From Cyanobacteria bacterium SIG28 (GTDB lineage: Bacteria > Cyanobacteriota > Vampirovibrionia > Gastranaerophilales > Gastranaerophilaceae), in assembly GCA_015152525.1 (NCBI GenBank), contig SUTU01000003.1, forward strand, positions 62,001-126,000: a stretch of 64,000 nucleotides of DNA, in the 5' to 3' direction. Positions 1 through 64,000 of this stretch are shown here, in pieces. Within the stretch, counting starts at the first letter, position 1; each line of letters begins with the position of its first letter. A program made the position numbers and the translations under genes. The notes under the pieces were generated by a model that was given only the letters and a program-made list of their open reading frames with translations, ran no database searches and had not been told where the DNA came from.

Positions 1-1
1 T

Positions 2-484
2 TATATAAAAAAAATCTCTGACGGAATAACCGGATTTTCTGAGTTTTATAATCCGGAAGGAATTTTTTTGTTTTCAACTGCCACTAATTATGAATTTTTA
101 AATAAAGGTTCTCTTATCGGGTATTCAAATAATGACTTAAAATTTTACGATATTTTTATTAGAGATGGAATAGTTGAAACAAGAGAACTTTTGGCAGATG
201 AAGTTCAAGCGTTGTTTCCAAAATATAAAGTTATAAAAATAAGTGATTTTTCAAAGGCTACAAATTCTTTAAAAATAAAGAAGAAACGTGGTGATATGAA
301 ACTTATCTTACTAAATGACACTGATAGAAGTTTTGATAATTACGGATTTACTTCAAATAATGCCAAGTATAATTTTTATAACCTAAAAGGTTTTTTAGAA
401 ATAACCGAAAAGGGAATGATACAGTTTTCTAAATTTGGTGATAATACAAAAAATTCGCCGTGGTTTATTTTGCTATTGCGCTAG
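2..484 (+). CDS. Hypothetical protein, 5' end cut off by window edge
   Basis: The reading frame is open from base 2 to a TAG at 482-484 and has no stop to the left, so the gene starts outside the window; the TTG at 68 is only an internal codon. The visible 160 residues are mixed polar/hydrophobic with no membrane segment, a Lys-rich stretch in the middle (KIKKKR) and a hydrophobic C-terminus ending WFILLLR. I recognise no family. Its last 20 bases overlap the end of the convergent flavoprotein gene, so the two genes share a 3' end without room for a separate terminator. Confidence 0.6.
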   Translation, partial: YIKKISDGITGFSEFYNPEGIFLFSTATNYEFLNKGSLIGYSNNDLKFYDIFIRDGIVETRELLADEVQALFPKYKVIKISDFSKATNSLKIKKKRGDMKLILLNDTDRSFDNYGFTSNNAKYNFYNLKGFLEITEKGMIQFSKFGDNTKNSPWFILLLR

Positions 485-1643
485 AGCAAACATATGCAGT
501 AGACCAAGCGTTCTGTAAGTTAAATCCGCCGCAAAAGCCGTCGATATTCAAAACTTCGCCAATTGCATAAATATTGGCAATCTTTTTAACTTCCATTGTT
601 TTAGGATTGATTTCGTCTAAATCAATTCCGCCGGCAGTAACTGTTTCTTCACCTTTATTAGTGCCTGTGATATTTATTTTGAAATTATGTATTTTTTCTA
701 GAATTAAATCTCGAGTTTTACCGTCTATTTTGTGTGCTTTTTGGGTTTCATCAAAATCTTTTAAAATTAGCTTAACGACTTTTTGCGGTAAAAAATCTGT
801 TAAAATATTTTTAATCTCTTTGTGTGGAAAAGTGTTTAGTTTATCTTGCAGGTTATCTAAATCCGCACAAAGGTCAAATGTTAATTCATATGGCACTTTA
901 TCAAAAGCTTTAATTGAAGATATTGTGTATGTAAGCGGACCGGAAATCCCAAAATGGGTGAATAATAAATCGTCAGTAATTCCATTAGATTTTACATTTT
1001 TTATAACAGTTCCTGATAGTTCTTTGAAGCTTTCTTCTGTATTCAGCCCTACAAGGGAAGGTTTTGGATTAATAATTTTTATTCCCAAATCTTGAGCCAA
1101 TTTGTAGCCGGAATGTCCGCCTGTTGCAATAATAACTTTTGAAAAAAAGTAAGAAGATTTTCCTTTTTTTTCTGTAGTATTTGAGGAATATTTTTCTGTA
1201 ATTAATTTAAAACCGTTATCAATAACGCTTATTTCAATAACATTTTCTTGTAGAATTTGGGCTTTTGAAATTTGTTTTAAAATGGTTTCTCTAACTTCCT
1301 TTGCACTGTTTGAGTTTGGAAAAATTCTGCCGTTTTCTTGAACGTAAGTTTCTATACCCATTTCTTCAAATAATTCAAGGGTGTCAGCTGTTGAAAATTT
1401 GGAAAAAATTGAGTATAAGAATTTTTCACCACGAGGATAATTATGTGCTAATTCTTTAAAATCGTATTCGGCATGTGCTAAATTGCATCTTCCGCCACCT
1501 GTTGGTAAAAGAGTCCTTAATGGTGAACCTTTGTCGAATAATGTAACCTCAAAACCTTTTTTTAACAAGTAATATGCGCAAATACAACCACTTGCACCTG
1601 CTCCGATTATTGCAATAGGGTTATTGTTAAATTCTTGTGCCAT
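465..1643 (-). CDS. BaiN/HI0933-family FAD-dependent oxidoreductase
   Basis: A 392-residue flavoprotein. The N-terminus carries the dinucleotide-binding motif IAIIGAGASG (residues about 9-18) followed by TGGGRCNLAH, the hallmark of the HI0933/YhiN/BaiN family, and the C-terminus has the family's closing FAD segment (YAIGEVLNIDGFCGGFNLQNAW). Members are soluble FAD enzymes; BaiN reduces bile-acid intermediates in some gut clostridia, but the substrate here cannot be read from sequence. I chose the ATG at 1643 because the family begins just before the glycine motif. A longer frame from 1730 would run back through folK. The start overlaps the end of folK by 17 bases, so the two are probably co-transcribed. 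Confidence 0.85.
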   Translation of the reverse strand: MAQEFNNNPIAIIGAGASGCICAYYLLKKGFEVTLFDKGSPLRTLLPTGGGRCNLAHAEYDFKELAHNYPRGEKFLYSIFSKFSTADTLELFEEMGIETYVQENGRIFPNSNSAKEVRETILKQISKAQILQENVIEISVIDNGFKLITEKYSSNTTEKKGKSSYFFSKVIIATGGHSGYKLAQDLGIKIINPKPSLVGLNTEESFKELSGTVIKNVKSNGITDDLLFTHFGISGPLTYTISSIKAFDKVPYELTFDLCADLDNLQDKLNTFPHKEIKNILTDFLPQKVVKLILKDFDETQKAHKIDGKTRDLILEKIHNFKINITGTNKGEETVTAGGIDLDEINPKTMEVKKIANIYAIGEVLNIDGFCGGFNLQNAWSTAYVCSSAIAK

Positions 1644-2127
1644 ATAAGCAAACCATTTCTGGATTTTCGATTTCTTCATAAAGGCTTTCGACGGTTTTTC
1701 CAAAAAAAGGATGTACAAAATCTTCAGCAATTTCCAGCATCGGAACTAACATAAAAGCTCTTTTGTGAAAGTATTTGTGAGGCAAGGTCAAGCGTTCATT
1801 GTTTAAAACCAAATTATCATAAAAAACAATATCTATATCAATTGTTCTATCTGAATATTCATTAGTTCTGTCTTTTGGACGACCTAATTGGCATTCTATT
1901 CTTTGGCATTCATCTAAAAGTAATTCCGGCGTTAATGATGTTGTTATCTGCACAATAGCATTAACAAACCAATTATCAGAATCCATTTTCCAAGGTTCAG
2001 ATTCATAAAAAGATGATGTAGCAACGATATTTATATCAGGGTGTGCACCAAGTAGGCTTGTTGCTTGCTGTACAAAACCAACTCGATCACCTATATTTGA
2101 ACCTAATGATAAATAAACTATAGCCAT
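1627..2127 (-). CDS. folK: 2-amino-4-hydroxy-6-hydroxymethyldihydropteridine pyrophosphokinase
   Basis: 166 residues, the usual length. HPPK transfers pyrophosphate from ATP to 6-hydroxymethyl-dihydropterin in folate synthesis. Visible signatures are the N-terminal YLSLGSNIGDR, the YESEPW segment and the catalytic core RPKDRTNEYSDRTIDIDIVFYD, which contains the DIDI metal/ATP ligands. The final PHKYFHKRAFMLVPMLEI block is also typical. No folP or folB lies next to it; the downstream partner is a BaiN-like flavoprotein that overlaps it by 17 bases. The gene ends with AGA ATT TAA inside that overlap. Confidence 0.95.
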   Translation of the reverse strand: MAIVYLSLGSNIGDRVGFVQQATSLLGAHPDINIVATSSFYESEPWKMDSDNWFVNAIVQITTSLTPELLLDECQRIECQLGRPKDRTNEYSDRTIDIDIVFYDNLVLNNERLTLPHKYFHKRAFMLVPMLEIAEDFVHPFFGKTVESLYEEIENPEMVCLYGTRI

Positions 2128-2168
2128 AGTCCTATTTTACCTTGTTTTAACGCTTATTGTCAAATGGT

Positions 2169-3713
2169 TTAATCTTCTTTTTTTATACCTTTAATTAAAA
2201 ATATTAAAGGTATTATTACAATGCAAGCAACCGCAAAAAATCTAAATGCATCAATAAATGCCATTAAGTTAGCTTGTTGCATAAGTTGATTATATATCAT
2301 TTTTTGTCCCATATATGTTGCAGTATGAGGATCAACCGTTGTCATAAATGCACTTGACATCGCTTGAAGTCTTTCTGTATATGGTTGAACATAATCGTTT
2401 AAGTGTTCAATAAGCATAAATTGGTGTTTTTGTCCGCCTCTTGATAGAAGTGTCGCAACGATTGACGTTCCGAATGCGCCACCAATATTTTTTAGAAGAT
2501 TTTGTAAACCGCTTGCATTAGTCATTTGTTCATTCTTTATGGTAGCCATAGAAAGTGTGATAATAGGTATCATTGCTAATCCAAGTCCCAACCCGTAAAG
2601 AATATTAGGTATTGCAATGTTGATAGGTGCAATTTGCAAGTTTAAAGTGCCTAATATCCAACCTGCACCACCCATTAAAGCCAGTCCGATTATTACCAAA
2701 AGCCTGTTGTCAATTGCGTTTGAGAGTGTTGCACATATAATCATTGCGCAAAGTGCGCCTATGCCTCTTGGCATCATTGAAAGCCCGCTTTGAAAAGCAT
2801 CGTATCCCATAAGTGCTTGTAAAAATTGAGGAAGGATAGCCAAAGAAGCCAACAAAACACCTTGCATAACTATTTGAACAACAGTTCCGAAGAAGTAGTT
2901 TTTATCTTTGAAAACCGATAGATCAGTCAAAGCTTCTTTATTTTTAAATTGTGAAACAAAAAAAGCAACACCGGTTATAAACGAAACAGTTGATAACCAG
3001 CAAATCCAAGGTGCATTAAACCAGTCAGCATTATTTCCTTTATCTAAAACTATTTGTAATGAAGCTAAAAATACGGTAAGTAAGAAAAAACCAACAAAGT
3101 CTGTTTTTACACCTTTTTGTCTTTGAGCATACGGCGGATCATAAACCAACGCTTTAGTTAATCCCAAAGCTAAGATACCAATTGGTAAATTAATAAAATA
3201 AATGTATGGCCAAGACCAATTCTCAGTTATCCAACCGCCCAAAACAGGGCCGATAATAGGTGCCAGTACTATTACCAGACCAAATACAGCCATGGCTTTA
3301 CCTCTTTCCTGAGGTTCAAAGTTTTCAAGCAGAATTGATTGACAGCAAGGTAATAAACCGCCACCGCCAAAACCTTGTAAAATTCTTGAAAATACCATCA
3401 TAGCCATGCTGTTTGAAAAACCGCACATCGCTGAGGATATTGTAAAAAGTAAAATCGAAAACATTAAAAAGTTTTTACGTCCCATTACTTTACTAAACCA
3501 GCCAACCATCGGGATTACAATTCCACTGGCGATTAAGTAACTTGTCAAAATCCACATAGACTCTTCACGGCTAACGGAAAAGCTTCCGGCCATGTGCGGT
3601 AATGCAACGTTTGCAATTGTTTCATCAAGTACAAACATAAATGCTGCTGCCATTGTCGGCAAACAAGCCAGCCAAGGATTTATGTTGTTTTTATTTTCAA
3701 TAACTTCTGCCAT
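2169..3713 (-). CDS. DHA2-type (EmrB/QacA) MFS drug exporter
   Basis: 514 residues with about 14 hydrophobic segments, the DHA2 layout of proton-driven multidrug antiporters in the inner membrane. LDETIANVALPHM near residue 28 is motif D1 of the 14-helix family, and GRKNFLMFS plus GGGLLPCCQSILLENFEPQERGKAMA match the loop 2-3 and following motifs. EmrB partners with a periplasmic EmrA and an outer-membrane channel, but neither is adjacent, so it may work alone or with unlinked partners. It is divergent from kdsD, and a strong palindrome (3763-3780) sits 50 bases upstream of its ATG, suggesting repression by a ligand-responsive regulator encoded elsewhere. Confidence 0.9.
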   Translation of the reverse strand: MAEVIENKNNINPWLACLPTMAAAFMFVLDETIANVALPHMAGSFSVSREESMWILTSYLIASGIVIPMVGWFSKVMGRKNFLMFSILLFTISSAMCGFSNSMAMMVFSRILQGFGGGGLLPCCQSILLENFEPQERGKAMAVFGLVIVLAPIIGPVLGGWITENWSWPYIYFINLPIGILALGLTKALVYDPPYAQRQKGVKTDFVGFFLLTVFLASLQIVLDKGNNADWFNAPWICWLSTVSFITGVAFFVSQFKNKEALTDLSVFKDKNYFFGTVVQIVMQGVLLASLAILPQFLQALMGYDAFQSGLSMMPRGIGALCAMIICATLSNAIDNRLLVIIGLALMGGAGWILGTLNLQIAPINIAIPNILYGLGLGLAMIPIITLSMATIKNEQMTNASGLQNLLKNIGGAFGTSIVATLLSRGGQKHQFMLIEHLNDYVQPYTERLQAMSSAFMTTVDPHTATYMGQKMIYNQLMQQANLMAFIDAFRFFAVACIVIIPLIFLIKGIKKED

Positions 3714-3762
3714 AAATAACTCTCAAAATTAAATAATTGTACACTCGAATCGTATCACACCT

Positions 3763-3788
3763 ATGTTGCAAATGCAACATGTTGCAAA
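3763..3788. promoter_or_regulatory. Palindromic operator between MFS exporter and kdsD
   Basis: A perfect inverted repeat, ATGTTGC-AAAT-GCAACAT (3763-3780), is followed immediately by a third half-copy, so ATGTTGCAAA occurs at 3763 and again at 3779 with a 16-base period. Such two-and-a-half-site layouts are usual for dimeric repressors of drug exporters (TetR- or MarR-like). It lies in the 147-base divergent gap and could act on either gene. No regulator gene is adjacent, so the protein that binds is unknown. Confidence 0.55.
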
Positions 3789-3860
3789 AATTACACTGCT
3801 TAGATTTTAAAATTATTAATATTTGTTGTATCATATAGTTATATAAATAAGGAGTTAAAG

Positions 3861-4847
3861 ATGGCGACTACAATTGACATGTTAAATCAGAGTGATTTGG
3901 ATCAAAAATCAGCATATAGAACTATCGAAGCAGAAATTCAAGCAATAAATGATTTAAAATCTTCGGTAGCATTAGAAAATCTTTCATTGGCTCTGGATTT
4001 AATGCAAAACGCAACCGGTAGAATTGTAATAACCGGCATGGGTAAATCAGGACATATAGGAAATAAGATTGCGGCATCTTTAGCTTCAACCGGCACACCG
4101 TCATTTTTTGTTCATCCGGCAGAAGCAAGTCATGGCGATTTGGGTATGATTACAGAAAATGACGTAGTAATAGCTATTTCGAATAGTGGTGAATCACGAG
4201 AACTAGGTGATATTATTAATTATTGCAAAAGATTTGCGATTAAATTAATTGCTATAACTAAAAATGCAGAGAGTTCTTTAGGAAAAGCTGCAACCGTAAT
4301 TTTGGGTTTGCCAAAGAAAGGTGAAGCGTGTCCGTTAGGTTTAGCACCAACAAGTTCTACAACTGCAACATTGGTTTTAGGTGATATTTTAACTGTAGGT
4401 TTGATTGAACGTAAAGGATTTTCAAAAGAGGATTTCAATGTAAGACATCCAGGCGGAAAACTTGGTTCAGTGCTTCAACGTGTTGGTGATTTAATGCACA
4501 CCGGACAAGATATGCCGATTTTAAATGAAAATTCTATTATGCAAGCTGTACTTTTAGAAATGACTTCAAAACGTTTAGGTTGTGTAGGATTTATTAATGA
4601 AACAGGTGATTTTACCGGCATGTTAACCGACGGTGATTTGAGAAGATGTTTGTCAGCTTCGATTTTAAATGAAAATGCGGTTAATTTGATGACAAAGACT
4701 CCAAAAACTGTTAACAAAGAAATGTTGTCAGCTGAGGCTTTAAGGATTATGCATGACAAAAAGATAACCAATATGTTTGTGCTTGAAGGAACAAAACCTA
4801 TCGGTGTTATTCATATTCACGATTTACTTAATAATGGCGTAGCATAA
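3861..4847 (+). CDS. kdsD: Arabinose-5-phosphate isomerase (KpsF/GutQ family)
   Basis: 328 residues: an N-terminal SIS sugar-phosphate isomerase domain (about 30-180; GMGKSGHIGNKIAASLASTGTPSFFVHP is diagnostic) and two CBS domains (about 205-325). The enzyme converts ribulose-5-phosphate to arabinose-5-phosphate, the first step to Kdo in lipopolysaccharide, which points to an outer membrane. kdsA and kdsB are not in the window, but a KdsC-like phosphatase occurs at 33307. The start is preceded by AAGGAG at a good distance. The stop codon shares its final A with the ATG of the next gene (TAATGA), so translation of the two is likely coupled. Confidence 0.92.
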   Translation: MATTIDMLNQSDLDQKSAYRTIEAEIQAINDLKSSVALENLSLALDLMQNATGRIVITGMGKSGHIGNKIAASLASTGTPSFFVHPAEASHGDLGMITENDVVIAISNSGESRELGDIINYCKRFAIKLIAITKNAESSLGKAATVILGLPKKGEACPLGLAPTSSTTATLVLGDILTVGLIERKGFSKEDFNVRHPGGKLGSVLQRVGDLMHTGQDMPILNENSIMQAVLLEMTSKRLGCVGFINETGDFTGMLTDGDLRRCLSASILNENAVNLMTKTPKTVNKEMLSAEALRIMHDKKITNMFVLEGTKPIGVIHIHDLLNNGVA

Positions 4848-6196
4848 TGAAAATTTGTTTTTTACCGATTGATAATCGTCCGGTTTGTTATAACCTCGTT
4901 AAAGATATTGTTGCTATTGATGACGATATAGAACTTTATCTTCCACCAAGAGAATTTTTAGGGGATTTAACAAAGCCGGCTAACGTTGAAGCTTTGTTTG
5001 TTTGGTTAAGAGATTTACCAAAAGCAGATGCCATAATTCTGTCATTAGACACTATTGCTTATGGTGGTTTGATACCTTCTCGACGTTCTGATGAGAGTTT
5101 TGATGAAATTAAATCAAGAATTGAAAATTTAAAAAATATTCTTTTAGAAAAAAACGCAAAAATATATGCTTTTTCAAGCATAATGAGAATTTCTAACAAT
5201 AATTACAATGAAGAAGAAAAAGAATACTGGTCGCAATACGGTAAAAAGATTTTTGATTATTCTTATCAAACTCATAAGAATGGAGTTTTTGCTTGTGAAT
5301 CTTGTATTCAAAGGTTAATTCCGGATGAAATTCTTAATGATTATATGCAAACACGAAAACGTAATTTTGAGATAAATAAAATTTATTTAGATTGGCAAAA
5401 GGAAGGTTTTTTTGAACTTTTAATTTTTTCAAAAGATGATTGTGCAGAATTCGGGTTTAATGTTATGGAAGCTTTAGAACTTGAAAAGTTGGGTGGAAAA
5501 ACTAAAACCGGTGCTGACGAGATTCCTCTTACACTTTTAGCAAGAGCCGTAAAAAAAGAAATCAGAGTTTATGTTGAATTTACTGAACCTGAATTTAAAG
5601 ATTTAATTTCAAATTATGAAGATATTTCTATAGAAAAATCAGTATTAGCCCAATTGGAATTGGCTCAGATGAGTGTTACAGAATCATTAGAGGATGCTGA
5701 TATAGTATTGGTAGTAAACAATTTTAGAGAAAAACAAGGTGAATTGGTTATGGGCTGGAATACTCAACCTTATTCCAAGAAACTTGTATTGCCTGATAAA
5801 TCATACGCAATAGCGGATGTAAGATTTGCAAATGGTGCAGATAATAATTTTGTAGATCAACTTTTACCGCAAATTGATTTAGAAAAATTTTATGGATATT
5901 CAGGGTGGAATACTTCAGCAAACACGCTAGGAAGTCTTTTAGCAGGAATAAAAGTTAGGTTTAATGCAAAAAGTTTTAATAAAAAAGCGTTTTGTGATTT
6001 ACAAATGATTAGATTTTTAGATGACTGGGCTTATCAAGCTAATGTTAGAGGTGAAATTGAAACTCCTTGTGAAATAAAGGAACTAATGGGTAAATATGAG
6101 AATATTTTATCAAATACTTTTGCCTATGATGATATTACTCGAATAAATTACAGTTATCCTTGGAATAGAAAATTTGAGATAGAAGTTTCTTTATAG
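4847..6196 (+). CDS. DUF4127 family protein
   Basis: 449 residues matching the DUF4127 pattern: it opens with a short beta strand and the conserved PIDNRPVCYNL, then LPPREFLGD, and SLDTIAYGGLIPSRR near residue 75. No signal peptide or membrane helix is evident, so it should be cytoplasmic. The biochemical role of DUF4127 is not established, although the DNRP and ASP-rich conserved blocks look enzymatic. It starts on the last base of kdsD, so it probably belongs with sugar-phosphate metabolism here; that is inference from coupling only. Confidence 0.8.
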   Translation: MKICFLPIDNRPVCYNLVKDIVAIDDDIELYLPPREFLGDLTKPANVEALFVWLRDLPKADAIILSLDTIAYGGLIPSRRSDESFDEIKSRIENLKNILLEKNAKIYAFSSIMRISNNNYNEEEKEYWSQYGKKIFDYSYQTHKNGVFACESCIQRLIPDEILNDYMQTRKRNFEINKIYLDWQKEGFFELLIFSKDDCAEFGFNVMEALELEKLGGKTKTGADEIPLTLLARAVKKEIRVYVEFTEPEFKDLISNYEDISIEKSVLAQLELAQMSVTESLEDADIVLVVNNFREKQGELVMGWNTQPYSKKLVLPDKSYAIADVRFANGADNNFVDQLLPQIDLEKFYGYSGWNTSANTLGSLLAGIKVRFNAKSFNKKAFCDLQMIRFLDDWAYQANVRGEIETPCEIKELMGKYENILSNTFAYDDITRINYSYPWNRKFEIEVSL

Positions 6197-6271
6197 AAAA
6201 AAGATTTATTATCTGCTTGGATACTAAAATTTACCCATTGACTTTTAAAATAAAATAATTAAATATTCAGT

Positions 6272-7273
6272 ATGAGCAAAGATTACTATAAAATTCTCGG
6301 CATTGCGGAGTTTGAAACAGCCGAAAACATAAAACTTGCTTATCGTAAGCTTGCACGAAAATTGCATCCTGATGTTGCAGGAAGTTCACGAGAAGCATTA
6401 GCACGTTTTAAAGAAATAAATGAAGCTTATGAAATCCTTTCTAATAAAGTAAAAAAAGAAGAATATGACCGAGCAAGACGTTTTTATTCCTATGCAAAAA
6501 ACAATTCTGACCAAAGCTATAAACAAACAGAAAAAAAACAAGAAGAAAATAAAACTAAAAAAAATAATAGTTTTTCTTTTAATTGGGAAGAATTTTTATC
6601 AAAAAAACATAGAAATGAAAGCTTTCAAAGACAAGAAAATTTGGCACCACAAAAAGGTTCTGATATTAATACAGATATTGAAATAACTGTGTTTGAAGCT
6701 TTGTGTGGAACTTGCAAAACAGTTAACATGTTACAAAAAAGCGTATGCCCTGTTTGCAACGGCAGAAAATTTGCAAATGGTACAATTTGCAAACATTGTC
6801 AAGGTAAGGGTGAATTTACTGAGCACAAAAAATTTAATATTAAAATTCCGGCAGAAATTAAAGACGGCTCCAAAATTCGCCTTGCAGGTGAAGGTAATAA
6901 AGGTTTAAATGGCGGAAAAAATGGTGATTTATATATAACTATTCATGTCAAAGAAACTCAAAACTATAAAACCGACGGATTAAATATTATAAAAACAGTT
7001 CCGATAACTCCTTTCGAAGCTGTTTTAGGTGCAAAAATAAAAATATCAACTCTTAATGGTATTATCAATCTGAATATTTTGCCAAATACGCAAAACGGTC
7101 AAAAATTTCGTTTGAGTAATTGTGGAATTGTGCAAAATGATAAAATTGGTGATATGATTATTACTGTAGAAATTAAGATTCCTAAAAATTTAACAAAAGA
7201 AGAATTGGAATTGTATAAAAAACTAGGTGAAATTTCGTCAAGTAATATAAGAGATGATATTTATGACAAATAA
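6272..7273 (+). CDS. DnaJ-like co-chaperone with a half zinc finger
   Basis: 333 residues. J domain at 5-70 with the HPD motif at 32-34 (LHPDV), which stimulates DnaK ATPase. A Lys/Gln-rich linker replaces the usual Gly/Phe region (about 75-130), followed by the DnaJ C-terminal substrate-binding fold (about 135-325; DGSKIRLAGEGNKG). The zinc region is reduced: only CPVCNG (159-164) and CKHCQGKG (173-180) are full repeats, so one zinc centre instead of the two of canonical DnaJ, with CGTC at 145-148 as a possible remnant. It is intermediate between DnaJ and CbpA. The last 11 bases overlap queE. Confidence 0.85.
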   Translation: MSKDYYKILGIAEFETAENIKLAYRKLARKLHPDVAGSSREALARFKEINEAYEILSNKVKKEEYDRARRFYSYAKNNSDQSYKQTEKKQEENKTKKNNSFSFNWEEFLSKKHRNESFQRQENLAPQKGSDINTDIEITVFEALCGTCKTVNMLQKSVCPVCNGRKFANGTICKHCQGKGEFTEHKKFNIKIPAEIKDGSKIRLAGEGNKGLNGGKNGDLYITIHVKETQNYKTDGLNIIKTVPITPFEAVLGAKIKISTLNGIINLNILPNTQNGQKFRLSNCGIVQNDKIGDMIITVEIKIPKNLTKEELELYKKLGEISSSNIRDDIYDK

Positions 7274-7931
7274 AATAAAGGTGAAGGAGATTTTTTCTTC
7301 AATACAAGGCGAAGGGCCTTTTATTGGATACAAGCAATTGTTTATCAGATTTTGTGGTTGTAATTTAAACTGCAATTATTGTGATACAGATTTTGATGCT
7401 GAAAAATCTAATACTTATTCAACTGAAGAATTGTTGAGTATTGTAGAAAAAAATAAAGATTGCCATTCAATATCTTTAACAGGTGGCGAACCTTTATTGC
7501 ATACAGAGTTTTTAAAAGAATTTTTACCAAAATGTACCTTGCCGATATATTTGGAAACAAATGCAACGTTAGCTGAAAAACTTTCTGAAATTATAGAATT
7601 TGTTGAATATGTTTCTGCAGACATCAAATTGCCGAGTTGCACAGGTCTACCTGAACTTTGGGAAGTTCATGATAAATTCTTTGAGGTGGCAAAATCAAAA
7701 AAACTTTTTGCAAAAGTCGTTTTTGATGATAAAATTACGGATTTTGAAATAAATTCCGTAATAAATTTGGTAAAAAAATATCAAATTGAAACAATATTAC
7801 AACCTAAAATGAATGGGAATGATTTAAGCGTTAATAATAAATTTATTGAATTTACGCTTGATAAATTTTTGGCTAAATATAATAAAGTTCGCTTGATACC
7901 GCAAGTTCATAAATTCTTGGATGTTAGGTAA
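7263..7931 (+). CDS. queE: 7-carboxy-7-deazaguanine synthase (radical SAM)
   Basis: 222 residues, typical for QueE, which makes the 7-deazaguanine base of queuosine from carboxy-tetrahydropterin. Evidence is the N-terminal EIFSSIQGEGPFIG, the iron-sulphur motif CNLNCNYC (CX3CX2C, residues 33-40) and the SAM-binding SLTGGEPLL. The ATG at 7263 fits the family N-terminus; an ATG three codons earlier (7254) is possible. The gene overlaps the end of the dnaJ-like gene. The other queuosine genes are not in the window, and I see no preQ1 riboswitch in front. Confidence 0.93.
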   Translation: MTNKIKVKEIFSSIQGEGPFIGYKQLFIRFCGCNLNCNYCDTDFDAEKSNTYSTEELLSIVEKNKDCHSISLTGGEPLLHTEFLKEFLPKCTLPIYLETNATLAEKLSEIIEFVEYVSADIKLPSCTGLPELWEVHDKFFEVAKSKKLFAKVVFDDKITDFEINSVINLVKKYQIETILQPKMNGNDLSVNNKFIEFTLDKFLAKYNKVRLIPQVHKFLDVR

Positions 7932-7973
7932 TTTCCGGATTGCTTTATATTTATTTAGTGTTATTATTTTATT

Positions 7974-8342
7974 ATGTTTAGAAGATTGTTGTTTTTTATA
8001 GCTTTATTTTTAGTACTTCCGTCATCAGCCGGTGAATTTGAAGCTGCAATAAAAAATAATCAAAAAGTATTTTTATATATAACATCTCCTGAGTGTGGTC
8101 GCTGTGTGAGGTTTAATCCGATATATAAAAATATTTCAAGTAAATATTCTAAGCAGATGAAATTCATAAAAGTAGATTTAGAATCTCAATACGGAAGAAA
8201 TCTTATGCGTACATATAAAGGATGGTATCTACCGTTTGTCATGGTTGTAAATCCTGAAAAAGGATTAAACGTAAAGATTTCACCGGATTGTTTGCTTGAA
8301 AATGCGTGTGTAGAGAGTTATATAAAAGATTATATTCAATAA
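7974..8342 (+). CDS. Secreted thioredoxin-fold protein
   Basis: 122 residues. A hydrophobic signal sequence (about 1-18, ending PSSAG) is followed by a compact thioredoxin fold with the redox motif CGRC in the context [14 protein letters not shown], and the cis-proline region [10 protein letters not shown]. It is likely a periplasmic or membrane-anchored disulphide or thiol enzyme. The active-site pair is intact. Two further cysteines near the C-terminus (DCLLENAC) could form a structural disulphide. It precedes the nucleotide-sugar genes by 13 bases, but no functional link is evident. Confidence 0.75.
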
Positions 8343-8355
8343 TAGGAGTAGTTAT

Positions 8356-9249
8356 ATGAAAGGTATTATTTTAGCAGGTGGAACAGGCAGTAGGCTTTAT
8401 CCTGCCTCACAACCGATTTCAAAAATTTTGTTACCGATTTATGATAAACCAATGATTTATTACCCTCTATCAACATTAATGTTGGCTGGGATTAAAGATA
8501 TATTAATAATTACTAATGAATTGGATTATGATAATTTTATAAAACTGTTAGGCGATGGCTCTCAGTTCGGATTAAATCTGTCTTACAAGATCCAATATGT
8601 GCCGAAAGGTATTGCTGATGCTTTTATAATCGGTGAAGAGTTTATAGGAAAAGACGATATTGCTTTAATATTGGGTGATAATATTTTCCACGGTCATGGT
8701 TTTTCAACACTTATGAAAAACGCTATTTCTAATAACAATGGTGCAACCGTTTTTGGATATACAGTTAAGGATCCGGAAAGATTTGGTGTTGTAGAATTTG
8801 ATGAAAATAAAAAAGCTATATCTTTGGAAGAAAAACCTCTTTGCCCAAAATCAAATTATGCTGTAACAGGCTTATATTTTTATGATAATAGGGTTTGTGA
8901 GTTTGCTAAAAAACTTAAACCTTCTGCAAGAGGTGAATTGGAAATTACAGATTTAAACAGACTATACTTGGAAGAAGGTTCTTTAAATGTTGAAATTTTA
9001 GGCAGAGGATTTGCGTGGTTGGATACAGGAACACACGATTCAATGCTTCAAGCCAGCGTTTTTGTTCAAACAATGGAACTTAATAAAGGTGTTAAAATAG
9101 CTTGTCTTGAAGAAATTGCATACAATCAAAACTTTATTTCAAAAGAAGAGTTGTTAGGTAAAATTGAAAAATATGGTTTGAAAAACGAATATTACAATTA
9201 TGTTAGGAGTGTTTTAAACCAGCCCAGAAATACTTTAATAACTTTATAG
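8356..9249 (+). CDS. rfbA: Glucose-1-phosphate thymidylyltransferase
   Basis: 297 residues, full length for RmlA. It makes dTDP-glucose, the first step to dTDP-rhamnose and other deoxysugars of surface polysaccharides. Signatures are [16 protein letters not shown] at the N-terminus, [22 protein letters not shown], and [12 protein letters not shown] with the metal-binding Asp. AGGAG precedes the ATG. rfbB, rfbC and rfbD do not follow in canonical order; only an epimerase-like SDR gene does, so the final sugar is not clear. Confidence 0.93.
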
Positions 9250-9284
9250 TTTGGTCTGGATATTTTTAAGCATTAGGATAAATT

Positions 9285-10334
9285 ATGGATTTAAGAAGTG
9301 AAATTGGTCAGCTCGATATTGATGAAGTTGTAAATAATGAATATATTAACTGGGAGTTCCTTAGAAATTCATCAATATTGGTTACGGGTGCAACAGGTTT
9401 AATCGGTTCGCTTCTTGTAAATTCTATAATAGATGCCAATAAAAATTTTAATCTCAATATAACTATTTTAGCTTTAGTTAGAAATAAAGAAAAAGCCGTA
9501 AAAAAGTTTGGAGAGGAAAATACTTGTTTAAAATATATTATTCAAGACATAATAGAGCCCATAAAATATGACTCTAAAGTTGATTTTATAATTCATACCG
9601 CTAATACCACAACTTCTAAAGAATTTGTAGAAAAGCCTGTAGAAACAATTAATTCAATTTACATCGGAACTGATAATATCTTAAAATTTGCAACCAAATA
9701 CGGCGTTAAAAGCGTTGTATATCTATCATCTATGGAAGTTTATGGGCAAACAAATTTTGAGAATGTAACACCGCTTAAGGAAAACGAATACGGTTATATT
9801 GATATATTAAAACCAAGAAGTTCTTATCCTGAAGCTAAGCGTCTTGCAGAGTGTCTTTGTGCAAATTATTATAATGAATTCTCTACGCCTGTAAAAATCG
9901 GCAGGCTTGTTCAAACTGTAGGTGCTGAAGTCGATTATAATGATAATAGGGTTTTTGCACAATTTGCCAGAAATATTGTTGAAAATAAAGATATTGTTCT
10001 TCATACAAAAGGCGAAAGTACCAGAAATATGTGTTATGTTACGGACGCTGTTTCTGCAATATTTAAAATATTGGAAAAAGGTATCAACGGTGATTGTTAC
10101 AATATAGCAAACGAAAAAACAACTTGTTCTGTTAAGGAAATGGCAGAAATGCTTTGCCTAAAATACAAAAACGTTAAACTAAAAATTGATTTAGAAAATT
10201 CAAATAGTAGTTACTATTCACCAAAAACAAGAACTGTTTTAAACAATGAAAAACTTAAAAACTTGGGATGGGAAGCTAAAGTTTCTGTTGAAGAAATGTT
10301 TGAACGTTTAATCACTAACTTTAAAACTATCTGA
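9285..10334 (+). CDS. NAD-dependent epimerase/dehydratase (extended SDR)
   Basis: 349 residues with a Rossmann motif VTGATGLIGS (about 33-42), the catalytic Ser/Tyr/Lys set SSMEVYG and SYPEAK (YxxxK written as YPEAK), and a C-terminal sugar-nucleotide binding part with STRNMCYVTDAV. It resembles the RfbB/UDP-glucuronate decarboxylase branch of extended SDRs acting on nucleotide sugars. It lies 35 bases behind rfbA and probably uses its dTDP-sugar product, but it is not a canonical RmlB, so 4,6-dehydratase, epimerase or reductase activity all remain possible. Confidence 0.82.
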   Translation: MDLRSEIGQLDIDEVVNNEYINWEFLRNSSILVTGATGLIGSLLVNSIIDANKNFNLNITILALVRNKEKAVKKFGEENTCLKYIIQDIIEPIKYDSKVDFIIHTANTTTSKEFVEKPVETINSIYIGTDNILKFATKYGVKSVVYLSSMEVYGQTNFENVTPLKENEYGYIDILKPRSSYPEAKRLAECLCANYYNEFSTPVKIGRLVQTVGAEVDYNDNRVFAQFARNIVENKDIVLHTKGESTRNMCYVTDAVSAIFKILEKGINGDCYNIANEKTTCSVKEMAEMLCLKYKNVKLKIDLENSNSSYYSPKTRTVLNNEKLKNLGWEAKVSVEEMFERLITNFKTI

Positions 10335-10337
10335 TTT

Positions 10338-11174
10338 TCACTCTTCAATCTCGTCTAAAATAAATTTCCCTAGTCGCCCTTCTCTAAAATCTTTGAGAAT
10401 ATATTTTGCAGTCCTTTCTGTATCAGGACTGTCAGCTTTTAAAATCCAGTTTCGGCAGTTAGCAATGTTTTCTAACGACAATTCTTCAACTTTATAATAA
10501 TACTGAACCTCTTTTCTATATTTGCTGTTAGATAACATTTCTAACAATGCAGCTGCAACAGGTTCCGGTGAATACGCATTTTCCGAAACAGAGCTAACAA
10601 AAGCAAGTTTAACAGCTTGGTTTTGGTTTTCTTGTTTGGTTGGAATTATCCCCGGTGTGTCTAATAATTCAAGCTTAGGGTTAATTCTTACCCATTGCTG
10701 TTGTCTTGTAACACCGGCTTTTGCACCGATTTTAGTCTTAGAGGATTTAGTAAGCTTATTAATAACGCTTGATTTACCAACGTTTGGCATTCCTACTACC
10801 ATTGCTCTGGCAGCCCTTCGCAATAAACCTTTTGCCATTAAAGCTTGAATTTTTGGTTCTGCCAATTCAACAGCATGCTTTGTTACAAGTGCTAAATCTT
10901 TTGCACCCTTTGCATCTGTAACAATTACCGGACAGCCGGTAGTTTCTTTGAGGTACGTAACCCAAGATTTCAATTCTTCTTTATCTACTAAATCGGCTTT
11001 ATTCAATAAAAGAAGCCTTGGTTTTTCACCCAAGAGCTTCTTTATATCAGTATAACTACTACTTAAGGGTATTCGTGCATCACGTACCTCGATCACTACA
11101 TCTACCAAACTTAATTTTTCTTTTAGCTGTCGCTCAGCTTTTGCAATATGACCTGGGTACCAATGAATATGCAA
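10338..11174 (-). CDS. rbgA: Ribosome biogenesis GTPase RbgA (YlqF)
   Basis: 278 residues. The circularly permuted GTPase order is visible: G4 (LLNKADL) comes before G1 (GMPNVGKSS) and G3 (DTPGI). The N-terminal WYPGHIAKAERQL is the family opening. It acts in late assembly of the 50S subunit. The start is TTG at 11174, with GGGG about ten bases upstream; no better in-frame ATG fits the family N-terminus. It follows rplS on the same strand, separated by a tandem repeat array, and the rplS-rbgA pairing suits a shared ribosomal role. Confidence 0.92.
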   Translation of the reverse strand: MHIHWYPGHIAKAERQLKEKLSLVDVVIEVRDARIPLSSSYTDIKKLLGEKPRLLLLNKADLVDKEELKSWVTYLKETTGCPVIVTDAKGAKDLALVTKHAVELAEPKIQALMAKGLLRRAARAMVVGMPNVGKSSVINKLTKSSKTKIGAKAGVTRQQQWVRINPKLELLDTPGIIPTKQENQNQAVKLAFVSSVSENAYSPEPVAAALLEMLSNSKYRKEVQYYYKVEELSLENIANCRNWILKADSPDTERTAKYILKDFREGRLGKFILDEIEE

Positions 11175-11180
11175 GGTTAA

Positions 11181-11360
11181 TTTCCCCTTTTTTTATAACA
11201 GGCGGAGTAGCCGGAATTAAGATTCCCTAACTACATTTACCCCCTTTTTCAACAGGCGGAGTAGTTGGAATTAGGATTCCCTAACTACATTTACCCCCTT
11301 TTTTCAACAGGCGGAGTAGTTGGAATTAAAATTCCCTAACTACGTTTACCCCCTTTTTTC
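11181..11360. repeat. Tandem 54-55 bp repeat between rplS and rbgA
   Basis: Three near-identical units start at 11197, 11251 and 11306 with AACAGGCGGAGTAG, plus a degenerate partial unit at the left. Read on the minus strand, each unit begins with the last codons and stop of rplS (AAA AGG GGG TAA), so the array looks like duplication of the rplS 3' end and downstream spacer. Each unit holds an imperfect hairpin; in unit three it is GTAGTT/AACTAC with inner GGAATT/AATTCC (11316-11343). It may tune or insulate transcription between the two genes. Confidence 0.85.
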
Positions 11361-11702
11361 AATTTTTTCCTTAATACGTGTTGCTTTACCAGAACGTTCT
11401 CTTAAGTAATATAACTTAGCACGTCTTACATCACCTTTTCTAAGAACTTGAATTTTTTCAATACGTGGTGAATGTACTAAGAATACACGTTCAACACCAA
11501 CACCTTGGAAAACTTTTCTTACAGTGATAGTTTTGTTGATACCAGAACCATGTTCAGCTATGATAGCGCCTTCATAAGCCTGGATTCTTTCTTTGTTACC
11601 TTCAACGATTCTGCAGAAAACTTTAACTGTATCACCAGGATTCATTTCCGGTAATTCTCTTGTTGTATATTCTGCTTCTAAATTTTTAATAATAGGATTC
11701 AT
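11346..11702 (-). CDS. rplS: 50S ribosomal protein L19
   Basis: 118 residues. L19 sits at the 30S-50S interface. Family blocks are visible: PGDTVKVFCRIVEGNKERIQAYEGAIIA, the GINKTITVRKVFQGVGVERVFLVHSPRIEKI core and the C-terminal RRAKLYYLRERSGKATRIKEKI. GAGGA lies seven bases before the ATG. The usual neighbours rimM and trmD are absent; instead rbgA follows. The final codons and stop are part of the repeat unit that is tandemly duplicated downstream. Confidence 0.97.
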   Translation of the reverse strand: MNPIIKNLEAEYTTRELPEMNPGDTVKVFCRIVEGNKERIQAYEGAIIAEHGSGINKTITVRKVFQGVGVERVFLVHSPRIEKIQVLRKGDVRRAKLYYLRERSGKATRIKEKIEKRG

Positions 11703-11890
11703 TTTGCTATTCCTCTATATTTTGACTATTGTATACATTTAGACTTATCATAATTAAAACAAAATTTCTTTGCAAGTGTATTTAATAAAAAAATATGCAA
11801 ATGTTTACTTTTGTAACATTTTCTTAGATAATAACAAAAAATATTTTTTTTGATTTTTAAAATAGCTAGCTAAGTGAAAGGTAAGTAGTT

Positions 11891-13363
11891 TTGAGTTATA
11901 TAAACAGTATAATTACGGGTTTAACTCGTCCTGATGCTAAAGCGCCGATTGTGGGTTTGGAGGCAACAGTTACCGGCGGTAGAACTGTGCAAGCACACAA
12001 GAGAGGTGGTGAGGATGAGTCAAGAGAACGTTTGATTGAAGAATCAACCGGTGCTGTAGTTTGGTTATGGGGCGTAAGTGTATTAAACTGGATTGGCGAT
12101 AAGATTTTAAATTTATTGTTTGGTGGCAATTTTGATGTTGGTACTGATAAGGTTTTGAGAACTCCATTCAAAAACTTTATGAAGAAAAATCCACCGAAGA
12201 ATTTTTCTTCAGGTCAGGTTGCTTTTATAAAAGCAATAAAGGTTTTAGCAAGTGTTATTATAGCAGATGCGTTTATTGGACTTGTTGTACCGCCTCTTAA
12301 CCAAAAGCTGACTCAAAATATCCGTAATAAGAAACAACAACAAGCTAAAGACGATTCCTTTGAGAAACAAAATAACAAGGATGTTTCAAATAATCCTTCT
12401 TTCAAAGGTACGTTTGATGCAATAAATTCATTTACTAATGCTATTGAAAACACTAACACCGGTAAATTACTGTCAACCGATGCCGGTTTAATCAGCGGAA
12501 GATTGTATAGTGCGAGAAACGATGATGAGCGTCGTGAAATTGCCATCAGAGATATTGGTTCAATTTATTTCTATATGTGGGCTCAAGGTCATGTTAGAAA
12601 CGTATTGAACTATATTGAATCAGGTAATGTAAACAGATTAAATCCAACAACAACAAATACATTTAATCAACATTTAGAGAAATTCATAGCTGAAAATGGT
12701 GGTGAAATGGATGTTGAAAAATTCAGAACATCTGTATTAGGTAAGAATAATTCTGAAATAAAACTTCCTGAAGGCATAACATTTGAATCCGGAAAACTAT
12801 CTGTTATGGATAAATTCATGAATAACTTCAGAACTGTTAAGACAGAACCGCTTCAAGTAGCTAAGGTTTCTGATTTGGAAAATATTATAAAAGATAAAGA
12901 GTTAATGGATAGAATTAAGGAAATGTCTAAACTTCAACCATTAAGAGAAGGTGAAGCTGTTATTACAAAACAACAAATTATAGATTCAATAAATAAAGCT
13001 GAAATTAATGATCCAAAACTTTTAGACAAAGTCTTTGGTGAATACACTAAAGGTGCTCATAAAAATGAATTTAAGTTTGTATCTAACAAGAAATTATACG
13101 GATTAAAACAAGAAATGGTTGATTATGTTGATGCAATTTGTAAAGATGCGAAATCAGGTAAAGTTAATAAAGACATCCTTAAAAAGGCTCAAAAGAAAAA
13201 TCTTGCATACAACGGACTTAACTTTGCAGCAGGATTTGCAGTAGCGGCTGTATTCTTGTCAACCTTGATTCCAAAATTCCAATATTGGGTAACCAAGCAG
13301 AAAACAGGTATAGATGGTTTCCCTGGAACTCATGATTATAGTAATGATAATAAAAATGCTTAA
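11891..13363 (+). CDS. Unknown membrane protein, probably lineage-specific
   Basis: 490 residues; I recognise no family. Three hydrophobic stretches are visible at about 48-75 (GAVVWLWGVSVLNWIGDKILNLLFG is part), about 108-130 and about 440-460 near the C-terminus. Between the second and third lies a long polar region with a Gln/Asn/Lys-rich patch, NPSFKGTF and several helical segments. Start is a TTG at 11891 with GAAAGG nine bases upstream. The 188-base upstream gap holds TGTTTACTTTTGTAACA, resembling but not matching the HLR1-like sites elsewhere. Downstream are a DtxR-type regulator and another membrane protein. Confidence 0.7.
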   Translation: MSYINSIITGLTRPDAKAPIVGLEATVTGGRTVQAHKRGGEDESRERLIEESTGAVVWLWGVSVLNWIGDKILNLLFGGNFDVGTDKVLRTPFKNFMKKNPPKNFSSGQVAFIKAIKVLASVIIADAFIGLVVPPLNQKLTQNIRNKKQQQAKDDSFEKQNNKDVSNNPSFKGTFDAINSFTNAIENTNTGKLLSTDAGLISGRLYSARNDDERREIAIRDIGSIYFYMWAQGHVRNVLNYIESGNVNRLNPTTTNTFNQHLEKFIAENGGEMDVEKFRTSVLGKNNSEIKLPEGITFESGKLSVMDKFMNNFRTVKTEPLQVAKVSDLENIIKDKELMDRIKEMSKLQPLREGEAVITKQQIIDSINKAEINDPKLLDKVFGEYTKGAHKNEFKFVSNKKLYGLKQEMVDYVDAICKDAKSGKVNKDILKKAQKKNLAYNGLNFAAGFAVAAVFLSTLIPKFQYWVTKQKTGIDGFPGTHDYSNDNKNA

Positions 13364-13425
13364 CTTGACATTTTGTTAGGCTTGCCTTACAATTTCCTTG
13401 ATGATATAAAATAGCAGGTTTTTTG

Positions 13426-13806
13426 ATGACTAAGTTGACGGCAAGTTTGGAAGATTATCTTGAAGTAATTTGTAACCTTTCTGAAGAAAATAATATTATT
13501 AGAGCAGTAGATGTTTCAAAAAAACTCAATGTTTCGCGGGCATCTGCAACAGAAGCTTTAAAAAAGCTTGTTAATAAAGGTTTTATAACTTATGAACGTC
13601 ATGAAAAAATTTCTTTAACAGAAATCGGTAAAGATCTTGCACAAAATATCGTATCTAAACATAGTGTTTTGGAAATATTTTTTGAAGAAATTTTAAATTT
13701 ATCAAAACAGGAAGCTTCTGAAAATGCTTGCAAAATAGAGCACGTAATAACTGATAATGCATTTAGTGCGATATGTAATTTGGTGGAAAACAGAGAAAAA
13801 CAATGA
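13426..13806 (+). CDS. DtxR/MntR-family metal-dependent regulator
   Basis: 126 residues: an N-terminal winged helix (SLEDYLEVICNLSE, then VSRASATEALKKLVNKGFITYERHEKISLTEIG) and a dimerisation domain without the SH3-like extension, as in MntR. Candidate metal ligands can be matched: Asp and Glu in LEDYLE, His in SKHSVLE, and C-x-x-E-H in NACKIEH. The mix of MntR-like Asp and DtxR-like Cys leaves Mn versus Fe open. ATG at 13426 has AGCAGG at correct spacing; the TTG three bases earlier is less likely. The stop overlaps the next gene by ATGA, implying coupled translation with an unknown membrane protein. Confidence 0.85.
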   Translation: MTKLTASLEDYLEVICNLSEENNIIRAVDVSKKLNVSRASATEALKKLVNKGFITYERHEKISLTEIGKDLAQNIVSKHSVLEIFFEEILNLSKQEASENACKIEHVITDNAFSAICNLVENREKQ

Positions 13807-14810
13807 GTGTTTTTAACGTAGTCGGAAAATATTTAGATCAGCCTTTGTTAGTGTCTAAAGTTCAGAAAAATGTACCATACGCCTTGGCGGGTGGTGCATT
13901 GGGTTATACATCTCATTTGGTATGTCATTCCAGACCGGAAGAACGCAAAAAAAATGCGGTAAAATATGGGGCTACAATGTTTTTTACGGTAGGCGCCGCT
14001 TTATTAGCACCCAAAATAGCAAATAAAATTTTTAAAGTAAAACCATCCAAGATAAATGAAATTAAGCAAAAAAATACGTTATTAGTTGATGAATTTCTTA
14101 AGAGTAATAAGGTTGAAGAAAATAAAGCGTTAATTCTGGAGAAATCAAAGACAAAAGTTTTGAATTATAAAGAAGTAAAATCCTTATCTAAAGATAGACA
14201 AATAAATAATCCTGAAACAGGTTTGTTGGATAAGTTGATACCAAATCCTGAAAATATAACTTCAAAAGAGATTTTTTCTGAGATAGGTCGGCTGTCTGTT
14301 TTAGGTTTTGTGCCTGTTGTTGGCGGAATTGCCGGCGGTATAGTCGGTGATAGATTGACAGAACAAAATTGGAAGGAAAATATTCCGAATAAAGTGAAGG
14401 AAGGTACTTATCAATATCTTGCAAATATTTTTTTATGCAATGTCGGTGCAGGTGCTGCTTTAGGGTTAATGGAAAAAGCTCATGTACACTCAAAAGCACA
14501 TAGAGCTTTAGGTATGGTTGGCGGTATAGCTGCAACCGGAATTATAGGCGGAAGTGCGATTGCAAATGTTATTGGTAATAAGTTGATTAACCCTATATTC
14601 GGACAAAAATCCGAAAAAGGTGTTTACTCAGAAAGAAGACCTGAAGCATTAGATATTGGACTTCATACAGATGATATCGCAACAGTAGCAGTGATGTCAG
14701 GCTTAAAATGGATTGAACCGGCTTTACCTATTATGTATGCGATTTCAGGTTATCGTGCCGGTATTGGTTATAGGAATGTTAACAAATGTAACAAAACAAA
14801 AGAGTCTTGA
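13803..14810 (+). CDS. Unknown Gly/Ala-rich multi-membrane protein
   Basis: 335 residues with no family I recognise. Hydrophobic Gly/Ala-rich stretches occur near 25-75 (ALAGGALGYTSHLVC, then VGAALLAPKIA), 160-185 (LGFVPVVGGIAGGIVGDRL), 205-225, 235-260 (GGIAATGIIGGSAIANVIG) and 290-320. A His-containing loop (KAHVHSKAHRALG) sits between two of them. It overlaps the DtxR-type regulator by four bases, so the two are made together, suggesting a metal-linked membrane function; that is inference. Its TGA stop lies inside the stem of the terminator that follows. Confidence 0.7.
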   Translation: MSVFNVVGKYLDQPLLVSKVQKNVPYALAGGALGYTSHLVCHSRPEERKKNAVKYGATMFFTVGAALLAPKIANKIFKVKPSKINEIKQKNTLLVDEFLKSNKVEENKALILEKSKTKVLNYKEVKSLSKDRQINNPETGLLDKLIPNPENITSKEIFSEIGRLSVLGFVPVVGGIAGGIVGDRLTEQNWKENIPNKVKEGTYQYLANIFLCNVGAGAALGLMEKAHVHSKAHRALGMVGGIAATGIIGGSAIANVIGNKLINPIFGQKSEKGVYSERRPEALDIGLHTDDIATVAVMSGLKWIEPALPIMYAISGYRAGIGYRNVNKCNKTKES

Positions 14811-14828
14811 AATCAGGACTTTTTTTTT
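14803..14828 (+). terminator. Terminator overlapping the stop codon
   Basis: Arms AGTCTTGA (14803-14810) and TCAGGACT (14813-14820) pair with one G-U and a two-base gap, followed by nine T residues. The stop codon of the preceding gene (14808-14810) is within the left arm, so ribosomes finishing translation would cover the hairpin. Confidence 0.8.
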
Positions 14829-14869
14829 AACTTTATATAAATGTAAGCACAAAGTATAGGATTAAGAAA

Positions 14870-15223
14870 ATGTTAGCATTTACAGGCTCAAATTTATTAG
14901 GAACTGATAGTAATTCTAATGTATCCAATAATCAGACAAGATTAATTTCAGATAATTCAAGTTTAATTTCAAATTCAACTTCTTTGTTATCATCAGCTTT
15001 ATCACAAGGTGATACATGTAGCTTTTTGTCATCAGAACCAAGCGACGCAACTCTTATGAGTTTTGGGGACGGTTATGAATCAACCGGTGCAGTGGCTTAT
15101 TCGGGTAATGAGTCGACAGGTGCTATTGCTTCATCAAGCTTTAGCTCTGCCTCTGTAGCAGTTGCTTCTGTTTCTTCAGGTTCAAGCTCTTGTTCTTCTT
15201 GTTCTTGCAGTTTTAGTTGTTAA
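14870..15223 (+). CDS. Ser-rich small protein with a Ser/Cys tail
   Basis: 117 residues, with AGGA eight bases before the ATG. About a third is Ser. The sequence has two related segments (YESTGAVAY and NESTGAIAS), then a low-complexity Ser/Ala/Val run, and it ends GSSSCSSCSCSFSC with five Cys in the last eleven residues. There is no signal peptide. I recognise no family. A C-terminal Ser/Cys core after a longer leader is what some modified-peptide precursors look like (azole- or thioether-forming classes), but no cyclodehydratase, lanthionine synthetase or other modification enzyme is adjacent. A metal- or iron-sulphur-binding tail is an alternative. Confidence 0.65.
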   Translation: MLAFTGSNLLGTDSNSNVSNNQTRLISDNSSLISNSTSLLSSALSQGDTCSFLSSEPSDATLMSFGDGYESTGAVAYSGNESTGAIASSSFSSASVAVASVSSGSSSCSSCSCSFSC

Positions 15224-15326
15224 AAAGTTTTGATAAATTCTCTAATGTTGTCAAAAGAATGATTTCTGTGTTACGATAAATACTATCGGAACCGATTTGC
15301 TTTTGCAAAAACAGAGAGAGGATTGT

Positions 15327-16427
15327 ATGGAATTTGAAATTTTTAGTATAAATGAATTTTTGCGATTTGCTGTTGAAGCAGGGGCATCTGACGAACATTT
15401 AAAGGTTGGGAATCCACCTTTTATTCGTAAAAATGGTTTTATTGAAAAAACAGAATATCCGATACTATCAAGACAAGATTTAGACGATGTGATTTTAGAA
15501 ATAGCACCGACATCAATTCGTGATGAAATATTAACAAGATGCGATCTCGATTTTATGTATGAAATAAGAGGTTTTTCAAAATTCAGAATTAATTATAATC
15601 GTCAATTAGGGTTGCCGGCTTTGACAATCAGAAATATTCCTTATCAAATTCCGACGTTATCAGACTTAAATTTACCAAGCATTCTTAACACTATTGCTAC
15701 ACACCAAAATGGCATAGTTTTAATAACAGGTCCGACAGGTTCAGGTAAATCAACAACAATAGCTTCAATTATTGATAATATTATATCGAATACCGCAAAA
15801 CATATTATAACTATTGAAGATCCTGTCGAATATGTTTTTAGATGTAAAAACAGTATTGTTTCCCAACGCCAAATAGGAATTGATACAGCGGATTTTGCAA
15901 CAGGTATAAAATATGCTCTAAGACAAGATCCTGATATCATTTTTATAGGTGAGATAAGAGATAAAGAAACTATGGCAGCTGCTCTAAAAGCTGCAGAAAC
16001 CGGACATTTGGTGCTTTCGACTCTTCACACAAATGATGCTGTTCAAACATTAAATCGTATTGTTAATATTTTTAATGAATCAGATAGAGCTGTTGTTCGG
16101 AAACAAGTTGCAGAAACTTTGAGAGCTACAATAGCTCAAAAATTAGTTTACTCGAAAGAAAATGACAAGCGCTATCCGGCATGTGAAATTCTTGTTGTAA
16201 CACCATCAGTTAAGGATTACATTGTAAGAGATAATTTAGAAGCAATATATGGATTGATTGAAGAAACAAGTTATGATTCAATGATAACTCTAAATACGTC
16301 ATTAACAAAGCTCGTTTCTAAAGGGTTAATCTCAGAAGATGAAGCCAGAGAACACACTAATGACAGAAATGATTTAGAAAAATTACTTAGAGGAGTTTAT
16401 ACAGGTACAAGAGCAAGTTATGAATAA
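15327..16427 (+). CDS. pilT: Type IV pilus retraction ATPase PilT
   Basis: 366 residues. PilT powers pilus retraction and twitching. Visible are the N-terminal AGASDEHLKVGNPPFIR block, Walker A GPTGSGKST (135-143), the Asp box TIEDPVEYVF, Walker B (IIFIGEIRDKET) and the His box TGHLVLSTLHTN. I used the ATG at 15327, where GAGAGAGG lies five bases upstream, not the earlier TTG at 15297. A possible promoter is TTGTCA (15248) with TACGAT (15272). recO follows with an eight-base overlap. No other pil genes are nearby. Confidence 0.93.
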   Translation: MEFEIFSINEFLRFAVEAGASDEHLKVGNPPFIRKNGFIEKTEYPILSRQDLDDVILEIAPTSIRDEILTRCDLDFMYEIRGFSKFRINYNRQLGLPALTIRNIPYQIPTLSDLNLPSILNTIATHQNGIVLITGPTGSGKSTTIASIIDNIISNTAKHIITIEDPVEYVFRCKNSIVSQRQIGIDTADFATGIKYALRQDPDIIFIGEIRDKETMAAALKAAETGHLVLSTLHTNDAVQTLNRIVNIFNESDRAVVRKQVAETLRATIAQKLVYSKENDKRYPACEILVVTPSVKDYIVRDNLEAIYGLIEETSYDSMITLNTSLTKLVSKGLISEDEAREHTNDRNDLEKLLRGVYTGTRASYE

Positions 16428-17184
16428 TTATGTAACAGAGGCTATTAATTTAAAGTCATATAATTTGAATGATGCTGACAAAATAATGGTTATGTATTCA
16501 AAAGAGAACGGACTTATAAAAGGGGTTGCAAAGGGGATAAAAAAGCCAAAGAGTAAACTGGGTGCAAGAATGGATTTGTTAGTTGCAAATTCTTTACAAC
16601 TGTTGAAAGGTCGTTCTTTGGATACAATTGTGCAAGCTCAAACCGTTAATAATTTTAGAAAAACAAGAGAAGATATTGATAAACTAATTTACTCTTCCTA
16701 TATTTCAGAGCTTGTAATGAATTTAGGGGAAGGTTCTGAGTCAGCTTCTCAAGAAATATACGAACTTTTGTACAAAGCTTTAAACAGAATTTCTGAAGCT
16801 CAAGAAAAAAAAGATGCTTTGATTGCAGTTATAAAATTTCAGCTTAAAATACTTTTGATAATGGGATTTTGTGTTGAGTTAGATACTTGTTTATGTTGTA
16901 GGGAACAAGTTTTGGACGAAGAAATGTATTTTTCTTCTAAAATGGGTGGCATACTTTGTAAAGAGTGTAACGAACATTTGGGTGTTAAATTAAAAATGCA
17001 TCATAAAATTCGAGATTTTTTACAAGCAATGTTGCAGTTTGATTTTGATTATGTAAGCGATTATGACCAAAAAGCAACAGATAAAGTTTGCCAAGTGTGT
17101 TTTGATTTATTAGATGAATACATCAAAACTCATACTAACAAAAAGACAAAATCTGCTAAAGTTTTGCAAGAATTGAGTGTTTAG
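16420..17184 (+). CDS. recO: DNA repair protein RecO
   Basis: 254 residues. RecO helps RecR load RecA onto SSB-coated single strands. The N-terminal OB fold carries the usual pattern (KSYNLNDADKIMVMYSKENGLIKGVAKGIKKPKSKLGA in pieces), and the C-terminal part has a zinc-binding set CLCC...CKEC around residues 160-190. Length is normal for the family. It overlaps pilT by eight bases and ends convergently with uppS, 27 bases away, with no obvious hairpin in between. Confidence 0.9.
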   Translation: MNNYVTEAINLKSYNLNDADKIMVMYSKENGLIKGVAKGIKKPKSKLGARMDLLVANSLQLLKGRSLDTIVQAQTVNNFRKTREDIDKLIYSSYISELVMNLGEGSESASQEIYELLYKALNRISEAQEKKDALIAVIKFQLKILLIMGFCVELDTCLCCREQVLDEEMYFSSKMGGILCKECNEHLGVKLKMHHKIRDFLQAMLQFDFDYVSDYDQKATDKVCQVCFDLLDEYIKTHTNKKTKSAKVLQELSV

Positions 17185-17211
17185 TGGTGTTTGAATTTCT
17201 TTTTGTTTATC

Positions 17212-17916
17212 CTACTTTCCCCAACGTCTGTTGCGGTTGTTAAATTCTTCAACGCATTCAGCGAGTTTCTGTTTATCAAATTCCGGCCAAAATTCCGGTA
17301 TAACAATAAACTCTGAGTAAGCTATTTGCCATAGAAGATAATTTGAAACTCGCATTTCTCCACCGGTTCTTATTAACAAATCAGGATCAGGAATGTTTGA
17401 AGTGTAGAGGTGTTTTGAAATCAATTCTTCTGAAATATCTTTTTCACCACTGTCGATAATTTCTTTAACAGCTTTTACGATTTCAGCTCTTGAACCATAA
17501 TTGAATGCAATTTGTAAATTAACACCCGTATTATTCTTTGTTGTTTCAACTGCATTTTGTAATATTTTTTGCAAATTATCAGAAAGCTTTTTAGTATCAC
17601 CAATAAAAGATATTACGACATTATTTTCATGCATTTCTTTAAGTTCATTTTTTAAGGTTTGTCCCAATAAATCCATTAAAAAATTAACTTCTTCCGGCTT
17701 TCTATTCCAGTTTTCAGTCGAAAAAGCATAAACCGTTAAATATTTTATACCAAAATCATCACAAGCTCTCATTGTTGCTTTAAGAGCATCTACGCCTTTT
17801 TTATGCCCAACTGCTGATGGCAAATTCCGTTCCTTTGCCCAGCGACGATTTCCGTCCATAATTACTGCAATATGTTTTAAATCATTTTTTTTAACAAGTT
17901 CTTTAATATTTTCCAT
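17212..17916 (-). CDS. uppS: Isoprenyl transferase (undecaprenyl diphosphate synthase)
   Basis: 234 residues. It extends farnesyl diphosphate to the C55 lipid carrier used for peptidoglycan and O-antigen. Signatures: HIAVIMDGNRRWAK with the catalytic Asp, YAFSTENWNRP-type block, NYGSRAEI and the C-terminal DPDLLIRTGGEMRVSNYLLWQIAYSE plus EFNNRNRRWG. cdsA and dxr, common partners elsewhere, are absent. It lies seven bases behind the M14 amidase gene and 15 bases or less separate all three genes here, so uppS, the M14 gene and the M16 homologue form an operon. Confidence 0.95.
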   Translation of the reverse strand: MENIKELVKKNDLKHIAVIMDGNRRWAKERNLPSAVGHKKGVDALKATMRACDDFGIKYLTVYAFSTENWNRKPEEVNFLMDLLGQTLKNELKEMHENNVVISFIGDTKKLSDNLQKILQNAVETTKNNTGVNLQIAFNYGSRAEIVKAVKEIIDSGEKDISEELISKHLYTSNIPDPDLLIRTGGEMRVSNYLLWQIAYSEFIVIPEFWPEFDKQKLAECVEEFNNRNRRWGK

Positions 17917-17923
17917 TTTAACC

Positions 17924-18568
17924 TTAATCTCTATTTATATCTAATATTGAAAAATCAATTTTATCAAAATCTTCCAATCGTTTAAATATTTCAAAAACCG
18001 GTTTTTCTAAGTCTTCAACAGGAATTTCTTCATCAAGTTCCAAAGTTATAGTTGGAATTCCTTTTTCAATACCTGCCCAAGAGCCAAAACTTCCTGGTGT
18101 AGCATAACCGACACTTTCTACAACGGGATATTTAATTATTTCAGATATCATTTCTGCAATTGCTCGAGCGTTACCGTCGTAATTAACAACTTTAAAAGGT
18201 GCGTGTAAGGTTACAATCAATTTTGGGTTCAATTCTTCGACAATATTGATTAAAAAGTTGGTTTCAATTTCACTTGCAGGCACTTCACCACCAAAAAACT
18301 CATTTTTTTCTGATAAAATCCAATTTTTAGTAGGAAAATTTCTGTTTAAATCAACACCGTTACCGTTTGTTCTTGTGCCGAGTTTTCTTCCGTCAGGGTT
18401 TAATTCAGGAATAAAAGCTAACTTTGAAGTTTTATTTCCTTTTAAGTATTTCTCAATTAAATGTTTTCCTTGTGGTTCATCGCCATGAAAAACACCGATA
18501 ATTAAAACACCATTATATTCAGCGTTTTTTAAACAAAATATATAGTTACCTTTGGAAGTCTCAACCAT
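17924..18568 (-). CDS. M14-family zinc peptidase, MpaA-like
   Basis: 214 residues. Zinc ligands of the carboxypeptidase fold are visible as HGDE (about 29-32) and the later LHAP, with NPDGRKLGTRTNGNGVDLNRNFP between them and the catalytic Glu in TLELDEE. The order and small size resemble MpaA, which cleaves gamma-D-Glu-diaminopimelate in murein peptide recycling, and no signal peptide is seen, in line with a cytoplasmic enzyme. The ATG has GAGG five bases upstream. Succinylglutamate desuccinylase-like activity is the alternative reading. Confidence 0.8.
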   Translation of the reverse strand: MVETSKGNYIFCLKNAEYNGVLIIGVFHGDEPQGKHLIEKYLKGNKTSKLAFIPELNPDGRKLGTRTNGNGVDLNRNFPTKNWILSEKNEFFGGEVPASEIETNFLINIVEELNPKLIVTLHAPFKVVNYDGNARAIAEMISEIIKYPVVESVGYATPGSFGSWAGIEKGIPTITLELDEEIPVEDLEKPVFEIFKRLEDFDKIDFSILDINRD

Positions 18569-18576
18569 TTAAACCT

Positions 18577-19785
18577 CTATGGCTTGAGTATTGCCAAAAC
18601 AAAATCATCTGTAAAATATTTATTTGCGCAATCTTTTAACTCTTGGGAAGTTACTTTTTTCAAAGCTTCAATGACATTTTTTTGATGATCAAAATTTCTT
18701 CCTGAAATAGCATAATACGCCATTAAATTAGCCTGTTGAGAATTTGTTTCAGTAATAAATTGTTGTTTGCCTATAATATTATTTTTAGCATTAGATAACT
18801 CTTCTTCAGAAACTAAAATGTTTTTGATTTTTTCAATTTCTTCCTTAAAACCGTCAATAGAAGTTTGTATATTAGAAGGTTCTGTTCCTATATATATGCT
18901 AAATACAGCGCTTTTAAAATGAGTTTCATAAGAGCTTCTAACAGTATACGCCAAGCCTTTTTTCTCTCTCAACTCTAAAAATAATCTTGATGACAAACCG
19001 CTAGCACCTAATATTACATTCAATAACATTAAAGCCGGATAATCTTTGTGATCAACAGATGCAACTCGCCAACCTTGAATAATTTGTGCTTGTTGTGCGT
19101 CATCTTTAATGATTTCTACATATTCTTGTTTTGGATATTCAGGTTCTTTAATAACTGATGAACTCTCGTTTGCATCAGGAATTGACGATAAACAGTCATT
19201 CAACTTTTGTTCAACGATATTAGAGTCTACATCACCAACAACGGTCAAAGTTTTTTGAGAATTGTTTAAAATCTCATTGTATGCTGTCTTTACGTCATCT
19301 ATAGCTATTTTATCGATTTCGTCTAAAACAACAGTATAGCTATGACCATAAAAATGATTTTTGTATATTGTTTTTGTGAATAAGTCAGAAACTTTAACTT
19401 TAGCTGAATCAAGTTCCGCCATTAATTCACCTTTTAATTTAGTTCTTTCTTTTTCAAATTCTTCAAAAGTAGAATTTAGAACAATATCTTTAAAAATTGA
19501 TAAAGCTAAATCAAAATCTTCGTTCAATGCTACAAATCTAAAACGCAAATAGTCATGTTTCATTTCCGTATACAATTCAATAGCATTTTCATCCAAAATT
19601 GTTGAAATTTCTTCCGATGAATATTTTTTAGTACCTTTCAAAAGTAATCTGTTCATTAACAAATATTGCCCTGCATATTTTTCAGGATTTGTTATTGAAA
19701 AATTCATTGAAAGAGCTACTCTCGGAGTGTTTTTATTTTCTTTAACACAAACTTTAATATTATTTTTTAAACTAAATTCTCTCAT
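18577..19785 (-). CDS. M16-family peptidase homologue lacking the zinc site
   Basis: 402 residues with the two-domain M16B fold, including LREKKGLAYTVRSSYE in the second half, the substrate-binding segment. The zinc motif HxxEH is gone: at the matching place before LKGT the sequence reads LLMNRLL. So it should be a non-catalytic partner or a regulator of an active M16 subunit; no active one is in the window. The start at 19785 is chosen because the longer frame to 19851 would run through the gpmI terminator hairpin. It sits upstream of the M14 gene and uppS on the same strand. Confidence 0.85.
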   Translation of the reverse strand: MREFSLKNNIKVCVKENKNTPRVALSMNFSITNPEKYAGQYLLMNRLLLKGTKKYSSEEISTILDENAIELYTEMKHDYLRFRFVALNEDFDLALSIFKDIVLNSTFEEFEKERTKLKGELMAELDSAKVKVSDLFTKTIYKNHFYGHSYTVVLDEIDKIAIDDVKTAYNEILNNSQKTLTVVGDVDSNIVEQKLNDCLSSIPDANESSSVIKEPEYPKQEYVEIIKDDAQQAQIIQGWRVASVDHKDYPALMLLNVILGASGLSSRLFLELREKKGLAYTVRSSYETHFKSAVFSIYIGTEPSNIQTSIDGFKEEIEKIKNILVSEEELSNAKNNIIGKQQFITETNSQQANLMAYYAISGRNFDHQKNVIEALKKVTSQELKDCANKYFTDDFVLAILKP

Positions 19786-19830
19786 AATACGTAAATTAAA
19801 CCATAAAATTTTAATAACTTCAATCCAAAA

Positions 19831-19869
19831 ATAAAACAGGATAAGAACCAATTCTCTTATCCTGTTTTT
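19831..19869 (-). terminator. Terminator of gpmI
   Basis: A perfect 12-base stem: AACAGGATAAGA (19835-19846) and TCTTATCCTGTT (19855-19866) with an eight-base loop. On the minus strand it is followed by a T-rich tract. It lies just behind the gpmI stop and before the M16 homologue, separating the two units. Confidence 0.9.
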
Positions 19870-19872
19870 ATC

Positions 19873-21411
19873 TTACTTAATAATCAAGCTTTCGCAATCC
19901 ATTTCTTTAGGTTGCTCAATTTCCATAAGTTCAAGAACTGTAGGTGCAACGTTACATAAAGCACCGTCATCTTTCAATTTAATGCCTTGCGGACCATTGA
20001 TAATGACAAAAGGAACCTCGTTAGTAGTATGTGCTGTTTGAGGTTTATTTGTTTCTTCATCAACCATTGTTTCAGCATTACCGTGATCTGCAGTAAGTAA
20101 CATTGTGATACCGCAATCTTTACATTTATCTGCAATCTTTCCGACACATTCGTCAACAACTTTACAAGCTTTTGTCGCAGCTTCAATAACGCCTGTATGA
20201 CCTACCATATCAGGGTTTGCAAAGTTCACAAGAATAAAACCGTAATCTTTATTGCCTATAGCTTCAAGAACTTTTTCGCAAACTTCATAAGCGCTCATTT
20301 CCGGTTGTAAATCATATGTTGCAACCTTTGGTGAAGCTACAAGTTTTCTTGTTTCGTGAGGTTTAGGCTCATCAATACCGCCGTTAAAGAAGAATGTTAC
20401 GTGAGCATATTTTTCAGTTTCTGCAGTTCTGAATTGGTTTACGCCATTTGCTTCCAAAACATCACCTAAAATATTGATAAGTTGTGTTTTAGGGAAAGCT
20501 ACAGGGTATGTAAAAGTCGCTTCGTAACTTGTCATTGTGCAGTAATAAATATTTTTAAGAACTTTTTTACGTTCAAAGCCATCAAAATCAGCAAAATTAA
20601 TTGCCTTGGTTATTTCTCTTGCTCTGTCCGGTCTATAATTAAAGAAAATTATTGCATCATTGTCGTGAATTCTACTAGCATTTATTTCTTCTTCACTACC
20701 TATAGCAGTCGGTAAAACAAATTCATCAGTTTCGCCTTTTGCATAAGAATTTTTAATACCTTCACAAGCTGAAGAAGCGTTTTCACCTTCGCCTAATAGC
20801 AAACAGTTATAACCTTTTTCAACTCTATCCCAACGGTTATCTCTGTCCATAATATAGTAACGACCGATTATACTTGCAACAGGAGGAAGATTGTATTTAG
20901 CTAACTCTTTTTCTACAACTTCTAAATATTCGCAAGCACTTGAAGGTGGTGTATCACGACCATCCAAAAATGCGTGTACATAAACTTTTGTTAATTCTTC
21001 TTTTGCTGCAAGTTGGATTAATGCTAACAAGTGATCTAGAGATGAATGAACACCACCGGTTGAAACTAATCCGTAAATATGTAAAGCTGAATTGTTCTTT
21101 TTAGCGTGGTTAATTGCTTCTAAGAATTTTTCGTTAGTAAAGAAATCACCGTCTTTGATTGATTTGTTTATTTTTGACAAATCTTGGTAAACAATTCTTC
21201 CGGCACCTAAGTTCAAGTGTCCAACTTCACTATTACCCATTTGTCCTTCCGGTAAACCAACATACATACCGTCAGCGTGAATTCTTGTAGAAACTTCTTC
21301 TTTGATTAGTTTTGGAACGTTAATAGGGTTTGCAAGCTTTGTAGCATCATATTTTTCAGAACCATTTGAAAAACCCCAACCATCCATTATACACAATAGA
21401 ACTCTATTCAT
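19873..21411 (-). CDS. gpmI: 2,3-bisphosphoglycerate-independent phosphoglycerate mutase
   Basis: 512 residues. GpmI interconverts 3- and 2-phosphoglycerate in glycolysis using two Mn ions. The start region LCIMDGWGFS holds a metal-binding Asp, and GQMGNSEVGHLNLGAGR holds the phosphorylated Ser; later blocks include HAFLDGRDTPP, GRYYIMDRDNRWDR and TADHGNAE. ATG at 21411 has AGAGGAG five bases upstream; the longer frame to 21444 lacks a ribosome site and is not used by the family. It is followed by a strong terminator. Confidence 0.96.
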   Translation of the reverse strand: MNRVLLCIMDGWGFSNGSEKYDATKLANPINVPKLIKEEVSTRIHADGMYVGLPEGQMGNSEVGHLNLGAGRIVYQDLSKINKSIKDGDFFTNEKFLEAINHAKKNNSALHIYGLVSTGGVHSSLDHLLALIQLAAKEELTKVYVHAFLDGRDTPPSSACEYLEVVEKELAKYNLPPVASIIGRYYIMDRDNRWDRVEKGYNCLLLGEGENASSACEGIKNSYAKGETDEFVLPTAIGSEEEINASRIHDNDAIIFFNYRPDRAREITKAINFADFDGFERKKVLKNIYYCTMTSYEATFTYPVAFPKTQLINILGDVLEANGVNQFRTAETEKYAHVTFFFNGGIDEPKPHETRKLVASPKVATYDLQPEMSAYEVCEKVLEAIGNKDYGFILVNFANPDMVGHTGVIEAATKACKVVDECVGKIADKCKDCGITMLLTADHGNAETMVDEETNKPQTAHTTNEVPFVIINGPQGIKLKDDGALCNVAPTVLELMEIEQPKEMDCESLIIK

Positions 21412-21462
21412 CTTTTCTCCTCTTAAAACTATACTTTTAACCACTTTACTGTATGATAAACA

Positions 21463-21541
21463 GGGGTAAATGTAAAGGGGGTAAATGCAAGGGGGGGGTA
21501 AATGTAAAGGTGTAAATATAAAGTGAGGAGGAAATGTAAAA
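21463..21541 (+). repeat. G-rich degenerate tandem repeat (GGGGTAAATGTAAA)
   Basis: In the 249-base gap between divergent gpmI and prfA, about five imperfect copies of GGGGTAAATGTAAA occur in a row with spacing of 13-18 bases, including a run of eight G. The same core GGGGTAAATGTA occurs on the minus strand in the rplS-rbgA array and once at 48781. The rest of the gap holds the likely prfA promoter (TTACTT at 21610, TATAAT at 21633). Confidence 0.7.
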
Positions 21542-21660
21542 AAAAGAGGAGGAATGGAAATGGGAGATGAAAAGTTATATGTATAAAATGGGATTAAGTG
21601 TACACCAATTTACTTAAAAAAGTTTTTTGAGTTATAATTGTTTCAAAAGGCAGGTAAATT

Positions 21661-22743
21661 ATGAAAGATATGTTAGATAAAATAATTCAAATAGAGAAAA
21701 AATATATTGAGTTGGGTGAAACTTTATCAGATCCGGCTGTAATACAAGATTATAATAAATTTAGAGATTTATCTAAGCAGCGTAAATCAATGGAAGAAAC
21801 TGTTGAATTATATTATGCTTGGAAGAAAGCAACAGATGCTATTGAAGAAGCTAAACAAATGATTTACGAAGAAAAAGATGAAGAAATGAAATCTTTTCTA
21901 AAAATGGAAATGGAAGAAAACGAGGCAAAACTTCCTGAATACGAAGAAAGAATGAAAGTTTTATTATTACCGCGAGATCCAATGGACGATAAGGATATTA
22001 TGTTAGAAATTCGTGGTGGTGCTGGTGGTGATGAAGCCAATATTTTTGCAGGTGATTTGGCAAGAATGTATTTAAAATTTGCTGATAAAAAAGGTTGGCA
22101 GACTCAAATTTTATCAAAAACTGAATGTGAAGCAGGTGGTTATTCTGAAATAATTATCTCTATGAAAGGGGATGCTGTTTATTCTCAATTAAAATATGAA
22201 TCCGGTGTTCATAGAGTTCAAAGAGTTCCGGAAACCGAATCTCAAGGTCGTGTTCACACATCAACTGCGACAGTTGCAGTTATGCCGGAAGTTGATGATG
22301 TGGAAGTTGAAATAAGACCTGAAGATATCGAAATGTCTACAGCTCGTTCAGGTGGTGCAGGTGGACAAAATGTAAACAAGGTAGAAACAGCTGCTCGTTT
22401 ATTCCATAAACCGACTGGAATTATGATTTTCTGTACAGAAGAACGTTCTCAATTACAAAACAAAGAACGTGCAATGCAGATTTTGAAAGCAAAATTATAT
22501 GATATGGAAGTTCAAAAACAAATGCAAGAAATCACAGATTTACGTCGTTCTCAAGTAGGTACGGGTGATAGAAGTGAACGAATAAGAACTTACAACTTCC
22601 CTCAAGGCAGACTAACGGACCATAGAATAGGTCAAAACTTAAATGTTTGGACAGCGATTGATGGTGATTTGGATGATTTACTACATTTGCTTATCGAATA
22701 CGACCAAAAGCTTAAATTAGAAAAGCTTGCTGAAGTTAAATAA
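21661..22743 (+). CDS. prfA: Peptide chain release factor 1
   Basis: 360 residues, standard RF1 length. RF1 reads UAA and UAG and triggers peptide release. The catalytic GGQ is in [16 protein letters not shown], and the stop-recognition tripeptide is PET in [14 protein letters not shown], fitting the P-x-T pattern of RF1 and not the SPF of RF2. The ATG has AGGCAGG upstream. The usual partner prmC (hemK) is not next to it. A strong terminator follows. Confidence 0.97.
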
Positions 22744-22769
22744 GCAAATCATAAAGATGTTTTGGATAT

Positions 22770-22800
22770 GGTCGGCTTATTTATAAGCCGACCTTATTTT
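22770..22800 (+). terminator. Terminator of prfA
   Basis: Perfect ten-base stem GGTCGGCTTA/TAAGCCGACC (22770-22793) with a four-base loop, followed by TTATTTT. Confidence 0.92.
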
Positions 22801-22808
22801 AATTTTAC

Positions 22809-22825
22809 TTTGTAAATTTTGTAAC
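22809..22825 (+). promoter_or_regulatory. HLR1-like direct repeat, one-base-short spacer
   Basis: TTTGTAAA-T-TTTGTAAC: two half-sites of the reverse-complement HLR1 form (WWTGTAAM) with a spacer of one base where the consensus has two. It lies 15 bases upstream of the sigma-28-like promoter of the next operon, a spacing close to that at 25847-25882. Confidence 0.4.
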
Positions 22826-22840
22826 AAATTATTTAATTTT

Positions 22841-22868
22841 TAAAATTTAAAAAATAAAATAACGTTAT
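22841..22868 (+). promoter_or_regulatory. Candidate sigma-28-like promoter
   Basis: TAAAATTT, 12 bases, AACGTTAT; the FliA/SigD consensus is TAAAGTTT-N11-GCCGATAA. It is the loosest of the CGTTAT set. A vegetative TATAAT-like reading (TATATAATAT just after) is also possible. Confidence 0.4.
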
Positions 22869-22910
22869 ATATAATATAAAGAATTTTGGAGTGAATAAAC
22901 AAAAAGGAGT

Positions 22911-22940
22911 TCTGACCTGAGTGAGGAATAAGAGGTCAGA
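22911..22940 (+). promoter_or_regulatory. Hairpin in the leader of the 22979 operon
   Basis: Perfect eight-base stem TCTGACCT (22911-22918) and AGGTCAGA (22933-22940) with a 14-base loop that contains GTGAGGAAT. No T-tract follows, so it is not a terminator; it may stabilise the mRNA or affect translation of the gene starting at 22979. Confidence 0.45.
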
Positions 22941-22978
22941 TGTACAAGTGCGAGAGATATTTATATTGGAGTTTAAAA

Positions 22979-23302
22979 ATGGCAGAAATTAATCAATTCC
23001 AGCTTGAAACTCAGAAGTTGAAGAGTGAAGTTAAATTAAGTGAAAACGAAGAGTTAAAAAATACATTAGAAAAATTGAAAGAATTAAAAAACTTAAAAAC
23101 AGAATCTCAAGCTCGAAAGTTTTTAAAAGAAAACTGGCGAATAAAAGATGATATTGAGAATTTATACCTAGCCTCAAGTATTCGAATTTCTTCAGGTGTC
23201 GGCAAAAAATATTACAATATTACGTACGAATATTCACACGATGAAGAAATCGATATTAAATCTTTTAATTTCACTCTGGACGAAAGGGCTGAGCAATGGT
23301 AA
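22979..23302 (+). CDS. Unknown small coiled-coil protein
   Basis: 107 residues. The N-terminal half is charged and helical (Lys/Glu/Leu heptads, e.g. ENEELKNTLEKLKELKNLK), and the C-terminal half has alternating beta-type residues ending KSFNFTLDERAEQW. No signal peptide or membrane segment. ATG 22979 has GGAG seven bases upstream; an ATG at 22940 would add 13 residues but has no ribosome site and sits in a hairpin. The stop overlaps the next gene's start (ATGGTAA), so the two are translated together. Confidence 0.7.
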   Translation: MAEINQFQLETQKLKSEVKLSENEELKNTLEKLKELKNLKTESQARKFLKENWRIKDDIENLYLASSIRISSGVGKKYYNITYEYSHDEEIDIKSFNFTLDERAEQW

Positions 23303-25752
23303 ACATTAGCACCAATTATAACGCTTATGTAGATTTTTATAACAAACATAAAAACGAAATTGAAACAACAGGAACAGTCCAAGCAGATAAGGATGTAAAA
23401 TTAGCTGTTGATATTCAGCAGATTTATAATCTTATGAAAAATGAGGGTGTGAATGCCGTTTTAGCAGTGGTTGAACAATTAAAAGCGCAAGGCGTTGCTG
23501 TTGAAGGTCCAAATATTAACTTTAACGACGGAACAGTAACTTTAAAAATAGCTAATAGCAATATTGAGTTAAGTATGGCAGAAGGTGAAACCGTTGAAAC
23601 TGATACTCAACCAACAACGCAAGAATCTACTCCGACACCGACGCCAGAACCTACTCAACCTCCAACACAAGAGCCGAGCCCAACCCCGACGCAAGCGCCT
23701 ACTCGGGCACCGGCAGCTTCACCTACTGGTGGTAATACTACAAATCCTACAACAGAAAGTGCGACGGCTTCAACTGTTCAAGCAGACTCAACTTCAAAAT
23801 CAACGTCAAATTATCCCGTAGATGATATTCAAGAAGAAATCAAAGAATTATTTGAAACTACAAAGTATTTTGAATTGAGTGATAATTACGATTACACACC
23901 TTTGATTAATGCTGTCAAGGCAAAAGACAGAGAAACTTTTGATGAAATCATTGCTGATATTTTAAAACATTTTGTTGATGATTCCAGATTTAATTCAAAC
24001 AGTGATTTTGGTAATTCAAGAAAAGATGAATTTGCGGTTAAATATCTCGAAATTTTAATGACATATTTTGATACAGATTTCTCTATTAATGGAGATAATG
24101 CAATCAAAAATGCTGAATTAACCGATAAGGCAGTTGGTCGTGGCAGAGATCCTGAATATACTTCTGCAAGATATATGGTAGCGTTAGCTAAATACGATTG
24201 TGCTTATGATGATATTCAACAGGTAGGTACAGACAGAAAGACTTTTGAAGATATTACCGGTTATACTAAAGATGAACTTAGAGAAATGGGACTTGATGAA
24301 GATTTTATATCAAAGTATCTTGAGTGCTATCAAGTAGCAAATGGTGCTTTTGATTATGATAATGAATTGATAATCAAGCTTAATAGAGAATTAGAACATA
24401 GTATTAACTTTTTACAAACAACGAAATCAACATTAGCAAGTAATTTAAAATTAAATACGACAGACTTGGATACACAAAGGGCCCGAGAAGGTGCAGTAAT
24501 GGAACTTTTATATCCTAAAGAACCAAATCTTGTGTATAAATTAGATTCTACATATTACGATGATTCAACACATCAAGCCATGAAAACTAATAATTCTCAT
24601 AACAAGTTTCTTGAAGTCTTTAATTCAATGCTTAATTCAGACATAGAATCTGATAAATTACCGGAAGCTTTTCTGAAAACTATTCAAAAAGAGTTTGAAT
24701 TATTGCCACCGGAATCACCTATTGTAAGTACTGAGCAAAAAAGAACTACATCACCTATGAGTATGCAGGTTTATGTGCCTGCGCTTCCTGATCCGTTCTT
24801 GGACGAAGTGTATGGAACACCTCGTGATGAAGACGTTATTGTTGATTTAAAAAACTTAGATACAGTTGAAGGTGTTCAAAAGCTAAAAGCTGAATTAAAT
24901 GAAATGTTTAGCTTAGCAGGCATAACTTTGTCTAATACCGAATTAACATCTTTACTTAAAGCGGTTGATGAAGGTGATCAAACAACATTTGATTATTTGT
25001 TAATAAATCTTATAGAAAAAGCTGATGCTGAGAACAAGTTTACAGGTGTGCTGGACAAAGATAAATTTACAAAAGCATATTCTTCAATATTTACAAAATA
25101 TTTCACAGACTATAGTTGGGTAGTAGTTGAAGATGAAGTTATGGAAATTAATACAATTGCAACTACTATAATAAAACTTGATAAGTATTATGCAGAAAAG
25201 CAAGAAACTGAAGAAATACAAAGTGATATGGAAGTAGTTCAACAGTTACAAGAAGAAACAAATGTTAATGAAGCTCTTGAACCGTACGCTAATTTGCTAA
25301 AGTCATATGAAGGGCTTTTGGATAATGTACTTTTTGATGAAAATAGCGAAGCTAGTGATATTAATATCACATTAGCAAATAATTATTTAGCATTAAGTTT
25401 GCTTGGTGGACATGATGTTTCTTCTGTGCCGACTACAGGTATTATTCATCTTATAGAACATGATTATCCTGATCTGGTAAAAGATGTTAAAGAAAATCCT
25501 GTTTTGAATTATTTATACCCAACTGATGAAGAAAGAAACTATCTATATTACCGGAGCAATATTAGCCCTTATGAAGAATATATGACTTCGTATACGATAT
25601 TCTATCAATTTAAAATATTTACAGAAATAATGAACGAATTGTTGACTGAATATAACAAAACAGAAAAAACAAATCAGGATTATAACAATTTAGTGCAACA
25701 GCTTGCCGAAAGATTACAAGTTGAATTGCCGGCTGATGTGCTAAAGTATTAA
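23296..25752 (+). CDS. Large unknown protein with Pro/Thr linker and internal duplication
   Basis: 818 residues, acidic, no signal peptide. A short N-terminal domain (1-95) is joined by a Pro/Thr/Gln-rich linker (about 97-165, PTPTPEPTQPP-like) to two related halves, about 175-465 and 535-818. Matching elements in the halves include an LF/MF helix, LINAVKAKDRETFD versus LLKAVDEGDQTTFD, KDEFAVKYLEI versus KDKFTKAYSSI, then a YF-D-S segment, an LYP motif (ELLYPKE versus YLYPTDE), and a C-terminal leucine-rich helix. I recognise no family. It is coupled to the 107-residue gene upstream and ends at a clear terminator. Confidence 0.75.
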   Translation: MVNISTNYNAYVDFYNKHKNEIETTGTVQADKDVKLAVDIQQIYNLMKNEGVNAVLAVVEQLKAQGVAVEGPNINFNDGTVTLKIANSNIELSMAEGETVETDTQPTTQESTPTPTPEPTQPPTQEPSPTPTQAPTRAPAASPTGGNTTNPTTESATASTVQADSTSKSTSNYPVDDIQEEIKELFETTKYFELSDNYDYTPLINAVKAKDRETFDEIIADILKHFVDDSRFNSNSDFGNSRKDEFAVKYLEILMTYFDTDFSINGDNAIKNAELTDKAVGRGRDPEYTSARYMVALAKYDCAYDDIQQVGTDRKTFEDITGYTKDELREMGLDEDFISKYLECYQVANGAFDYDNELIIKLNRELEHSINFLQTTKSTLASNLKLNTTDLDTQRAREGAVMELLYPKEPNLVYKLDSTYYDDSTHQAMKTNNSHNKFLEVFNSMLNSDIESDKLPEAFLKTIQKEFELLPPESPIVSTEQKRTTSPMSMQVYVPALPDPFLDEVYGTPRDEDVIVDLKNLDTVEGVQKLKAELNEMFSLAGITLSNTELTSLLKAVDEGDQTTFDYLLINLIEKADAENKFTGVLDKDKFTKAYSSIFTKYFTDYSWVVVEDEVMEINTIATTIIKLDKYYAEKQETEEIQSDMEVVQQLQEETNVNEALEPYANLLKSYEGLLDNVLFDENSEASDINITLANNYLALSLLGGHDVSSVPTTGIIHLIEHDYPDLVKDVKENPVLNYLYPTDEERNYLYYRSNISPYEEYMTSYTIFYQFKIFTEIMNELLTEYNKTEKTNQDYNNLVQQLAERLQVELPADVLKY

Positions 25753-25787
25753 ATTATAATATTATACCCTTAAGGCTTTAAAATTGT

Positions 25788-25822
25788 AACGAGATAGATT
25801 CCCAACTATCTCGTTTTTTATT
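25788..25822 (+). terminator. Terminator of the 22979-25752 operon
   Basis: Perfect ten-base stem AACGAGATAG (25788-25797) and CTATCTCGTT (25806-25815), then a T-tract. Confidence 0.92.
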
Positions 25823-25846
25823 AAAATCTGAAAGTTTTGAAGTTTA

Positions 25847-25864
25847 AATGTAAACATTTGTAAC
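25847..25864 (+). promoter_or_regulatory. Perfect HLR1-type direct repeat
   Basis: AATGTAAA CA TTTGTAAC. Its reverse complement, GTTACAAA TG TTTACATT, fits every position of the cyanobacterial HLR1 consensus (G/T)TTACA(T/A)(T/A)NN(G/T)TTACA(T/A)(T/A), known as the site of RpaB. It lies 17 bases upstream of a sigma-28-like promoter for a 42-residue protein. An RpaA-like regulator is encoded at 36205. Confidence 0.55.
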
Positions 25865-25867
25865 AAC

Positions 25868-25897
25868 TTTTCGAAAAACTCTAAAGTTTTTCGAAAA
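25868..25897. promoter_or_regulatory. Perfect 13-bp palindrome over the -35 region
   Basis: Arms TTTTCGAAAAACT (25868-25880) and AGTTTTTCGAAAA (25885-25897) with a four-base loop. The right arm contains most of the TAAAGTTT element at 25882. No T-tract follows, so I read it as an operator or a DNA cruciform-type site, not a terminator. Confidence 0.5.
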
Positions 25898-25908
25898 AAT
25901 ACCGTTAT
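25882..25908 (+). promoter_or_regulatory. Candidate sigma-28-like promoter
   Basis: TAAAGTTT, exactly 11 bases, ACCGTTAT, against the FliA/SigD consensus TAAAGTTT-N11-GCCGATAA. Nearly the same sequence recurs at 49153. The following bases ACAAAATGTAA are also shared. Alternative: AAAGTT with 17 bases to TATACA as a vegetative promoter. Confidence 0.5.
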
Positions 25909-25940
25909 ACAAAATGTAAGACAAAAGTAAGGAGTCTGTT

Positions 25941-26069
25941 ATGTATAATATGTGGCCAGGTTGTTATAGTTTTAGAGATGAACTTAAACTTTTTGCAATG
26001 TGGTTTAAGGAACAAACAGAATCTTTTCTTTTTAAACTTTATGAAGTCGAACGGTTATTGAACGGCTAA
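25941..26069 (+). CDS. Small protein, 42 residues
   Basis: The frame runs ATG to TAA with AAGGAG six bases before the ATG, a promoter-like element about 33 bases upstream and a strong terminator 42 bases downstream, so it is a self-contained transcription unit. The peptide starts MYNMWPGCYSFRDEL, has aromatic residues throughout and forms a plausible amphipathic helix (KLFAMWFKEQTESFLFKLYEV). No signal peptide and no family I recognise. The upstream HLR1-type repeat and palindrome suggest tight control. Confidence 0.65.
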   Translation: MYNMWPGCYSFRDELKLFAMWFKEQTESFLFKLYEVERLLNG

Positions 26070-26110
26070 ATAAAGAAAGAAATTTTAAACTCTCGAAAAT
26101 ACGTACACAG

Positions 26111-26137
26111 AGCACTCGAAAAAGTGCTTTTTTTTTA
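26111..26137 (+). terminator. Terminator of the 42-residue gene
   Basis: AGCACT/AGTGCT stem (26111-26128) with loop CGAAAA and nine T residues after it. Confidence 0.88.
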
Positions 26138-26177
26138 TCATTTTTTTTGGTAATATATTGTTGTTACTTGGGAGGTG

Positions 26178-26216
26178 CGCTTGGACTTCTGTGCTAATTC
26201 ACAGAAAGTATTGGCG
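26178..26216 (+). promoter_or_regulatory. Long imperfect hairpin just upstream of the amidase start
   Basis: CGCTTGGACTTCTGTG can pair with CACAGAAAGTATTGGCG: a perfect TTCTGTG/CACAGAA top with loop CTAATT, a bulge, and a G-C closed base CGC/GCG. It ends eight bases before the ATG at 26225. I match it to no riboswitch class. It may occlude or present the weak ribosome site GACGAG. Confidence 0.45.
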
Positions 26217-26224
26217 ACGAGTTT

Positions 26225-28147
26225 ATGAAAAAAATTCTGCTTTTTATAACATTATTTATATTATTTATAAAAACACTATGCTTATCTTGTTTTGCTCAAG
26301 CAGAGCCACTTAAGGTTATGTCTATGCACTATGACGATTCTTCGGCTTTAGTGTACGTAACAACAAAAGATAATACTCCGGAAGAAAGAACACCTCAATC
26401 TTTAAAGTTTGTAAGGCTGGAAGCGCCAAACAGAATTTATTTTGATATAAATAATGCGGTTTTAATCGGCGGAAAACAACAATTAACTTTTGAAAAAAGT
26501 CCCATTAAGGAAATAAGATTAGCTCAGTTTGAAACAGATCCTTATATTGTTCGTGCTGTGATAACTTTTGAAGAAGATTTTGATTCTTCAAAGGTTGAAT
26601 TAATATCGATTGGTAACAATATAATTGCTAAATTGAATTATCCTCAAATAGCTAATGATTATTTTCATTGCATTTATAATGAAGCACCAAAATCGTTAAG
26701 ATATAACGGTATTTCCGTTTTTTCTCAAGCTTTAGAAAGAACACCTGTTTCTACTGAACAAATAAAAGCACCTCAAAATGTGATGGATGAAATTGAAAAA
26801 GCTTTTGAAAACTCAACGTTGGCTAATAGTAACGGAAAAACTTATGAATCAGTTGTTTCAGTTGATGTTTCTTCTAATTTAAAATTGAGAACTGAATACT
26901 TTATAAACAGGTATTTAACAAAAAATGGCGGTTTGTTGGTAAGTGGCTTTGGTCAACTTTCTACAACAAAAATGTTTTATTTGGACTCGCCAAAACGTGC
27001 AGTTATAGATTTGCCAAATACGTATTTAGACAAAAAAATCCGCAATACGGAAATTAATTTATGTCCTGACGGTAGTTGTAACGATACGGCCAAGATAGGA
27101 CAATTTGAATACAATACTGCAAGAATAGTTGTAACATCAGAAAAAGCTGAAAAATACTTACCGATTTATTCTCAAGATTCTCAATCATTATTTTTTGTTG
27201 ACTCGGACAAATTAAATCACACCTCTTTAGTAACTAATGTTTCTAATATCAACAAAGCTTTTGTCAGAAGAATTGATTCAAGAACAAATGAACTTATTTT
27301 GTCATTTTCTTCACCAGTAGTTCATTCTATTCTAAGGACAAATAATTCTTTAAATCTGTTCTTGTTCAATGTTCAAAGTTATAATGAGCAAGATATGATA
27401 AAAACTTTAGCTTCAAGTTTTTATAAACAATTTACGTTGTCTTTATTGCCTAAAATAGGCGTAAAAGCTGCTTTACCAATTAACAAAACTGATATTGTAA
27501 AAATTGAACAAAGTGTTGATGCGAAAGCTATTAAAATTACTATAACCAGAGGAACATCTTCGGAACCTAAAATTGAAAAGCCAATTAAACGACCGCCTGT
27601 TATTAAAAATAAAATTATTTTAGATGCAGGACATGGAGGTTCTGACTATGGTGCTATTAAAGAAGGTATAAATGAAAAAGATATAACCTTGGATGTAACT
27701 CAGCGGGTGAATGCGATTTTGAATGCAAAAGGATATAAAACTGCTTTGACAAGACGTGATGATTCATATTTGTCGCTTGAGGAGCGTGTGGATTTCTCTG
27801 AAAATGAATCTCCTGAAATATTTATTAGTATCCATGTAAATTCTGCAGTATCATCAGATCCGACAGGTATTGAAACTCATTGGTATCACGATAGTGGTAA
27901 AAATTTGGCAGAAATTGTACATAAACATTTGATTAAAGAAGTACGTTCTGCAAAAGACAGAGGTTTGTTTAAATCTAAATTTTATGTTATAAATCATTCA
28001 ACGGTTCCTGCAATATTATGCGAAATCGGATTTTTATCAAACGATTCTGAACGAAATGATTTGATAACAGAATCTCGTAAACAAAAAACTGCAAAAGCAA
28101 TAGCTGAAGGTATTATCGAATATTTGCAAAGCAAAGGTTCTAAATAA
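26225..28147 (+). CDS. N-acetylmuramoyl-L-alanine amidase with AMIN domains
   Basis: 640 residues. Signal peptide at 1-26 (hydrophobic, ending CFAQA), then two AMIN-like beta domains that target peptidoglycan or septa (about 30-160 and 215-400), and a C-terminal Amidase_3 zinc domain (about 460-638). Catalytic signatures: LDAGHGGSDYGA (first His ligand), the Glu/His segment LSLEERVDFSE and SIHVNSA, and LCEIGFLSN with the catalytic Glu. It splits the amide between MurNAc and the stem peptide during cell separation, in the periplasm. murI follows with a one-base overlap, so wall precursor supply and remodelling are co-expressed. Confidence 0.93.
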   Translation: MKKILLFITLFILFIKTLCLSCFAQAEPLKVMSMHYDDSSALVYVTTKDNTPEERTPQSLKFVRLEAPNRIYFDINNAVLIGGKQQLTFEKSPIKEIRLAQFETDPYIVRAVITFEEDFDSSKVELISIGNNIIAKLNYPQIANDYFHCIYNEAPKSLRYNGISVFSQALERTPVSTEQIKAPQNVMDEIEKAFENSTLANSNGKTYESVVSVDVSSNLKLRTEYFINRYLTKNGGLLVSGFGQLSTTKMFYLDSPKRAVIDLPNTYLDKKIRNTEINLCPDGSCNDTAKIGQFEYNTARIVVTSEKAEKYLPIYSQDSQSLFFVDSDKLNHTSLVTNVSNINKAFVRRIDSRTNELILSFSSPVVHSILRTNNSLNLFLFNVQSYNEQDMIKTLASSFYKQFTLSLLPKIGVKAALPINKTDIVKIEQSVDAKAIKITITRGTSSEPKIEKPIKRPPVIKNKIILDAGHGGSDYGAIKEGINEKDITLDVTQRVNAILNAKGYKTALTRRDDSYLSLEERVDFSENESPEIFISIHVNSAVSSDPTGIETHWYHDSGKNLAEIVHKHLIKEVRSAKDRGLFKSKFYVINHSTVPAILCEIGFLSNDSERNDLITESRKQKTAKAIAEGIIEYLQSKGSK

Positions 28148-28941
28148 TGAGAGAAGAAATTTCGAATAAAAATTTACCAATAGGTTTTTTTGACTCAGGT
28201 GTGGGCGGATTGTCTGTATTTGCACGTTTTAGAGAGCTTTTGTCAAATGAAAATACAATTTATTATGGCGATTTAAAAAATCTGCCATATGGAAATAAAT
28301 CTCAAGAAGAATTAATAGGGTTTGCTAAGAATATTCTAGATTTTTTTAAATCCAAAAATGTGAAAGCAGTTGTAATTGCTTGCAATACATCCTCTGCTCT
28401 GGCTTATAATGCTATTAAATCAGATTATGATTTTCAAATTTACCCAATTATACAATCTTGTGCGAAAGTTATTTCTGAATTAAATTATACTCGCATTGGT
28501 GTTTTTGCAACACAAGGAACTGTTAAATCCGGAGCATATGGAAATGAATTAAGAAAATATAATTCGGATGTGAAAGTTTGTGAAATTGCTTGTCCAAACT
28601 GGGTAAGTATTGTAGAGGGTTTAGATTGTGTTTCAAAAGATGATGATGTAAAACAACATGTAGATGAAATGTTAAATTTTAATCCGGAAAAAATAATTCT
28701 GGGTTGTACGCATTATCCTTATTTATTAAAAACTATTGAAAAATATGCGCCTAAAAATTTATTTATTGATCCGGCGAGTATTTTTGCGGAATTTATAAAA
28801 AAAGATTTAAAACAACAGAATTTAATTAATGATTGTGGTTTAAAAGGGTTTGAAGAATTTTATGTAAGTGCAAATCCTAAAGAGTTTGTTAAAAATGCAC
28901 AATTGTTCTATGAAATAAAAAAAGAACCTATTATTGCTTAA
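28147..28941 (+). CDS. murI: Glutamate racemase
   Basis: 264 residues. MurI makes D-glutamate for peptidoglycan. Both catalytic cysteines are visible: GFFDSGVGGLSV then VIACNTSSALA (first Cys) and LGCTHYPYL (second Cys). Start ATG shares its A with the amidase stop. The 3' end overlaps the convergent receiver-domain gene by four bases. Confidence 0.96.
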   Translation: MREEISNKNLPIGFFDSGVGGLSVFARFRELLSNENTIYYGDLKNLPYGNKSQEELIGFAKNILDFFKSKNVKAVVIACNTSSALAYNAIKSDYDFQIYPIIQSCAKVISELNYTRIGVFATQGTVKSGAYGNELRKYNSDVKVCEIACPNWVSIVEGLDCVSKDDDVKQHVDEMLNFNPEKIILGCTHYPYLLKTIEKYAPKNLFIDPASIFAEFIKKDLKQQNLINDCGLKGFEEFYVSANPKEFVKNAQLFYEIKKEPIIA

Positions 28942-29330
28942 TTTTTTAGGATTTCATATGCTTGAGGAAAATTCTGAGCAGTCGGTTTCGGGATACATTC
29001 AACACCCAAGTTTTCAGCAATCAAGCGAACATTGTATGCTGCAGAAATGATAATGATTTTTGTTTTTGAATAATTTTTGAAAGTTTTAATCTGTTCTACC
29101 AACCATTCACCTGCGTATTTGGGCTCAAAATCATCTTCCATTTGCATATCAGTAATAATAATATCAAACGGTGCTTCATTATGCTCAAAAAGCAGGTCGT
29201 AAGCTTCTCTTGCGGAGCTGGCAGTTATTGTTATATTTGAAGTAAAAAGTTCTGAAACAATTTGAGAATGATAATCTTGCCAGCCTTTTACATCATCAAC
29301 TATTAAAATTTTTTTTATTTTCTCAGACAC
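28938..29330 (-). CDS. Single-domain response regulator (receiver only)
   Basis: 130 residues, one receiver domain: acidic pair VDD near 11, phosphoacceptor Asp in IIITDMQM, the Thr/Ser position in IIISAAY and the Lys in CIPKPTA, so all switch residues are present. There is no output domain, so it works like CheY or Spo0F through protein contact. It overlaps the chorismate mutase gene by 16 bases and is the last gene of an operon headed by a histidine kinase, its probable phosphodonor. Confidence 0.88.
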   Translation of the reverse strand: MSEKIKKILIVDDVKGWQDYHSQIVSELFTSNITITASSAREAYDLLFEHNEAPFDIIITDMQMEDDFEPKYAGEWLVEQIKTFKNYSKTKIIIISAAYNVRLIAENLGVECIPKPTAQNFPQAYEILKN

Positions 29331-29665
29331 TCAGCACCTTCTAAATATACAAATTCCGGTATAAAGTTTTCACTACAATTTATGACTATTAAAACTCTAA
29401 GACACATTCTAAGAGAGTTTGGTACGTCAAGTTCATTAAAACACATCATTGGAACATCTGACCACTTAAGATTTATGCGTGCATATTTAGCAGGAAAATC
29501 CGCATTTAAGTCCGGTGTCAATGTAAATATTGCATGAGAAATCATGTTGATATCAACATTGTTAACTTTAACTATTTCTTGTAATAGTTTTATAGTTGCG
29601 CTTCCGATTGCTTCAGGAGAATTTTCTTCAACTGTTATGGCGCCTCGTATACCTTTTGTAAACAT
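29315..29665 (-). CDS. aroH: Chorismate mutase, AroH type
   Basis: 116 residues, the trimeric AroH fold. It turns chorismate to prephenate for Phe and Tyr. Recognised by KGIRGAITVEENSPEAI at the start (the Arg is an active-site residue), the segment TPDLNADFPAKYAR and LRMCLRVLIVIN. Its place between a Nudix hydrolase and a receiver gene, overlapping the latter, is unusual; no other aromatic pathway gene is nearby. Confidence 0.9.
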   Translation of the reverse strand: MFTKGIRGAITVEENSPEAIGSATIKLLQEIVKVNNVDINMISHAIFTLTPDLNADFPAKYARINLKWSDVPMMCFNELDVPNSLRMCLRVLIVINCSENFIPEFVYLEGAECLRK

Positions 29666-29675
29666 ATTTTTGCTC

Positions 29676-30218
29676 CTAACTAAATAAATAAAATAATGTG
29701 GCTAAAGTTTGCGCGGTTAGAACGTAACCTTCTTTTTCTTTTTCTGCCAACCAGTTTTTTATATTTTCTTTCTTTATCCAAATTCTGTCGACTATAATTC
29801 CGCCATCACTTAGAGGCTTTGTAGCAGGTGTTTTATCTTTAATAGTTGCGATTGCAAGTGTACAAGTTTCGGATACGCAACCGGAAGAGCTTGAAACTGT
29901 ATTTGCAACTATTTTTATTGTATCAGCAATTAATCCTGCTTCTTCTAATAATTCTGTTTTTAAAGCTTCTTCAATACTTTCGCCTTTACGTTCATCACCT
30001 ACCAACCCTGCAGGTATTGCAATTGTATATTTTCCGATACCTTCGGCCTGAATTGGCGGTCGTTCTTCTATCAAAAAAAGAACTTCATCATCTTTAACCG
30101 GAAGAATTACCACGACACCATTCACATTTGGTCTGTGAGCGTAAACCCAATTATTTCCGCTTTTTGACGGTGTTGATTTTAGTTGTAAATATTTTGTATT
30201 ATATAAAACTTCGCTCAT
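29676..30218 (-). CDS. Nudix hydrolase, ADP-ribose pyrophosphatase-like
   Basis: 180 residues. The Nudix box is complete in spacing (G-x5-E-x7-xE-xx-EE-x-G, from GDERKGE to EEAGL) but the first Arg of the REUXEEXGU core is Thr (TELLEEAGL), while the metal-binding Glu residues remain. The upstream AIPAGLVG is typical of ADP-ribose pyrophosphatases. It lies in a kinase-Nudix-chorismate mutase-receiver operon and overlaps the kinase 3' end by 20 bases. Substrate is not provable from sequence. Confidence 0.85.
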   Translation of the reverse strand: MSEVLYNTKYLQLKSTPSKSGNNWVYAHRPNVNGVVVILPVKDDEVLFLIEERPPIQAEGIGKYTIAIPAGLVGDERKGESIEEALKTELLEEAGLIADTIKIVANTVSSSSGCVSETCTLAIATIKDKTPATKPLSDGGIIVDRIWIKKENIKNWLAEKEKEGYVLTAQTLATLFYLFS

Positions 30219-31536
30219 AATTTACCGGAATTTTAATGCAAAATTCCGTATATTCTCCTTCTACGCTTTCAACTGTCAAGTCGCCCTTATGTGCTTTTGT
30301 TATCTGCAAAGCTAAGTATAACCCTAAGCCTGTGCCGATTTTTCTAAATTTTTTAGCTGCTGAATAGTATTTGTTAAAAATTTTATCAATATCGTTTTTG
30401 GGAATACCGGCACCGTAATCCTTAACTTTAATTGTAACATATTCAGGGATTTCACCGATAGTAATATCAATTGGTGTGCTTGGATTTCCATATGAAATCG
30501 CATTTTGTATAAGATTTTTTATAACTCTTTTTAGCTGAAATCTGTCTGCAAAAATTCTTATATCACGTTGAGCTGTGAATGATATTTCATTTTTAGTTTT
30601 CTTTGCTAATGGGGTCATTTCTTCAATAATTTCATTAATGAAACTTTTTAGCATTATATTTTCTTTGTATAAAGACATTTTTCCGTCTTTTATTTTATAT
30701 GTTTCCAAAACAATTTGAACCAAATCGAGTAATTCTTTGTTTGAGGTTTGCATGTTTTTTAATGCCAAACGTTGTTTATCACTTATTTGTCCAAAACTTT
30801 CGTTAAGAAAAAGCTCTAGCATATTGGTTTCTGCAATTATCGGAACTTTCAAATCGTGAGTTAGGGTTGCAACAAAATCCTCTTTTAAAGTTTCTAATTC
30901 TTTTTGATCGGAAGTGTTTCTTAGAATTACAACATATTGCTTTTTTGCACCCTGCTCTTTTAATTCAACAGCACTTGCTGTGTAAGACGCTGTTGAATTA
31001 TTCAAGATTTCAACTTCATCGTTATTTAAAAAAGCTATAGGCTTTTTATGAATTATATTTATAAAATCCAATAGCGAATGTCCTACAACAGATTCACCGT
31101 TTTTGTTAAACCATAACGCAATTTTTTCTGTTGCACGTAAAATCTTGTTATTCTCATCAACTATCATCAACCCGTCTGATAGTGAGTTTAATATTTCGAC
31201 CAAAATTCGGTTTTGTTCAGCCAAATCTTTGTGATATTCATGTAACATTAATTCTCTGTCGTGTAATGTCTCAATCATTCGGTTAAGGCTTTCTGTTAAT
31301 TCAACAGAATCCGGCAAATCAAAGCTTTGAATTTTTTTAGATAGGTCGCCAAAACGTATTGAATCAACAGTTTTTGTAACATCGCCAAGATAATCATTTA
31401 ATCTATTCCATCTTTTTTTTGTATCTCTTACAAAAATAAACGATAAAATAAGCAAAACTAAAACGATTAGATTTAAAATAAAAAAGATTATATTAGCATA
31501 TTCTTTGCAAAATGTATCAAAAATGTTAAGAAGCAT
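30199..31536 (-). CDS. Membrane sensor histidine kinase (HAMP-PAS-HisKA-HATPase)
   Basis: 445 residues. One strong membrane helix at about 17-37 with almost no periplasmic part, a HAMP-like linker (38-95), a PAS domain (about 108-205; ILNSLSDGLMIVDENNKIL), the H box TLTHDLKVPI, N box NLIQNAISYG, and G boxes DYGAGIP and GTGLGLYLA. With no sensor loop outside, it probably senses through PAS or the membrane. The layout resembles NblS/DspA-type kinases of cyanobacteria in domain order, though NblS has a periplasmic sensor. The operon continues with Nudix, aroH and a receiver-only protein; fliO is divergent. Confidence 0.9.
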   Translation of the reverse strand: MLLNIFDTFCKEYANIIFFILNLIVLVLLILSFIFVRDTKKRWNRLNDYLGDVTKTVDSIRFGDLSKKIQSFDLPDSVELTESLNRMIETLHDRELMLHEYHKDLAEQNRILVEILNSLSDGLMIVDENNKILRATEKIALWFNKNGESVVGHSLLDFINIIHKKPIAFLNNDEVEILNNSTASYTASAVELKEQGAKKQYVVILRNTSDQKELETLKEDFVATLTHDLKVPIIAETNMLELFLNESFGQISDKQRLALKNMQTSNKELLDLVQIVLETYKIKDGKMSLYKENIMLKSFINEIIEEMTPLAKKTKNEISFTAQRDIRIFADRFQLKRVIKNLIQNAISYGNPSTPIDITIGEIPEYVTIKVKDYGAGIPKNDIDKIFNKYYSAAKKFRKIGTGLGLYLALQITKAHKGDLTVESVEGEYTEFCIKIPVNYERSFI

Positions 31537-31598
31537 GACAAATAAACCTATTAAAAATTTTTATGATATAATTATAACAGAAATTAGGGTATTAATAA

Positions 31599-32423
31599 AT
31601 GAAAAAGATTTCTAAATATTTATTGGGAGCTTTCTGTTGGTTCAACGTTATTGCATGTCAAGCCGTTGAGAAGTTTGAAGTGTTACCGGATTTGCCTGAC
31701 CCGTTGGCATATGCGGTTCAACCGGCACAAGCATCAACTATTACAGGTGTAGAAAATGCAACTATGGGAGCGCAAACTGTTGGTCAAGAACCAAGTATAA
31801 TCTCTGTAGTTATGTCTTTGGGTTTTGTAATTTTACTTATTTATTTTACAGGTATTCTGTATGCAAAATTAAATAAGGTGAATTTTAAAACTTTAAGAAA
31901 ACAACAGGGAGATTTTTCGTCATCTCAAGTTTCTGTAATTTCTACAACTCAATTAGGTAATAATAAGACTCTGCATGTTGTTGAGTTAGATGGTAAAAGA
32001 ATGTTGATTGGTGCATCTTCTTCTGCAATACAGCTAATTAAAGATTTAGGTAGTATTAAAAAAGATGAGTCAGAAGAAAATTATTCTCATATTGAAATCC
32101 CAAATATTAAAATTCCAAAAATTGAAATTCCGAAAATTGAAATCCCTTCTATAAATTTTTCGAAACTTGTAACTAAATCTCATAAAGGTTTGAATGATAT
32201 TGAATTGTCAAATGATGAGAAGACTGAGCCGGAAGAGGTTAAGGATAATGTTGTTGAACAAGCTAATGAAGAAGAAACTGTAACTACTGAATCTTCTGAA
32301 GTTATAATTGATTCGTTGTTCTCAATCTCTCAAAATGTTGCAGATAATGAAGAAGTTGTAGTTGATAACAGCCACAAGGTTGATCCGGAAGACTTTGCTT
32401 TATATAAAAAATATTTGAGTTAA
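31599..32423 (+). CDS. fliO: FliO-like flagellar export protein with an IP-repeat tail
   Basis: 274 residues. A signal-like N-terminus (1-23), a membrane helix at about 70-90 (SVVMSLGFVILLIYFTGILYA), then the FliO domain with VISTTQLGNNKTLHVVELDGKRMLIGAS, the most conserved part of the family. FliO assists assembly of the FliP/Q/R export gate. The tail is unusual: a tandem I-(E/K)-I-P-(K/N/S) repeat at about 163-190 and then a long acidic region. fliP, fliQ and fliR are not adjacent. -10 element TATAAT lies near 31567-31575. Confidence 0.75.
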   Translation: MKKISKYLLGAFCWFNVIACQAVEKFEVLPDLPDPLAYAVQPAQASTITGVENATMGAQTVGQEPSIISVVMSLGFVILLIYFTGILYAKLNKVNFKTLRKQQGDFSSSQVSVISTTQLGNNKTLHVVELDGKRMLIGASSSAIQLIKDLGSIKKDESEENYSHIEIPNIKIPKIEIPKIEIPSINFSKLVTKSHKGLNDIELSNDEKTEPEEVKDNVVEQANEEETVTTESSEVIIDSLFSISQNVADNEEVVVDNSHKVDPEDFALYKKYLS

Positions 32424-32438
32424 TTTTAAGGAGTTTAA

Positions 32439-33305
32439 ATGAATAAGTGTGTAAAGATAGCCAATAAGACAGTTGGGGACGGTAATGCTTGCTTTATAAT
32501 TGCTGAAATTGGTATAAACCATAACGGTTCTGTTGCTTTGGCTAAAAAAATGATTGATATTGCCGTAACAACAGGTTGTGATGCTGTTAAGTTTCAAAAA
32601 AGGACAGTAGATGTTGTGTATACAAAAGAGGAACTTGCAAAGGAACGCAATAGTGTTTTTGGTAAAACAAATGGCGATTTAAAACGAGGTTTAGAATTCG
32701 GATTTAAAGAGTATAAGGAAATAGATGAGTATTGCAAAAGTAAAGGAATTATGTGGTTTGCATCTTGTTGGGATGAACAGTCTGTTGATTTTATGGAACA
32801 ATTTGACATTCCTTGTTATAAAATAGCTTCAGCATCATTGACGGATGATAAGTTGTTAAAATATACTAAAAGTAAGGGTAAACCAGTTTTACTTTCAACC
32901 GGCATGAGCACGATGGAACAGGTAAGGCATGCTGTAAAAGTATTGGGTGAAGACAATTTAGTAATTTTCCACTGTACGTCTACATATCCTTCAGATGCTT
33001 ACGAAACAAATTTGAGAGTAATAGAAGCTTTCAAACAGGAGTTTAATTGTCCAATAGGTTATTCAGGGCATGAACGAGGTGTAACACCTTCTGTTTTAGC
33101 GGTAGCTGTGGGTGCTAATGCAGTGGAAAGACATATTACCGTTGACAGAACTAACTGGGGGTCTGACCAAGCAGCAAGCCTTGAAATGGCAGGGTTGTAC
33201 CACATGGTTCGTGATATTAGACAAGTTCCGGATTTGTTAGGGGACGGGGTTAAAATTGTATACCCTAGAGAATTACCAATTATTGAAAAGTTGAGAAGAG
33301 TTTAA
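32439..33305 (+). CDS. NeuB-family nonulosonic acid synthase without SAF domain
   Basis: 288 residues. The PEP-condensing barrel is complete: FIIAEIGINHNGS, DAVKFQKR, GIMWFASCWDEQSVDF, YKIASAS, LLSTGMSTMEQV, HCTSTYP, GYSGHERG and VERHITVDR. The family normally ends with a SAF (antifreeze-like) domain of about 60 residues; here the protein stops right after the barrel. It condenses a mannosamine- or mannose-type sugar with PEP. The KdsC-like phosphatase one base downstream argues for a phosphorylated substrate, as in the Neu5Ac-9-P or KDN-9-P routes. AAGGAG precedes the ATG. Confidence 0.85.
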   Translation: MNKCVKIANKTVGDGNACFIIAEIGINHNGSVALAKKMIDIAVTTGCDAVKFQKRTVDVVYTKEELAKERNSVFGKTNGDLKRGLEFGFKEYKEIDEYCKSKGIMWFASCWDEQSVDFMEQFDIPCYKIASASLTDDKLLKYTKSKGKPVLLSTGMSTMEQVRHAVKVLGEDNLVIFHCTSTYPSDAYETNLRVIEAFKQEFNCPIGYSGHERGVTPSVLAVAVGANAVERHITVDRTNWGSDQAASLEMAGLYHMVRDIRQVPDLLGDGVKIVYPRELPIIEKLRRV

Positions 33306-33306
33306 G

Positions 33307-33783
33307 ATGATAAATTTACCTGAAAGTATAAAAATGGTAATTACCGATTTTGATGGGATAATTACGGATAATTGTGTTTATATTGATTCAAAGGGTGAAC
33401 AAACCAGAAAACTAAATTTTAAAGACATTATGGCTTTTTCTATTTTGAAGAAAAACGGTTATAAAATAGGAATTATTTCGGGTGAGGAAAATTCTGCAAT
33501 AAAGCTTATTCAAGAAAAATTTCAAATAGAAGAAGTTCATCAAAAAATCAGGAATAAATTGGAAGTTTTAAATTCTATTATAGATAAATATAATCTTTCT
33601 GATGAGGAATTTATTTACATTGGCGATGACGTTAATGATATTGATGCTTTGAACAGAGCAAAGTATGCAATTACTGTTCCAAATGCTGTTAAAAAAGTTC
33701 TTGATTTACCCCATGTTCAAATGACTCGTGAAGTTGCAGGAAATGGTGCTTTTAGAGAAATTGTCGATCTGATTGTAAAATAA
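33307..33783 (+). CDS. KdsC/YrbI-type HAD phosphatase
   Basis: 158 residues, a capless C0 HAD. Nucleophile motif TDFDGIITDN, motif II ISGEENSA, Lys region and IGDDVNDIDAL for the last Asp residues. The family removes phosphate from Kdo-8-P, and close relatives from Neu5Ac-9-P or KDN-9-P. It starts one base after the stop of the NeuB-type synthase, so sugar-9-phosphate is the more likely substrate here, though Kdo-8-P cannot be excluded given kdsD at 3861. Confidence 0.85.
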   Translation: MINLPESIKMVITDFDGIITDNCVYIDSKGEQTRKLNFKDIMAFSILKKNGYKIGIISGEENSAIKLIQEKFQIEEVHQKIRNKLEVLNSIIDKYNLSDEEFIYIGDDVNDIDALNRAKYAITVPNAVKKVLDLPHVQMTREVAGNGAFREIVDLIVK

Positions 33784-33787
33784 AACA

Positions 33788-33817
33788 GATGTAAACTTTT
33801 GTAAAGTATGTTATAAT
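33788..33817 (+). promoter_or_regulatory. HLR1-like site joined to an extended -10 promoter
   Basis: GATGTAAA CT TTTGTAAA (33788-33805) is an HLR1-type direct repeat with one mismatch (G at the first position). Six bases later is TGT-TATAAT? read as TGTTATAAT (33809-33817), an extended -10. The repeat covers the -35 position, as a class II activator or a repressor would. It serves the 50-residue gene at 33888. Confidence 0.5.
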
Positions 33818-33887
33818 AAAATAAGCAATTTTAGTCGTTAAAAATACTTTATTAATATATAAGAGAATAAAATATAGGAAGATAGTT

Positions 33888-34040
33888 ATGAACGTCGCAG
33901 TAAGAAAATTAGCTTTGTTAGAAAGACATTTTGCAGAAATGGATGAACGTGCCAGAATGGAAGGTTATTCAAACTCAGGAGTTGACAAGGAACTTCAAAG
34001 AAGAGTTGTTGAATTGATGGACAAAGTGCGTTTGTTATAA
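33888..34040 (+). CDS. Small charged protein, 50 residues
   Basis: ATG to TAA with AGGAAG six bases upstream. The peptide (MNVAVRKLALLERH at the start, ending DKVRLL) is highly charged and predicted helical throughout, with Leu/Val heptad spacing suggesting a helical hairpin or coiled coil. No signal or membrane segment. It has its own promoter with an HLR1-like site and about 70 bases of leader. I recognise no family. The 172 bases after it hold only the promoter of the next gene. Confidence 0.65.
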   Translation: MNVAVRKLALLERHFAEMDERARMEGYSNSGVDKELQRRVVELMDKVRLL

Positions 34041-34154
34041 TTTAGTAATTTTGTTTTTTAGGGGAAAAGCTAAAAGGGAATTAATTTTTTATTATTAATA
34101 AGGTAGATAAAACTTTTGCCAAAATCTTTTTATTGTTAAAAAAAGATTAATTTA

Positions 34155-34183
34155 ATTTATATTATTGCTTGATATGCTATAAT
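34155..34183 (+). promoter_or_regulatory. Promoter of the Bax-inhibitor family gene
   Basis: Extended -10 TGCTATAAT (34175-34183) with a poor -35 (ATTTAT at 34155). GAAGGAGG is the ribosome site ahead of the ATG at 34213. Confidence 0.6.
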
Positions 34184-34212
34184 GTAAGTTGAAAAGAGAA
34201 GGAGGCTAGGTT

Positions 34213-34938
34213 ATGTCTAATCCAATATTAAATAACAGGTTTACAGAACAAGAAAATGTTCTTCAAGGTGAACCGATGACCATTGACGGAACAGTGCAAA
34301 TAACAGCACTTTTAGGTATTATTCTTGTTTGTGCGGCGGCTTTTGTTTGGTCTAGATTTACTTTAGGATATACTGATATTGCAACAATGTTAATGTCAGG
34401 CGGTATAATAGTAGGTTTTATTTTAGCGTTAGTTATTGCATTTACAAGAAATAAATACTTGGTGCCTGTTTATGCGGTTTGCGAAGGGTTTGCTTTAGGC
34501 GGGATTTCTGCATCAATGGAAGCTTCTTATCCAGGTATAGTATCACAAGCTGTAGCTGGAACTTTCGCGGCATTTTTCTCAATGTTAATTCTTTACAGAG
34601 CAAGGGTTATAAAATGTACGGATAAATTTAGAAGCGTATTGTTTATTTCGACTTTATCAATTGCGATTGTTTATTTAATCAATTGGATTGGCGGATTTTT
34701 TGGATATGCTGTACCGTTTATAAATTCTTCATCAAATATAGGAATAGCTGTAAGCGCTATAGTTGTAGTTGTTGCGGCGTTTAATCTTATTGTTGATTTT
34801 GATTTTATTGAACGTGGTGCTCAACGGATGTTGCCAAAAGATTATGAATGGTATGGCGCTTTTGGGTTAATGGTAACTCTTGTTTGGTTATACTTAGAAA
34901 TTTTGAGGTTATTGGCAAAGTTGCAAGATAGAAGATAG
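34213..34938 (+). CDS. Bax inhibitor-1/YccA family membrane protein
   Basis: 241 residues with seven hydrophobic helices, the TMBIM/YccA layout. The N-terminal polar stretch (MSNPILNNRF, then MTIDGTVQITALLGIILV) matches the bacterial branch, with later VYAVCEGFALGGISA and the C-terminal LMVTLVWLYLEILRLLAKLQ. Bacterial members include a pH-gated calcium leak channel (BsYetJ) and YccA, which interacts with FtsH. The exact role here is unknown. The conserved Asp pair region near the last helices reads IVDFDFIERG. Monocistronic: own promoter and terminator. Confidence 0.88.
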   Translation: MSNPILNNRFTEQENVLQGEPMTIDGTVQITALLGIILVCAAAFVWSRFTLGYTDIATMLMSGGIIVGFILALVIAFTRNKYLVPVYAVCEGFALGGISASMEASYPGIVSQAVAGTFAAFFSMLILYRARVIKCTDKFRSVLFISTLSIAIVYLINWIGGFFGYAVPFINSSSNIGIAVSAIVVVVAAFNLIVDFDFIERGAQRMLPKDYEWYGAFGLMVTLVWLYLEILRLLAKLQDRR

Positions 34939-34945
34939 ATTTTTA

Positions 34946-34982
34946 AATAGGCTTCTTTTATAATAAAGGAAGCCTATTTTCA
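34946..34982 (+). terminator. Terminator after the Bax-inhibitor family gene
   Basis: AATAGGCTTC (34946-34955) and GAAGCCTATT (34969-34978), extended inward by TTTT/AAAG pairing, followed by TTTC. Confidence 0.85.
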
Positions 34983-34997
34983 GCTAAGGAGGATTGG

Positions 34998-36212
34998 ATG
35001 TTATTAGTAGCAATTATATCTTTTGTATCGGGTTTGATTTTTGCAGGGTTGTGCAGTTATGTATTTTTTAGCAATAAAATCGTTAATATAAAAGAAGAAC
35101 TAATCAAATTGCGTGCTAAATCTGAGACTTCTGAAAGCTTACAAGAAATTATTAAAAGAGATTTTGTGCAAATTGCAAATGAAACTATAAAAACTGAACA
35201 AGAAGATTTAAGAAAACAAAATAGGGAAACTCTAGAGGAAAAAATATTACCTTTAACCAGAGAATTAGGTGAGTTTAAAGACAAGGTTGAAAAATTTAAT
35301 TTATCCGGTGTGGAAAATACAACAAAAATAATTGAACAAATAGGTAATCTTGAGAAGAATAATAAAATTATTGAAAAAGAGGCACGCAATCTTGTAGAAG
35401 CTTTGACGAAAAATCAAAATGTAAAAGGCGCTTATGGCGAAAATCTTTTAGATACAATTCTTCAATCTTGCGGAATGCAAGAAGGTGTACATTATACGAA
35501 ACAATTTGTATCTAAATCGACTAATTTAAAGGATGATGAAATCCATATCGTTCGTCCGGATGTGGTTTTAAATCTCCCTAATAATAAAAGTTTGATAATT
35601 GATTCTAAAGTTACTTTAACAAGTTATTTAGATTATATTGAAGATAATTCGAAAATAAATGAATTTAAGAATGAAGTAAAAAAACGCATAGTTGATTTGA
35701 GTAACAAAAACTATCAAAATGCAGAAGATTTATTGCAGCCAGATTTTGTATTAATGTATATGCCAATTGAATCTTCGGTCAATCTGTTATATGAGGATTC
35801 AGAACTGATAAATCAAGCTTACAAATCAAATATTATAATAGTTGGTACAGCTTCTTTATTAACAACTGTTAGACTTGTAAATCAACTTATGGCGCAACAA
35901 AAACAAGCTGAAAGTGTTCAACAGATTGTTGATGCCGGCACAAATTTATTTGAAACATTTGTCCAGTTTTGCGAGGATTTGATTGACGTACAAAAGAGAA
36001 TGCAAGACGTAGCTTCAAAGCTTACAACTACCATAAACAGATTTCAAAGAGGGAATAAAAATAAACCAAGTTTGTTTTCTCAAGTCAATGCTTTAAAGGA
36101 ATATGGAATTAATACTAATAAAGAAATTCCTTCAAGTTTGTTGGAAGAATTTAATGATGCAGATGCTTCATTGATTAAAAATGATAAAATAGAGGTTTTA
36201 ACAAATGGCTAA
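34998..36212 (+). CDS. rmuC: RmuC family DNA recombination protein
   Basis: 404 residues. N-terminal membrane anchor (3-24), a coiled coil (about 30-140), then the RmuC nuclease-like domain with KGAYGENLLDTILQSCGMQEGVHY and IIDSKVTLTSY, where Asp-Ser-Lys fits a PD-(D/E)xK core. RmuC limits rearrangements at inverted repeats in E. coli. Its last eight bases overlap the response-regulator gene, so the regulator is probably expressed from this unit. Confidence 0.9.
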   Translation: MLLVAIISFVSGLIFAGLCSYVFFSNKIVNIKEELIKLRAKSETSESLQEIIKRDFVQIANETIKTEQEDLRKQNRETLEEKILPLTRELGEFKDKVEKFNLSGVENTTKIIEQIGNLEKNNKIIEKEARNLVEALTKNQNVKGAYGENLLDTILQSCGMQEGVHYTKQFVSKSTNLKDDEIHIVRPDVVLNLPNNKSLIIDSKVTLTSYLDYIEDNSKINEFKNEVKKRIVDLSNKNYQNAEDLLQPDFVLMYMPIESSVNLLYEDSELINQAYKSNIIIVGTASLLTTVRLVNQLMAQQKQAESVQQIVDAGTNLFETFVQFCEDLIDVQKRMQDVASKLTTTINRFQRGNKNKPSLFSQVNALKEYGINTNKEIPSSLLEEFNDADASLIKNDKIEVLTNG

Positions 36213-36900
36213 AATACTTGTAGTTGATGACGATATTGCAATAAATGAACTTATAAAAATTAATCTTGAATTGCAAGGCTATGAAGTTATTCAGGCATAT
36301 AACGGTATTGAAGGGTTTGCTTTGGCAAGACAAGAAATGCCGGCTTTAATAATTTTGGATGTTATGATGCCGGAAGTTGACGGGTTTACGGTTGCTCAAA
36401 GAATACGTCAAGCCGCTGAAATAAGTGAAATTCCTATAATAATGCTAACTGCATTATCTGAATTGAATAATAAGGTTAACGGGTTTAATATTGGTGTAGA
36501 TGATTATTTAACCAAGCCTTTTGAACCGGAAGAATTAGTTGTTAGAGTTAGGGCGCTTTTGAAACGCACAAAACAAATTCCTAAAACATCTGCAGTAAGA
36601 GATTTGTTAACTTTTAAAGAAGTAACGCTTTTGCCGGAAACTTATAGCGTGCAGATTGGCGAAAAAATTCAAAAACTTACTCCTATTGAATTTGATATTT
36701 TTAATTTGCTGTTCCAAAACCATGGTAATATGGTTTCAGCGCAAAGACTGCTAAAAGAAGTTTGGGGATATGATCCGGATGATAGTGTAGAAACTATAAG
36801 GGTTCACATTCGTCATTTGAGGAGCAAAATTGATAAAATTGCTGACGGTAAAAAATATATAGAAACAATTTATGGTGGCGGATATAAATTGAATATTTAG
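36205..36900 (+). CDS. OmpR-family response regulator, RpaA-like
   Basis: 231 residues. Receiver domain 1-120 with VDDD (8-11), phosphoacceptor Asp in LIILDVMMPEVDGFTV, Thr in MLTALS and Lys in YLTKPFEPEE; winged-helix DNA-binding domain about 130-230. The stretch ending EVWGYDPDDSVETIRVHIRHLRSKI, IYGGGY, and KVNGFNIGVDDYLTKPF are close to what I remember of cyanobacterial RpaA, the clock-output regulator, and clearly OmpR/PhoB class. No kinase is adjacent; the nearest is at 30199. HLR1-like repeats at 25847, 33788 and 51357 are candidate targets. Confidence 0.88.
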   Translation: MAKILVVDDDIAINELIKINLELQGYEVIQAYNGIEGFALARQEMPALIILDVMMPEVDGFTVAQRIRQAAEISEIPIIMLTALSELNNKVNGFNIGVDDYLTKPFEPEELVVRVRALLKRTKQIPKTSAVRDLLTFKEVTLLPETYSVQIGEKIQKLTPIEFDIFNLLFQNHGNMVSAQRLLKEVWGYDPDDSVETIRVHIRHLRSKIDKIADGKKYIETIYGGGYKLNI

Positions 36901-36913
36901 TAAGAGGCTAAAA

Positions 36914-38527
36914 ATGGATGATAAAAATTTTGTTGCTATTGCACAAATAAATTTGATAGCAGGGAATTTGGAATATAATTCAAATAAAATTATAGAAAGC
37001 ATTAAAAAAGCAAAATCCTATGGTTCAGAATTAATTGTTTTTCCGGCAAGAACCCTTATTGGTTGTGATATGCCGGATTTTGTAAATCGTTTTGAATTTG
37101 TTGTTGAACAAGAAAAAAAATGGTTAGAAAAAATAGCAGAACAAACTCATGATATAACAGCTCTTGTAGGGTTTGTTGATAAAAAATCTGAAGAGTATAT
37201 AGCTATTATAAAAAATGGAAAAATTGATTATTATTCATTACAAGAGAATAATATAATTTCGTCTAAACTTATTTATTCAGGCGATGAATTTCTAATAAAA
37301 ATGGACTCAATTCCATCTTGCACTAATAGTTTTGAGTATCGTTTACAAAGACTTTCTCAATTAGCAAAAAAATATAACCTTCCGATTATAGAGGTAAATC
37401 AAGTCGGCGCAATTGATAATAATTCATATGACGGTTTAAGTTTAGTGTGTAATAGTAAGGGTGAAATAACTGCTATCGCAAAAGATTTTGAAGAAGATTT
37501 AATTTTAGTTAATCCGTATAATGAAATACCTTTAAAAATTTCCGCTAATGAAATTCAAAAAGAGTTTTCTCTTGATTATGAATGGGATTTAGAAAGAACT
37601 TATAAATCTTTAGTTCAAGGGATACGGGATTATTTTAAAAAATGTGGTTTAAAACGTGCAGTGCTTGGACTTTCCGGCGGACTAGATTCCACAGTTTGTG
37701 CAGTTTTATTAGTAGATGCTTTGGGAAAAGAAAATGTTTATGGCGTTTCAATGCCTTCAAAGTTAACAAGTCAAGAAAGCAAAACTGATGCGGAAATTTT
37801 GGCAAAAAACTTGGGAATAGGGTTTTATGAAGCTTCCATAAAACCGATGGTTGACACGACTAATAATTGTTTGGCTGATATTTTTAATCAAGTACAAAAT
37901 TCTTGGGATTGCAGATACAAAAAAAGTTATACTCAAGATAATATTCAAGCTCGTTCACGAGCAATGTATTTATGGGCAATAAGTAACGAATTTGCTTCTT
38001 GTATCCCAATAGCAACTTCTGATAAATCAGAGAGTTATATGGGTTATGCTACAGTTAATGGCGATATGTCCGGTGGCTTTGCACCTATTGCAGATGTTAC
38101 TAAAACGAAACTTTTTGCATTGGCTCGTTGGATGAATAAAAATAGAAGTCAAAAAAATGATATTCCGGAATCGATTTTGTTAAAAAAACCCGGTGCAGAA
38201 CTTGCGATAGATGAAAAAACCGGTAAAACGTTGAATGCAGAAGACGCACTTATGCCATATGAATTTATGGATGAAGTTATTTGGCGGATTGAAAATAAAC
38301 ATAATTCTTACGAACAACTTCTAAGCTCTGAATTTATTTATGAAAAGAAATTTAAGATTTCTAAAGAACAGAAAATAGAATGGCTTGATAAATTCTTTAA
38401 AAGAATGTCTACTGCAATCTACAAATGGTCAATACTACCACCTTCAATCATTGTTGATTCTGCAACAATTAATAAAAGCAAATATTATCAGCCTATAACT
38501 TCGGGTTCAATTAATTATAAAAATTAA
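36914..38527 (+). CDS. nadE: NAD synthetase with a degenerate glutaminase domain
   Basis: 537 residues in the two-domain glutamine-dependent layout: a nitrilase-fold N-terminus (1-215) and the ATP-pyrophosphatase synthetase (about 225-537) with LGLSGGLDST (252-260) and TSDKSESYMGY. The synthetase is intact. The N-terminal domain lacks all three catalytic residues: the Glu of FPE is Ala (FPA, 43-45), the Lys loop is absent and the region that normally has CEDLW is missing between GDEF (123-126) and YRLQRL. So the enzyme should be ammonia-dependent or take ammonia from another source. AGAGG precedes the ATG; pyrG is convergent. Confidence 0.88.
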   Translation: MDDKNFVAIAQINLIAGNLEYNSNKIIESIKKAKSYGSELIVFPARTLIGCDMPDFVNRFEFVVEQEKKWLEKIAEQTHDITALVGFVDKKSEEYIAIIKNGKIDYYSLQENNIISSKLIYSGDEFLIKMDSIPSCTNSFEYRLQRLSQLAKKYNLPIIEVNQVGAIDNNSYDGLSLVCNSKGEITAIAKDFEEDLILVNPYNEIPLKISANEIQKEFSLDYEWDLERTYKSLVQGIRDYFKKCGLKRAVLGLSGGLDSTVCAVLLVDALGKENVYGVSMPSKLTSQESKTDAEILAKNLGIGFYEASIKPMVDTTNNCLADIFNQVQNSWDCRYKKSYTQDNIQARSRAMYLWAISNEFASCIPIATSDKSESYMGYATVNGDMSGGFAPIADVTKTKLFALARWMNKNRSQKNDIPESILLKKPGAELAIDEKTGKTLNAEDALMPYEFMDEVIWRIENKHNSYEQLLSSEFIYEKKFKISKEQKIEWLDKFFKRMSTAIYKWSILPPSIIVDSATINKSKYYQPITSGSINYKN

Positions 38528-38533
38528 GGTTCT

Positions 38534-40129
38534 TTATTTTAAAGCCGCTTTAATTAAACCTCTGAATAACGGATGAGGATTTTCCGGTCTTGATTTGAAT
38601 TCCGGATGGAATTGGCATGCAACAAACCAATCCAGATGCGGTAATTCAATAATCTCAGAGAGCATACCGTCAGGCGACATTCCGGAGAAAACTAATCCGG
38701 CTTTTTTTAATTCATCAATGTAGTCTGTATTAACTTCATATCTGTGTCTATGACGTTCTGAAATTTTGGTCGAACCGTAAACCTCATGAGCTTTAGAACC
38801 TTTTTTTACTTGGCAATCATATGCGCCTAATCTCATTGTTCCGCCATAACCTTTAACGTCTTTTTGATCTAACATCAAATCAACAACAGGATAAGGTGTG
38901 TTTTCATCGAATTCTGTTGAATTTGCATTTTTTAAACCAGCTACATTTCTGGCAAATTCCGTAACGGCGCATTGCATGCCTAAGCAAATACCTAAGAATG
39001 GTAAATTGTTTTCACGAGCATATCTTATAACGTTTAATTTTCCTTCAACGCCTCTAATTCCAAATCCACCAGGGATAACAACACCATCAACATCTTTAAG
39101 AAGTTCTATGCAAACATTCTTATCTACACAATCTTCGGAATTTATCCATTTGATTTCAGTTTTTGCATTTTGTTCATAACCGGCATGCTTAATCGATTCA
39201 ACAACAGAGATATAAGCATCAGAAAGTTTTGTATATTTACCGGCAATAGCAATTTTGATAACTTTTTGCGGATTATTGATTCTGTTAACCAAATCCTTCC
39301 AACTATCCAAATTCGCTTCTTTAGCAGGTGTTTGTAATAATTTTAATACAACATCAGCAAAGTTTTGTTCTTCCAAAGCAAGAGGCACTTCATAAATACT
39401 CTTCATGTCTTTACATTCAATTACAGCTTCTTTAGCAACAGAACAGAATAACGCTAATTTTTCTTTCTCTGTTTTAGGAATTGCACGAGCGGTTCTGCAA
39501 ACCAAAATTTCCGGTTGAAGTCCGTAACTTCTTAAAACCGTAACACTGTGTTGAGAAGGTTTTGTTTTCAATTCGCCGGAAGTCGGTAAGTATGGTAAAA
39601 GTGTACAATGAATGTTTATTGCATTTCCGATACCGACCTCTGATTTAAACTGTCTGATTGATTCGATAAACGGTAAGCCTTCAATATCACCAATGGTACC
39701 GCCAATTTCTATAATTTGAAAATCAGGTTTAAATTGTTTTTGAGCTTTTACAATTCTGGATTTTATTTCGTTTGTAATGTGCGGAATTACTTGAACCGTA
39801 CCGCCTAAATAATCACCTTTGCGCTCTTTATTTATTACTGTTTGATAAACGCTACCTGATGTAACGCTACTTAAGCGAGAGAAATTTGAGTTAATAAATC
39901 TTTCATAATGCCCTAAGTCTAAATCTGTTTCGGCACCGTCATCCGTCACAAAAACTTCACCGTGTTGGAATGGACTCATAGTTCCGGGGTCTACATTTAT
40001 GTAAGGGTCAAACTTTTGTATTGCAACGGAAAAACCTCTTGCTCTAAGTAACTTACCTAATGAAGCACCTATAATTCCTTTACCTAATGAACTTACAACA
40101 CCACCTGTAATAAATATATACTTGGTCAT
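38534..40129 (-). CDS. pyrG: CTP synthase
   Basis: 531 residues. N-terminal synthetase domain ([43 protein letters not shown]) and C-terminal class I glutamine amidotransferase with nucleophile Cys in FLGICLGMQ and the His/Glu pair in [12 protein letters not shown]. It aminates UTP to CTP using glutamine. Full length. It ends seven bases from the convergent nadE. Upstream gap to gatC has only the gatC terminator and a pyrG leader with no clear feature. Confidence 0.97.
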
Positions 40130-40194
40130 TACTATACTTCCTTTACATTCTTATTTCCGGATCTGCTTAATCGGATTTGTGATTAGTACTAATT

Positions 40195-40220
40195 AAAAAA
40201 GGGGCTAAAAGCCCCTTTTT
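40195..40220 (-). terminator. Terminator between gatC and pyrG
   Basis: Stem AAAAAGGGGCT (40196-40206) and AGCCCCTTTTT (40210-40220), three-base loop; works in either direction and ends gatC transcription. Confidence 0.92.
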
Positions 40221-40222
40221 GT

Positions 40223-40504
40223 TTAATTGATTTTTGGAACTCTGAAAAATCCGTCTTCTTCGTACGGTGCATTTTTCATCAGTTCTTCTTTAGTTTGTTC
40301 ATAAAAAACTTTGTCTTCTCTCATAACGTTAACAAAATCAATAGCGTGTGCCATTGGCTCAACTGAAGAAGTATCAACTTCATTCATTGCATCAACATGT
40401 TTAAGAACATCACCTAACTGTTTTGCATATTTTTCTTTTTCTTCTTCTGTTAGCTCTAAGCGTGCAAGCTTTGCAACGTGTTCAACATCTTTAATCGTAA
40501 TCAT
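40223..40504 (-). CDS. gatC: Asp/Glu-tRNA(Asn/Gln) amidotransferase subunit C
   Basis: 93 residues, normal length. GatC bridges GatA and GatB in the complex that amidates misacylated Glu-tRNA(Gln) or Asp-tRNA(Asn). Recognised by IKDVEHVAKLARLELTEEE and the C-terminal EDKVFYEQTKEELMKNAPYEEDGFFRVPKI. gatA and gatB are not here. It is a single-gene unit closed by a strong terminator. Confidence 0.95.
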   Translation of the reverse strand: MITIKDVEHVAKLARLELTEEEKEKYAKQLGDVLKHVDAMNEVDTSSVEPMAHAIDFVNVMREDKVFYEQTKEELMKNAPYEEDGFFRVPKIN

Positions 40505-40641
40505 TTTTTCTACTCCAATAATAAGAAGATAATAACATAAAATTTTTAAAAGGTAAATTTTATTTTTATTTTTGTATACAATATATTTCGCAAAATTCGA
40601 AATTATGTTATAATTTGAACAAATTATAGATAGGAGTTTTT

Positions 40642-41943
40642 ATGAAAAAGAAATTTGTTTCAGCAATGTTAATTTGTTCAATGTTATCTTTTTTGCCAGC
40701 GTGTGCTTCTTCTCATATTGATAGGCAAATTCAAGCAAGTAAGAAAAGTAATAAATACAATTCAGTAAAAAAACATGCTGCTGAACATGAAACAAATTTC
40801 TACAAAGAAAAAGCAGAAGATATAGTTCTAAAAGATCCAAAATTAATATCTTTTAAGACTGAAAATGTTGAAAAAATAAGTGATGCGAAATTAGAGAAAA
40901 AAATTCAAAAAGACGAAGCTTACTATGTGAAAAATGTAATTCCGCATTTGGATAAAAACAATCCTCGTTATAATAAAATCCAAGGTGTAGATTTTTATAA
41001 TTTGTATAGAGTTGCAGAGCGTGTTATCAGATCAAATAATTTAGATTATGTAAATTGGCGTATTGTGCTGGTTGAAGATACTGATGATTTTAATGCGGCG
41101 TCAACAGAAGCGAATTTGATTGCAATAAACTCTGCCTTATATGATTCTTTATATAACAATAATGATGCTTTGGCTTATGTTATTTCTCATGAAATTGCAC
41201 ATCAAGTTTTGGGACATTCTCAACAGAAAATTGAAAAAAGAAGAAGATATGCTACTTCAAATGATATTGTAACTATAACCACTTTGGGATTTGGTTCACT
41301 AATTTATATGCCTGTAAGTCATAGAATTATGGCAAAACAATTCAGAGCAATGGAATATGAAGCGGATACTTTGGGTATGGAATTTTTGGTAAGAGCAGGA
41401 TACAAGTTTGAAGATGCAATGGCAGCTCTTAACTTCATGAATTCACTCCCTCATACAGAATATTTAACAGATTATCATCCTTCTCCTGAAAAAAGGATTG
41501 ATAATTTAAAAACAGTCCAACGGTATTTTTTGAGCCATTGGGTAGACGAAGGCAGATACTATTTTTATAACAGTAAACCTCTTGAATGTAAGAAATCTTC
41601 AGACAGAGTTTCTATTGTTATAAGTTCTAGCGAAACAAGCAGAGATAAAAATTTCACTCCGGAGGATACAGAAGAGCTTTTGAAACGAGTTGGGTATATC
41701 GACTATAAATCAGGACGTATGCTTGAAGCTATAAAATATTTTACTCAATGGACGGAAATTTCAAGTTCATACATCCCTCATTTATATTTATCTTATGCTT
41801 ATGAATATTTATACAAGCAAAATCCAGATAAAAAACTTTTAAAGAAAGCTAAAGAAGCTGCTAAAATGGCGAGTGCTATTGCACCGAAGGATGAAAATGT
41901 AAAAGCTCAAATTGCGGATTTAGTAATGGCGGAAGAGTTGTAG
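40642..41943 (+). CDS. M48-family metalloprotease lipoprotein
   Basis: 433 residues. Lipoprotein signal with lipobox LPAC (Cys near residue 21), so anchored in a membrane and facing the periplasm. The gluzincin motif HEIAHQVLGH (HExxH) is followed by a distal Glu in AMEYEADTLG; AGYKFEDAMAALNF and the HPSPEKRIDNL block match BepA/LoiP-like M48 proteases involved in outer-membrane protein quality control. A helical C-terminal part (about 335-433) looks TPR-like (YAYEYLYKQNPDKKLLKKAKEAA). Promoter: extended -10 TGTTATAAT at 40606-40614, with TAGGAG before the ATG. Confidence 0.88.
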   Translation: MKKKFVSAMLICSMLSFLPACASSHIDRQIQASKKSNKYNSVKKHAAEHETNFYKEKAEDIVLKDPKLISFKTENVEKISDAKLEKKIQKDEAYYVKNVIPHLDKNNPRYNKIQGVDFYNLYRVAERVIRSNNLDYVNWRIVLVEDTDDFNAASTEANLIAINSALYDSLYNNNDALAYVISHEIAHQVLGHSQQKIEKRRRYATSNDIVTITTLGFGSLIYMPVSHRIMAKQFRAMEYEADTLGMEFLVRAGYKFEDAMAALNFMNSLPHTEYLTDYHPSPEKRIDNLKTVQRYFLSHWVDEGRYYFYNSKPLECKKSSDRVSIVISSSETSRDKNFTPEDTEELLKRVGYIDYKSGRMLEAIKYFTQWTEISSSYIPHLYLSYAYEYLYKQNPDKKLLKKAKEAAKMASAIAPKDENVKAQIADLVMAEEL

Positions 41944-41982
41944 ACTCTTTACCTTTAATAAAAAGGGTGATAGTATTGAATT

Positions 41983-42699
41983 ATGTTAAATCTATATATC
42001 ACATCAAACAATAAAGGCGAAGGTAAAACATTTTTAACGGCAGGACTTGCGGCGACTATGCAAAGCTTAGGTTATGCAACGAGTGTTTATAAGCCAATTC
42101 AAACAAATGGAAAGGTGATAAACGGTTTTACTCAATCACCGGATTTAACTTTTATAAAATCAATCGACCCGTACATAAATACGCATTTTTCATATCTGTT
42201 TAAATCGAAGGCTGAACCTTTGATTGCAGCTGAGAATGAAAATGAATATATAGATATAGATTTTATAAATAATGAGTATCAAAAAGTTACTATTAATTCT
42301 GATTGTGTGATAATAGACGGGGATTCAGGGTTAATGAGTCCTTTGGCACCAAATATTCAAAATGCTGAGTTAATAAAAAAAATTGCTTTACCGGTTTTGT
42401 TAGTTGTTACGCCGGATAAAAATGCAATAAATGGCACATTGCTAACTATTTATGCGGCTATGGAAAAGGGTATTAATATTCGAGGTGTGGTAATTAATAA
42501 TATTTCTAAAGATTGTTCAAAAGAAACCCTTACTTCGATAACTAGGGTTATTGAGGAATATTCTAATGTAAAAATTTTGGGTCTGATTCCTCATCTAGAA
42601 GACAGAATAATACCATCAGAACTAATTACTGCTGTATTAAACGGTATTGATATTGAGAGTATTTTTGATGTAAAAATAGAAAAATTGGACATGAATTAA
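41983..42699 (+). CDS. BioD-like P-loop protein (dethiobiotin synthetase family)
   Basis: 238 residues. N-terminal P-loop NNKGEGKTFLTAGLA, then YKPIQTNG, matching the KP(I/V)QTG motif of BioD, and IIDGDSGLMSPLAP in place of EGAGGLLVP. BioD makes the ureido ring of dethiobiotin from DAPA and CO2. The altered Gly motif and absence of other biotin genes leave room for a different ligase in the same superfamily. It is one base short of overlapping fully with rsmD (TTAATGA). Confidence 0.65.
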   Translation: MLNLYITSNNKGEGKTFLTAGLAATMQSLGYATSVYKPIQTNGKVINGFTQSPDLTFIKSIDPYINTHFSYLFKSKAEPLIAAENENEYIDIDFINNEYQKVTINSDCVIIDGDSGLMSPLAPNIQNAELIKKIALPVLLVVTPDKNAINGTLLTIYAAMEKGINIRGVVINNISKDCSKETLTSITRVIEEYSNVKILGLIPHLEDRIIPSELITAVLNGIDIESIFDVKIEKLDMN

Positions 42700-43223
42700 T
42701 GATTATAACCGGTGGAAAATTTAAGGGGCGAAAAATATTGGCACCTGATGAAAAAATTACACGTCCAACTCTTTCAAAGGTCAGAGAAGGTGTTTTTAAT
42801 GTTTTATTCTCTGAAATCGGAAATTTTGAAGGAAAATCTTTTCTTGATGTTTTTGGCGGCTCCGGAATTATCGGTTTGGAAGCTTTGTCGCGTGGTTTTG
42901 ATGACGTTATGGTTTTTGAAAAAAATTTAAAATCAGCCCAAGTGATTAAAAAAAATTATCAAGCTGTAGGTGTTGAATTAAATTTAAAAATCGGTGATAG
43001 TCTTAAACTAATTGAAAAATTGGATAAAAAATTTGATGTTATATACATTGATCCACCTTATTTTAGTGGCGTTTATGAAACAGTATTAGATAAAATAAAA
43101 AATATTGCAGCAAATTCTATAATTGTTGTTGAACATTCAGAAAACTTAAATCTTGGTGATTTTAAGTTAATTAAAGAAAAAAATTATGGCGGTAAAAGAG
43201 TTTCTTTTTTGACTCTTGAATAA
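42699..43223 (+). CDS. rsmD: 16S rRNA (guanine(966)-N2)-methyltransferase
   Basis: 174 residues. GGKFKGRKILAP and RPTLSKVREGVFN open the family, the SAM site is FLDVFGGSGIIGLEALSRG, and the catalytic motif is YIDPPY. It methylates N2 of G966 in 16S rRNA during 30S assembly. The usual partner coaD is not next to it. It shares a base with the upstream BioD-like gene and ends convergently with a small gene 27 bases on. Confidence 0.94.
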   Translation: MIITGGKFKGRKILAPDEKITRPTLSKVREGVFNVLFSEIGNFEGKSFLDVFGGSGIIGLEALSRGFDDVMVFEKNLKSAQVIKKNYQAVGVELNLKIGDSLKLIEKLDKKFDVIYIDPPYFSGVYETVLDKIKNIAANSIIVVEHSENLNLGDFKLIKEKNYGGKRVSFLTLE

Positions 43224-43249
43224 ATGTAGAGAGTTTATCGCTTTAAAAA

Positions 43250-43465
43250 TTATTTTATCAATCCGCCTAAAGCCATAATATCTTCATAAGCGGCACCGGC
43301 TTCAAGCATTTCTTCTGCTGTGAAATCAAATAGAGTAATTGTATCGATAACTTCATTTTTTTTATCCATATTTTTTATAACAGATTCCAGAGCTGATTCT
43401 CTTGTCATATATTGGAATTTATTGTTGATACCTTGGTTTAGGCTTCTTCTTTTTGATTTTCCCAT
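43250..43465 (-). CDS. Unknown small protein, 71 residues
   Basis: The ATG overlaps the last base of the ROK kinase gene, and GAGGAG sits six bases upstream, so it is a real cistron of the nanE-ROK operon. The N-terminus is basic (MGKSKRRSLNQG), followed by two helices (TRESALESVIKNMDKK and FTAEEMLEAGAAYEDIMALGGLIK). No membrane segment or known motif. A regulatory or nucleic-acid-binding role is possible from the basic start, but unproven. Confidence 0.75.
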   Translation of the reverse strand: MGKSKRRSLNQGINNKFQYMTRESALESVIKNMDKKNEVIDTITLFDFTAEEMLEAGAAYEDIMALGGLIK

Positions 43466-44340
43466 TAAAAACTCCTCTCTATGGCAAGCAAAGCTACGCC
43501 TATCATGCCGGAATAGTTTCCTGCAATTCCTTTTTTTACTGAAATAGGAGTTGTTACGATTTCTTTATTAACGTTTTCTTCAACTTTTTTTGTATCGACA
43601 AATTGTGCCATTGAGCCGGAAAGAATAACACAATCCGGATCAAAAATATTAGCTAAACCTATAATTCCCATTGTTAAATCGTTTTGCCATCTGTCAAAAA
43701 TTGCAATCATTTGCGGGTTAGAATTTTTAACGCCTTCCATAACATCATAAGTTGTTACATCAGGATTATTCAGCATTTCTTCGGCATCCCATTTTAGAGC
43801 TGTACCAGAAGCATATGCTTCAAAACAATCCCAACTTCCGCAAGTACATTTTCTACGTTTGTCTGGGTACATTTTAAAGTGCATTTCGCCTGCTGCACCG
43901 GATTTTCCTTTCAAGATTTGGTTATTGATAATAATTCCACCACCAACGCCGGTTCCTAAAGTTAGCATAACTGAAACATTTGAGCCTTTTGACGCACCAA
44001 TTTTATATTCAGCCCATGCTGCAGCGTTGGCATCATTTTCAAGAAACACTTTTTTGTTGCTTAGCGCTTGAAAATCTATTGTATAATATCCTTCAACCAA
44101 ATTTCCGGTAGAACCTAAAACACGGTTGTTTTCATTGTTTACTGCACCCGCTGTTGCAATAGCAATAATATCAACCTCTGTTTCATGCTTTTCTATTTGT
44201 GTTTTTAAAAGTTGTTTGATTTCGTCTAAAGTTTTTGGTGTGGCAAATTTATCGATTTCTGAAATAATATTTCCTGCTTCATCAATAATTGTGCTGTAAA
44301 TTTTTGTACCGCCAATATCAAATGCTAAAGCCTTTTTCAT
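43465..44340 (-). CDS. ROK-family sugar kinase, candidate ManNAc or glucose kinase
   Basis: 291 residues. ATP-binding AFDIGGTKIYST at the start, catalytic Asp in LENDANAAAWAEY, the TLGTGVGGGIIIN loop, and the ROK zinc motif CTCGSWDCFEAYASGTAL. It follows nanE with a four-base overlap (ATGA), so N-acetylmannosamine is a good candidate substrate (NanK), though glucokinase activity is common in ROK proteins and cannot be excluded. Confidence 0.85.
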   Translation of the reverse strand: MKKALAFDIGGTKIYSTIIDEAGNIISEIDKFATPKTLDEIKQLLKTQIEKHETEVDIIAIATAGAVNNENNRVLGSTGNLVEGYYTIDFQALSNKKVFLENDANAAAWAEYKIGASKGSNVSVMLTLGTGVGGGIIINNQILKGKSGAAGEMHFKMYPDKRRKCTCGSWDCFEAYASGTALKWDAEEMLNNPDVTTYDVMEGVKNSNPQMIAIFDRWQNDLTMGIIGLANIFDPDCVILSGSMAQFVDTKKVEENVNKEIVTTPISVKKGIAGNYSGMIGVALLAIERSF

Positions 44341-45011
44341 CCTATAAACCTCTTTGTAATAAGTTGTGGTCTGGTTATTGCAGAACCTATAACTACAGAA
44401 TGTGCACCTAATTCAAATGCTTTCTTAACTTCTTCAGGATACCATACACGACCTTCCAGAAAAATCGGTTTTGAAGTTGATTTTACTAATTTTTCCAATA
44501 ATTCAAAATCAGGTGTATCTTTGCAAGGTATTGAATCATCCGTATATCCTGCTAAAGTTGTTGAAATAATATCAGCACCAATGTCTGAACATTTAACACC
44601 TTCTTCAAAAGTAGATATATCAGCCATTGCAAGTTTTTTAGCGGTGTGTATTAATTCAACAATTTGCTCTAAATTACTACCGTCGGGTCTGGGTCTTGAT
44701 GTGCCGTCAAAAGCTATAATATCAGCGCCGGCTTCAATTAAAGATTTTACTTTGTCTAGTGTTGGTGTAATATAGACAACGCTTTTCCAGTTTTGAGGAA
44801 GTATGTCAGGTTTTGTTAAGCCGATAACAGGCACATTAAACCTTTTGGCATTTTTGACATCTCTTACACCAGCTACTCTCAAACCTTCTGCACCACCATT
44901 AATAACGGATTGCATCATTGCAAGCATGCATTTTTCATCGTAAAACGGTTCATTAGGCATTGCCTGAGATGAAACAATAATTTTTCCCCTGAGTTTTTCT
45001 ATGATAGTCAT
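44337..45011 (-). CDS. nanE: N-acetylmannosamine-6-phosphate 2-epimerase
   Basis: 224 residues, a TIM barrel. It interconverts ManNAc-6-P and GlcNAc-6-P. Family blocks: KIIVSSQAMPNEPFYD, GGAEGLRVAGVRDVKNAK, FDGTSRPRPDG with conserved phosphate contacts, MADISTFEEG, STTLAGYTD and EGRVWYPEEVKKAFELGAHSVVIGSAITRP. It heads an operon with a ROK kinase and a 71-residue protein. No sialic acid lyase or transporter is present, so it may serve synthesis instead of catabolism. Confidence 0.93.
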   Translation of the reverse strand: MTIIEKLRGKIIVSSQAMPNEPFYDEKCMLAMMQSVINGGAEGLRVAGVRDVKNAKRFNVPVIGLTKPDILPQNWKSVVYITPTLDKVKSLIEAGADIIAFDGTSRPRPDGSNLEQIVELIHTAKKLAMADISTFEEGVKCSDIGADIISTTLAGYTDDSIPCKDTPDFELLEKLVKSTSKPIFLEGRVWYPEEVKKAFELGAHSVVIGSAITRPQLITKRFIG

Positions 45012-45041
45012 GTCTAAAATTTTAACATAAAAATATTAGGA

Positions 45042-45070
45042 TTGCGCAAGCTGAAAAATAGTTTTATAAT
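45042..45070 (+). promoter_or_regulatory. Vegetative promoter for the 45092 gene
   Basis: TTGCGC (45042) with a 17-base spacer to TATAAT (45065-45070). The gene's ribosome site is GAGGTTGGAAG. Divergent from nanE. Confidence 0.65.
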
Positions 45071-45091
45071 ATATTAAAAGAGGTTGGAAGT

Positions 45092-46066
45092 ATGGTTGCA
45101 AAAAAGGTTGTTATAGGTTTATCGGTTACGATATTAGCACTTTCTATAATTATTTATTGTGCTATAGAAAACTCTTTGATGACAAAAGAAACACCAAAAG
45201 CGGAAGAAACTAATACAAAAACTCAACAGATTGTTTTCCCTCAGAAACAAGAGCCAAAATATGACTTGTATTCTTCAACGCTTTATGATTTACCTTTTTA
45301 TTCGATTGTAGAAATTTCAAAACTTGCTGCCAGAGAAAAAAAGGTTATTGATGAATTATTGGAAAAAGCTCAAGGTTTTTATTTTTTGAAGATAGATGAT
45401 AAAAATAATAAGATTATAGCTCTTCTTCAAAATCCTGTATCCAATAATAATACTTATGCCAGACATTCGCTGGAAGTTGTAGAAATTTCTCTTGAAACAT
45501 TTGAAAAACATACTTATCCGCTAGGTTATTCCGGTGAAGTTGATGAAATTATTTATGCTGTTGACGGAATTAAAGATAAATCTGATAATTGGAATTTTAA
45601 TAAATCAGCAGAACCTTATTTACCTTTAAAACATAAGAAATATAACGAAAAAGGTAAGTTGTTGTTTACTGAAAAATGGGATTATTCTGCTGAGTCAGAG
45701 ATTAAATATCAAATGAAGAATCACAAGGGAAAATTATTATCTCAGGTAAATGAAACCGTAAGTGGCGAATCAAATTTTCGAAAAGAACATGTTTTTTATG
45801 ATGAAACAGGTAAGCTTCTAAGAAGTATTAATATAAATTATGATGGCGCAAATATTACAAGATTTACGTTTTACGATATTGATAATCCTCAAAACAATCA
45901 AACAATTATTAGTGAATATCAAGACGGGTTAAAGGTTAGAGAAGAAATTTTTAATGAAAATTATGAAAAACTTTACACTCTAAATGCGGAGTATAAAAAC
46001 GGCGAACGTAAATGCATAACTTTAATTGATCGTGAGGGTGATGAAATTCTAAAAATTTGCTCTTAG
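45092..46066 (+). CDS. Unknown membrane-anchored protein with repeated beta strands
   Basis: 324 residues. N-terminal anchor helix (about 6-28), then an extracytoplasmic part. The second half has repeated G-K-L-L strands (EKGKLLFTEKWDY, HKGKLLSQVNE, ETGKLLRSININY, then EYQDGLKVREE and EYKNGERKC), like the MORN/YwqK-type beta-hairpin repeats of bacterial surface or toxin-antidote proteins. No catalytic motif. Ends with a Cys (KICS). A single-gene unit. Confidence 0.7.
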   Translation: MVAKKVVIGLSVTILALSIIIYCAIENSLMTKETPKAEETNTKTQQIVFPQKQEPKYDLYSSTLYDLPFYSIVEISKLAAREKKVIDELLEKAQGFYFLKIDDKNNKIIALLQNPVSNNNTYARHSLEVVEISLETFEKHTYPLGYSGEVDEIIYAVDGIKDKSDNWNFNKSAEPYLPLKHKKYNEKGKLLFTEKWDYSAESEIKYQMKNHKGKLLSQVNETVSGESNFRKEHVFYDETGKLLRSININYDGANITRFTFYDIDNPQNNQTIISEYQDGLKVREEIFNENYEKLYTLNAEYKNGERKCITLIDREGDEILKICS

Positions 46067-46111
46067 TTCTTCTATATTTGATATAAAATAGAATAAGGAG
46101 CGAGGATAGCA

Positions 46112-48733
46112 ATGAATTGTTTTTTTAGAAATCAACACGAAGCTTTATTTAAAGCTACAAAACCTTATCAATATGTAGGCGGTGAGTTTTTATCACATAA
46201 TAAGAATTTTGATGAAGCAAAAGTTCGTTTTGCTTTTGTCTTTCCTGATAAATATGAAATAGGGATAAGTAATCTTGGCGTACGTATTATTTATGATCGT
46301 GTTAATTCTTATAAACGTTTGGCAAATAATTTAGAACAATCTGAACAATCGGCTCAATATATTTACCCATATTTAGCTGATAGAGCTTATGCTCCTGAAC
46401 CTGATTTTAAACCGGAATTTCTTTACGGTGTTGAGTCAAAAAGAGCTCTGAAGGATTTTGACGGTGTTGGGTTTTCGCTTCAATATGAATTGTCTTATCC
46501 GACAGTTTTGAAAATGTTGGAAATGTCAGGTATCGGGGTTCGAAATTCTGATAGAAAAGAAGATGAACCGATTGTTTTTGCAGGTGGACCTTGTACCTAT
46601 AATCCGCTGCCGTTATCGGATTTTATTGATGTTTTCTGTATAGGCGATGGCGAAGAAATGATGGTGGAAATTTGTGAAGTTCTTGAACAAACTAAGGGTA
46701 AATGCAGAACTGAACGAATAAAAGAATTATGTAAAATTGAAGGCTGTTGGGGTGTAAACGGTAGTTCTGAAAATTTTAATTTAACAGATGAAGAAAAAAT
46801 ATTTCAAGTTAGAAAACGTCTTGCACCACTAACTAATGAATATGCTTCAACATCTTATCCTATCCCGTTTTCAAGTTCTGTTCATGATAGAGCGATTGTA
46901 GAAATTCGACGAGGCTGTGGGCGTATGTGCCGTTTTTGTCAACCTGGACATGTAACTTTGCCAATAAGGGAGCGTGAAGCCGAAGATATTATTAATATTA
47001 CAAAAGAATTAGTTAACAATACTGGCTATGATGAATATTCTTTGCTATCATTATCTTCCAATGACTATAAAAATATTAATGAAGTTATAAAAGAATTAGC
47101 TGTAGATTTTAATAAACGTAAAATTTCTGTATCGCTTCCAAGTCAAAGGATTGACGGTTTTAATTTGGAGTTGGCGAATTTGATGCAATCTGTTCGTAAG
47201 TCAACAATGACTCTTGCACCGGAAGCAGGTAGTCAAAGACTCAGGAATGTAATAAAGAAAAATATTTCAGAAGAACAGATTATTAATGCGGCATTGACTC
47301 TTTATGAGAATGGCTGGTCAAAACTAAAATTCTATTTTATCTGTGGACTTCCTACAGAGACTCTGGAAGATATGGATGAAATGGCTGAACTTTTGAATAA
47401 AATAAAATATAGAGCGAAGCTTATTAAACGAGAAAAAGGACTAAATCACGGTTTTGAAATTACTTGTACGCTTTCAATTTTTGTTCCGAAACCATTTACA
47501 CCTTTCCAATGGTGCGGTCAAATGGACTTGGACGAAGTAACTGCTCATATTGCGTATTTGAAAGAAAAAACTAAACATATTAAAGGTTTGAAAATAAATT
47601 ACCACGAAAAATTTGTTTCTCAAATCGAGGCAGTTTTAACTCGTGGTGATAAAAAATTGTCTAATTATATTTATGAACTCTATAAAAAAGGTTGTTATTT
47701 AGATGCTTGGGGTGAACATTTTGATAAAAATGTGTGGCGAGAAACAGCTGAAGAATGCGGGCTTTCTCTTGAAGAACTTGCACAACATCAATTTGATTTA
47801 CATTTACCACTTCCTTGGGATTTTATAAATGTCGGTTTAGATAAATCTTGGCTTCAACAAGAATACTGTAGTGCATTTGAACAGACTAATATATTCACGC
47901 TCCAACAAACATGTGAACAAGGTTGTGTAAATTGCGGAGTTTGTAAGAATTTAAAAACTAAAAAAGTTCTGGCAAAACCGTATATTGCTTCAGATGAAGC
48001 GCAAAAAATTCTTGATGTTAAACCGATTGACCCGACAAAAGTTCATCCGGATAACGATAGAGAGCTTTTTAGATATAGGCTAAAGGTTACTAAAAAAGGT
48101 TTATTAAAATATTTTTCGCATTTGGATTGGCAAAATACTTTCCATAAGGTACTTGCGAGAACTGATTTAAAAATAGCGTACACTTTAGGGTTTAATCCTA
48201 ACATGAAAGTTTCGTTAGGTGTTGCTTTGCCGTTGTTTGCAGAAAGTGAAGGCGAACTTATTGATATCGAATTATTAGAAAATACACCGTGTGAAGAAAT
48301 TAAGACTTCAATAAATAAAAACCTTCCCGATGGTGCAGAAATAATAGATATTAAACAAATTGGACGTTCTGAAATTTCTATTGATAATTTAGCACAATGG
48401 GCTGAATATAAAATTATACCGTATTTGAAATCTGATGAAGATTTTGATATTGCTATTGATAATTTCAAAAAACGTGTTAAAGAAGTTTTATCATTGCCGG
48501 AAATTTTGATAACTAAAAAAACTAAGAAAAAACAGGATAAAGTTGTTGATTTTAAACGCTCAATTGGTGCTTACAGATTTGAAAACGATGTTTTGTATAT
48601 TCATTTAAAAGTTGGTCAAGGCTCGGATGTTCCGGCGCTTAGAGCTGATGATTTGATGAAACTTGTGGACGAAGATAAGTTATATGAGATTACAAGAATT
48701 AAATTTTTAGATGAAAAATTACATGTCTTGTAA
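46112..48733 (+). CDS. B12-binding-type radical SAM protein fused to a DUF2344 domain
   Basis: 873 residues. N-terminal part (about 25-210) resembles the B12-binding fold of TIGR03960 proteins but without a clear DxHxxG motif; radical SAM core from about 260 with CGRMCRFCQPGH (CX3CX2C); and a C-terminal TIGR03936/DUF2344 domain from about 655 (FRYRLKVTKKGLLKYFSHLDW, GFNPNMKVSLGVALPL). An extra Cys cluster CEQGCVNCGVCKNL lies at about 605-620 and may bind another cluster. This fused architecture is widespread next to rne/rng and rplU; here it is solitary. Its substrate is unknown. AAGGAG precedes the ATG. Confidence 0.88.
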   Translation: MNCFFRNQHEALFKATKPYQYVGGEFLSHNKNFDEAKVRFAFVFPDKYEIGISNLGVRIIYDRVNSYKRLANNLEQSEQSAQYIYPYLADRAYAPEPDFKPEFLYGVESKRALKDFDGVGFSLQYELSYPTVLKMLEMSGIGVRNSDRKEDEPIVFAGGPCTYNPLPLSDFIDVFCIGDGEEMMVEICEVLEQTKGKCRTERIKELCKIEGCWGVNGSSENFNLTDEEKIFQVRKRLAPLTNEYASTSYPIPFSSSVHDRAIVEIRRGCGRMCRFCQPGHVTLPIREREAEDIINITKELVNNTGYDEYSLLSLSSNDYKNINEVIKELAVDFNKRKISVSLPSQRIDGFNLELANLMQSVRKSTMTLAPEAGSQRLRNVIKKNISEEQIINAALTLYENGWSKLKFYFICGLPTETLEDMDEMAELLNKIKYRAKLIKREKGLNHGFEITCTLSIFVPKPFTPFQWCGQMDLDEVTAHIAYLKEKTKHIKGLKINYHEKFVSQIEAVLTRGDKKLSNYIYELYKKGCYLDAWGEHFDKNVWRETAEECGLSLEELAQHQFDLHLPLPWDFINVGLDKSWLQQEYCSAFEQTNIFTLQQTCEQGCVNCGVCKNLKTKKVLAKPYIASDEAQKILDVKPIDPTKVHPDNDRELFRYRLKVTKKGLLKYFSHLDWQNTFHKVLARTDLKIAYTLGFNPNMKVSLGVALPLFAESEGELIDIELLENTPCEEIKTSINKNLPDGAEIIDIKQIGRSEISIDNLAQWAEYKIIPYLKSDEDFDIAIDNFKKRVKEVLSLPEILITKKTKKKQDKVVDFKRSIGAYRFENDVLYIHLKVGQGSDVPALRADDLMKLVDEDKLYEITRIKFLDEKLHVL

Positions 48734-48829
48734 CTATAATAGTGTCTTGAAGCCAACTCTCTTGTCATCTTCAGGGGTAAGGGGTAAATGTATGGGGTGG
48801 TTGGTGAAAACTACCAGACTAATTTCCCT

Positions 48830-48965
48830 CTGTCATCTTCAGCCGAAGGCTGGAGATCCAGCTTATTTTAATAATTATTAGACAAGTGCAGCAATGACAG
48901 AATTTGATTATTTGGCGATATTTTAATTAGCTGGATTCCCAAACCTAACGGTTTGAGAATGACAG
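48830..48965. repeat. Inverted-repeat element, about 136 bp
   Basis: The ends are inverted relatives: left CTGTCATCTTCAGCC...GATCCAGCT (48830-48863) and right AGCTGGATTCCC...GAATGACAG (48929-48965). Each end carries its own small hairpin (AGCC-GAA-GGCT; AAACC-TAAC-GGTTT). It has no coding capacity, so it is like a REP/BIME or a non-autonomous miniature element; no transposase for it is in the window. Confidence 0.65.
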
Positions 48966-49152
48966 TATTTTGCAGTCAAGACTACCAGACTAATTTACCT
49001 CTGTCATCTTTAGCCGAAGGCTGGAGATCCATAGTATATGTAAATAAATATTAATGATTGTTAAGCCAAAGTAAAAATCTTTACAATAGGCTAAACCCTT
49101 GTAAAATCTGTTATATGATATAATATGATGTGATATGAGGCGAAACTTACCT

Positions 49153-49179
49153 TAAAGTTTAGGAAAAATATGTCGTTAT
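49153..49179 (+). promoter_or_regulatory. Candidate sigma-28-like promoter
   Basis: TAAAGTTT, exactly 11 bases, GTCGTTAT, then ATAAAATGTAA. It is nearly the same as the promoter at 25882 and lies 41 bases before the ATG at 49221. Confidence 0.5.
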
Positions 49180-49220
49180 ATAAAATGTAATTTATTTTAT
49201 TGAAATGAGGGACGACGATT

Positions 49221-49427
49221 ATGGACATTACAACAACAAGAACTCTTGCAGCAGAGCAGATTAGACTTTTAAATCAATTGAATCATCGAAAAGCCGAATC
49301 TGAAAATGAAGAAGAAACAGAGCAAACGTCAGAGGAAAATACAACAGGAAATACTGCTGTTGATCCGGAAATTATCATGAAGCATCAAGCAGCGATTGCA
49401 AATGCTTATAAAATATTTGTGAAGTAG
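49221..49427 (+). CDS. Small acidic protein, 68 residues
   Basis: ATG preceded by GAGGGACGACGATT with a plausible ribosome site. The peptide begins MDITTTRTLAAEQIRLLNQL, has a Glu/Thr-rich disordered middle (ENEEETEQTSEENTTG) and ends with a short helix (HQAAIANAYKIFVK). No signal or membrane segment. It has its own promoter and a terminator, so it is monocistronic. I recognise no family; a helix-acid loop-helix layout is seen in some anti-sigma factors and chaperone-like small proteins, but that is only resemblance. Confidence 0.7.
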   Translation: MDITTTRTLAAEQIRLLNQLNHRKAESENEEETEQTSEENTTGNTAVDPEIIMKHQAAIANAYKIFVK

Positions 49428-49452
49428 CCTTGTTGTAGCTTTATTTTTATTA

Positions 49453-49495
49453 AAAAAAGTCGTATTGAATAAAATATGAACAATACGACTTTTTT
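49453..49495 (+). terminator. Bidirectional terminator
   Basis: AGTCGTATTG (49458-49467) and CAATACGACT (49481-49490) flanked by A and T runs that extend the stem. It serves the small gene at 49221 and possibly the convergent GH57 gene. Confidence 0.88.
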
Positions 49496-49534
49496 ATATT
49501 GTTTGCGTATAAACGCTTTTTATTTTTCTCTCAA

Positions 49535-51253
49535 TTATTTATATAACGGAGCAAGCTTCTTTTCTTGTTGAGGAATTACACCTTCCGTAATTGATTGATA
49601 AACTCTGTAATCTATTTCAGGGAAACAGTTATCAATTGATTCAATTTCAGAAAGTTTTGCTTCATCAATAGAACCGGCTTCAATCATGTCAGCGATTAAA
49701 CTAAATCTGTCAACGTGTTCGTTAAATCTATCTGTAGCGTAATCTTTTGCTTGCCATGTTGTAATCAAGAATGGCCAATCTGAAGATTGAAGTAATAAGT
49801 TTTCACGAGCTAATTGGTTTAATGCTCTAAGTAATAAGCCGTCTTCCGGTTTTTCTGCATAAGCATCAGTGATTTCGCTCATACGTTTTTCACAAGAATG
49901 AATAATTGGCCACATCCATTCTGTTAGGTGGTTCATCCATACATAGAAATGACCGCCTTGACCCCAAGATGACTCAGGAATTTGAATAGCTTCTTTTGGT
50001 GGGTATTTTGTAACGTATTCACCAGCAGTAAGTCTTTCAACTTCCGGAAGATAATCGTGGAATTTTTTAACAACTTGTTTAATAAATTCAACACCTTCAA
50101 ACCACCAGTGTCCGAATAATTCTGTATCAAATGATACCATTACTAAACCTTCTTTGTTTTTAGCCATTTTGTAATCATTTAACAGATGGTAAATCAAAGT
50201 AGTGTAGTGATCAGAGTTTTCATTGATTTTATTCATTGCTAAAACCGGATCGTAAAGCATTTTATCACCCAAATCTGTAGTAGGTGAAGTTATTCTCCAA
50301 TAATGCATGCCAGATTTATCGTCTTTTTTGTGAAATTCTCTGAAACATCCGTCGCCAGGATATCCGTCAGCTGCTGACCAAACTTGATAACCGGCTCTGT
50401 CATTACGTCCCATAACTGCAACTTGTGCATCAGGTAACCAGTAAGCTGAATATGTATCGTATCCTGTTGCAGGTCTTTCCGGTAAAGGAATGTATTCGAT
50501 ATTACCATACATACCAATTACACGTCTGTTACCAATTGAGTTACCACCTTCTATAACATGAGATTCTGTAAAGAAATAATGGATGTCATTATTTTGAAGT
50601 GTAACTTCGATAGCAGGACGCCAATGCTTTTTGCCGTCTTTACCAATATATTCATAACCTTGACGGTAAGCACATTCAGGTAACCAAGTACCCATAGCTT
50701 TTTTACCGAACAATCTTTTTGTAGTATCTTGACCGATTTTAAACTGAGCGTTCAAGTTGCTATCAGTTGCCAACAATGGTGAAAAACCGTGAGTTGCACC
50801 TGAAGTTGTGATTTCAATACAACCAAGATCTTGATATTTTTTGAAATGTTTTATAAGGTCTTTTTCGTATTTGTTTACAAAATCATCTCTTAATCTATTC
50901 CATAAATCATAATAATATTTAGCCAAATATTTTAAGTGTTGAGAATGAGCAACTTTAGGATCCGGATATCTGTCCAAATCTTTTGAAACAGACTTAATTC
51001 TTGAATCAATATATTCAACAAATCCGTTTTGAAGATGCTCGTCGGCTAATTGTTCTGCAAGAATAGGTGTTATACCAACTGTTAATTTTGCTTTAATTCC
51101 TTCTTCGTATAATTCAGAAATTGCATTTAATAGAGGTACATAAGTTTCTGCCATACATTCGTAAAGGTTTTCTTCACCGAATGGCCACATACCTGCTTTT
51201 CTGTAATAAGGCAGGTGACTATGTAACATAAATACGAATTGTCCTACTGACAT
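49535..51253 (-). CDS. GH57 1,4-alpha-glucan branching enzyme (DUF1957 type)
   Basis: 572 residues. GH57 barrel starting FVFMLHSHLPYYRKAGMWPFGEE; nucleophile Glu in GTWLPECAYRQ (about 193) and acid/base Asp in VMVSFDTELFGHWWFEG; SSWGQGGHFYVWMN and a helical C-terminal region. The family forms alpha-1,6 branches in glycogen. No glgA, glgC or glgP is adjacent. About 104 bases upstream of the start is an HLR1-like site (51357), which is suggestive because RpaA-family regulators control glycogen genes in cyanobacteria. Confidence 0.9.
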   Translation of the reverse strand: MSVGQFVFMLHSHLPYYRKAGMWPFGEENLYECMAETYVPLLNAISELYEEGIKAKLTVGITPILAEQLADEHLQNGFVEYIDSRIKSVSKDLDRYPDPKVAHSQHLKYLAKYYYDLWNRLRDDFVNKYEKDLIKHFKKYQDLGCIEITTSGATHGFSPLLATDSNLNAQFKIGQDTTKRLFGKKAMGTWLPECAYRQGYEYIGKDGKKHWRPAIEVTLQNNDIHYFFTESHVIEGGNSIGNRRVIGMYGNIEYIPLPERPATGYDTYSAYWLPDAQVAVMGRNDRAGYQVWSAADGYPGDGCFREFHKKDDKSGMHYWRITSPTTDLGDKMLYDPVLAMNKINENSDHYTTLIYHLLNDYKMAKNKEGLVMVSFDTELFGHWWFEGVEFIKQVVKKFHDYLPEVERLTAGEYVTKYPPKEAIQIPESSWGQGGHFYVWMNHLTEWMWPIIHSCEKRMSEITDAYAEKPEDGLLLRALNQLARENLLLQSSDWPFLITTWQAKDYATDRFNEHVDRFSLIADMIEAGSIDEAKLSEIESIDNCFPEIDYRVYQSITEGVIPQQEKKLAPLYK

Positions 51254-51356
51254 TTTGCCCTCCGTTCGTTTCGTGTGGATATATATTTTTACATTATTAT
51301 TTATAACATAATCTTATCAAAAAAATAATACTTTAGTATTAGTTAATGTGAATAAT

Positions 51357-51374
51357 GTTACAATTGTTTACTAT
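51357..51374 (+). promoter_or_regulatory. HLR1-like direct repeat upstream of the GH57 gene
   Basis: GTTACAAT TG TTTACTAT matches the HLR1 consensus with one mismatch (T for A in the second core). It lies in the 174-base gap between the GH57 start and the end of the radical SAM gene; otherwise I see nothing in this gap. Confidence 0.45.
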
Positions 51375-51427
51375 ATTTCCGCCGACAATATTTAAAAAAG
51401 TGTATATATAAAGGTTATATAAGCGCT

Positions 51428-52267
51428 TTAGCTGATTGTAAACATAAATCCGTTGTTTTTAGAACAGGTTGCACAGAAATCGGTTTCAGCCATAAATGAT
51501 TTTGAAAAATCTTTGAATGAAGTTCCGACTCTGCCACGATATTCATTAGCCAAGAACGGGCAAGAGTAAATTCCTGTAGCTGTGAGAGTTCTACCATACA
51601 TACAATCTGTTTTGACGGCTGGTTTAATATAGTTTTCGTCGTTATAATTCGGATGAGAAGTTGTTATTTGAACATCTGTATTATAAATTTCTTGCTCCTT
51701 AAAAATTTGATTAAATTTTTCTAAAATTATACCGGTATCAAGATTATAATGGTTACATATGTTTAATACAGTGTTAAAATTATATCTTGACAAAATTTTA
51801 AGACTAAAAATTGTTTGTCTAAAATTGCCACGATATTTTATAATATCATTTTCGTGCTCGTCAAAATGAACCAGAGAAAGTTTGAAGAAGATTTGTGTAT
51901 TGTTTTCATCTTCTACTTTTTTTAGAAACCGAACTTTCTTTTCATTCAAGAAGCTTCCGTTTGTACAAATACAAACGTTGTTATGTTTTAAACAGTATCG
52001 TAATATTGAGTTGAAATCAGGATGAGTCATTGGTTCTGCACCGGTTAAATATATGCAGTGAATGTCCTCATTTTTTAAATCGTTAAGTGCTTCTTTAATT
52101 TTTTCAATCGGAATAAAATCTTTGACTGTTTTGTGTAGTGATTTTATTGAACTAAAATCAATGTAACAATTTTGGCATCTTTGGTTACAGTTTTTTGATG
52201 TCATTTCTATAAAAATATTATTGAGATTTTCCAGTTTATAAACCGGTGCTGTATAAATACTACTCAT
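51428..52267 (-). CDS. Radical SAM protein with a C-terminal Cys cluster
   Basis: 279 residues. CX3CX2C motif CNQRCQNC (27-34), SAM-binding segment YLTGAEPMTHPDF, and four Cys in the C-terminal part (KTDCMYGRTLTATGIYSCPF then DFCATC) laid out like a short SPASM/Twitch auxiliary cluster. Such proteins include peptide-modifying enzymes, but no precursor peptide or partner is adjacent and the substrate cannot be assigned. AAGGAGG precedes the ATG. Single gene unit between the GH57 and FkbM genes. Confidence 0.82.
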   Translation of the reverse strand: MSSIYTAPVYKLENLNNIFIEMTSKNCNQRCQNCYIDFSSIKSLHKTVKDFIPIEKIKEALNDLKNEDIHCIYLTGAEPMTHPDFNSILRYCLKHNNVCICTNGSFLNEKKVRFLKKVEDENNTQIFFKLSLVHFDEHENDIIKYRGNFRQTIFSLKILSRYNFNTVLNICNHYNLDTGIILEKFNQIFKEQEIYNTDVQITTSHPNYNDENYIKPAVKTDCMYGRTLTATGIYSCPFLANEYRGRVGTSFKDFSKSFMAETDFCATCSKNNGFMFTIS

Positions 52268-52385
52268 TTATCCTCCTTTGAAATTTAACAAAATAATTTT
52301 AATCTGTTTGTATGATAAAAAAAATTAACGAGGCAGGTGTAAAAATTTAGACATTAAGGTATATTTATTGGGGACATAATTGTCT

Positions 52386-52419
52386 TAATGTTGAATTAAT
52401 TAGGCCGATATGTTATTCT
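52386..52419 (+). promoter_or_regulatory. Promoter of the FkbM gene, two readings
   Basis: Vegetative reading: TTGAAT (52391), 17 bases, TATTCT (52414) with TG extension. Sigma-28 reading: TAATGTTG (52386), 10 bases, GCCGATAT (52404-52411), whose -10 matches the SigD form CCGATAT exactly. An inverted repeat ACATTAAG (52351) / CTTAATGT (52384) overlaps its upstream edge and could bind a regulator. Confidence 0.45.
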
Positions 52420-52458
52420 ATTTATAGATTTTAAAGTGCTAATGAGAAAGAGTTTTTT

Positions 52459-53301
52459 ATGTTGGATAAAGATTTTAATATAAACAAAGAACCTACATGG
52501 AGCAGTGCTATAGAAGATATTGTTTCTTTGTATTTAAAAGAACGTTATGCTTTGACGCTGGCGGAGCTTGATGATTTATACGGATGTAAATTATGTGCTT
52601 GGGTAACAAAAATAAAAAATATTGATTTTAATTTTGTTGATGCGTATAATTCTCAAACCGTAAAATTTGTAGCACAAGAAATGAATGATAATTATGTATA
52701 TGCTTTTGAAGGTATGGATTTTAAACCCGGTGATGTAGTGATAGATATTGGTGCAAATGTTGGAATGGTTTCTATATATTTGGCAAAAAGATACCCGTTC
52801 TTAAAAATATACTCATATGAGCCGGTTTTATTAAATTTCGAGAATTTAAAACGTAATTTAGAAAGAAATTCAATTCCTGAAGGTATAATTACTGCAGAAA
52901 GATTAGCTGTAACAGCAGATGGACGACCGGTTTCTTTAAAAACTTGTATTGGTAACACTGGTGGTTCTCAATTTGCAGACCATGCAGGTAATGGATTTGT
53001 TCAAAAAAGTGTAGATATTAATGTTCCGTCAATAACTTTAGAAGAAATCATAAAAAAACACGATATTAAAAAAATAAAACTCTTAAAGATAGATTGTGAA
53101 GGTGCAGAGCACGAGATTTTATATAATTGTCCGACCAAAATATTGAAAAAAATTGAATATTTAAGAGGTGAATTTCACGAAAACCATAATATTAAGTGGG
53201 GTGGTGGTAGTGTTGATAAACTTGTTGAGTATTGTGATAAATATATTAAAGATATGTATATTACTGAGTGCAATCCTTTTAAGATTACAATTCCGTTGTA
53301 A
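52459..53301 (+). CDS. FkbM-family methyltransferase
   Basis: 280 residues. Class I SAM-dependent fold with motif I VVIDIGANVGMVSIYLAKRYP, motif II YSYEPV and post-motifs LKIDCEGAEHEIL. FkbM proteins O-methylate sugars of glycans, lipids or natural products. No glycosyltransferase is adjacent. A possible flagellar-type promoter (52386) raises the idea of glycan decoration of a surface structure, but this is inference. Confidence 0.87.
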   Translation: MLDKDFNINKEPTWSSAIEDIVSLYLKERYALTLAELDDLYGCKLCAWVTKIKNIDFNFVDAYNSQTVKFVAQEMNDNYVYAFEGMDFKPGDVVIDIGANVGMVSIYLAKRYPFLKIYSYEPVLLNFENLKRNLERNSIPEGIITAERLAVTADGRPVSLKTCIGNTGGSQFADHAGNGFVQKSVDINVPSITLEEIIKKHDIKKIKLLKIDCEGAEHEILYNCPTKILKKIEYLRGEFHENHNIKWGGGSVDKLVEYCDKYIKDMYITECNPFKITIPL

Positions 53302-53370
53302 AATTTATAATTCTATTTCATAGACAATTGTGTATTTTTGCGATATTCTTTTCTAACAAAGGAGAAGATT

Positions 53371-53691
53371 ATGACTGATTGTATTTTTTGTAAAATTATC
53401 AATGGCGATTTTGGTACGGAATTTGTTTATGAAAATGAATTTGCTGTAGTTTTTAAAGACATTAATCCTAAAGCGGAAACTCATTTGTTGGTTGTTCCAA
53501 GACTTCATGTTGAGTCCTTAAATGAGTTGAATGATAAAGATTTATTGGGAGAATTGATGTTGGCGGTTAAGGCTGTTACGGCAAAACTTGGAATTAAATC
53601 TTATAAAACACTTATTAATACCGGAAAAGAAGCCGGTCAAGAAGTGTTTCATTTGCATATACACATTTTAGCAGGGAGAATAAATTTATGA
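53371..53691 (+). CDS. HIT-family nucleotide hydrolase
   Basis: 106 residues. CIFCKIINGDF at the start and the histidine triad HLHIHILAG at the end (EVFHLHIH). HINT-type enzymes hydrolyse nucleoside phosphoramidates. I chose ATG 53371 with AAAGGAG seven bases upstream, over the earlier TTG at 53338. It overlaps speE by four bases (ATGA). Confidence 0.93.
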   Translation: MTDCIFCKIINGDFGTEFVYENEFAVVFKDINPKAETHLLVVPRLHVESLNELNDKDLLGELMLAVKAVTAKLGIKSYKTLINTGKEAGQEVFHLHIHILAGRINL

Positions 53692-54539
53692 AAAACGGTT
53701 TAGAAAACGGATATTATCATGAAATTACACCAAGCGGTTTTGGTATAGCTATTAAAGCCGGAAAATTATTGTATTCAAAACAATCTGAGTTTCAAAAGGT
53801 TGAAGTTTTTGAAACAGAAAGTGCTTTAGGCAGAGTTTTGACTCTTGATGACTTAATGATGACTACAGAAGGTGATGAATTCCATTATCATGAAATGATT
53901 GCGCACGTTCCTATGATGCATCATCCAAATCCTAAAACAGTTTTAGTAATTGGTGGTGGTGATGGCGGTACAATCAGAGAAGTTTTAAAACACGATACTG
54001 TTGAAAAAGCTGTTTTATGCGAGATTGATGGACTTGTTATAGAAGCTTGTAAGGAATATTTACCTACTATAGCTTGTGAATTGGATAACCCAAAATGTGA
54101 AATCCTTGTTGAGGATGCTATTGAATATATTAAAGATAAAGAAAATATGTTTGATATAGTATTAATTGATTCAACTGATCCGATGGGTCCTGGTGAAGGC
54201 TTGTTTACTGAAGAATTTTATACAAATGTGAAAAAATCTCTTAAAAAAGGCGGTATTGTTGCTGCTCAATCTGAGTCGCCTTTTGTAAACAAAGAAGAAA
54301 TCAAAAAAATGTATAATCTTCTTAAAAAGGTTTTCCCTATTGTAAGTACTTATACTTCTAATATTCCGACTTATCCAGGTGGTTATTGGGCTTGGGCTTT
54401 TTGCTCGGAAGAAGTTAAGCCTCTTTCTTATTGGGATGAAAGACGTGGTAATGAAATTACAAAGACTTGTAAGATTTATAATAAAGATTATCATGATGCA
54501 AGGTTTGCATTACCAAATTATTTAAAAGAATTGTTATAA
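53688..54539 (+). CDS. speE: Spermidine synthase
   Basis: 283 residues. Polyamine aminopropyltransferase signatures: DDLMMTTEGDEFHYHEMIAHVP, the dcSAM-binding GGGDGGTIREVLKH and catalytic Asp in DSTDPMGPGEGLF. It transfers aminopropyl to putrescine. speD is not adjacent. Coupled to the HIT gene by a four-base overlap and closed by a strong terminator. Confidence 0.94.
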   Translation: MKNGLENGYYHEITPSGFGIAIKAGKLLYSKQSEFQKVEVFETESALGRVLTLDDLMMTTEGDEFHYHEMIAHVPMMHHPNPKTVLVIGGGDGGTIREVLKHDTVEKAVLCEIDGLVIEACKEYLPTIACELDNPKCEILVEDAIEYIKDKENMFDIVLIDSTDPMGPGEGLFTEEFYTNVKKSLKKGGIVAAQSESPFVNKEEIKKMYNLLKKVFPIVSTYTSNIPTYPGGYWAWAFCSEEVKPLSYWDERRGNEITKTCKIYNKDYHDARFALPNYLKELL

Positions 54540-54546
54540 CAAACGG

Positions 54547-54575
54547 CGGGTGGATAAACAATCCACCCGTTTTTA
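54547..54575 (+). terminator. Terminator of speE
   Basis: CGGGTGGAT (54547-54555), five-base loop, ATCCACCCG (54561-54569), TTTTT. Confidence 0.93.
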
Positions 54576-54584
54576 TAATGTTTG

Positions 54585-55433
54585 CTAACTAATTGTTTTT
54601 CCAAAAAACAATCTTATTCCGCCGAATCGTTTTTTTAGAGTGTTACCTAAGCCAATAACAATTTCATTAATATTTTTAACAACAATATTTATATTTTGCA
54701 TAAAACAATTTAAAAGATTTACACTGTTATTGTTTATATTATCGCTAATTCCGCTCATATTTTGTGTAGTTATAACTAAATTTTTGGTTGTTTTTTCTAA
54801 GTTATTAAGGGATGAGTCTATATAACCTTGTTGGATTGAAGTTCTGATATTGTAACTAGACTCAGCTAAATTTTCTGAAGCCAAGTTTATATTTTCTACA
54901 GTGTCAGAAATTCTTGGACGAACATCTTCCAGAATTCCTGTTAAAACATTTATCATTTCAGTTAGGGCGTTGAATGTTTCACCTGCCGATTTAATAGTGC
55001 CGTTTATGTTGTCTTTAATTTCATCCAGCCCGCCGTTATTAGCTTGTTCTTCAATAAAGTGCTCGAAATTAGAACCTTTTGTACCTTGTATTAATGTATT
55101 GTGTTTGAGGTCAGCAATGTATGGCGCATTAGGATAAACTAATTCGATATAATCCTTTTTGTCTTTACGTCTAACTATAGCTGTGGTATTAGCAGGTAAC
55201 TGCAAATCTTTCATACGAATTTTTAAATCGACTAAAGTTGTTGTATAATCTTTTCCTGGGTGAATTTTAGCGCTATGACCCAATTTAAACCCTTTATAAT
55301 AAACCGGAACACTATGTCTAAAAGGTTCTAATTCTTCAAATTCTGCAACGATTTTTATCTGACCAAAAAGATAAAATAAATAATAAAGTAATCCTATTAA
55401 AATTAATGCGTAAAAAAAATACACTTTTTTCAT
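54585..55433 (-). CDS. MlaD-like MCE-domain protein
   Basis: 282 residues. One N-terminal membrane helix (about 5-22), an MCE domain (about 28-115; PVYYKGFKLGHSAKIHP and YIELVYPNAP), and a long helical C-terminal part (about 130-280) with Asn-rich heptads. MCE proteins carry lipids between membranes and are usually paired with an MlaE permease. Here the upstream partners are a MacB-like permease and ATPase. ATG 55433 begins at the membrane helix; an upstream TTG (55475) is less likely. Confidence 0.85.
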   Translation of the reverse strand: MKKVYFFYALILIGLLYYLFYLFGQIKIVAEFEELEPFRHSVPVYYKGFKLGHSAKIHPGKDYTTTLVDLKIRMKDLQLPANTTAIVRRKDKKDYIELVYPNAPYIADLKHNTLIQGTKGSNFEHFIEEQANNGGLDEIKDNINGTIKSAGETFNALTEMINVLTGILEDVRPRISDTVENINLASENLAESSYNIRTSIQQGYIDSSLNNLEKTTKNLVITTQNMSGISDNINNNSVNLLNCFMQNINIVVKNINEIVIGLGNTLKKRFGGIRLFFGKTIS

Positions 55434-55493
55434 ATCTGAATTATTTTTTAAAATAATAAAATAATAATTCACCAATTGATTAATTTTAAGGAA

Positions 55494-56720
55494 TTATTCG
55501 TATCTAAGAGCGTCTATAGGGTTTAAGAGTGAAGCTTTGTAGGCAGGATAGTATCCAAACCCAATACCTACCAAACCTGAAAAACTGAATGACAGTAAAA
55601 TTGGCGGGATAGAAATTACTATAGCAGTGTTAAACAGACTGCCAATCAGTAATGCTATTAATATGCCGGTTATTACACCTATTAATCCGCCTAGCAGAGA
55701 AAGTACAAGAGCTTCAATCAAAAATTGCATTCTTATATCTATTGCTCTTGCACCGATTGCCATTCTTATACCGATTTCTTTTGTTCTCTCTGTTACGGAA
55801 ACAAGCATAATATTCATAATTCCTATTCCGCCAACAATTAGTGAAACAGATGCAATTGATGCTAAAAGTATTGCAAAAGTTTGAACTGTTGATTTCATTT
55901 TCTCTTGAAATTCGGCGCTGTTTCTTATTTCAAAATCATTTTCTTGTGATTTTCCAAGATTATGTCTTTGGCGCAAAATGTCAGTTATATCTTTTTGTGC
56001 AATTTGAGAATCTTCAACCGAAGCTGCTTTTACAATAATTTGATTAACCGACCCAGGAAAATCTGTTCCAAAAACTTTTCTTTGAGCTGTGGTTAATGGA
56101 ATGAAAATTAAATCGTCTTGATCCATTGGACCCATTTGCCCTTTAGATTTTAGGGTTCCGATAACTTTAAACGGAATATTGCCGATACGTATTGTTTTGT
56201 CAATAGAATTTACATCGCCAAACAATTCGGTTTCTACGGTTGAACCTATTATGGCAACTTTATTTGCGTTATTATCATCATCTTTTACAAAAGTTCTGCC
56301 TGAATTTATTTCGTAATTTTTTGCATAAAGATATGGTGTTGTAATCCCATAGACTGTTGTTGACCAGTTTTGGTTTCCGTACATAACTTGTTTTGAAGAA
56401 TTCATAACAGGTGCAACAGCTTCGATACCTCGAGCCATCTTTTTAATAGCTTCAGCATCTTTAACGCTTAAAGTTGGCTTTGTACCCATTCCCATAGAAA
56501 CGCCACCGGTTTTAGCTGTTGCAGAACGAATTGTTAAAAGGTTAGAACCCATTGATTCCATATTGGCTTGAACTTGTTTATTAGCGCCTGAGCCGATTGC
56601 AAGCATTATAATCACTGCAGCTACGCCGATGATTATACCTAAACTGGTTAAGGCTGAGCGCATTTTGTTTACTCTTAGAGAGTTTAAAGCTATATTTAGT
56701 GTGGATTTAAAATCAATCAT
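55494..56720 (-). CDS. MacB-like ABC transporter permease
   Basis: 408 residues. N-terminal helix (KMRSALTSLGIIIGVAAVIIMLAIGSGANK), a large MacB_PCD periplasmic domain (about 50-260), and three C-terminal helices (ERTKEIGIRMAIGAR in between is the FtsX signature). MacB types do not move solutes across the inner membrane; they drive periplasmic partners mechanically. No MacA adaptor or TolC is adjacent; an MCE protein follows 60 bases downstream. Confidence 0.92.
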   Translation of the reverse strand: MIDFKSTLNIALNSLRVNKMRSALTSLGIIIGVAAVIIMLAIGSGANKQVQANMESMGSNLLTIRSATAKTGGVSMGMGTKPTLSVKDAEAIKKMARGIEAVAPVMNSSKQVMYGNQNWSTTVYGITTPYLYAKNYEINSGRTFVKDDDNNANKVAIIGSTVETELFGDVNSIDKTIRIGNIPFKVIGTLKSKGQMGPMDQDDLIFIPLTTAQRKVFGTDFPGSVNQIIVKAASVEDSQIAQKDITDILRQRHNLGKSQENDFEIRNSAEFQEKMKSTVQTFAILLASIASVSLIVGGIGIMNIMLVSVTERTKEIGIRMAIGARAIDIRMQFLIEALVLSLLGGLIGVITGILIALLIGSLFNTAIVISIPPILLSFSFSGLVGIGFGYYPAYKASLLNPIDALRYE

Positions 56721-56722
56721 AT

Positions 56723-57409
56723 CTATTTTCTTCTAATATCTTCTATAATTTTTCCATCTTTAAATTTTAAGATGCGTTTTGTATATTCCGCAATATCAGG
56801 TTCGTGGGTTACAAGAACTATGGTTTTTCCTAGGTTTTCGTTTAGATTTACAAAAAACTCCATAACATCGATACTGGTTTTTGTATCTAAGTTTCCTGTC
56901 GGTTCATCTGCAAGAATAAGCGGTGCATCATTTACAATGGCTCTGGCTATTGCAACTCTTTGTTGTTGACCGCCTGACATCTGGGAAGGAAGGTTGTTTT
57001 CTTTTTTTTCTAAACCTACAATTTTTAAAGCTTTTCTTGCTCTTTCAATACGTTCTTCTTCCGGAATTCCTTTATATATCATTGGTAGTTGAACATTGTC
57101 AATTGCAGATGTTCTGGAGATTAAATTAAAACCTTGAAAGACAAAGCCTATTTTATTATTTCTTATATCAGAAAGTTCATCAGGCGTGAGGGAAAAAACG
57201 TCAACGCCATCTAAATGATACTCACCGCTGTTTGGTTTATCTAAAGTTCCTAGCATATTCATGCAAGTAGATTTTCCGGAACCGGAAGCGCCCATAATAG
57301 CAACAAAATCACCTTGCTCTATTTCAAAAGAAATATCATTCATTGCATAGAACAGTTCATCGCCCATTTGATAAGTTTTTATTGCATTTTTGACTTCTAT
57401 AAGTGCCAT
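56723..57409 (-). CDS. ABC transporter ATP-binding protein (MacB/LolD type)
   Basis: 228 residues. Walker A GASGSGKST, Q loop FVFQGFNLI, ABC signature MSGGQQQRVAIARA, Walker B LILADEPTGNLD and the H loop VTHEP. The MacB/LolD branch is recognised by the NMLGTLDKPNSGEY and DVFSLTPDELSDIRNNKIGFV segments. It is two bases upstream of its permease, so they form one transporter operon together with the MCE gene. Confidence 0.94.
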   Translation of the reverse strand: MALIEVKNAIKTYQMGDELFYAMNDISFEIEQGDFVAIMGASGSGKSTCMNMLGTLDKPNSGEYHLDGVDVFSLTPDELSDIRNNKIGFVFQGFNLISRTSAIDNVQLPMIYKGIPEEERIERARKALKIVGLEKKENNLPSQMSGGQQQRVAIARAIVNDAPLILADEPTGNLDTKTSIDVMEFFVNLNENLGKTIVLVTHEPDIAEYTKRILKFKDGKIIEDIRRK

Positions 57410-57494
57410 TGAGTTCCCTACTTTAAATATTAAACGAATTCTTTAAATTTGTGTTCATTTTATCATAAATTTTATAATAAGTCATATAACTCAA

Positions 57495-57548
57495 ATAAAA
57501 AATTAAACTCTAAAACCAACATTGTTTAGCTGAATTTTAGAGTTTAAT
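57495..57548 (-). terminator. Terminator of the lipoprotein gene
   Basis: Perfect 14-base stem ATTAAACTCTAAAA (57502-57515) and TTTTAGAGTTTAAT (57535-57548), 19-base loop; on the minus strand followed by TTTTTTATTT. Confidence 0.88.
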
Positions 57549-57568
57549 CTAATTATTTTATATTATTT

Positions 57569-58321
57569 TTATCTGCCGAATTTGCTAAAAGCAGCGCCCA
57601 TTTGAGAAAATAATTCAGCCATTGTATATCTTTTTAAATGAGCCGGAGGATTAACGTCATATTCTGTTATAGTGTTAGTATTGATAGAATTAACATTTAT
57701 TACTATCTGATTACCTTCACCTTTTGATTGAGCTTTTAGTTTAGTATAAACGGCAACACCGAATTCATCATTTACACAAGATTCTGAATAAAAATCATTT
57801 TCTTCATTACCAAATGTGATTAATCTGCATTGGTAGCCGTTCATTCTTGTATTCTTTTTAAATTTAGCTTTAACTAAAGGACAATAATTATCAGTTTCTT
57901 GTGAACCGGTTGGTGAGTCCCAATTATAAAGTAAACCGCCGAATGTCATAATGTTAAATAGAAGTGTACGTTCTTTTTCAGGTATACTGTTAAGCATTTT
58001 TTCTGTAAAAATTACTAATAACATGTTTTGTCCTTGTTGGTATGCCATTATTTCTTTGCCGTCAAAATATAATGCTTGTTGATTTTGGAATTCTATTTTT
58101 GATTTTCCGTTACTTAAAGAATATTTAAAATCTTGTTCCGGTTGTTCTATACCATTTTTAGTAGCTTTTAATTTTCCTTCAAATACATAACTGATATTTG
58201 ATTCTTTAACTTTTGTCATTTCATCTGCATATTCTTGTACAGTTTTGTAACTTTTTGAACAACCTGTAACCAGTATAGGCAGAGCAATTAAGACACCTAA
58301 TAAAATAATTAATTTTTTCAT
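57569..58321 (-). CDS. Unknown lipoprotein, LolA-like fold possible
   Basis: 250 residues. Lipobox LVTGC with Cys near 21. The mature part is beta-rich with YVFEGKLKATKNG, YSLSNGKSKIEFQNQQALYFDGKEIMAYQQ, a pattern of strands seen in LolA/LolB-type lipid carriers (fatty-acid strands after a signal). There is no clear LolA motif, so this is only a resemblance. It is next to the MacB/MCE operon but in its own unit between two terminators. Confidence 0.72.
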   Translation of the reverse strand: MKKLIILLGVLIALPILVTGCSKSYKTVQEYADEMTKVKESNISYVFEGKLKATKNGIEQPEQDFKYSLSNGKSKIEFQNQQALYFDGKEIMAYQQGQNMLLVIFTEKMLNSIPEKERTLLFNIMTFGGLLYNWDSPTGSQETDNYCPLVKAKFKKNTRMNGYQCRLITFGNEENDFYSESCVNDEFGVAVYTKLKAQSKGEGNQIVINVNSINTNTITEYDVNPPAHLKRYTMAELFSQMGAAFSKFGR

Positions 58322-58387
58322 ACTTAACCCTCTTTTTTGTACATATTAATATTATCATCACAAATTACTATTTTAATCATTTGTTTA

Positions 58388-58433
58388 TATTAAAAAGACT
58401 GGTAATCTTAGAAACTAAAATTACCAGTCTTCC
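58388..58433 (-). terminator. Terminator of the SLH gene
   Basis: AAGACTGGTAAT (58395-58406) and ATTACCAGTCTT (58420-58431), 13-base loop; T-rich on the minus strand side. Confidence 0.9.
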
Positions 58434-58449
58434 AGCTATCTTTATCTGA

Positions 58450-59859
58450 TTAGAAAATAATTGTTAATTCTTCATCAGGGTTTAAGCAAGAATCATTAGT
58501 AGTATTTGGTACGATTAAGTATTTGCATTCGTCATAGAATTCATATAAAACACCAAATGTACCGCTTACAGCTAATTTAGAAAGGTTGTAAACACCTTTA
58601 CCTACTGTAATGAAACTGCTACCAACGCTCTTAAGCCCTTTTAAAGGATGAAGAGAAGCTGTATCAGCAAAAGCGTCTGACCAGTTTCCACCGTATTCTT
58701 CAACACCATTAGCTATAACTTCTGCACCTTCTGAAATTGTTCTTCCGGCAACACCTGCAACTCTGCCTGTCATTGAGAACGGTGCACCTAATAATCTTGA
58801 AATGATATTAGGATTTTTCATAACATCAACTTGAGCGCTTGATAAGTGTCTTGGGAAGTCAATACAGTTTTCACCATTAGTGATGTTTTCAAATTGAACT
58901 TCAATATAACCAGGTTTTTTAACCCCTGGTCTTGCAACAGAAGTTACTTTACCTTTAACAGTTGAGCCTGCAGGGTAAGTAGTTCCTGCTAAAGTTACAT
59001 CTTGAGTTGTTTTTGCAGTGAATGTATCGCCAACGTTAGAAGTTCTTGCGCTGATTCTTTCGCTAAGTTTAATTTTAACAGCTACTGGCTCGTATTTTGA
59101 AGCGCAACCGATTGCACCTTTTGAAATATCGATTTGGAAGTTTTTCTTCATTGCTGAAATAAAGTAAGCAACTTGTTCTTTTGAAAGATACTCGTCGTTA
59201 ATAACTTTATCTGTGTTAGGTAAAACTCCTAATAGTCCGGAAGCTAAAACTTCGTTAGTAGCTTTGTATGCCCATTCAGGAACATATTTTATTGTTTGAC
59301 CATTTAAAGTTGGTACAGATTCATTTGAGTCAAGATTCATAAGTTTTGCAAAAGTACAGAAAACCTCAGCTTTTGTAATAGCTTTATCCGGTTGGAATGT
59401 AGAATCAGGATAACCAATCATTACATCAGCTGTTAAAGCTCTTTCAATTTCAGCTTTTGCCCAATATCCGTCAGTAATATCTGTGTATTTTGTAGAATCG
59501 CCTTTTGTTAATCCTAAACCTTCAGAAATTAAGAAAGCTAATTCAGAACGCAATACCGGCATTTTAGGGTCATATAAAGCGCCTCTTTTTGCGTCCATTT
59601 TTGATTTCATTTCGCCTAAAATTTGTTTTGCGTATCTTCCAACTACAACATTTTGTTTACCTTCGATAGTTTTAACGTGGCAAGGTTTGTAAATTCTGCC
59701 GCCAACGATAACATCGCTTTCAGTAGTAACTAAAGCATGACCTTGTGAACCAAATAGAGTTGGGTGTGCATATGCTTGAATTGAATTAGTAGCATTCGCA
59801 ACACCTGTAGTTACACAAAGTACGCCAAGTGCCATTAGTAATTCTTTTGAAACTTTCAT
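58450..59859 (-). CDS. SLH-domain envelope protein
   Basis: 469 residues. Signal peptide (1-23, ending GVANA), then SLH repeats at about 95-225: one clear (YTDITDGYWAKAEIERALTADVMIGYPDSTFQPDKAITKAEVFCTFAKLMNL) in pieces, one weaker after it. SLH domains tie proteins to peptidoglycan-linked polymers and are common in cyanobacterial outer-membrane proteins. The C-terminal half (about 255-469) is a beta-rich domain with LAGTTYPAGSTVKGKVTSV, not a porin barrel, plus a Gly-rich stretch. Promoter: extended -10 TATAAT at 59920-59925, ribosome site AAAGGAG. Probably an abundant envelope protein. Confidence 0.87.
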   Translation of the reverse strand: MKVSKELLMALGVLCVTTGVANATNSIQAYAHPTLFGSQGHALVTTESDVIVGGRIYKPCHVKTIEGKQNVVVGRYAKQILGEMKSKMDAKRGALYDPKMPVLRSELAFLISEGLGLTKGDSTKYTDITDGYWAKAEIERALTADVMIGYPDSTFQPDKAITKAEVFCTFAKLMNLDSNESVPTLNGQTIKYVPEWAYKATNEVLASGLLGVLPNTDKVINDEYLSKEQVAYFISAMKKNFQIDISKGAIGCASKYEPVAVKIKLSERISARTSNVGDTFTAKTTQDVTLAGTTYPAGSTVKGKVTSVARPGVKKPGYIEVQFENITNGENCIDFPRHLSSAQVDVMKNPNIISRLLGAPFSMTGRVAGVAGRTISEGAEVIANGVEEYGGNWSDAFADTASLHPLKGLKSVGSSFITVGKGVYNLSKLAVSGTFGVLYEFYDECKYLIVPNTTNDSCLNPDEELTIIF

Positions 59860-59874
59860 ACTTCTCCTTTCATA

Positions 59875-59895
59875 AACCTTTATTGTAAAAAGGTT
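59875..59895 (-). promoter_or_regulatory. Short leader hairpin of the SLH gene
   Basis: AACCTTT/AAAGGTT (59875-59881 and 59889-59895) just upstream of the ribosome site. With the -10 at 59920-59925 (reading TGGTATAAT on the minus strand), it lies within the leader mRNA and may stabilise it. Confidence 0.4.
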
Positions 59896-59957
59896 ATACT
59901 ACTCTCTTTTTCGTAATAAATTATACCATAATTTTTTTTAATTGTATCTATGGTGTT

Positions 59958-60953
59958 TTATCTTTTTCTTTTTGATAAAAGATAAGCTTGCGGATAAGAA
60001 AAATCTTCTCTAAATCCTGCTTTTCTATACATTTTTAGTGCTTTATAGTTGTTGGTTTCAGTTGTTACGTTAACTTCTGAAAAATCTCTTTTTCCTATTT
60101 TAGTCCAATCAACAAGTGTTTTAACTGTTCTGTTTAAAAGGTGTTCAGATAACCCTTTCCCTCTATGTTCTTTTTCAATTCCTACAAGTGGTATATTTGC
60201 AATTCTTCCGCCTGTAATATTTGAGAATGCAAATCCGCAAGGTTTTTCATTGAATAATAAAACTGAAGTTGCTTCCGGTAAAAATTCACCATAAATATTT
60301 TCTACGATTTTGTTAATAATATCTGTAGTTCCTTCAATTGTTTTATAACGAGTATCGTATATAGCATCTTGCGTATCTCTGAAGGCTTCATGTATAACTC
60401 TAATTGCATCATCTTTGAAGCTTTCATTGTAGCTAACAATTTTGTATTCGTCAGAACGTTCAGATAATTTCATGTTTTCAAGAACTCGCTCTGATGATGC
60501 ATTACCCATAACAAATCTTAGTACCGCAAGTCCGATAAATTTAAAACCAAATTTTGAAATATCTGCTGTAAATACTGATTGATGACCGGTCATCGGGTAT
60601 GAAACAACATGATTTTGACGTTCTGTTTCGGTCAATTGTAAGAATTTTTCAATTAGTAATTTGTATTTGATGTTTTCATCTTCAGTACCAATACAGTGAA
60701 TCATATTTAATTCAATAGATTCGGATATGGAACTTGTATAAACTAAAAATGCGGTAGGGATTAAATTCTCTTTCAGTACAATACATTTTAAATAACCGTT
60801 TTCAACTGCTAAAATAAATTCATCGTATTCAAGCGGATCTAATTCAAATTTATATTCAGATATTGCTTTTGATTTAAAATCATTATAAAGTCCTTTAAAT
60901 ATTTTAAAGGTTTCACTACTCAATAATTCCACTTCATAATTCATTTCAGTCAT
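59958..60953 (-). CDS. GNAT acetyltransferase, double domain
   Basis: 331 residues. The C-terminal GNAT domain (about 155-330) has the acetyl-CoA loop EKEHRGKGLSEHLL and the last helix NNYKALKMYRKAGFREDF. The N-terminal half (about 1-145) has the same fold length but no acetyl-CoA motif, so it appears a degenerate second domain, as in mycothiol synthase-like proteins. Substrate unknown. It precedes ribBA, 11 bases apart, on the same strand; the pairing looks accidental. Confidence 0.8.
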   Translation of the reverse strand: MTEMNYEVELLSSETFKIFKGLYNDFKSKAISEYKFELDPLEYDEFILAVENGYLKCIVLKENLIPTAFLVYTSSISESIELNMIHCIGTEDENIKYKLLIEKFLQLTETERQNHVVSYPMTGHQSVFTADISKFGFKFIGLAVLRFVMGNASSERVLENMKLSERSDEYKIVSYNESFKDDAIRVIHEAFRDTQDAIYDTRYKTIEGTTDIINKIVENIYGEFLPEATSVLLFNEKPCGFAFSNITGGRIANIPLVGIEKEHRGKGLSEHLLNRTVKTLVDWTKIGKRDFSEVNVTTETNNYKALKMYRKAGFREDFSYPQAYLLSKRKR

Positions 60954-60964
60954 AAAAAATCCCT

Positions 60965-62176
60965 TTACATTAGATGATGCATCTTTTCACGTTTTGTACT
61001 TATATATTTTTCATTATATTTGTTAACTTCTGATTTAATATTAATGTTTTCTTTTATAGTTAGTCCGTAACCCTTTAATCCAATTATTTTCTTAGGATTA
61101 TTTGTTATTAAATTAAAATTATTAAACCCTAAATCTAAAATGATTTGTGCACCAACACCATAGTTTCTTAAGTCTGGTGCAAATCCTAAAGATACATTTG
61201 CTTCAACCGTGTCTTGTCCTTCTTCTTGAAGTTTGTACGCCTTTAGTTTGTTTATTAAACCGATTCCTCTGCCTTCGTGATCTCGCATATAAATCAAAGC
61301 ACCTTTTCCGTATTCTTCAATCATTTTAAGAGCTTCGTGTAATTGCCAATTACAATCGCATTTTAAACTATGAAAAATATCGCCGGTTAAACATTCGCTG
61401 TGAACTCTGATTAGAGGTGTTTTATCGCTCAAATCATCTTTTACTAAAGCAACGTGCTCGCAACCTGAAATGGTATCTCTGTATCCGATTATATTAAAAT
61501 CCCCAAACTTTGTAGGTAGAAAAACTTCAACTTCTCTTTGAACAAAACGCTCTTGTTTGAGTCTATATGCAATTAAATCTGAAACTGTTATGAATTTGAA
61601 ACCGTGTTTTTGAGCAAATTTATGTAATTCGTCGCGTCTTGCCATACTGCCGTTTTCAGACATTATTTCGCACATAACACCTGCAGGTCTATGACCGCAT
61701 AACTTAGCTAAATCAACGACAGCTTCTGTATGTCCGCAACGTTTTAAAACACCGCCTTTTCTGGCAATACAAGGGAACATGTGTCCCGGTTTAACTAAAT
61801 CGGAAGGCAATGCGTCGGGTGCGATTGATACTTCTATTGTTTTTGCTCTGTCAAAAGCTGATATTCCGGTTGTAACACCAAACTTCGGATGAGCATCGAT
61901 ACTTAGAGAAAAAGCTGTTTGCATTGATTCAGTATTTCTTTGAACCATTTGCGGAAGTTCTAATTTGTCTGCAATTTCTTGGGACATCGCTAAACATACT
62001 AACCCTCTGCATTCCTTAGTTATAAAGTTGATTAGTTCAGGTGTTACGAATTGAGCAGAGCAGATTAAATCGCCTTCGTTTTCTCTGTCTTCGTCGTCAG
62101 CAACAATAAGAGGTTTTCCATTTCTAAAATCCTCTAATGCTTCTTCAATTGTGCTGAAAAAATTATTTGTTGTCAT
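60965..62176 (-). CDS. ribBA: Bifunctional DHBP synthase / GTP cyclohydrolase II
   Basis: 403 residues. N-terminal RibB (about 5-205; DDEDRENEGDL, GHTEAVVDLAKLCGHRPAGVMCEIM) and C-terminal RibA (about 210-400) with the zinc motif CLTGDIFHSLKCDC and RDHEGRGIGL. Both make riboflavin precursors. The start ATG 62176 leaves 13 bases to ribE; a TTG at 62218 inside ribE is less likely. Confidence 0.95.
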   Translation of the reverse strand: MTTNNFFSTIEEALEDFRNGKPLIVADDEDRENEGDLICSAQFVTPELINFITKECRGLVCLAMSQEIADKLELPQMVQRNTESMQTAFSLSIDAHPKFGVTTGISAFDRAKTIEVSIAPDALPSDLVKPGHMFPCIARKGGVLKRCGHTEAVVDLAKLCGHRPAGVMCEIMSENGSMARRDELHKFAQKHGFKFITVSDLIAYRLKQERFVQREVEVFLPTKFGDFNIIGYRDTISGCEHVALVKDDLSDKTPLIRVHSECLTGDIFHSLKCDCNWQLHEALKMIEEYGKGALIYMRDHEGRGIGLINKLKAYKLQEEGQDTVEANVSLGFAPDLRNYGVGAQIILDLGFNNFNLITNNPKKIIGLKGYGLTIKENINIKSEVNKYNEKYISTKREKMHHLM

Positions 62177-62189
62177 AGTTGTATCTAAC

Positions 62190-62825
62190 CTAGAATCCGT
62201 TTTCTTGTAAAAATTCAAGAGTTATTCTTGACTTATTATCACTTGTTAATAAAAATTTTTCAATATATTTTGCTAAAATATCAACTTCAATGTTTACAAA
62301 ATCGCCTTTTTGTAACATTTTTAGATTAGTATTTTCATATGTATGCGGAATAATTGCAATTTTAACAATGTTGTTTTTGATATCAGCAACTGTCAAACTA
62401 ATTCCGTTTATTGTAATAGAACCCTTATGAACCACATATTTTGCTTGTTCATTTTTGAGTTCAAATTCTATTTCGTAAAACTCATTAAGCTTAGTTAAGT
62501 TTACGAGTTTGCCAAGACTATCAATGTGTCCTGAAACAATATGACCGCCAAATCTTCCATTTGCAGGCATTGCTCGTTCTAAGTTTACGATATCATTTTT
62601 TTGTAAATTGTTTAAGGTTGTTACGTGGAGTGTTTCTTGAGATATAGCCGCTGAAAAAGTATTTGAAGTTATATTTGTTACTGTTAGGCAAACCCCGTTA
62701 ACAGCAATGCTATCGCCCATTTTTGTGTCTTTCAGCACTTTATTGCACTCAATCGTAACAGTCGACTTAGAGTCTTTATTTATGTTAATAACACGACCGA
62801 TTTCTTCTATAATACCCGTAAACAT
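62190..62825 (-). CDS. ribE: Riboflavin synthase alpha subunit
   Basis: 211 residues, two lumazine-binding repeats, each beginning near MFTGIIEEIG and GGHIVSGHIDSLG. It dismutates two 6,7-dimethyl-8-ribityllumazine into riboflavin. Upstream of ribBA in the operon; ribH and ribD are not seen. The 105-base leader to the next gene shows no FMN riboswitch consensus. Confidence 0.94.
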   Translation of the reverse strand: MFTGIIEEIGRVININKDSKSTVTIECNKVLKDTKMGDSIAVNGVCLTVTNITSNTFSAAISQETLHVTTLNNLQKNDIVNLERAMPANGRFGGHIVSGHIDSLGKLVNLTKLNEFYEIEFELKNEQAKYVVHKGSITINGISLTVADIKNNIVKIAIIPHTYENTNLKMLQKGDFVNIEVDILAKYIEKFLLTSDNKSRITLEFLQENGF

Positions 62826-62930
62826 AGTAGCATTTTACCATAAAAAGTTGTCTTATGAAACTTTTTGTAAAGAACTTGTTATATCTCTGTAATTGTTGAA
62901 AAAAAGTAGTGTTTAAATTAAAATAGAGTT

Positions 62931-63665
62931 ATGTTAAAAGTTCGTTTTATAAGTTTTTTTTCAGTTGTATTTATGCTATTCGCAATGAATTTTGCATTTG
63001 CGGAAGACGAAGCTGTGCCCGTTAAAGAAACTTATAAACTTCAAGGTACGATTGAATATGATGATAATCCTGTAGAAGTGATTTATCTTGATGAAAATAT
63101 AGAAAAACCACAGGTGAACATCCCAAAGCGCTCTTTGACTCTGCCGATCGGAGTCTTGAATATAACATCAAATGTAAATTCTCAGAGAAGTGCGTTAGCA
63201 AGGGCAATGGTAAACAGAAGTAATTTAAGCGATATTTTGCCATTAAGTGCAAGTGTTGCAGAACAAATCGGGGACGGATTTTCTTACGGGCAGATTTGGG
63301 AACAAGAAATGTCCAGTTTAGCCCAAATGCAAAATACAACGGCCTTTTTTATTAAGTATGATTCGCCAAAATGGTATAGCTTTACAACATCAATCAGGCA
63401 AGCAACAAACAGAGATTTAGGAACTCAATACAATATATTAAGATTAGCACCGGAATGGCATATTACGGATAAATTAACGCTGAAAGATTCTTTTTCAAAC
63501 TATATGGATCAAACAAGAAATAAGAACGAGCTAACATTAATTTATACACCATCGCTAAGAAAGTATGCTGATTGTTTGAAATTTGAGTTAGGTGTTGCAC
63601 AATCTTATTATAGATCCGGTCGACAAACCTCAGAAGTAAGTTTTTCAACAGGGTTTAAGTTGTAG
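62931..63665 (+). CDS. Unknown secreted protein, possible beta barrel
   Basis: 244 residues. Signal peptide (1-24, ending NFAFA). The C-terminal part has alternating strands with aromatic ends (WYSFTTSIRQ, LRLAPEWHITDKLTLKDSFSNYMDQT, LTLIYTPSLRKYADCLKFELGVAQSYYRSG), closing with F-K-L, as outer-membrane barrels do. No TonB box. I recognise no family. It has a weak ribosome site (AGAGTT) and precedes the FtsB-like gene by 27 bases. Confidence 0.65.
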   Translation: MLKVRFISFFSVVFMLFAMNFAFAEDEAVPVKETYKLQGTIEYDDNPVEVIYLDENIEKPQVNIPKRSLTLPIGVLNITSNVNSQRSALARAMVNRSNLSDILPLSASVAEQIGDGFSYGQIWEQEMSSLAQMQNTTAFFIKYDSPKWYSFTTSIRQATNRDLGTQYNILRLAPEWHITDKLTLKDSFSNYMDQTRNKNELTLIYTPSLRKYADCLKFELGVAQSYYRSGRQTSEVSFSTGFKL

Positions 63666-63692
63666 TAAAATAAACTAATTATAGATGAATTT

Positions 63693-64000
63693 ATGGCAGA
63701 AGTTAATAATAAAAAAATAAGACGAACTAAAAAAGTTGTTAATAAAGAAACAAAAGTTCAAGATAAAGCTTCAAAGAAAAATAAAGCAAGCAAGGGGTTT
63801 TATTATTCTTGTTTTACCGTAATTCTTTTACTCTGTTTATTGCAAATAGCTGTCAGTGCCATATTAAATATTTCAAAGGTAGTTTCTTATAAAGCTAAAA
63901 TCATTCAAATAACAAAAACAAGAGATGCGGCTTTAGCATTGAATGAACAATTAAAAGACAATATTAATAATTTTTCAAGTGCTTCAGGTTTGGAAGCTAT
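63693..64000 (+). CDS. FtsB/DivIC-like septum protein, 3' end cut off
   Basis: Begins ATG at 63693 and runs off the window; 102 residues visible. Highly basic cytoplasmic N-terminus (about 1-35, KKIRRTKKVVNK-like), one membrane helix (about 37-60) and the start of a coiled coil (KAKIIQITKTRDAALALNEQL) ending SGLEA. This order is that of the small divisome proteins FtsB, FtsL or DivIC, though identity among them cannot be decided on a partial sequence. Confidence 0.5.
   Translation, partial: MAEVNNKKIRRTKKVVNKETKVQDKASKKNKASKGFYYSCFTVILLLCLLQIAVSAILNISKVVSYKAKIIQITKTRDAALALNEQLKDNINNFSSASGLEA

Follow-up and report, generated by a model that had tools for sequence, protein, structure and literature searches.

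HLR1-type operators at a fixed distance upstream of sigma-28-type promoters in Gastranaerophilaceae, with RpaB as their probable activator

In the window, the whole 64,000-nucleotide stretch of DNA that was analysed, a gene for a 42-residue protein lies between two terminator-like hairpins, preceded by a flagellar-type promoter and, upstream of the promoter, by an 18-base direct repeat. The features of this locus are as follows.

25790..25819, plus strand: hairpin and T-run, read from the sequence as the terminator-like end of the preceding gene, which isolates the 42-residue unit
25847..25864, minus strand: HLR1-type operator GTTACAAATGTTTACATT, with 0 mismatches to KTTACAWWNNKTTACAWW
25882..25908, plus strand: sigma-28 (FliA)-type promoter TAAAGTTT-n11-ACCGTTAT, a match to the E. 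coli consensus
25941..26069, plus strand: open reading frame of the 42-residue protein (MYNMWPGCYSFRDELKLF...), with AAGGAG upstream as a good Shine-Dalgarno sequence
26111..26137, plus strand: hairpin and T-run, read from the sequence as the terminator-like end of the 42-residue transcript

OmpR-family response regulators bind direct repeats one helical turn apart, and the operator consists of two direct half-sites 10 bp apart, oriented opposite to the downstream gene. The window reads AATGTAAACATTTGTAAC at 25847-25864, and the reverse complement of these bases agrees at every position with the published HLR1 consensus of two direct repeats, KTTACAWW-N2-KTTACAWW (PMC13421787), as the sequence-only reading had stated. 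The consensus of E. coli sigma-28 promoters is TAAAGTTT-n11-GCCGATAA (PMC2859248); the -10 element in the window was ACCGTTAT, with GCCG in nearly all relatives. The operator ends at 25864 and TAAAGTTT starts at 25882, so the distance of 17 bases between site and promoter given in that reading was exact. Judged from the promoter, transcription of the 42-residue gene would start near 25914-25916, and counted from this predicted start the operator would occupy positions of about -68 to -51, with its centre near -60. TGTAAG or TGTAGA was conserved near the predicted start (25914-25920 in the window, and at the orthologous loci), nearly as well as the promoter. An inverted repeat around the -35 element (TTTTCGAAAAACT/AGTTTTTCGAAAA, approximately 25868-25898) was considered as the operator and rejected, since it was not conserved in relatives.

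The 42-residue protein had no match in Pfam or NCBIfam, and the region of its gene had none in Rfam. A search of 34 genomes of the genus detected the gene in 32, the source genome included, and the motif MWPGCYSF was invariant in 25 aligned members of the protein. The orthologous set comprised 59 sequences, namely the window and 58 loci of named genomes, many of which were labelled Candidatus Gastranaerophilales and many of which came from ruminants. The sigma-28-type promoter was present in 59/59, and HLR1 within two mismatches was located at exactly 17 bp in 57/59 while the spacer drifted, which confirmed the conservation in relatives on which the sequence-only reading had made its proposal depend. 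The mean information per column was 1.31 and 1.63 bits for the half-sites and 1.68 bits for the -35 element, compared with 0.41 bits for the spacer. In each half-site the G and C bases were kept, and the A/T bases next to them drifted.

When at most one mismatch was allowed, the window contained five matches versus 1.27 expected, a count that did not occur in any of 100 shuffles. A lax scan of the window (up to three mismatches, with a slightly different pattern) returned 24 matches versus 24.4 expected, and because this is no excess, weak matches are not counted here. The 18-base site is real and above chance. Further HLR1-like sites in the window, each with one mismatch, were the following.

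14775..14792, minus strand: 78 bp before the open reading frame at 14870, with a ACTTTATATA-type promoter between
33788..33805, minus strand: second HLR1-like site, upstream of a 50-residue open reading frame (33888-34040); not kept as HLR1
51357..51374, plus strand: before the gene of a 1,4-alpha-glucan branching protein homologue (49535-51253, minus strand)

At the 33788 locus, the promoter and the 50-residue open reading frame were conserved in the genus and HLR1 was not. The stretch 33788-34040 has a conserved promoter type (GCAATTTTT...ACTTTATATATATGTAAG), and relatives have a TTAAGAA-containing element in place of HLR1.

The perfect HLR1 consensus occurred 42 times in the 1.89 Mb genome (GC content, 32%), compared with once for a reversed-pattern control. 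Intergenic statistics were obtained from a 0.86 Mb sample, the contigs of which were partly picked for perfect matches; the genome-wide counts are independent of this choice. TTACA-N5-TTACA was found 25 times in the intergenic DNA of the sample, versus 0-3 times for each of the other spacings from 0 to 23. The enrichment was intergenic only, the N5 spacing being ordinary in coding DNA (8 in the sample). A matrix scan of the intergenic DNA of the sample gave 56 matches versus 2.35 for column-shuffled matrices; as the matrix was built from the N5 repeat sites, 25 of which are among the 56, the independent excess is approximately 31 versus 2. With the same matrix, coding DNA showed no excess (17 matches versus 18.3 for column-shuffled matrices). 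The genome-wide intergenic enrichment of HLR1, the absence of which would have told against the sequence-only reading, was thus present. The sites were oriented opposite to the downstream gene and mostly lay 63-109 bp before the start codon. Most informative are three features that the sequence-only reading had not noted: a promoter of the sigma-28 type, the constant reverse orientation and the conservation of the 17-bp geometry.

The FliA sigma factor was encoded in the genome (232 bits versus a cut-off of 189.6), and the gene directly after fliA carried a composite promoter of HLR1 and sigma-28 elements. Of the 11 sigma-28-like intergenic promoters found in the sample, eight were preceded at 16-17 bp by HLR1 with 0-2 mismatches. 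HLR1 was also placed at about this distance from the apparent -35 element in two other promoter types, of which one stands before a flagellin gene. A further promoter type observed behind HLR1 was GTGTTAT followed approximately 15 bases later by TGTGGAATTAA (L056 near 12566, L046 near 5615 and L048 near 12482), and one promoter of the GTGTTAT type with HLR1 precedes a flagellin gene.

The composite promoter was detected in 80 of 97 genomes of the family, with control counts that were mostly zero. Members of the genus had 13-21 copies, and genus g31 had up to 19. It also occurred in one sister family (f6), and it was essentially absent from families f2-f5 and f7-f9 and from the phototrophs tested. 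In other genera it was observed before MGxxSQARLL proteins and other small genes, among them those of two conserved small proteins, MEDKKxxDIEDLMxDYGEMTSF and MLKKIxxPTNNIYEGVEFILRGAKKRRSMAMA.

L134, L139-L141, L144-L146, L152-L153, L158-L159 and L163: composite promoter before other conserved small proteins in other genera
L037:14517-15953, L050:17835-18824, L057:9932-11416, L023, L026 and L164:2330-3610, with L147-L151 in other genera: MGxxSQARLL proteins

Predicted targets included two flagellins, MGxxSQARLL proteins, rpoB, a 5'-nucleotidase-like protein and a LuxR-type protein, and many further ones were small proteins or proteins without assigned function. None of the approximately 30 predicted targets read was a photosynthesis gene. 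The sequence-only reading had proposed a repurposed regulon. There is good support for a regulon outside photosynthesis; 'repurposed' assumes one direction out of two, because the operator may be older than its use in photosynthesis. The proteins that start with MGxxSQARLL had no Pfam or NCBIfam match and recurred behind the HLR1 and sigma-28 promoter, one of them adjoining fliA; possibly they are exported. An 'FxG' N-terminal motif was not clearly enriched in the targets (2/25 versus 24/741). The intergenic HLR1 site before rpoB (L038 near 603) lies approximately 180 bp upstream of the gene, a weak position for activation, and may be fortuitous.

In photosynthetic cyanobacteria, RpaB and HLR1 are known to switch oxygenic photosynthesis in response to light and redox state. 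The genome encoded three OmpR-family regulators: RpaA, RpaB and a third one (contig C8, L032). The first of these lies in the window.

36205..36900, plus strand: RpaA response regulator

The description of the 36205 protein as RpaA-like was correct, as its best PDB match was RpaA (9dvt, 264 bits) and it keeps the RpaA recognition stretch ETIRVHIRHLR. It scored 207 bits versus the 330-bit equivalog cut-off for RpaB (NF045944), and with this identity it was dropped as the first-choice binder of HLR1, the role in which it had earlier been put forward. The true RpaB was encoded on another contig (L031) and scored 354 bits with the same model. This protein is approximately 70% identical to phototroph RpaB and has the identical DTRVVDVHISRLR recognition stretch. 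The effector domains of the other two regulators are 28-29% identical to that of phototroph RpaB.

RpaB was near universal in the phylum, with 184 of 194 genomes above the cut-off. Four Gastranaerophilaceae (family f1) genomes in which no RpaB above the cut-off was found (G119, G125, G138 and G238) are nearly complete, and the motif was still enriched in them; the missing RpaB may reflect assembly gaps. Loss of the motif in genomes lacking RpaB was therefore rejected as a test of the binder. A membrane kinase of 620 residues (L171) had NblS (NF045911) as its best family, at 321 bits versus a cut-off of 1000 bits, and lacks the N-terminal part of that family; we refer to it as NblS-like.

Taken from the sequence, the 18-base repeat is in our judgement probably a functional HLR1-type operator that is bound by RpaB and activates a sigma-28-linked regulon of several dozen promoters. 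The genome's RpaB would bind the operator at about -68 to -51 in reverse orientation and would help RNA polymerase with sigma-28 (FliA) to transcribe the 42-residue gene. Flagellins, MGxxSQARLL proteins, many small proteins and a candidate duplicated small RNA would form a regulon under the same arrangement, to which promoters of at least two other types, with HLR1 at a similar distance from their apparent -35 elements, would be added. The input to RpaB would probably come from the NblS-like kinase, and the signal is presumably not photosynthetic electron flow, light or quinone redox. HLR1 sites of phototrophs are activating at about -45 to -66 and repressing between -38 and +23 (PMC13421787). 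Activator dependence is known for few sigma-28 promoters; the cases described are aer and trg of E. coli, which use CRP (PMC2859248). The predicted position of the operator would fit activation, and RpaB as an activator of sigma-28 transcription is favoured. In this gut relative of cyanobacteria, presumably non-photosynthetic, HLR1 occurs in dozens of copies, many of them at an identical distance from a flagellar-type promoter, so that the switch appears to govern other genes than in phototrophs. We give about equal weight to either side of the stronger proposition that RpaB and HLR1 act throughout Gastranaerophilales as a required sigma-28 co-activator, in fixed geometry, for surface or secreted proteins and a small RNA, whether as a version that existed before photosynthesis or after wholesale rewiring.

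A real operator could also be occupied, with or without competition from RpaB, by RpaA (36205) or by the third OmpR-family regulator (L032). The genome has three OmpR-family proteins, and members of this family have such direct-repeat sites in common; in S. elongatus, RpaA and RpaB are reported to compete for the same promoters (PMC13421787); and the motif persists in the four genomes without a detected RpaB. However, the motif is the RpaB consensus at each position, the recognition stretch of the HLR1 binder is found only in RpaB, the effector domains of the other two regulators are divergent, and RpaA retains a recognition stretch of its own, so that we regard another binder as unlikely. RpaB might instead bind as a repressor or mere gate, restraining sigma-28 transcription or mattering only in some conditions, and it does repress many phototroph promoters (PMC13421787). 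The repressing sites known from phototrophs lie closer to the start than the -68 to -51 predicted here, whereas the present sites are always upstream and at a fixed distance from the promoter, and we attach rather little probability to this reading. That no regulator is involved, the site being a chance match or a UP-like element that aids RNA polymerase directly, accords with the low GC content, AT-rich spacers that favour matches and a lax-scan count equal to chance, but is highly improbable because half-site G and C positions are kept while adjacent A/T bases drift, the signal is lost in reversed and shuffled controls and the 10-bp repeat period alone is enriched; chance itself is excluded by the N5-only spacing, the half-site conservation and the excess over the reversed control.

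Activation by RpaB remains the preferred reading, and the system may be compared with HLR1 and RpaB of Synechocystis 6803 and S. elongatus 7942 (PMC13421787). They share the 18-bp consensus, the kind of regulator and its recognition stretch, an upstream position, here predicted to lie near the activating zone, intergenic sites and a small RNA among the likely targets. Unlike in the phototrophs, the targets here are sigma-28-type promoters, flagellins and uncharacterised proteins rather than photosynthesis genes, and the sites have a single fixed reverse orientation, a 17-bp distance and a far higher number per megabase. As at E. coli aer and trg, an activator-type site directly precedes a sigma-28 promoter at a constant position (PMC2859248), but in E. 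coli CRP is centred at -49.5 and two promoters only are concerned, whereas here an OmpR-family-type site with a predicted centre near -60 accompanies most of the sigma-28-like promoters in the sample.

RpaA and RpaB have been reported in Melainabacteria, where they have been known since 2013 (PMC3787301, PMC4040986, PMC5877343), as has NblS (PMC3787301, PMC4040986). Melainabacteria are without photosynthesis genes, a statement that is based here on the same papers and not on the source genome (PMC3787301, PMC4040986, PMC5877343), and another function was suggested for their regulators (PMC3787301). The reports of RpaA, RpaB and NblS (PMC3787301, PMC4040986) concern the same organism group and the same regulators, and deal with genes only, without a binding site, target or promoter architecture. 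A literature search of partial coverage, beyond which such papers could exist, returned no report of HLR1 sites or RpaB targets in Melainabacteria. With a conserved operator, geometry, sigma factor and target list, the role of RpaA, RpaB and NblS retained in non-photosynthetic relatives is now testable. If RpaB activates sigma-28 promoters, one ancient regulator and its operator would have been attached to different physiologies, and the system would offer a rare example of many sigma-28 promoters that depend on an activator.

Two near-identical units of approximately 185 bases with different flanks were observed on the minus strand of contig C16 (L048, G000 C16 near 1774; L050, G000 C16 near 42833). 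Each contains HLR1, a ACTTTATATA-type promoter, a short C-rich segment in which there is no long open reading frame, and a terminator. The unit is probably non-coding and, from this layout, looks like a duplicated small RNA gene, probably under the HLR1 regulator; as such a candidate it recalls PsrR1 of Synechocystis.
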